Virus record (IMG/VR): IMGVR_UViG_3300017786_000158
Coordinates: 1-22,809 of that record
DNA: 22,809 nucleotides
DNA from: a virus
Direction: 5' to 3' (one strand)
Below are positions 1 to 22,809 of this stretch, piece after piece. Both the position numbers and the translations under genes were made by a program. The notes under the pieces were generated by a model. It saw only the letters and a list, made by a program, of their open reading frames with translations, was not told where the DNA came from and made no database searches. The number at the start of each line of letters is the position of its first letter. Within the stretch, counting starts at the first letter, position 1.

Positions 1-890
1 ATACCATTAACATGGTTTTTATCAATCTGTAAATTTGTTCTTTTACCCCATTCTACTTGCATACCACCTTTAATTGCTTTAATCTTAGAGGTTCCAGCAT
101 TTGAAATATTACCAAATGTAACTACAAAAGTTGCATCATACCACATAGCCATACCACCTTTGTTCATCATCTTAGGTTGGCCCATAGGTGATTCTGCTTT
201 AGCAGTCCAAACTTTATTAACTGCAATTAATGTATTAGTATATGGTGATGATTCTTTACGAGACATTACAATACTTTGGTTAACTGTATTACCAAATTGT
301 GTTGACATTGCTCCGGCATTCCATTCATTGTTGTTTTTCAGCTTTTCAACTGACATTTGACATGGAATTGATCCAATACTATCCCAGAAAAATGCTAAAT
401 CATAAGGTAAATTACCTTTTTTCTGCTCGTTCTGTAGATCCATAATAAATGCTGCTACGTCTTCAATAGTATGTAAAGTTTCTCTATCAACATAAATAAA
501 ATTACCTTCATAGTCAATAACATTGCCTTCATCATCTTTAATTAGGTTAACTTCTAACCCCATTTGGGCTGCGTGTTCCCAATTCCATTTCATCTCTGTA
601 ATAATAAACACAGGAAGAACCCCCATGTTTTGAGCTGATACTGCTGCTTCTAGTAGAGCTGTTGTTTTGCCTGTATCAGAATGTCCCCTAAGTAATGAAA
701 TGTGTCCCATTGGTATCCCAGGTACTCCAGCTACTTTTTGAAAAGCAGGGGATAGTGGTATCCATTGTTGATCCTTAAATTTGACATTTTTATTTAAACC
801 CTTAGATGATTTAAACTTATTAAGATCAAATTTGCTCTTAATCTCGGCAGATACTGCTGCCGAGAGAGACTTTGATACTTTTTTCGCCAT
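1..890 (-). CDS. uvsX: UvsX, RecA-like recombinase (3' end cut by window edge)
   Basis: ATP-dependent strand-exchange protein of phage recombination and recombination-dependent replication; it would load on ssDNA coated by gp32, the gene directly upstream. I translated it by hand from the ATG at 890; 296 residues are visible and the stop lies off the left edge (T4 UvsX has about 390). Residues 69-76 read GHSDTGKT, a RecA-type Walker A motif, within a LLRGHSDTGKTTAL context. A hydrophobic LAFFWDSIG stretch at about 165-173 fits Walker B. The first 45 residues are Lys/Ser-rich. The start follows the gp32 stop by 2 nt (TAA-AT-ATG) with no Shine-Dalgarno, suggesting translational coupling to gp32. 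A GC-rich perfect hairpin sits in codons 9-17. The RecA family is clear; UvsX rather than another RecA paralogue is inferred from the T4-like context. Confidence 0.9.
   Translation of the reverse strand, partial: MAKKVSKSLSAAVSAEIKSKFDLNKFKSSKGLNKNVKFKDQQWIPLSPAFQKVAGVPGIPMGHISLLRGHSDTGKTTALLEAAVSAQNMGVLPVFIITEMKWNWEHAAQMGLEVNLIKDDEGNVIDYEGNFIYVDRETLHTIEDVAAFIMDLQNEQKKGNLPYDLAFFWDSIGSIPCQMSVEKLKNNNEWNAGAMSTQFGNTVNQSIVMSRKESSPYTNTLIAVNKVWTAKAESPMGQPKMMNKGGMAMWYDATFVVTFGNISNAGTSKIKAIKGGMQVEWGKRTNLQIDKNHVNG
842..865 (-). repeat. Perfect 9-bp inverted repeat inside the uvsX start region
   Basis: TCTCGGCAG at 842-850 pairs with CTGCCGAGA at 857-865 across a 6-nt loop. The stem is GC-rich in an AT-rich genome and lies about 25-50 nt downstream of the uvsX start codon, within codons for SLSAAVSAE. 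No T-run follows, so it is not a classical terminator. A role in mRNA processing or in damping uvsX translation relative to gp32 is inference. Confidence 0.5.
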
Positions 891-892
891 AT

Positions 893-1726
893 TTAGAAGG
901 GTAAATCATCGGATTTTTTTTCTTTACCATCAAATAAAGAATCAAATTCATCTACTTTGTTTTGTTTAGCTTTAGTAGTATCTAAGCTAAAATTATTATT
1001 TGAGGTGGTTGTAGAGGGTGCTACTGGAGCAGCTACTACTTCTTCTGAATCTTCTTCTGGTGATAACCATTTTTCAAGAGCAGATTTCATTTCATCAAAT
1101 GAATAACGTTTAAATAAACCATCTGTTGGGTTTGGTTGTTCATTTGTCCATTTTTCTACTAATGAAGCATCTTCACTAAGAGGTGAAGTTTTTAACCTAA
1201 CTCTAACTGATGATTTATTATAAGGAGTGCCAGTTGATTCTGGTCCTACTGTTTCTACTGTAATATCTCTACCGTTTACAATATCTGTATAATCTCCAAT
1301 TTCATCATCTACAGCAAGTGCGAGTAATTCTTCATATACTTGTTTTCCAAATTGCCATAATCTAACACCTTTATCTTCTTCTCCACGTACTACAACGGGA
1401 ACAAAGGTACGGTTTTTAGCATCTAGCTTTTTAGCAAGTACATAATTTTCCTTATTATACTCACCTTCACGTAGCTTCCCAGCGAATAGAGCAATAGGGT
1501 CTTTATCACCAAAATTAAGTGGTGAAATCATAACCTTATTAGTAATACCATAATAGAACTTAAGTTCTGTAAATGGGTTAGCTGCATTGTACGCAGATGG
1601 TACAATTCTAATTTGTTGTTTACCTACTGTAGGTCTCCAGAAAATAGTTGTGTAATCGGTCTTTTGACCACCCTGGGGTTTTGATTGGAGGGTATCCAAT
1701 TTCTGTTTAAGCATTGATAAATCCAT
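893..1726 (-). CDS. 32: gp32-like single-stranded DNA-binding protein, no zinc ribbon
   Basis: Cooperative ssDNA-binding protein for phage replication, recombination and repair. The 277-aa length is close to T4 gp32 (301). The N-terminus (MDLSMLKQKLDTLQ) is the short basic/helical segment used for cooperativity in T4. The core carries the family pattern of a WRP...IRIVPSAYN strand followed by PFTELKFYYGI. It contains no cysteine at all, so the T4-type zinc ribbon is absent, as in several distant T4-like phages. The C-terminus is an acidic, Thr/Asn/Ser-rich linker ending in DDLPF, which resembles the protein-interaction tip of bacterial SSB rather than the T4 gp32 tail. The gene is followed after 2 nt by uvsX and preceded by a 73-nt leader. 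Start ATG has no Shine-Dalgarno. Confidence 0.85.
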   Translation of the reverse strand: MDLSMLKQKLDTLQSKPQGGQKTDYTTIFWRPTVGKQQIRIVPSAYNAANPFTELKFYYGITNKVMISPLNFGDKDPIALFAGKLREGEYNKENYVLAKKLDAKNRTFVPVVVRGEEDKGVRLWQFGKQVYEELLALAVDDEIGDYTDIVNGRDITVETVGPESTGTPYNKSSVRVRLKTSPLSEDASLVEKWTNEQPNPTDGLFKRYSFDEMKSALEKWLSPEEDSEEVVAAPVAPSTTTSNNNFSLDTTKAKQNKVDEFDSLFDGKEKKSDDLPF

Positions 1727-1799
1727 AAATATAACTTATTTTTAATTATAACTGTTTATATGTAACTTTAATATACGAACCATAATTTGGGGGGCCAAA
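1727..1799 (-). promoter_or_regulatory. gp32 leader region
   Basis: This 73-nt gap is the longest in the replication block. In gene direction it opens, directly after the upstream stop codon, with a small hairpin, TTTGG-CCCC-CCAAA (1786-1799), without a T-run. A TATAAT hexamer (plus-strand ATTATA at 1745-1750) lies 18 nt before the ATG, with no convincing -35 box. The late motif found upstream of virion genes is not present in a usable position. It may hold an early or middle promoter and/or an operator for gp32 autoregulation; both are guesses. Confidence 0.3.
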
Positions 1800-2267
1800 C
1801 TATAGTTCAATAATTTTGTAAATTTTCGTATTAAGCTGATTTAGCTCATTATGTTGAGTAAGTAAAATACAATTTCTGTAGTGCTGCCAATCAACTTGAA
1901 ATTTAGTGTCTACTACACCACCATTTAATTTTTTAATTAACTCATTTAAGGCATTAATAGTATATAAGGTATTAGATTCCTTTTTACGGTGTACTAAAAT
2001 AGTATTTTCTGGGATAGAACTTACATTAGCTTGTTCAACATTATATGTAATAACATATTCATCTTTACCAACTATTTCTAAAACAAATAGTTTATTGTAA
2101 ATAATGCTATACTTAGCTTTAATATCCTCTATAAGTGTGTCTAGACCTTCTAAATTTGTGAAGGTACAAAATAATTTATTATTCAAATCGCTTAAATTTT
2201 GAATGTTATCTATAACATCATATTCTGCGTTATACATATTAAGCGGTTTCTCTAAAGTTGTAATCAT
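1800..2267 (-). CDS. Conserved-looking hypothetical protein in replication operon
   Basis: I do not recognise this 155-aa protein with certainty. It is a mixed alpha/beta, Asn/Ile/Leu-rich, soluble sequence with one Cys near the N-terminus (LFCTF) and one near the C-terminus (NCILL), and no catalytic motif I can name. A segment around residues 103-112 (YTINALNELI) looks like a conserved core. The listed start overlaps the polymerase gene by 29 bp. A second ATG at 2237, 1 nt after the polymerase stop (TAA-T-ATG), would give a 145-aa product and matches the stop/restart junctions elsewhere in this genome, so it is an equally good start. A weak AGAAGG precedes the longer start. Position between polymerase and gp32 suggests a replication or recombination accessory role, by context only. 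Confidence 0.7.
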   Translation of the reverse strand: MITTLEKPLNMYNAEYDVIDNIQNLSDLNNKLFCTFTNLEGLDTLIEDIKAKYSIIYNKLFVLEIVGKDEYVITYNVEQANVSSIPENTILVHRKKESNTLYTINALNELIKKLNGGVVDTKFQVDWQHYRNCILLTQHNELNQLNTKIYKIIEL

Positions 2268-3516
2268 AACCTTCTATTTCTTTTATATTTAATTTATATT
2301 TTTTGAAGACTTCTCTAATCTCCTCTAAAACTTTTACTTCATTTTCATCAAAATCAAACAAAAACGAATCATATGTATAAAGCACTAGCTTTGTTTTACA
2401 TCCCCGTAATATACGAAATATATCCCACAAAACCAACACATTTACGGATGTTTCCATATTTTGCAGTATATAATTAAACAGCTTTTGCGGGTTCATCCCC
2501 CCCAAACCCTCCTTCGTATATACAAAATTTGATACAGGGCATTCTATAAACCCCTCACTATTAAATTTATTCCAGATCTCTCTAATATATTTTTCTATTT
2601 TTTGAAAAAACTCAAGTTCTTTAAATTCCTTAAAGACTCCACCATAGAGCTGTTTGAAAGTAAGCTCTTTCGCTTTCTTATAATCCACTTTATATAGGGA
2701 ACTAAAATGAGAGTGAATATCGCTAGTGGGAAAAGTATAATTAACGAGACGAGCAGCCAAACTAGGGTGGTAAGCACTAATATCAATCTCCACAAGTTTA
2801 CTATTACGAGGAATAAAACTAGATCTACATCCGTTTTCTTTATTAAGCGCGGCATAATTTACATTTTTAAATTTATTACTAGGTCTTGTAGTAGTTGTTT
2901 TTAAGTTGAACTGAGTGTGGACGTATTCACTATCAATGGGGTGGAAATATCCTTCGAATGTTGGTACGTGTACTCGTAACCCACTTCTCTCGATGGCGTT
3001 GAATACCACTGAGGTTTTACTGTTATAGAATTCATAATATCTATTTTTATCTTTAGTTATGTTGTCTTTTAGATCTTCCCAAATCATCTCACATACTTCA
3101 TAGTGTTTTACAATGGGAATAATTTTGTTTAACTCTTTGTTATCACTATGTTTTCTATAGTATAACTCATGGGTTTGTGTTGTAGGTCGTATATATGTAG
3201 TAGGGGGTGGGTTGATGTCATAAAGCTTTTTAGTGCAAAAATAATGCAATAACTCTTTTTTATCCCGTGTGTATAACGCATCAAACTTATTTAACAACGC
3301 CTTTATGTCATTAATATTTAACCGCATTGATTCACTATGATCCACGCATAATATATAGCCTTTATGCGCACCTATTGGGCGCAAATATACTAGGGATACA
3401 TCATTTACAGCAGGGTGAAGTTTATCATTAAAAGGAATAACCTCTACGAATGCTTCTTTATAACCACTATTGTAAAAAACCTTTAACTGTTCTACATCTT
3501 CAATAAGCCAGTACAT
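2239..3516 (-). CDS. Family-A DNA polymerase, divergent
   Basis: Template-directed DNA synthesis, presumably phage replication. The C-terminal 250 residues follow the Pol I order: an IERSGLRV helix (about 175-182), a T-R-P-S-N element at 209-214 in place of TGRLSS, a CRSSFIP strand, motif A D245-I-S-A-Y-H-P-S-L, DIH at 266-268, motif B K283-x3-F287-x3-Y291-G (O-helix spacing as in Pol I), a QNMETSVN helix, and motif C Y382-D383-S384. Motif A has His at the position of the usual Glu, and motif C has YDS instead of HDE. The first 95 residues look like a 3'-5' exonuclease fold (strands AFVEVIP, VSLVYLR, YILCVDH) lacking the DxE pair. At 425 aa it is much shorter than typical Pol I. T4 itself uses a family-B polymerase. 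Alternative: an accessory polymerase. Confidence 0.75.
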   Translation of the reverse strand: MYWLIEDVEQLKVFYNSGYKEAFVEVIPFNDKLHPAVNDVSLVYLRPIGAHKGYILCVDHSESMRLNINDIKALLNKFDALYTRDKKELLHYFCTKKLYDINPPPTTYIRPTTQTHELYYRKHSDNKELNKIIPIVKHYEVCEMIWEDLKDNITKDKNRYYEFYNSKTSVVFNAIERSGLRVHVPTFEGYFHPIDSEYVHTQFNLKTTTTRPSNKFKNVNYAALNKENGCRSSFIPRNSKLVEIDISAYHPSLAARLVNYTFPTSDIHSHFSSLYKVDYKKAKELTFKQLYGGVFKEFKELEFFQKIEKYIREIWNKFNSEGFIECPVSNFVYTKEGLGGMNPQKLFNYILQNMETSVNVLVLWDIFRILRGCKTKLVLYTYDSFLFDFDENEVKVLEEIREVFKKYKLNIKEIEGYDYNFRETA

Positions 3517-3538
3517 ATAACCTTTTTAACAACTAAAT

Positions 3539-4465
3539 CTAATAACCACTTCCACCACTTCCACGGGATCCTCCTCCACTTCCACCACTTCCACGGGATC
3601 CTCCTCCACTTCCTCCTCCTACAACATTTGGACGAGCATAAGTAATAGTTGGTTGTTGGGAACCAGTAACGGGAGTTTGGGGTTTATCTTCTACAGACTT
3701 TTCATCTATAGGAATTAGATAATCATGGGGTGAATCTATATGGGTTGCACCTACCATAGGTCCTTTTTCTGGGTGGGTATGGTATGGTCCTTTATAAGGT
3801 TGTCCTGTTCTTTTATTTTTATATTCTGTGCCATCTGTTTGGAGATTTTCTTGTAAATCAAATTTATGATATTTATCAAATTTATCTTTGAAGAATTGAG
3901 AAAATCCGGGTAATGGGGTATTTTGTTCTAATAATTTTATAGTATTTTTATTTGTGTTATATACTTCACTTTTAGTTCCTTTTAATCTCCAAGATAAAAT
4001 TATAGGTAAATATAATTGAAATTGGAGTTTAGGATCATTAGTATTTAATAATTTATGTTCTTCTTTTGAAATTTCAAAATATAAATTTTGGGTTCTTTTT
4101 TTAGTAAAATATCTTTGAAATTCTCCTAACTCATAATCCTTTTGAGTTGGTAAAGTTGTGTGTTTTTTGGGGATATTTCCTGGGGATCCTTGTTTAGAGT
4201 ATTTAGTTAATACCTGCCAACTAGAAGTGGTTAATTCGGAAGATTCTTCTTCATTATCTCCTTGGGAATTGGTAAGGGTTTGGGGATCCGTTGCTTTAAG
4301 AAGTCTTAGGTTTGGTTTATTAGTAGGGGTTTTACCTGTAAAGAATTCATTTTGGGAATTTTTAAAATAAAATCCAATATAATCTAACCCATCAGTTGCT
4401 TTTATAAACTCCCCCCCAGAAGTATATAAATTAGTAGTAATTTGTGATTTAGGATAATAACTCAT
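3539..4465 (-). CDS. Probable virion structural protein with Gly/Ser tail
   Basis: 308 aa, function not assigned. The N-terminus has a YTSGGEFIKATDGLDYIGFY pattern, the middle is polar with aromatic strands, and a conserved-looking segment around residues 228-252 reads PYHTHPEKGPM then DSPHDYLIP. Similar PYHTHP/HDYL arrangements occur in unannotated structural-cluster proteins of environmental T4-like phages, as far as I recall. The last 35 residues are almost purely Gly, Ser and Arg and come from a 30-bp tandem duplication. It is the last gene of the baseplate operon, 12 nt after the hub/lysin gene, and 22 nt before the polymerase gene. Codons and A/T-rich leader match the neighbours. A baseplate or fibre-attachment role is inferred from position only. 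No enzyme motif seen. Confidence 0.6.
   Translation of the reverse strand: MSYYPKSQITTNLYTSGGEFIKATDGLDYIGFYFKNSQNEFFTGKTPTNKPNLRLLKATDPQTLTNSQGDNEEESSELTTSSWQVLTKYSKQGSPGNIPKKHTTLPTQKDYELGEFQRYFTKKRTQNLYFEISKEEHKLLNTNDPKLQFQLYLPIILSWRLKGTKSEVYNTNKNTIKLLEQNTPLPGFSQFFKDKFDKYHKFDLQENLQTDGTEYKNKRTGQPYKGPYHTHPEKGPMVGATHIDSPHDYLIPIDEKSVEDKPQTPVTGSQQPTITYARPNVVGGGSGGGSRGSGGSGGGSRGSGGSGY
3546..3605 (-). repeat. Two perfect tandem copies of a 30-bp unit
   Basis: Positions 3546-3575 and 3576-3605 are identical; a third, truncated copy follows. Each unit encodes ten residues of Gly/Ser/Arg (GGSRGSGGSG-type). The exact identity suggests recent duplication by slippage or recombination. In-frame unit length keeps the C-terminus open. 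Confidence 0.9.
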
Positions 4466-4477
4466 AATTAAAAAGTA

Positions 4478-7400
4478 TTATTTTAATGAGGGTAAATTTA
4501 AAAGAGTTTTATTTCTATCTTCAGTGATAATTTGTGCATTTGGAAATATTGAAGGATTATAAGCATTATTTAATTCTAAAATTGGGTTTTTCCATCCTTT
4601 AAAATTCCTATTGTTTTTACTATATGTTCCTTTTCTAACCTCATAATGCAAATGAAAACTACCTTTGCTTCCTTTATCTCCTATTGTCCCTATTATAGTA
4701 CCAGGTTCTATGTAAGTACCAATAAGTTCTTCTTTATATGTATCCAAATGTCCATAGATATGAAATAAAGTTTCAAAAGTAGACCTATCAGGTAAATCAA
4801 CAGTTCGTTTTTCTTCAATATAAACAAAATCATTCCCCCATCCAAGTGGGTTTGGTGGTCCTTTTTTTACTATTCCACCAGTTACAGCATATACTTTTAA
4901 TCCTTGTGGGGCAGCAAAGTCTATTCCATTATGGTTTTTAGCTAGTTGGCCAATTAATTTTCTACCTGCTTGAGGACCTGATGTAAATCCTACATCAGGA
5001 TTTCTTTCTATAGGGGCAAATATAGGAACTATAGGATCGTTATATTCTGGAGGCCAATCTTCCATATTAAGTAAAGGGGATCCTAATGGATTTAAATCTA
5101 TTTCTCCAACCCCATCAGTCCTTTCTATTTCAGGAACAGGATTTGATAAAGGTCTTAAATTTTTAGAACTAGGTTTAGTTATAGTTCTGATTTTTGTAGT
5201 CCATTCATTGTCCACTAAAAAATGATCTACTCCCACTACTACTAATTCTATATTATCGGGATAACCCATAGGTAAATGGGAAGAATTAATTACTAATTGG
5301 TTGTAAATTTTTATACCAGAAATACCATCTAGGGTTAATTCTACATCCATAGGAACAAATCCTATTAGAGAATCAACACCAGGTTCTCTTAAATTTGTAT
5401 AATGTTTTAATAAATTACTAAATAAACTTCTTCCTTGTTCCCAAAAACCATATGCGGGATCAAAATAATTAAATATTTCTCCTGTATAGCCGGGAGTAGA
5501 AGTAATTGCAGCCCATGTTTTTGCCCAATATCCTTCTGCTTCAGAGGTATTTGTTATTTCTTTTGTTGAATATACAGTTTCACGAACCCAAGTCCGGTAA
5601 GAATCAATTAATATTGGAGTTTTTTCATATATCTTTTTTATTTGGTCTACAACTATTTGATAACCTTTAATTCTAAAATTGAGTAAGTCATCAGCTTGAT
5701 CCCTAAAATCTTTTTTGTAAAATTCTTCTAATGTTACTTTTTGATTTTTAGGCTTTTCCTCAGATTTTTTTACCCCACAATCTAATGTAAAATTTGGGTC
5801 TGCTTCAAGAGAATATTCTTTAAACCTATCAACTAGTCCTTTATTTAAATTTTTAAAGAATCCTGCATAGGAATCAATACCTTGAGCATTTGCAGTAGCC
5901 CCAATAGACATCATATTAGCTAAAGCTTTAGATATAGTTGTATTAAAACTAAAATCTTTTACAAAGTTGCTTTGGTTGTTATTAGCAGTATTTACACCAT
6001 ATATTTCTAATGGGGTAGAATTTTTAGTTATAATACTTCCATCTTTTCCTGTTTTTACATCTAGATTAAAATCCCTAATTACTATTATACTATCGTCTTG
6101 TAAAGTAGGTTTTAATTGTGTTACATTAGCTAAACTGCTATTAACATCTTGGCAAATAGTATTTAAAAGATCAAATAATAAAAGTTCTCCAGTATTTTGG
6201 GTTTTTGTTTGGATTAAATTTTCTAAATAATCTAAATTTAAATAAATATTCATTATATCTCCTAAAAAGGGGTTTGATACTAATTCAACTTCATCATCAG
6301 AAGTAGAAGAAAAGTCTTTAAAATCAAACCTTTTAAAAGAACTAAAAGCAGGTGTATTAAAATTATTATTTATTACACATATATTAGGGTTAAAAGATGC
6401 TAAACGGGAGATATTTTTACAATAATTTTGGGAACTAGTATTTACTATTAGCTGAGGGAAATAGGAGGATTTATTTCCTAAATGGGTAACTAATTCTTGG
6501 ATAAGGTTTAAAAAGTAATAAAAAGTTATGTATTGGTAATTATATCTTAATTCTCCTGGTTGGAGTAAACCACCTTTAAAATCTTGTTGGTTTCTCCCCG
6601 CAACTATTATATAATCTTGATTATTATAAGCTTGGATCCCTTTATTAGAAAAATTTACTGCTGTTCCTTCTGCATTTGGGCCTAATTGGGTTGTATTTTT
6701 AAGACAATAAAATTTGTTTAATATTGAATTATTATTTAATATTCTATTATTAGAATAGGAGGTTCCGGTTAAATCTAGGGCAATATCTTCATCATTTAAA
6801 GTATTTAAATTAAAGGATTCAATTACATCCCCCATAGAAACTAAATCTAATGTAATACTATAGCTTCCATCTGTTTCAAATGAATAATCAAAATTAGTTA
6901 CTTTACCAAAAAACCCATCATAATTTCCATTATGTTGTTCTCTTTTAGTTTCTATCTGATTAAACATTTCTAAATGGGAAGTTCCTTTTTGACCAAACCA
7001 CCCTGTTTGATTATCATCAATTATAGTAGGACCCATTTTTGTAAGGTTTCCTTTATTATCTAAGTACATAGAATTTCCCCACTCAACTAGCATAGTAAAT
7101 CCTAATCTAATATAAAGGATACTAATTAAGTCAAATTGAAAATCATTATAAGCTTTAATTTCAATTTGAGCAGTTCTAATTGAACCTATATTATTGTGTC
7201 CTATATTGAAAGAAGTAATACCTGGCATAGGTTGTAGACCAAATCCAGTACCACCAAAACCATATACAGAGTTATTTATTTTTGAAGATGAAGATGCAAC
7301 CCCTTTTTTTAGGTTTTTTGTTTTATTATCCCAAATACCATTAAACAAAACTCCTTCTTGGGCTAATTTTATACCTTGATATCTATCAGTATTTAACCCT

Positions 7401-7735
7401 AAACGTTTTAATTTTGCTTCAGCTTCCTTATCAAAATTTACAAATTCTTCAGTAAACCCAATTTCATTAGGGTTATCTCTAAAAAAATCATCAAAATTTC
7501 CCCCTATTTGAACTGAAGAGGCCATTTTTACCCATGCATTACGGGAATTTAAATATACTAAATCTTTTTGAGATCTAGTACTATCAAACCCAGAACCATG
7601 TACCTTTTGTCTTTGGGTGATTTGATTATTTACATAATCTTTAAATGGTTCCCCAACTATATCAGGGGATGAAGATTTTGCATCCTGGTATAATTGGTCT
7701 TTTGTTTTGTCAATTTTTCCATCTATAATGGGCAT
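4478..7735 (-). CDS. Baseplate hub-type protein with C-terminal M23 peptidase (tail lysin)
   Basis: 1085-aa virion protein. The C-terminal domain (about residues 910-1050) is an M23 (LytM-type) zinc endopeptidase with all signature residues: H935-N-G-I-D939, G-H996-L, and H1028-L-H1030. Such domains cleave peptidoglycan cross-bridges and here would open the cell wall during tail penetration, the job done by the lysozyme domain of T4 gp5. The N-terminal part (about 1-330) is rich in beta strands, including a region around 190-225 with alternating hydrophobics and a long strand region ending SYSITLDLVSM, compatible with a hub/VgrG-like barrel, but I cannot name the fold. Residues 330-900 are Asn-rich with no recognised motif. 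It starts 2 nt after the gp53-like stop. No signal peptide, as expected for an assembled tail protein. Confidence 0.75.
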   Translation of the reverse strand: MPIIDGKIDKTKDQLYQDAKSSSPDIVGEPFKDYVNNQITQRQKVHGSGFDSTRSQKDLVYLNSRNAWVKMASSVQIGGNFDDFFRDNPNEIGFTEEFVNFDKEAEAKLKRLGLNTDRYQGIKLAQEGVLFNGIWDNKTKNLKKGVASSSSKINNSVYGFGGTGFGLQPMPGITSFNIGHNNIGSIRTAQIEIKAYNDFQFDLISILYIRLGFTMLVEWGNSMYLDNKGNLTKMGPTIIDDNQTGWFGQKGTSHLEMFNQIETKREQHNGNYDGFFGKVTNFDYSFETDGSYSITLDLVSMGDVIESFNLNTLNDEDIALDLTGTSYSNNRILNNNSILNKFYCLKNTTQLGPNAEGTAVNFSNKGIQAYNNQDYIIVAGRNQQDFKGGLLQPGELRYNYQYITFYYFLNLIQELVTHLGNKSSYFPQLIVNTSSQNYCKNISRLASFNPNICVINNNFNTPAFSSFKRFDFKDFSSTSDDEVELVSNPFLGDIMNIYLNLDYLENLIQTKTQNTGELLLFDLLNTICQDVNSSLANVTQLKPTLQDDSIIVIRDFNLDVKTGKDGSIITKNSTPLEIYGVNTANNNQSNFVKDFSFNTTISKALANMMSIGATANAQGIDSYAGFFKNLNKGLVDRFKEYSLEADPNFTLDCGVKKSEEKPKNQKVTLEEFYKKDFRDQADDLLNFRIKGYQIVVDQIKKIYEKTPILIDSYRTWVRETVYSTKEITNTSEAEGYWAKTWAAITSTPGYTGEIFNYFDPAYGFWEQGRSLFSNLLKHYTNLREPGVDSLIGFVPMDVELTLDGISGIKIYNQLVINSSHLPMGYPDNIELVVVGVDHFLVDNEWTTKIRTITKPSSKNLRPLSNPVPEIERTDGVGEIDLNPLGSPLLNMEDWPPEYNDPIVPIFAPIERNPDVGFTSGPQAGRKLIGQLAKNHNGIDFAAPQGLKVYAVTGGIVKKGPPNPLGWGNDFVYIEEKRTVDLPDRSTFETLFHIYGHLDTYKEELIGTYIEPGTIIGTIGDKGSKGSFHLHYEVRKGTYSKNNRNFKGWKNPILELNNAYNPSIFPNAQIITEDRNKTLLNLPSLK

Positions 7736-7737
7736 AA

Positions 7738-8040
7738 CTATTCATTGTTTAAGGATTCAAAATCAACTTGAATTTCTGATTGGTTAGAAGGAATTCTTAA
7801 TTGCACTCCTACAGGAGGATAATAACTACCTAAACCATATTGAGGGTTTGCAGATGCTATCATCCACCATAAAGATGAATCTCCAAGGTATTCTTGTGCT
7901 AAAACATCATATCTATCTCCAGTGGTTGTAATAACATAAACATCATTAAAAGATATAGGTACATCTGGGTATTTAGTACCTTTATAGTATCTTTTACCGG
8001 TTTTATTTTTTAATACTGTTTGATTTGAATATCTAGCCAT
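7738..8040 (-). CDS. 53: LysM-fold baseplate wedge protein, gp53-like
   Basis: 100 aa. Residues 33-88 form a LysM-like unit: YVITTTGDRYDVLAQEYLGD, then WWMIASANP, then a GSYYPPVGVQLRIPS strand. This is the pattern of T4 gp53 and the tail gpX family, which place a LysM domain in the baseplate wedge or hub. T4 gp53 is longer (196 aa), so this is a minimal version. The gene overlaps the stop of the preceding baseplate gene by 8 bp and is followed after 2 nt by the M23 hub gene, so the three are surely co-translated. The short basic N-terminus (KNKTGKRYYKGTKYP) may contact a partner. Family assignment is good; the T4 number is inferred from context. Confidence 0.75.
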   Translation of the reverse strand: MARYSNQTVLKNKTGKRYYKGTKYPDVPISFNDVYVITTTGDRYDVLAQEYLGDSSLWWMIASANPQYGLGSYYPPVGVQLRIPSNQSEIQVDFESLNNE

Positions 8041-9985
8041 CTGTATAACCGTTTTGTATTAAAGTATCTTCTGAAAAGTTTGCTGTATCAGCAATTGAAT
8101 GTTGTCCTCCTTCAACAACTGGGGTAAGTTTGCCATTATTTGGGTTAATACCCACAGGAGTGTCATATCCTGTATTATCACCTCTGGATAGAGAAATAAA
8201 TCTTTCATTTCCAAATGTTTCTACTACTTTTGCTCCACCACTTCCTGCTTTCCCATAAGTGTTATTTTGGAGTTTAGGTGCAAATTCATGTATAGGTTTA
8301 AAAGTTAAATCTACATTTATTATATGTGGCATTACTTGAATATTCCCTTTATCAGTAGCTGTTTCATTTTCATTTCCAATAGCTATTTCCCATGGAGATT
8401 GCTCCGGAACAGTATAAGTTAAATCAGTAATTACCCCAGGAACATCATATAAATAAGCTCCTACATGCAATTTAATTATATTTCCAAAAAAGTATCCATC
8501 AGATGTATAATTTGGAGCCATAATACTTTGCAAATAATTTAATTTGTGATACATTGGCATCATTTCACCCTTAGATTGAGCAGCTGCTGTGAATCCCATT
8601 GAAATGGTTCTATCAAATCCATTGTATCGGTACATATTTTCTCCTCTACCCATATATCTTTGAGCATTCCATTCAGAATTCATACTATCCTGAAAATTAT
8701 TTATAAAAGCTCTAAAATGTAAAAATTCTCTTCTAAAACTATCTCCTGGATTTTTTGCAGTATTAGGATTAATTACAGAAATTCTAAAATCTGCTAAATC
8801 ATTAGTTTTATCTCCGTCTCTAGTATGTGAAAAACCTTGATATATTTGTAAAGCATTAATTTTATCCGCTATTACTTCTTTACCAGTTGCAATGTCTATT
8901 TTCCCTTTAATGTAATTTTTTCTACTTAAACCTTTAATTTTACCCGGATCTCCTAAATTTACTCTAGATTCTATACTTTTTCTTGTATAATCTAAAGAAT
9001 CAGAAATAACACTATCTGGTTTATTATTTAAATTTTTTCTAAAGTCGGTTTTAACCCTAGGATCCATTTCGGAAGAAGTTGCACTTGCTATTTGAAGGGA
9101 AGAATAACTAGCTACATTATATTTAGCAAATTCTGGTTTTTTGGCAAAGTCTAAACCTTCATTACTATATATAACTCTGTTTATAGTAGTTTTTCCTACC
9201 CCTAATACTGAACCAGGCCCACCATCATATGAAATAAGTTTAGTGGGATCAGAAGATATAAAATTTGTAGATTTACCTGCTTGGATTTTTGAATTAATAT
9301 TTTCTTCGATAAATGAAGAGGCAGGAAAACCTAATATACCATCAACTAGATTTCCAAGATCAATCCCATTACCAATTATTTCATCTAATGGATTTGAAGA
9401 AGCTCTTCCAATTTTTTCATCTTTTAAATTAACTAATCTATTAGTATTTGGGTTTTTTATATTAGATAAAGCTGAAGAATAAACAGGTAATTCTGTTTTG
9501 TCACTAACGTTATTAATTAATCTTTGAATAAAATTAGGATCTGTGTTTTCTGTAGTAGGTTGAGTATTTCTAAAAGGATTAATGCCTTGTTTTAATAGAT
9601 GGCCGCCTACTCCAGCTACACCAACTTGAGCCAACGTTGAAGTGGGTAAATAAATACCTTGATTTGCTCCAGTATTTACTGTCCTAACATTACTAAGAGA
9701 AAGAAGATTTTGTTTAGCTATAAAAGCAGCACCTTGACCTGTACCAACTAAAAATTTACTTAATCTAGAGACATCGTCTGCCGATCTTTTTAAAGTGCCT
9801 GCCCTTAAAATAAAGTCAGTATTACCTCCAAGTAAACCTAAATTTGGGTTGTCTTCAAGAACTCCAGGTAAGGGTTCTTGGATAAATGGTTGTTTAGAAG
9901 ATCCCTTAAATGGTCTATCAGCTCCAAACTTAAGTTTCCTTAGATCACTATTTTGAGTAACTAATATTGACTTAAGAGACGGCAT
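8033..9985 (-). CDS. Baseplate protein, possible tail-tube cap (gp48/gp54-like)
   Basis: 650 aa. The first 330 residues are low in obvious motifs, with many Asn, Ser and Gly and several LG/GG turns. The C-terminal part (roughly 390-610) has the pattern of tube-like baseplate proteins: HFRAFINNFQDS, then YRYNGFDRTISMGFTAAAQS, LNYLQSIMAPNY, GNIIKLHVGAYLYDVPGVIT and PHIINVDLTFKPI. This strand arrangement recalls the tail-tube initiator and cap proteins (T4 gp48/gp54) that nucleate gp19 polymerisation. Overlap of 8 bp with the gp53-like gene and position two genes after the tape measure agree with that role. The N-terminal extension is unusual, since T4 gp48 and gp54 have about 320-365 residues. 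The call rests on pattern recognition, not alignment. Confidence 0.5.
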   Translation of the reverse strand: MPSLKSILVTQNSDLRKLKFGADRPFKGSSKQPFIQEPLPGVLEDNPNLGLLGGNTDFILRAGTLKRSADDVSRLSKFLVGTGQGAAFIAKQNLLSLSNVRTVNTGANQGIYLPTSTLAQVGVAGVGGHLLKQGINPFRNTQPTTENTDPNFIQRLINNVSDKTELPVYSSALSNIKNPNTNRLVNLKDEKIGRASSNPLDEIIGNGIDLGNLVDGILGFPASSFIEENINSKIQAGKSTNFISSDPTKLISYDGGPGSVLGVGKTTINRVIYSNEGLDFAKKPEFAKYNVASYSSLQIASATSSEMDPRVKTDFRKNLNNKPDSVISDSLDYTRKSIESRVNLGDPGKIKGLSRKNYIKGKIDIATGKEVIADKINALQIYQGFSHTRDGDKTNDLADFRISVINPNTAKNPGDSFRREFLHFRAFINNFQDSMNSEWNAQRYMGRGENMYRYNGFDRTISMGFTAAAQSKGEMMPMYHKLNYLQSIMAPNYTSDGYFFGNIIKLHVGAYLYDVPGVITDLTYTVPEQSPWEIAIGNENETATDKGNIQVMPHIINVDLTFKPIHEFAPKLQNNTYGKAGSGGAKVVETFGNERFISLSRGDNTGYDTPVGINPNNGKLTPVVEGGQHSIADTANFSEDTLIQNGYTDG

Positions 9986-9997
9986 TGATTTAGTTTA

Positions 9998-10189
9998 TTA
10001 GTTTCCTGTAGCGTCGGCAGCACGAGATGTTTCTACACCATCGGGAAGAGCAGTATCATACTCTCCATTTCTAAAGGTATTGTTAATGGGTAAAGTAGCA
10101 GGATCTTTTAAAGCTCCTGTAGGTCTACCTCCATTAAGAGTACCATCTAGTAAAGTACCTTGTTCTTTAAACTTTTTTAAAATTGACAT
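9998..10189 (-). CDS. Small late protein, 63 aa, unknown
   Basis: Polar 63-residue protein with a basic amphipathic start (MSILKKFKEQG) and a Gly/Pro/Asn-rich remainder; no membrane segment, no Cys, no known motif. It is judged real because it has its own upstream copy of the late motif at 10218-10227 (28 nt before the ATG) and heads the operon of baseplate genes, only 12 nt before the next start. A small structural or assembly factor is plausible but not shown. Confidence 0.6.
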   Translation of the reverse strand: MSILKKFKEQGTLLDGTLNGGRPTGALKDPATLPINNTFRNGEYDTALPDGVETSRAADATGN

Positions 10190-10217
10190 GATTTAAAATT
10201 TTAAGTTAATCGATTTA

Positions 10218-10227
10218 TTATAAATAT
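10218..10227 (-). promoter_or_regulatory. Late-promoter-like motif upstream of the 63-aa gene
   Basis: Gene-direction sequence CATATTTATAATAAATCG; core ATATTTATAA is 28 nt before the ATG. It would drive the whole baseplate operon down to at least 3539. One of nine copies in the virion part of the window. Confidence 0.6.
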
Positions 10228-10231
10228 GAAT

Positions 10232-12190
10232 CTACACAGAATAGGCGTAAACTTTTTGTTTATTATTAAAATTAGTAGCAGATACTTTTAACTCAGTACC
10301 TTTTTCAGCATACTTTTCAAAAGCCATCCTCATTCCCTGTACTTCTTTTTTTAGTGCATCTTGATTAGATCCTATACTTACTGATGGGGATGATAAGGTT
10401 GTTGATGACGTAGAAGTATTAATTACTCCACCAGCTAACCCAATTGCTCCTCCAATTAAAGCACCAGGAGCTCCTCCTATTAAAGCCCCTGTTCCTGCAC
10501 CTACTAAAGCACCGCTTAAAGCAGGAGAAATACTATTTATCCCTTGTATAATTTTTCCTACAAGTTCTAAAGCTCCCCCTAAAATATCTAATATAGGGGT
10601 AAAAGCAGATACTACATCAACTAAAACTGATTTTAATTTTTCAACAGATTTGGTAAATTTATCTTGTAAAGTTTGAGCTTCTAATCTATCTGCTAATTCA
10701 TTTTTACCTAATGCTCTTAATTCTTTAGCTGTTTTACCTTGAACTTCTTGTTTAAATAAAATGTCAGCTAACTGATCTGATTGTAATCCTAGAGCGGATG
10801 CTAAAGCATCCTGTTGAATTACATTTAATTTTGTAAATGTTCCAAAATCTTGAGCATTTTTAGATAATTCAGCCGCTAATGTAGATTGGTCTCCTGTTAA
10901 AGCTGCTAATCTAGCTCTTTCTAAACTAAGATTTCTACCTAAAAGTAATTCGGCTTCTAATTCGTTTCTAATAGAAGATTCAAAATCTAATAATGCTTTA
11001 GAAGCTCCTACAATATCATCTAATTCGGCACCAAATAATTTAGCCTGAGTAACTGCTGCTGCGATTGCTGATGGGTTTGCCCCTAAATTAGCTCTTACTT
11101 GACCTGTAACCTGGCCTACAGCTTCTAGTATTTCTTTATTTGAGAATTGTACTCCTGTTTGACGCTGCAATTCATAGGAAGTAGCTAAAATAGTTTTATA
11201 TTCATCTTCGAGTAGATTACCTCGAATTTCTGCGGCTGCAGTTAAATTAGCAGTTGATTGTTCAGTTAATCCTACTACATCTAATAATCTAGTAGCGGTA
11301 ACTAAATTTTGGGAATTAAATTTACCTTGAAACCCTAATTCTTTATTTATAGCATTAAAGGTTTTTAATAATGCTGTCGTTGTAACATTTATATTGCCTG
11401 AGGATGCGGCTGCTTCAGCTAATTCTGCTCTAAAACCTATAGCTTCAATTTTACTTAAAGCTAAATTACGTTGAACCTCAACTAATTCTTTATCCGCTTG
11501 ACCTAAAGCCATAAGTATTTCAAGACCAATTAATGGTTTAAATGCTGTTCTAATAGCAGGACCTAACTTTTTAAGTCCTCCTAAAAATACATTATTAGTT
11601 TTATTATTTAACTTATTATTTAAAGCAATTTGTCTAGATTCATCAGCAGCTTCTTTAAAAGGCTCTGAAAATACTTTTAAACCTGGGATACTTTTTGTTA
11701 GATCTTCTAACCCAGCAAAAGCTTTTACATTAAAATTATTAGATATTTCTTTAGATGTATCCTCAAGATTTTTAAAAGTACCTAATAATTTATTAGAAGA
11801 ACTAATTTGTGCATCAATTTGATCTTGAATTTCTTTTTCTAGTTCAATTTCCCCATTCAAAGCTTTAGCTTTTATATCTTCTAAAATGAGGATATCTTTT
11901 TTAACTTTAGCTCTATTTTTATCTAAATTATCTAAAAACTTTTGGGTACCTAATTCCTCTTGTAAAACAGAAGTAGTTGCTTCTGCAATAGATTGGAGTT
12001 CTCTACTAATTTTTCTAAGGGTTGTTTTTTCGGCTATTTGGAAGTTTAATAGCTTAATTTGATCATTTATAACATTATTAGTATCACGAATTTCTTGGGC
12101 TATATTTTTTTCAACCCCAAGAAGTTTTTTAGCTAGATCTAAAGATTCTCTCTCTAGGTCAACCTGTTTTTTCTTATCTTCGTTTGCCAT
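10232..12190 (-). CDS. Tail tape-measure protein (gp29 equivalent)
   Basis: Sets tail length and sits inside the tube until DNA ejection. 652 aa (T4 gp29 is 590), largely helical. Residues 1-170 are heptad-rich with many Lys/Glu/Leu/Ile, compatible with coiled coils. The middle is Ala/Leu-rich helices. A Gly/Ala-rich hydrophobic segment near residues 560-590 (SGALVGAGTGALIGGAPGAL and onward) resembles the glycine-zipper hydrophobic regions seen in many tape-measure proteins. It follows the predicted assembly-chaperone pair and precedes baseplate genes, the standard place for this gene. It has its own late-type motif 15 nt upstream of the ATG. Sequence similarity to T4 gp29 is not visible to me; assignment rests on size, composition and order. 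Confidence 0.7.
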   Translation of the reverse strand: MANEDKKKQVDLERESLDLAKKLLGVEKNIAQEIRDTNNVINDQIKLLNFQIAEKTTLRKISRELQSIAEATTSVLQEELGTQKFLDNLDKNRAKVKKDILILEDIKAKALNGEIELEKEIQDQIDAQISSSNKLLGTFKNLEDTSKEISNNFNVKAFAGLEDLTKSIPGLKVFSEPFKEAADESRQIALNNKLNNKTNNVFLGGLKKLGPAIRTAFKPLIGLEILMALGQADKELVEVQRNLALSKIEAIGFRAELAEAAASSGNINVTTTALLKTFNAINKELGFQGKFNSQNLVTATRLLDVVGLTEQSTANLTAAAEIRGNLLEDEYKTILATSYELQRQTGVQFSNKEILEAVGQVTGQVRANLGANPSAIAAAVTQAKLFGAELDDIVGASKALLDFESSIRNELEAELLLGRNLSLERARLAALTGDQSTLAAELSKNAQDFGTFTKLNVIQQDALASALGLQSDQLADILFKQEVQGKTAKELRALGKNELADRLEAQTLQDKFTKSVEKLKSVLVDVVSAFTPILDILGGALELVGKIIQGINSISPALSGALVGAGTGALIGGAPGALIGGAIGLAGGVINTSTSSTTLSSPSVSIGSNQDALKKEVQGMRMAFEKYAEKGTELKVSATNFNNKQKVYAYSV

Positions 12191-12205
12191 GTAGTAATGT
12201 ATATG

Positions 12206-12215
12206 TTATAAATAT
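12206..12215 (-). promoter_or_regulatory. Late-promoter-like motif upstream of the tape-measure gene
   Basis: Gene-direction TTTAATATTTATAACATATAC; core ATATTTATAA ends 15 nt before the ATG, the tightest spacing in the set together with gp13. Confidence 0.6.
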
Positions 12216-12230
12216 TAAAATTTAGAACTT

Positions 12231-12575
12231 TTATTTATATGACACTTTAGAGGTACCTTCAGAAGCTTTTTTAAAGTTAGGGACATTTATGGAACCATCA
12301 GGGTTTACTAAAGTACTAGTTTTATCTGATTTATTATCTGGTTTATTAGATTCCTCATGATATTTTTTAATTTCAGAAAATGTAAATTTCCTTAACCAAA
12401 TAGGCATATTGTATACATCAGGCCAAGAATATCCACCATTACCATGAAATACTACTTGGTGGATTTGTTGAAAAAGATTAAACCTATAATCTTTAGCCTG
12501 TTGCGATGTCAGGATAAAAAAAGCTGACACCAATTGGGATGGATCTTTTTTTTTCGCTTCCGGAGGGAAAAAAAG
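12231..12575 (-). CDS. Second tail assembly chaperone frame, probably made by frameshift
   Basis: Open frame with no ATG before the Met in YNMPIW, about 40 residues into the conserved-looking part. The only early initiators are TTG (12533) or GTG (12530). All other complete genes in the window start with ATG. The frame is open back to a TAA at 12576-12578 and overlaps the end of the gp26-like gene, where A9 and T7 runs occur. A +1 or -2 shift from the upstream gene would enter it, adding about 104 residues. From the TTG the product would be 100 aa; it contains an aromatic-rich segment, GGYSWPDVYNMPIWLRKF, and a polar Lys/Ser tail. Paired overlapping frames directly upstream of the tape measure are the hallmark of tail assembly chaperones (lambda G/GT). 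Coordinates give the whole open frame; the true start depends on the mechanism. Confidence 0.6.
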   Translation of the reverse strand, partial: LFFPPEAKKKDPSQLVSAFFILTSQQAKDYRFNLFQQIHQVVFHGNGGYSWPDVYNMPIWLRKFTFSEIKKYHEESNKPDNKSDKTSTLVNPDGSINVPNFKKASEGTSKVSYK

Positions 12576-13230
12576 TTAGATCTATGTCTGGTTGCAAATT
12601 TCGGATATGTTCTCTTAGTGCCCTGGCATCCTGGGCTAAGAGGTAGTTATCTACAAACTCTCGAATAGTTTTCTTTTCCCTATCTCCGTTTACAGAGGTA
12701 ATTAAATATTTTAAACGAGTGGATATTTCAGGAGAAAAATCTTTATTTAATCTTTTTAATCCTTCAAGTTCAGTAGAAATTTTCTTTTCATCCCCCTGAG
12801 TAAGTAGTTTAAATGTAATGAGGTTTTCTGAGTTGGGTAGAGTAAATTGGAATTCGTTATTCCCTTTAGTAATGTTTGATTCGTCAAATTCTTTAAATCC
12901 TATCTGGGATAAGTCAATTTCATATTCTTCTCCATTATATTCAAATTTGTAATTTTTTCCATACCCTAAAACACGGGCAGATACCATTAAAGCATTTTTA
13001 TCCCCAATTAATAAATCATTAAAATTAATTTTAGTAATTATTAAAGATTCTAATAATTTATCTATAACAGTACCTTTTTCGATATAAGATTGGTTAGTTA
13101 AAATATCCTCTTCCTTAGCAGTCATGTATTTAATTTCAACTTTTCCTTCGGATAAAGGACTTTCCTTAGAATACAATAATCCTTTTGAGGGTAATTCTAC
13201 TACTTCAGTAGGTAATTTAAATTCGGCCAT
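12493..13230 (-). CDS. 26: gp26-like protein, probable tail assembly chaperone
   Basis: 245 aa with the pattern of the T4 gp26 family (208 aa in T4): an N-terminal LPTEVVELPSKGLLY, then GKVEIKYMTAKEEDIL, a central beta region (YKFEYNGEEYEIDLS), and a C-terminal helical segment ending IREFVDNYLLAQDARALREH. gp26 was once listed as a baseplate hub component, and a chaperone role for gp26-type proteins is plausible. Its position between tube gp19 and the tape measure matches the tail assembly chaperone slot of other long-tailed phages. The 3' end contains A7, T9 and A7 runs on the plus strand (12568-12574, 12546-12554, 12516-12522) and overlaps the next frame by 83 bp when counted to that frame's upstream stop. 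A terminator and late motif lie just upstream. Confidence 0.7.
   Translation of the reverse strand: MAEFKLPTEVVELPSKGLLYSKESPLSEGKVEIKYMTAKEEDILTNQSYIEKGTVIDKLLESLIITKINFNDLLIGDKNALMVSARVLGYGKNYKFEYNGEEYEIDLSQIGFKEFDESNITKGNNEFQFTLPNSENLITFKLLTQGDEKKISTELEGLKRLNKDFSPEISTRLKYLITSVNGDREKKTIREFVDNYLLAQDARALREHIRNLQPDIDLTFFPSGSEKKRSIPIGVSFFYPDIATG
12546..12554 (-). other. A9 run, candidate programmed frameshift site
   Basis: In gene direction, nine A residues sit in the frame-0 codons GAA AAA AAA AGA of the gp26-like gene. A -1 slip here reaches TGA after about a dozen codons, whereas a +1 or -2 slip enters the downstream 100-aa frame. Two T7 runs (12568-12574 and 12516-12522) are alternative sites in the same overlap. 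Mu-like phages are known to use -2 and lambda -1 frameshifting for this gene pair. Confidence 0.5.
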
Positions 13231-13260
13231 AATCTTTATTTAATAATAACTTTTGTTCTA

Positions 13261-13270
13261 TAATAAATAT
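13261..13270 (-). promoter_or_regulatory. Late-promoter-like motif upstream of the gp26-like gene
   Basis: Gene-direction TTCATATTTATTATAGAAC; core ATATTTATTA (one-base variant) is 30 nt before the ATG and directly follows the gp19 terminator. Confidence 0.55.
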
Positions 13271-13276
13271 GAATAT

Positions 13277-13304
13277 AAAAAAGAGCTTGACGAAAGCCAA
13301 GCTC
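13277..13304 (-). terminator. Intrinsic terminator after tail tube gene
   Basis: GAGCTTG and CAAGCTC (13283-13289 and 13298-13304) form a 7-bp stem with an 8-nt loop; in gene direction six T residues follow (13282-13277). It lies 28 nt past the gp19 stop. Flanking A-run on the other side makes it partly symmetrical, but no convergent gene exists. Confidence 0.85.
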
Positions 13305-13332
13305 CTTTTTGAGGGTATGAGGGTTGGGTAAA

Positions 13333-13821
13333 TTAAAAGTTTAGTACACAGTAATCTGGTTGTACTGTCATTGTAATTTGTTGAGCAGCTGATTCATTAT
13401 CATAGCTATACTCACCAAAGTTTGCAGTTGTAATCATTGCTCCTTTGATAATCCATTCAGATACTACATCACCTACAGGACCTAATACATTGAAGGTTAA
13501 ATCCTTTTTATAGAAGTCAGAGTAACCGTTTCTACCAGTTACTGATTCATGGTGTAAACGAATCCATTCCATTACAGCTTGAGCTCCTGAAGGGGTGATT
13601 GGATCAAATAATGTAAAATCAATTGTTCCCCAGTTAGTTTTACCTTTTACATATCTTTTAAGATTGATGTGGTTTAATGCTACTGTTTCTTGTGTAATAG
13701 AAATACCACTTACACCTTTAACGATATACGAAGGGAAACCATCTATGTACATTACAAACCTATTTTGTTGTTTAGGTTCAAATGCTGTAAAGAACATTTC
13801 GTTAGTATCTAATATTGCCAT
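13333..13821 (-). CDS. 19: Tail tube protein gp19
   Basis: Forms the inner tube of the contractile tail. 162 aa, almost the T4 length (163). Hallmarks are an N-terminal FEPKQQNRFVMYIDGFPSYI, then VKGVSGISI, a LNHINLKRYVKGKTNWGTID strand pair, AVMEWIRLHH, and a C-terminal Asn/aromatic segment ending in VQPDYCVLNF. This gene follows the sheath gene, as in T4. Its own late motif lies 17 nt upstream and a strong terminator follows, consistent with the large amounts needed. Confidence 0.93.
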   Translation of the reverse strand: MAILDTNEMFFTAFEPKQQNRFVMYIDGFPSYIVKGVSGISITQETVALNHINLKRYVKGKTNWGTIDFTLFDPITPSGAQAVMEWIRLHHESVTGRNGYSDFYKKDLTFNVLGPVGDVVSEWIIKGAMITTANFGEYSYDNESAAQQITMTVQPDYCVLNF

Positions 13822-13838
13822 TTTGTGTACTTATTTTA

Positions 13839-13848
13839 TTATAAATAT
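13839..13848 (-). promoter_or_regulatory. Late-promoter-like motif upstream of gp19
   Basis: Gene-direction AAAATATTTATAATAAAATAAG; core ATATTTATAA is 17 nt before the ATG, in the 42-bp gap between gp18 and gp19. Confidence 0.6.
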
Positions 13849-13863
13849 TTTATTTTTTGTTCT

Positions 13864-15642
13864 TTATGCTGGGAATGTTGCTCCAGTTGGTAATACATTG
13901 AAATCTAATAATATAAATTCAGCTGTACGTGTTGGTTGTAGGTAAATTTGACCTATAAGCTCATTTCTGTCTACAACATCTGCTGTATTATTACTGTCAT
14001 CCATTACTACTTTAAAAGCATACAACCCTTGACGTTGTTGTACTGATTCTAAGTATGGGTTAACTTGACTTAAGAATGAATTTCTTGTAGCTATTGTATT
14101 TTGTTCAAATACTAATGTATCAGCGATTTGAGAAATATAGCTCTTAAGTGAAATTAATAATCTACGAACATTGATACGATCTAAAGCACTTGCTTTTTTC
14201 TGTAGGGTTTTCTGTCCGAATACTACTACTCCTGCTTGTGGGAATGTTGCTAATGGGTTAATATTAGCTTCATATAATCTATCTCTTGTAGAAGTAGGTA
14301 ATTTTCTTTCTACGCGTACTACGCTATCTAAACCACCTCTAGTTAAACCAGCGGGGGCGAACCAAGAATCACTTGACGCGTCTGTAAACGCATATACTCC
14401 CGGAATTAACGTGGAAGCTGGTACCCAAACTAATTTACCTGTTCCAGGATCTATAATTTGAGCCCAAGGCCAATAAGTAGCAGCATAGCTTGTGTTATAT
14501 AATGTACCTTTTGTTGTTACAGTACCTATTGGAGAATTGTATTTAACTAAATCAACAACTGCTAAAGCATCTGTTCTTGCAATTGCGGTGTTTACTAATC
14601 TAGTAACTTGTAAAGTTGAAATTTCAGCATTCAATCCCGGAGCGGTGATTAAATTATAACGATATTCATCTTTATTTCCTAAAAGAGCAATTGCTGTGTT
14701 ATAATCTGATGCTTGGATTCCTTGAATATTGGTACCTGCAATGATACTTTCATTGAATGCTGCTCCACCTCCGTAGAATAATTTACCTGCACCACTATAG
14801 AATGAACCAGATTGAACAATTGGTAAAGAAGCAGTATATTGAGATCTCACAGCTCCAGCATTATCAAAATAATCTGGGGTTGGGTAATTTACTTCTTTTA
14901 CTCTTACGTATCTTGATTTATTGGAATATGATCCACTATCTTGGATATAGTATTCTGATCCATCTTGTCTTACTACTTTTTTAGAATTACCAATTACAGC
15001 TTCAATATAATTTGAAGATTTTGGATCTAAACTTAAGTTTTGATAGGTTTCTAAAATTACTTTTTCTCTATCATTATCGTCTCCTCTACGGATTAATAAA
15101 CTAAATGTCCCACTTGCAGTATTAACTGTTGGAATTTCCCAACGAACGTTATTAGCTGAACCTGAAGATAAGGCTCCATTTGGTAAAACTTCTGCAAATG
15201 ATTCAATATAAGAAGAAGAAACATAATCATTAAGAACATAGGTATTATCTAAGTTATTCATGATTTCTCCTTCAGAAAGAGTTTCTAATGTAAAGGGTCC
15301 ATTTTTAGTATCAGGAATTACACTACAAATTACTGGGCTATTTATAGCAGGTTCAAAAGAACCAGATGTTACACGGGTAACTAATAAACTTTCCCCTCCG
15401 TTTTGAAAATAATTGTTTACTGATACTGAGGTTAAATAGCTATAGGTTTGGCTTCCACTTTCAAAAGTAGAACCAAATCTGCTTGTAAAGTCACTATATG
15501 AGGTAACAACAGTTGGGATTTCAACTGGTCCTCTTACTGTTGGACCTATTATAGCGGCCCCAACTGTTACTGGTTGGGTAGTTACAAATGATTGATCATT
15601 TTCCCTTGCTAATACACCTGGTGAGATTAATGTTTCTGCCAT
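13864..15642 (-). CDS. 18: Tail sheath protein gp18
   Basis: Contractile sheath subunit, 592 aa (T4: 659). N-terminus SPGVLARENDQSF followed by VGAAIIGPTVRGPVEIPTVV is typical of the sheath family, as is the following SYSDFTSRFG. The C-terminal third contains the conserved RLYEANINPLATFP, VVFGQKTL, DRINVRRLLISLKSYI and FVVMDDSNN-like (FKVVMDDSNNTADV) elements and ends in a strand (FILLDFNVLPTGATF) that forms the inter-subunit mesh. The surface-exposed middle is variable and Ser/Tyr-rich. Located between the 83-aa gene and gp19, with a late motif 32 nt upstream of the ATG. Confidence 0.93.
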   Translation of the reverse strand: MAETLISPGVLARENDQSFVTTQPVTVGAAIIGPTVRGPVEIPTVVTSYSDFTSRFGSTFESGSQTYSYLTSVSVNNYFQNGGESLLVTRVTSGSFEPAINSPVICSVIPDTKNGPFTLETLSEGEIMNNLDNTYVLNDYVSSSYIESFAEVLPNGALSSGSANNVRWEIPTVNTASGTFSLLIRRGDDNDREKVILETYQNLSLDPKSSNYIEAVIGNSKKVVRQDGSEYYIQDSGSYSNKSRYVRVKEVNYPTPDYFDNAGAVRSQYTASLPIVQSGSFYSGAGKLFYGGGAAFNESIIAGTNIQGIQASDYNTAIALLGNKDEYRYNLITAPGLNAEISTLQVTRLVNTAIARTDALAVVDLVKYNSPIGTVTTKGTLYNTSYAATYWPWAQIIDPGTGKLVWVPASTLIPGVYAFTDASSDSWFAPAGLTRGGLDSVVRVERKLPTSTRDRLYEANINPLATFPQAGVVVFGQKTLQKKASALDRINVRRLLISLKSYISQIADTLVFEQNTIATRNSFLSQVNPYLESVQQRQGLYAFKVVMDDSNNTADVVDRNELIGQIYLQPTRTAEFILLDFNVLPTGATFPA

Positions 15643-15674
15643 CTTAGGTTGTTATATTTTAGTATTGTATTTTG

Positions 15675-15684
15675 TTATAAATAC
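15675..15684 (-). promoter_or_regulatory. Late-promoter-like motif upstream of gp18
   Basis: Gene-direction TTAGTATTTATAACAAAATAC; core GTATTTATAA (one-base variant) is 32 nt before the sheath ATG. Confidence 0.6.
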
Positions 15685-15702
15685 TAAAGAACTTTTAAAA
15701 AA

Positions 15703-15954
15703 TTAGGTATTTGATACTATTTCTCCATTTTCTAGATTAATATTACCATCCCCGTATTTTTCAGTTAGAACTTTAGCAAATTCAATTCTTTCTGTTTCAA
15801 ATTTTTGTTTAGCTTCAATTAAATCATCTTTTTGTGATTCTAAACTAGCAATTTGATATTCAACTTGACCAAAACTAAAAACTAAATTGTTTTCTTGTTG
15901 TTGAAAATCTTTTAATGTTTGCAACTCTTCTTCTGTTAAAACTTTTTTTGTCAT
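15703..15954 (-). CDS. Small coiled-coil late protein, 83 aa
   Basis: 83 residues, Glu/Gln/Lys-rich, with a long predicted helix from about 8 to 65 and hydrophobic heptad positions (EELQTLKDFQQQENNLVFSF then VEYQIASLESQKDDLIEAK), followed by a short LTEKYGDGNINLENGEI strand-turn. No Cys, no membrane segment. It has its own late motif 20 nt upstream, so it is expressed with virion genes. It occupies the place where T4 has terminase genes 16 and 17, but is far too small and unlike either. Similar small Glu/Gln-rich proteins occur in environmental phages; the function is unknown. Confidence 0.7.
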   Translation of the reverse strand: MTKKVLTEEELQTLKDFQQQENNLVFSFGQVEYQIASLESQKDDLIEAKQKFETERIEFAKVLTEKYGDGNINLENGEIVSNT

Positions 15955-15974
15955 TTTTTAAAATTAATTTATAT

Positions 15975-15984
15975 TAATAAATAT
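15975..15984 (-). promoter_or_regulatory. Late-promoter-like motif upstream of the 83-aa gene
   Basis: Gene-direction TTACATATTTATTAATATAAA; core ATATTTATTA (one-base variant) is 20 nt before the ATG, in the 34-bp gap after the gp15-like gene. Confidence 0.55.
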
Positions 15985-15988
15985 GTAA

Positions 15989-16969
15989 CTATGTATTTAA
16001 ATTTGAAAGATCAGAAACTGTTTCTGAAGCAATGCTAATTTTAGCTTTAGAATTAAATCTTTTTGCAGCTTTTAAATCTTTTTGTAGTGTTTCGGGTATG
16101 ATATGACCCCTTAATCTAATATCAAAGCTGCCTTTAACAAGTCTTTCTTGTCCTACAGTTAATTCAGTTGCAGTTGATATTGTATCAATAAAGGCTCTAA
16201 ATTTAAAACGTTCAGGATCACCCCAATAGGCATCAGAAGCATATTCTACAGCTTCAACTATTTTATTAAGTTGTTCCATATAATAAGTCTGAATGTTACA
16301 GCTATATTCTAATGTTACAAAATCAGGAACAACAACAGCTTGGGATTGTATAACTGGTCTTCTATTATTTAATACATTAAAATTAGAATACCCATTAATA
16401 CTATTATATCCTTTTTTTAAGCTAGCATATAAGTGGGGAGAATTAGAATCTACTTTAGCTGTTACACTTCTATCTTTAGCTATAGAATTACGTGATATGT
16501 AAATAATAGGAAGCATAATTTTTCCTCCTTTATCTCTATAATATCCATCTTTTTGATATGATTTCCATCTTTCAGGAGAAGCATATATAACAGGGACTTG
16601 AATACGTTGACCATTTTGGTAAACAAAAGGTTGAATAACATTATTAAAATAGTAAAATACTGCTTCATCTATATCTTGAACTCCAATAGAAAATGATTTT
16701 GACTTATCTCCTCTAGCTGATAGTTTAGTGGATCTATTAAAGTCTATGTTTGTAGCTTTTTGATTAGCATTAGCAACCTCGTTTGGGTTTGTTAAATTTG
16801 CTAATTCATAAGATTCTTGTTGTCCTCTAGAGATTTCTTCTTGAGATTTTGGCCTTGGTTTAAAGTTTCTTTTAGATGTAGGTGAATTAGGAATGGCAGG
16901 ATATCTTCCTTGAGCATTTTTAAATGCTCTCTCATATGCTTGGGATCGAGTTAAAGGTTTATCAGCCAT
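15989..16969 (-). CDS. 15: gp15-like tail terminator / sheath stabiliser
   Basis: Caps the finished tail so it can join the neck. 326 aa (T4 gp15: 272). The match to T4 gp15 lies in RIQVPVIYASPERW (T4 has RVPITYASKEHF at the same place), then LPIIYISR, a VTLEYSCNIQTYYMEQLNKIVE segment corresponding to the T4 strand-helix ELSIFTRYEDDMFQIVEQ, and a later RLVKGSFDIRLRG strand. The first 85 residues are a polar, Asn/Ser/Lys-rich extension absent from T4. It directly follows gp14 with a 2-nt gap (TAA-TT-ATG), and the gp13-14-15 order matches T4. Confidence 0.8.
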   Translation of the reverse strand: MADKPLTRSQAYERAFKNAQGRYPAIPNSPTSKRNFKPRPKSQEEISRGQQESYELANLTNPNEVANANQKATNIDFNRSTKLSARGDKSKSFSIGVQDIDEAVFYYFNNVIQPFVYQNGQRIQVPVIYASPERWKSYQKDGYYRDKGGKIMLPIIYISRNSIAKDRSVTAKVDSNSPHLYASLKKGYNSINGYSNFNVLNNRRPVIQSQAVVVPDFVTLEYSCNIQTYYMEQLNKIVEAVEYASDAYWGDPERFKFRAFIDTISTATELTVGQERLVKGSFDIRLRGHIIPETLQKDLKAAKRFNSKAKISIASETVSDLSNLNT

Positions 16970-16971
16970 AA

Positions 16972-17487
16972 TTAAAATCTTTCTTTGTAAGGTGATATAT
17001 TATATTTATCTGAAGGTACATAATGTGTAGTACATATAATAGATAAATTAGCGCCAAAGTTTTCTAAACCTGGATTTAAGGGATTTACCTTATTGGGGTA
17101 ATCTGGGTTTTTGCCTACAAAGTATTGGTTAGTTACTATTTGATCTATTTCATAGTAATCTTCTTGATATAAAATTACATCTCCTACCTCAGCAACATAA
17201 TTAGCATCTACTAAATCTGCTCTTAAAAATGCAAAGGTAATAGGTTGATTAAAGCCAATACCTTCTGCTCCTTCAGGAAATTCTTGATCTCCTCTATTTA
17301 TCAAACAGTCAAAAATAAAAGGACCATCAAAATATTTACTACCAGCAGCTTCACCATATAAATTGGTTTTAGTTTCTTCAAGTTTATACTTATAAAAAGA
17401 TGCCTGTTGGGTAATTATATTACCCATTAACTCACGGTTTATTCCTCTTATTAAGCTTACATCACGTAAGCTACCAAACATTGCCAT
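16972..17487 (-). CDS. 14: gp14-like neck protein
   Basis: Head-completion/neck protein that with gp13 closes the portal and accepts the tail. 171 aa, shorter than T4 gp14 (256). The family core is recognisable: a Tyr/Gly segment before an IFDCLINRGDQEFPEG, then QPITFAFLRADLVDANYVAEVGDVILYQEDYYEIDQI, corresponding to the T4 GDLIYFPMDNSLFEIN region. The start is 1 nt after the gp13 stop (TAA-T-ATG); a second in-frame ATG two codons later is equally possible. No separate promoter motif, so it is co-transcribed with gp13 and gp15. Confidence 0.75.
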   Translation of the reverse strand: MAMFGSLRDVSLIRGINRELMGNIITQQASFYKYKLEETKTNLYGEAAGSKYFDGPFIFDCLINRGDQEFPEGAEGIGFNQPITFAFLRADLVDANYVAEVGDVILYQEDYYEIDQIVTNQYFVGKNPDYPNKVNPLNPGLENFGANLSIICTTHYVPSDKYNISPYKERF

Positions 17488-17488
17488 A

Positions 17489-18634
17489 TTAACCTATATA
17501 AATTGTATACGGAACTTGTTTTAATTCCGTTTGTTTAAATTCAGTTTCCTGTGCTCTTCTTTCTAATAATGCCTTACGAGAGGTTTCATCAAAATATGCT
17601 CTTAACCTTTCTAATAAAGCTGTTTTTTCTGTTGTAGCAGCTGTTATTAGATCTGATTGATTTAGTGTTACTTCAGAATTAGGGATAGGAATATTACTAT
17701 ATTTTCCTCTTACATATCCTAACATCTCTTTGGCTAATGCTAAAGTGTATTCAAATATCCATTGGCGCCCTACAGAATTAATACTTGTGTATGTAGGATT
17801 AGTATAAGGGGTATTTGATACATTAGATACTTTACTAGGATCATTACTTACACTTTCTGAGATTCTTTCATCTCTTTTAATATATTCAAAATGCAAATTA
17901 GCACTCCCTGTTAATGGGATAGGGAATATTCTAACATTATTATCTTTAATTTCAAAACTATAATTTGATCTACGAATTTGATCATTTAATTCAATAGCTT
18001 GAATTGTTTGCAAATCATAGTTCAATGGCATCATTAAAAAATTAATAGCAGGACTCATACTACCAAACCCAAAACTATCAAATAATGATTGATACCCAAA
18101 ACCTGTTCCTGCATATGGGTCAAAGTATCTTACAATAGCAGGAGAAGCTTGATAAAATAATCTTTTAATTTCAATGCTTCCTGTAATTCCTTCATTTTCT
18201 GCCCATTGTTTCAAATCGTAATCTTGTATTGAAGCTGTAACAGGTATAAATCCTTTATGGTAAGGGACATTACCCCCTGTACCAGCTTCTGATCCATATT
18301 GTTCTGTTAGCCTAACTATAGGTTCAAAGCTAGGAGTTACAATACTGGTATTTAAATTACTACCGGTAGATAATCCTTCTAAAGATAGTTGGTTATCTCT
18401 AATTTTATAGGCATATAATTCATTACCATATGTAGTTATAGCTTCTTCAAATGCAGCATAAAAAGAAATGTCTTGCAATTCTACCTCTACTAATGGATAA
18501 CCTAATCTTCTAGCACAAAAATTAGCTACTTTATTTGCATCAGTTTGAAATGAAGTATCAGAATCATAAAACCCAAATGGGGTATCTCCAGGAGAAAACG
18601 AACTAGATCCAGGCCAAATTGGAATATTTGCCAT
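17489..18634 (-). CDS. 13: gp13-like neck protein
   Basis: Head-completion protein of the neck. 381 aa (T4: 309). It has the family pattern of an N-terminal helix ANFCARRLGYPLVEVELQ followed by FYAAFEEAITTYGNELYAYKIRDNQL, a FDPYAGTGFGY segment, an IQAIELNDQIRRSNYSFEI stretch, and a C-terminal WIFEYTLALAKEMLGYVRGKY helix followed by a helix rich in Arg/Glu (LLERLRAYFDETSRKALLER). First gene of a three-gene operon 13-14-15 with a late motif 15 nt upstream of the ATG, just past a terminator. Confidence 0.85.
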   Translation of the reverse strand: MANIPIWPGSSSFSPGDTPFGFYDSDTSFQTDANKVANFCARRLGYPLVEVELQDISFYAAFEEAITTYGNELYAYKIRDNQLSLEGLSTGSNLNTSIVTPSFEPIVRLTEQYGSEAGTGGNVPYHKGFIPVTASIQDYDLKQWAENEGITGSIEIKRLFYQASPAIVRYFDPYAGTGFGYQSLFDSFGFGSMSPAINFLMMPLNYDLQTIQAIELNDQIRRSNYSFEIKDNNVRIFPIPLTGSANLHFEYIKRDERISESVSNDPSKVSNVSNTPYTNPTYTSINSVGRQWIFEYTLALAKEMLGYVRGKYSNIPIPNSEVTLNQSDLITAATTEKTALLERLRAYFDETSRKALLERRAQETEFKQTELKQVPYTIYIG

Positions 18635-18649
18635 AATTTAACTGTTTAT

Positions 18650-18659
18650 TTATAAATAT
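18650..18659 (-). promoter_or_regulatory. Late-promoter-like motif upstream of gp13
   Basis: Gene-direction TTTCATATTTATAAATAAACAG; core ATATTTATAA is 15 nt before the ATG. Here the core is nearly palindromic (TATTTATAAATA), so the T4-type sequence TATAAATA is also present in gene orientation. Confidence 0.6.
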
Positions 18660-18660
18660 G

Positions 18661-18687
18661 AAAGAGGGGACGCTTAGCGACCCCTCT
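18661..18687 (-). terminator. Intrinsic terminator after the fibre/whisker-like gene
   Basis: AGAGGGG (18663-18669) pairs with CCCCTCT (18681-18687); the 11-nt loop contains a further CGC/GCG pairing. In gene direction a short T-rich stretch follows. It lies 27 nt past the stop of the repeat-rich gene. T-run weaker than at the other two terminators. Confidence 0.75.
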
Positions 18688-18713
18688 CTTTAATACTAAA
18701 TTAGATAATATTA

Positions 18714-19556
18714 TTATCCAGTAGGTGTTGGAGTAGGAGTACTAGTAGGTGTTGGAGTAGGGGTAGGTGCACCAGTAAATACCATAAGATATTTAGAATT
18801 ACCAGAACTACCTGATAACCATAAAGATCCTACTGTAGAAGGTTCTGTAGTAGATAATCCACTAAAGATTACATCAGATCCAGAAATATGGAATGACCCA
18901 CTTGAATCAAATGTTACTGCCTCAATTGAACCACTAGCTGCTAAGGCTGTTGCAGCAGTTGTAGCGTTTGATACCACTCCAATTACGTTTGAACCTGTTA
19001 CGAATGAAGCTGTTGCAGCAGTTGTAGCGTTTGATACCACTCCAATTACGTTTGAACCTGTTACGAATGAAGCTGTTGCAGCATTTGTTGCATCGGATAC
19101 AATTCCTGCTACGTTTGAACCTGTTACGAATGAAGCAGTGTTTGATGATTCAGCTAAATCAGCAAATTCTACGTGTGAAGCCGATACTGCGTAAGAAGCA
19201 GAAGTGGCGTTTGCAGCGTCATCAGCAAATTCTACATGTGAAGCAGATACGGCATAAGAAGCGCTTGTTGCACTACCAGCATCATCAGCAAATTCTACAT
19301 GAGATGCGCTTACAGCATAAGAAGCAGAAGTTGCATCATCTGCAAATTCAACATGAGAGGCTGATACAGCATAAGAGGCACTTGAAATAGTGTTTGTGTA
19401 AGATGTGCCATCTCCTAACTGAAATGTTTGGGTTATCCCATCAATAGTAGATCCAGTAACTGAGGATCCAGTTGCACTTGATAGGGTTGAAAGGTTACCA
19501 TCCATTTCGGTATAAGTAAGAGCAGATCCTTTTTTTAATCTGTAAACTAATCCCAT
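18714..19556 (-). CDS. Repeat-rich fibre or whisker (fibritin-position) protein
   Basis: 280-aa probable virion appendage. N-terminus MGLVYRLKKGSALTYTEMDG is a start common to many small phage fibre-like proteins. Then come four copies of ASYAVSASHVEFAD (residues 60-73, 78-91, 99-112, 120-133) and three of TASFVTGSNVxGxVS (about 140-194), giving a beta-repeat or trimeric stalk-like region. A module LSTTEPSTVGSLWLSG near 235-249 resembles a short element widespread in phage virion proteins. The protein ends in a Pro/Thr tail (PTPTPTPTSTPTPTPT). In T4 the gene directly before 13 is wac (fibritin, collar whiskers), so a whisker role is suggested by position; a tail or neck fibre is the alternative. 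It has its own promoter motif and terminator. Confidence 0.6.
   Translation of the reverse strand: MGLVYRLKKGSALTYTEMDGNLSTLSSATGSSVTGSTIDGITQTFQLGDGTSYTNTISSASYAVSASHVEFADDATSASYAVSASHVEFADDAGSATSASYAVSASHVEFADDAANATSASYAVSASHVEFADLAESSNTASFVTGSNVAGIVSDATNAATASFVTGSNVIGVVSNATTAATASFVTGSNVIGVVSNATTAATALAASGSIEAVTFDSSGSFHISGSDVIFSGLSTTEPSTVGSLWLSGSSGNSKYLMVFTGAPTPTPTPTSTPTPTPTG
18720..18772 (-). repeat. Short repeats encoding a Pro/Thr tail
   Basis: A run of near-identical 12- to 24-base units on the plus strand (GTAGGTGTTGGAGTAGG-type) encodes about 16 alternating Pro and Thr residues at the extreme C-terminus. Simple repeats like this are prone to length change. Confidence 0.75.
18946..19134 (-). 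repeat. Tandem 63-bp repeat, two perfect copies and one diverged
   Basis: 18946-19008 and 19009-19071 are identical over 63 bp; 19072-19134 is a third, diverged copy. Each unit encodes 21 residues including TASFVTGSNVIGVV. Exact identity of two units indicates recent in-frame duplication. Confidence 0.9.
19150..19380 (-). repeat. Four diverged repeats encoding ASYAVSASHVEFAD
   Basis: Four units of 54-63 bp with the same peptide but drifting codons and linker lengths, so older than the adjacent 63-bp duplication. Conservation of the peptide despite codon drift indicates selection on the protein. Confidence 0.8.
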
Positions 19557-19595
19557 TTGTTTGTTTTTTTAATTGTTAATTTAATGTTTTGTTTA

Positions 19596-19605
19596 TTATA
19601 AATAT
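19596..19605 (-). promoter_or_regulatory. Late-promoter-like motif upstream of the fibre/whisker-like gene
   Basis: Gene-direction GATATATTTATAATAAACAAAAC; core ATATTTATAA is 39 nt before the ATG and sits against the phoH stop codon. Confidence 0.6.
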
Positions 19606-19606
19606 A

Positions 19607-20332
19607 TCACCTTCCTTTAGAGCCACTAAAGGTAGAATAGGGATGATGTTGAAGTTCATTTGCATAAAAATCTAGCAAATCATCTACAATTGGATCTCTA
19701 TGGTTATTAAATAAAGTTACAGATCCTAAATTTTTTACTCTTTTTGATGCTGTGTATAAAAATTTAAATCCTGAATCTCCTCTATTTTTTAAATCAATTT
19801 GGTAATCATCCCCACATACCATCATTTTACTTCTTAAACCAATGCGTGAAGTAATCATTTCCATTTGCTCGTGAGTAACATTTTGGGCTTCATCTACAAT
19901 GATCATTGAATCTAAAAATGTTCTGCCTCTCATAAATGATACAGGTACAATTTCTATTTTACCATCACTTATAAGTTTTTCTATTTTAACTTTATCATAT
20001 AAAGAATAAAAATTTTGATAAATTGGTTGAACCCAAGGATCCATTTTTTCTCTCAAATCACCAGGTAGAAATCCTATTTCTTCTTTAGATACTGTAGGTC
20101 TAGTAATTATTATTTTTTCATATTGTCTTCTTAATAGACCGTCTAAAGCAACATTACATGCTAAGAGTGTTTTACCACTTCCTGCTCTTCCTGCTAGTAA
20201 GGTAATTGTATTTTCGAGAACAATAGATTTTGCTTGTTTTTGTTCTTCATTAAGTTGGAGTTTGAATTTAATTGGGTTTTTAGGAATTCTCTTCGGGCGA
20301 TAAACATCGTCCGTATAGGGTTTTGAAGCCAT
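19607..20332 (-). CDS. phoH: PhoH-like P-loop ATPase
   Basis: 241-aa PhoH-family ATPase. Walker A is G48-RAGSGKT-55; Walker B is MIIVDEAQ at 143-150, followed by NVTHEQMEMITSRIG, and CGDDYQIDL at about 173-181 matches the family's post-Walker-B motif (GDxxQ). Short N-terminal Lys/Pro-rich segment, no signal or KH/PIN domain, the usual compact phage form. PhoH is one of the commonest host-derived genes in marine phages; its biochemical role during infection is unsettled (RNA helicase-like or nucleotide-related functions have been proposed). It lies between the capsid and neck genes, with a variant late motif 63 nt upstream and a terminator between it and gp23. Confidence 0.92.
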   Translation of the reverse strand: MASKPYTDDVYRPKRIPKNPIKFKLQLNEEQKQAKSIVLENTITLLAGRAGSGKTLLACNVALDGLLRRQYEKIIITRPTVSKEEIGFLPGDLREKMDPWVQPIYQNFYSLYDKVKIEKLISDGKIEIVPVSFMRGRTFLDSMIIVDEAQNVTHEQMEMITSRIGLRSKMMVCGDDYQIDLKNRGDSGFKFLYTASKRVKNLGSVTLFNNHRDPIVDDLLDFYANELQHHPYSTFSGSKGR

Positions 20333-20395
20333 AAAGATTTGATTAAAATTAAACTATTAAAAAAAATAACAGGTTTTACCATAAAACATATTTGA

Positions 20396-20406
20396 TTATA
20401 AATATT
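20396..20406 (-). promoter_or_regulatory. Variant late-promoter-like motif upstream of phoH
   Basis: Gene-direction TAAAATATTTTATAATCAAATATG; the core has one extra T (ATATTTTATAA) compared with the other eight copies, and lies 63 nt before the ATG, directly after the gp23 terminator. The longer spacing and insertion may mean a weaker or differently timed promoter. Confidence 0.45.
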
Positions 20407-20415
20407 TTAAAGATA

Positions 20416-20441
20416 AAAAAACCCGGCCAAAGACCGGGTTA
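20416..20441 (-). terminator. Strong intrinsic terminator after gp23
   Basis: AACCCGG (20421-20427) and CCGGGTT (20435-20441) form a 7-bp stem with a 7-nt loop, followed in gene direction by seven T residues (20422-20416). It lies 27 nt past the major capsid stop. Confidence 0.92.
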
Positions 20442-20467
20442 ATTTATAAAGTATGTTTAAGCTCTAA

Positions 20468-22087
20468 TTATAGAGTATTTAAACCATTTACTTTGATTAA
20501 TCCATAGAATTCAGGACGTACCATCTTCTTAGCGTAACGAGTCAAGAGACCTTTACGTGGAGTAAACGTATCTGGATCGTATACTAGAGGAGTCATGATT
20601 AATGGAATGTAAGGAGCAAATACAGCACCAGCTTCTAAGAACTGTCCACCACGGAAACCTAATAAAATTTGGTTTTCAGTCATGTAAGGGTTCTTATAAA
20701 CTTTCTGACGGCTATTTAAAGCACCTACTTTTTGTACACCAAATGCATAGCTTCCTTTAGAAGTATCACCATCTGAATCAGCAGCAAATCCAGGAATAGA
20801 TTCCAAGATAGTACCTACAGAAGGAGAACATACTAAGAAATTAGCTCCACCACGTAAAGTTTTCTGGTGGATAGTGTTACTTAGCTTTTGGATTTTAGTT
20901 CCTAAAGTTTGGAACCATTGTCCTTGGCTGTTATAGAAACCTAGGTCAGAAATAGTACCATCAGTACCGTTATCTACGATTGAACGGTTATTTACAGCTG
21001 ACCATACTTCAGTACCAGCAGAAGCATTTTGGATTAACATATCTAAGATCTCAAGATCGATTTCTAATGAAATATATTCACTCAAGATAGAAGTTAATTC
21101 TGCTTCAGCATCTAAAGCGTGGTAAGCATTAAGATCTTGTGCGAACTCAGGAGTCCATACAGCTTTCAACTTACGAGTTTTAGCTACGATAGCAGATGAT
21201 TTCATCTGTACGTTGATCTCAGGGATTGCGATAGGATCGTTACCACCATTTAATGCAGTATTTCCATCTTCGAAATCACCTCTGTTTTTATCAGTAGGTT
21301 GTAATTGGTAAGAAACTTTTACTTCGTTACCACTAGTAACAGTAGATTCATTTACAATAAAGTAAACATTAGTTGAATCATCAGAAGTAAATGCAGGTAA
21401 AGATACTACAGTATCAGCTGAACCTGTTACTAGAGAGAATCCTCTAATTCCATCTTCATCTAAGCTTGGTAAAGAAGTTTTAGCTACTGTAAACTTCAAG
21501 TACTCATCAGCAACAGCAGAAGCTGAATAAGCTGAGTCGTAGTTAAGGTCTGACCAATCAGCAGAAGCGGAAGCAAAAGTTCCAGCAGATGATGTGTTGT
21601 TAATAGAGTATCCGAAACGTCCAGCTCCATACAAACCACCTTCACTTGTGTTACCAAAAGGCTCATTACCTGTTCCAGCATCACCATATAATGAAGAACC
21701 AGCAGCGAATGGAGTTTTACCAGTTCCATATTGGAAATCTAGGTAAAATACAAGACCTGAAGGTAAGTTCATAGGTTGTACTGATACGAATTCTTGAGCA
21801 GCGATCTGTCCAAATACTTTACGTACTAAAGGAAGAGCTACGCCAGCCCATTGCTCACCTACACCAGCAGTAAAGGTACCTTGTGAAGCAGTACCACCAC
21901 CAGTTTGAGAGCTTTCTACTACAAGTTGTTTAGCTTGGTTTTCAAGAATGATGCCCATGTTGTTTTTAGTAGCACCACCTAAACCTTCTAACAAACCTGT
22001 TTTTTCCCACTTTTCAGCTAAACGAGCAGCGTCGCTTTGTACTGAGTGATATGGGTTTGCACTTTCTAATAAAGTTTGTAAACTCAT
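20468..22087 (-). CDS. 23: Major capsid protein gp23
   Basis: Main head shell protein, 539 aa (T4: 521). The N-terminus MSLQTLLESANPYHS followed by KWEKTGLLEGLGG and ILENQAKQLVVE is typical of distant T4-like gp23. The body contains AGVGEQWAGVALPLVRKVFG, FVSVQPMNLPSGLVFYLDFQ, VAKTRKLKAVWTPEFAQDLNAYHALDAEAELT and the C-terminal GLLTRYAKKMVRPEFYGLIKVNGL. LLE-S (6-9) and LLE-G (about 33-36) fit the T4 gp21-type cleavage preference (L/I-x-E before a small residue), so N-terminal processing is plausible but unproven. The internal insert around 130-290 is Ser/Gly/Asp-rich and variable. It follows the scaffold gene after 26 nt and ends in a strong terminator. Confidence 0.95.
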   Translation of the reverse strand: MSLQTLLESANPYHSVQSDAARLAEKWEKTGLLEGLGGATKNNMGIILENQAKQLVVESSQTGGGTASQGTFTAGVGEQWAGVALPLVRKVFGQIAAQEFVSVQPMNLPSGLVFYLDFQYGTGKTPFAAGSSLYGDAGTGNEPFGNTSEGGLYGAGRFGYSINNTSSAGTFASASADWSDLNYDSAYSASAVADEYLKFTVAKTSLPSLDEDGIRGFSLVTGSADTVVSLPAFTSDDSTNVYFIVNESTVTSGNEVKVSYQLQPTDKNRGDFEDGNTALNGGNDPIAIPEINVQMKSSAIVAKTRKLKAVWTPEFAQDLNAYHALDAEAELTSILSEYISLEIDLEILDMLIQNASAGTEVWSAVNNRSIVDNGTDGTISDLGFYNSQGQWFQTLGTKIQKLSNTIHQKTLRGGANFLVCSPSVGTILESIPGFAADSDGDTSKGSYAFGVQKVGALNSRQKVYKNPYMTENQILLGFRGGQFLEAGAVFAPYIPLIMTPLVYDPDTFTPRKGLLTRYAKKMVRPEFYGLIKVNGLNTL

Positions 22088-22113
22088 GATTTAAGTTTTT
22101 AATAAGGGTTAAA

Positions 22114-22809
22114 TTAATTTTTAATAATTCCAGCTAATTGTTGCATACGAGCAAAAGCAGCGTTTTCAACAATTGGTTGTGTTTTGGCTTCAGTTATAGG
22201 AGCAGTAACTTTAGAAGCTTGACCTTTTGGTCTTGCTTTAGTTTCTGTCTTTGATACGATCCCTTCATTTAAGGTTTCGAAAATAACTTTAGCTTCTTTT
22301 ACGGTCTCAGCTTTATCAAAAGCTTTCAACACTTTTACTTTCTTATCTTCTGATAAGTTTTTAGCTTTAAAGATTTTGTTAGTGTAAAGTAATTTAGCAT
22401 TTAATAAATTAACTTCTTGAAGTTCTTGTTTCAAGTCATTAACTTCACTCATTACTTCTTCTAAATTAACGGCATAAGCAGAAGTTGATTTTCCAACTTT
22501 TTTAGGATCTAGTTCTTTTTTACTAGCTCCTCTTGTTGGGTTATTTTTCTCATTCCAACTTACTTCGTCCATTTCTTCTAACTCTTCTTTTTCTTCCATC
22601 ATTGGCATTTCTGCTTCATCTTCAACTTCGATATCCATATCCATTTCTGGCTCTTCGCCATCTACTTCCATTTCTTCTCCAGCTTCTAATTCACCAGCTT
22701 GTACCATGTCCTTAATTACATCTTCAATAAAGCCTTTAAGGTCATCTTCAGACATATCTTCTAAATCAATTTCTTCCTCTTCCATTTCACCTTCACCTTC
22801 TTCGGCTTC
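22114..22809 (-). CDS. 22: Prohead core scaffold gp22-like protein (5' end off window)
   Basis: Internal scaffold of the prohead, degraded during maturation. 223 residues are visible from the first in-window Met, but the frame stays open and acidic (EAEEGEGE) up to the right edge, so the true start lies outside. Residues 1-75 of the visible part are extremely Glu/Asp/Met-rich; a helical region follows with VNLEEVMSEVNDLKQELQEV, LLNAKLLYTNKIFKAKNLSE and KKVKVLKAFDKAETVKEAKV, a pattern seen in gp22-type scaffolds, and the C-terminus is AFARMQQLAGIIKN. It directly precedes gp23, the T4 order. There is no motif or terminator in the 26-nt gap, so gp22 and gp23 share a transcript. Confidence 0.85.
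   Translation of the reverse strand, partial: EAEEGEGEMEEEEIDLEDMSEDDLKGFIEDVIKDMVQAGELEAGEEMEVDGEEPEMDMDIEVEDEAEMPMMEEKEELEEMDEVSWNEKNNPTRGASKKELDPKKVGKSTSAYAVNLEEVMSEVNDLKQELQEVNLLNAKLLYTNKIFKAKNLSEDKKVKVLKAFDKAETVKEAKVIFETLNEGIVSKTETKARPKGQASKVTAPITEAKTQPIVENAAFARMQQLAGIIKN

Follow-up and report, generated by a model that had tools for sequence, protein, structure and literature searches.

Ribosomes shifting by +1 at a run of T near the end of a T4 gp26-like gene very probably produce the long form of a tail assembly chaperone of the PF12322 family in the phage considered here, as predicted from comparison of related sequences. The observed overlap of the gp26-like gene with the following reading frame, and the relation between the two frames, are not due to chance, since the frame relation is identical in 151 of 151 core relatives and in 280 of 304 loci of a wider set, and the codons of the site are more fixed than 61 other conserved columns. 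Beyond these observations, we infer that the fusion is translated, that the slip is in the +1 direction, and that the product has a role in tail assembly. Frameshifted tail chaperones in general and T4-like chaperone genes are already known; what appears to be new is that a candidate +1 site is conserved and widespread within the T4 gp26 family, some members of which have passed naturally to two genes, as in T4, or to a domain gene that stands alone.

The locus and its reading frames

The window, that is, the whole stretch of 22,809 nt that was analysed, is a fragment of a marine phage genome (IMG/VR record IMGVR_UViG_3300017786_000158). On its minus strand lie, in this order, the capsid, sheath and tube genes, the gp26-like gene, the second frame, a large putative tape measure gene, and baseplate genes. 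The features of interest are as follows.

13333–13821, minus strand: tail tube gene just upstream (PHROG 4542 tail tube, 8e-29)
12493–13230, minus strand: gp26-like gene, predicted short form of the tail assembly chaperone, 245 aa, ATG start, TAA stop at 12495–12493
12568–12574, minus strand: first T7 run, outside the conserved signal, missing in many relatives (e.g., L013, L039, L050)
12546–12554, minus strand: A9 run, interrupted already in L004, a relative with 98% identity
12516–12522, minus strand: predicted slip site, T7 run in AGC TTT TTT TAT CCT, with UUU_U at both Phe codons
12231–12515, minus strand: downstream frame (T-like C-terminal domain) reached by a +1 shift, TAA stop at 12233–12231
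12234–13230, minus strand: predicted fusion (long form), 332 aa if the shift is +1, translated with one base skipped and aligned with 14 relatives
10232–12190, minus strand: putative tape measure gene just downstream, 652 aa, so named by position and length, its counterpart in Flavobacterium phage immuto being annotated as tail tape measure

The gp26-like gene ends in AGC TTT TTT TAT CCT GAC ATC GCA ACA GGC TAA. The second frame (100 codons) opens upstream of the slip site and overlaps the gene at 12493–12533, in the +1 (equally –2) register; it contains no ATG, the first possible starts being TTG and GTG. The preliminary description of the window had pointed to such a frame before the tape measure gene, lacking ATG and overlapping the 3' end of the gp26-like gene, and rereading of the ORF and the site bears this out. 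It was also right that a –1 slip would end soon, as TGA is met at once after a –1 shift at the second T7 run. The expected fusion of about 330 aa agrees with the 332 aa obtained via +1, but the 104 codons assigned to its downstream part become about 94 after the two Phe residues. All three runs listed there (T7, A9, T7) are present, but only the second T7 is general in relatives, the first T7 and A9 being no part of the signal.

The assignment of the first gene to PF12322 (T4_baseplate, the T4 gp26 family) yields 25.7 bits for the window protein, only just over the curated Pfam cut-off of 24.5, and 61–100 bits for proteins of the relatives SP-15, Atu_ph07 and L187, the last being a WOR-3 locus that contains N runs and looks chimeric, its host label being left out of use. 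The gp26-like protein also matches PHROG 150, ‘baseplate hub’ (1.7e-10). No convincing family match of its own was found in Pfam and PHROG for the 652-aa product of the downstream gene. Elsewhere in the window, 18714–19556 (minus strand) encodes a protein, probably structural or a fibre, that has SASYAVSASHVEFADDA-type repeats in tandem and TPTPTPT at its C-terminus.

Conservation of the overlap and of the candidate slip site

The core set consists of 80 IMG/VR relatives (62–100% identity; 79 of them reach the stop codon) and 80 sequences around Microcystis phage Mel-JY01 (43–59%), together with isolate genomes and MAG contigs, and amounts to 151 distinct sequences; the wider set of 304 dereplicated loci comes from DNA scans for site variants. 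Alignment of relatives, proposed in the preliminary description as a check, gives the same frame relation throughout the core set wherever the sequence is long enough, with the second T7 general. Among the 304 loci, the domain is found at +1 in 280, in the same frame as a separate gene in 5, and 19 have no nearby match to the domain model. The second frame also stands at +1 in Bacillus phage SP-15 (TTT TTT CAC), Listeria phage LIS04 (TTT TTT AGT), Streptococcus GXN1 (TTC TTT CGT) and an Erysipelotrichaceae MAG (TTT TTT CGT).

In the core set, the second frame has stop codons 2–8 codons before the T7 run, and the residues from the run onwards are F (151/151), F (151/151), G (138/151, 91%) and L (151/151). 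With residue conservation beginning exactly at T7, and stops just before it, the reading frames therefore change exactly there. The codons are constrained as well: TTT TTT is present at the site in 144 of the 151 core relatives, both Phe codons are always TTT when Phe is encoded, and the next Pro is always CCT (dominance 1.0). For comparison, the share of TTT at five other conserved Phe columns is 50–87%, and codon dominance over the 61 other conserved columns has a mean of 0.65 and a maximum of 0.95. The preference for CCT and GAC is explained by dual coding, as TTT GGC CTN ACN reads FGLT in the second frame.

Homopolymers are error-prone, and a sequencing or assembly error in the run could have split one gene; the probability of this is negligible, as the same frame relation recurs in hundreds of independent contigs and in the isolates immuto, Mel-JY01, SP-15 and LIS04, and is kept at sites that have no homopolymer. 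Slippage of RNA polymerase at T7, altering the length of the mRNA and yielding the fusion without a ribosomal shift, would be in line with the seven-T homopolymer of most relatives. It is nevertheless extremely improbable, given that the frame relation is the same with TTC TTT T (four T), TTT CTT T (three T) or T6, which are too short.

Translation of the second frame as a separate gene, from a TTG or GTG start or by re-initiation within gp26 and with no fusion, is very unlikely. Both start codons are available in the window frame, LR756508 has an ATG in the overlap, and a minority of relatives carry a stand-alone ATG-started gene. Against this, no ATG, GTG or TTG lies between the upstream stop and the fifteenth codon of the domain in 85 of the 280 distinct relatives, and in 82 the open stretch ahead of the T run is shorter than five codons; moreover, an SD-like sequence precedes only 1 of 70 ATGs there in the core set. 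Because of these two observations, separate initiation of the second frame cannot be general, as judged from the start codons available. It would also leave unaccounted for both the frozen TTT TTT TGG CCT and its loss in the stand-alone relatives.

These relatives without the overlap are of two kinds. A stand-alone ATG-started domain gene occurs in 11 loci (L213, L254, L320, L236, L301, L313, L277, L223, L291, L280 and L262). In L209, L210 and L248, a short gp26 gene is accompanied by a second gene in which the gp26 domain continues into the T domain without a change of frame; such a long gene is also present in L235. At the position of the site, these 14 loci have TTC TTC or TTC TTT followed by TGG and, in 13 of them, by CCA, CCC or CCG. 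Within the TTC-first scan, to which both comparisons are confined, CCT is found in 33 of 35 frameshift relatives and in 1 of the 14 non-overlap loci (Fisher p = 5e-9, uncorrected for shared ancestry), and the second TTT, in 33 of 35 and 5 of 14, respectively (Fisher p = 4e-5, likewise uncorrected for shared ancestry). As these counts differ so, the motif tracks the overlap and is lost without it. The unbroken long genes have the junctions ..INRSFFGLTPNY.. (L235/L248) and ..DQNFFRMNGSYK.. (L210), and, by their sequences, indicate that the gp26–T fusion is a real type of gene product in the PF12322 family.

Relatives with an ATG-started second gene or an unbroken long gene, named in the preliminary description as the kind that would speak against a frameshift, are thus found, but only in a minority of loci, and these no longer carry the slip codons. 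The proposal of a gp26 fusion made by a shift in the manner of lambda G/GT has withstood this comparison and is supported.

As side observations, several of the T-domain genes of L223, L236, L262, L280 and L313 come after what is probably a terminator hairpin, located immediately past the stop codon of gp26, and the arrangement in L209, L210, L235 and L248 (a short gene and a paralogous long one) resembles that of T4 genes 26 and 51 outside the classical T4 relatives.

Direction of the predicted slip

In the proposed mechanism, a few ribosomes with peptidyl-tRNA-Phe on UUU, followed by U, would slip one base forward at UUU_UUU_U, and in some relatives the slip would occur on UUU_C or CUU_U. 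The shifted ribosomes would read the +1 frame, adding a helical domain to the gp26-like protein, which itself would be the short form, and so giving rise to the long form.

The same fusion might be reached by a Mu-like –2 slip, with tRNA-Phe re-pairing two bases back and TTT being reread (..FFFGL..), a reading for which Mu provides a precedent (PMC5009743) and which we consider unlikely. To distinguish the two, a site was taken to fit +1 if the P-site codon is TTT or CTT and the next base is T or C, and to fit –2 if the codon two bases upstream is able to pair. The 280 sites fit +1 in 278 cases and –2 in 243; 35 sites, mainly TTC TTT TGG but also that of GXN1, do not allow the –2 pairing and fit +1 only, and there is no site that fits –2 only. 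At the window site –2 re-pairing is possible, and TTT TTT A of LIS04 is perfect for it. Two loci with TTT TTC TGG (L448 and L449) would allow +1 at the first TTT. The site is CTT TGG, an RF2-type CUU_U, in immuto and L040, and in L267 and L298 (TTC TTC TGG CCT) neither slip fits at the usual place. UUU_Ynn has been described as especially prone to +1 shifts in bacteria even without a 3' stop codon, and CUU_U as the RF2 site (PMC5009743). Finally, the junctions of the natural in-frame long genes (..FFGLTP..) have the length of the +1 product and lack the extra Phe of the –2 product.

Thus, the +1 direction appears clearly favoured over –2, because 35 sites admit +1 only and none –2 only, because of the record of UUU_Ynn, and because of the length of the in-frame junctions. 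The preliminary description had left the direction as +1 or –2: the frame stands, and of the two directions +1 is more likely than the Mu-type –2.

The strongest point in favour of –2 is that T is invariant at bases 2 and 3 of the first Phe codon in the 151 core sequences, TTC making up 20% of gp26 Phe codons elsewhere; the first Phe codon is never TTC in the core clade, though a +1 shift at the second TTT would not need that. The invariant T of this clade may reflect two overlapping UUU_U chances, or –2 may be used there. A –2 slip deduced from the core T at codon position 3 alone was overturned by the wider DNA scan, which yielded TTC TTT TGG relatives with the same frame relation.

For a +1 shift at this site no stimulator was apparent: folding of the 60 bases downstream of the site is at the shuffled mean (z –0.1), and SD-like sequences upstream of it are near background (0–7%). 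As neither search revealed a stimulator, the frameshift efficiency may be low.

Function and relation to known systems

The gp26 part and the T domain were modelled separately. With the AlphaFold model of gp26 (pLDDT 89.8), Foldseek finds baseplate hub proteins of the gp26 type, among them that of SP-15; in the PDB, the first match is the HK97 tail assembly chaperone 2ob9, which is not significant (E 1.2, probability 0.33). The added T domain is predicted to consist of three helices; this model has no Foldseek match in the PDB, and profiles of gp26 and of the T domain, searched against PDB sequences, gave nothing relevant. Tail assembly chaperone is the best functional reading, predicted by analogy and resting on the location, the short/long logic, and the prior identification of T4-like tail assembly chaperones. 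T4 gp26 and gp51 have been named tail assembly chaperones and, as summarised in PMC10885494, are said not to frameshift (Vladimirov, Gautam and Davidson, 2022; pmid 34826709); the same work is cited for T4-like tail assembly chaperones in PMC10885494, PMC12846349 and PMC13222765. Hence the extension of the G/GT logic to the T4-like gp26 family, suggested in the preliminary description, stands, but gp26 as a tail assembly chaperone had already been named earlier.

As in lambda gpG/gpGT, the gp26-like gene and the second frame sit between the tail tube and the putative tape measure genes, where G/GT-type pairs do, the predicted long form carries a C-terminal domain from the overlapping frame, and the conserved candidate slip site lies near the end of the first frame. 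Unlike lambda, where the slip is –1, here the +1 frame would be entered at UUU_U, and the short form belongs to PF12322. If the lambda G/GT model applies, the tape measure protein might carry a coat of mostly short and a few long copies, in which the added domain might recruit the tail tube subunit.

Frameshifted tail chaperones are known in all three directions, T4 being listed as an exception among long-tailed phages for G/GT-type frameshifting (PMC5009743). The locus resembles the Mu –2 pair in that the second frame is in the +1/–2 register of a contractile-tailed phage, but the site variants here favour +1, and 35 of 280 sites cannot shift –2. In its direction the predicted shift is similar to the +1 tail frameshift of the archaeal myovirus HSTV-2 (PMC5009743) and to that of RF2 (prfB), whose CUU_U occurs here in immuto and L040; unlike in these systems, no internal Shine-Dalgarno or stop codon stimulator was found. 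For the Pakpunavirus Adele and Vandenendeviridae, too, sequence comparison supports frameshifting at a poly-T site of a myovirus chaperone gene (PMC12846349); there the shift is –1 with GTTTTT, compared to the predicted +1 here.

Both T4 gp26 and gp51 match PF12322, and the extra C-terminal stretch of gp51-type proteins aligns weakly with the T domain described here (one comparison, E 0.004, probability 8.6%). In T4 the short and long proteins are encoded by two genes on opposite strands, whereas here there is one gene and a predicted frameshift: we find one gp26-type gene each in the window record (a fragment), immuto, Mel-JY01, SP-15 and LIS04, and two in T4.

The conserved candidate +1 shift in the chaperone family of T4, seen in Flavobacterium, Microcystis and Bacillus phages and many uncultured viruses, suggests that the two-gene state of T4 is derived. 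It is conceivable, though we would rate it somewhat below an even chance, that T4 gp26/gp51 come from a single +1-frameshift gene on a bare UUU_UUU_U, and that the family has switched among four solutions: a +1 shift, a –1 shift (as in jumbo phages), a separate gene for the domain, and, as in T4, a duplicated gene for the long form. UUU_UUU_U without an apparent stimulator would be an unusually simple +1 site. Annotation is corrected as well: that of immuto and SP-15 overlooks the predicted long form and has a truncated ‘hypothetical protein’ in its place downstream.

DUF6760 (PF20546), a family without an assigned function, may represent the C-terminal domain of tail chaperones. Its profile has weak matches to 5 of 28 T domains (best 3.3e-5); its match to the second frame of the window (12231–12533) is weak and below the cut-off, and two phage genomes searched with PF20546 gave no matches.

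Other frame relations are seen in more distant members. In the jumbo phages Atu_ph07 (L171), XacN1 (L172) and Cassandra (L174), which are members of PF12322, and in contig L169, the domain lies at –1, with T TTT TTC or T TTT TTT, the frames being read from the sequence by eye, without a domain model; annotation of the downstream frame is absent or incomplete. A contractile-tail-like cluster in a Deltaproteobacteria MAG with a GC-rich genome (L192) has a gp26-like gene and a –1 downstream frame near a run of C6.
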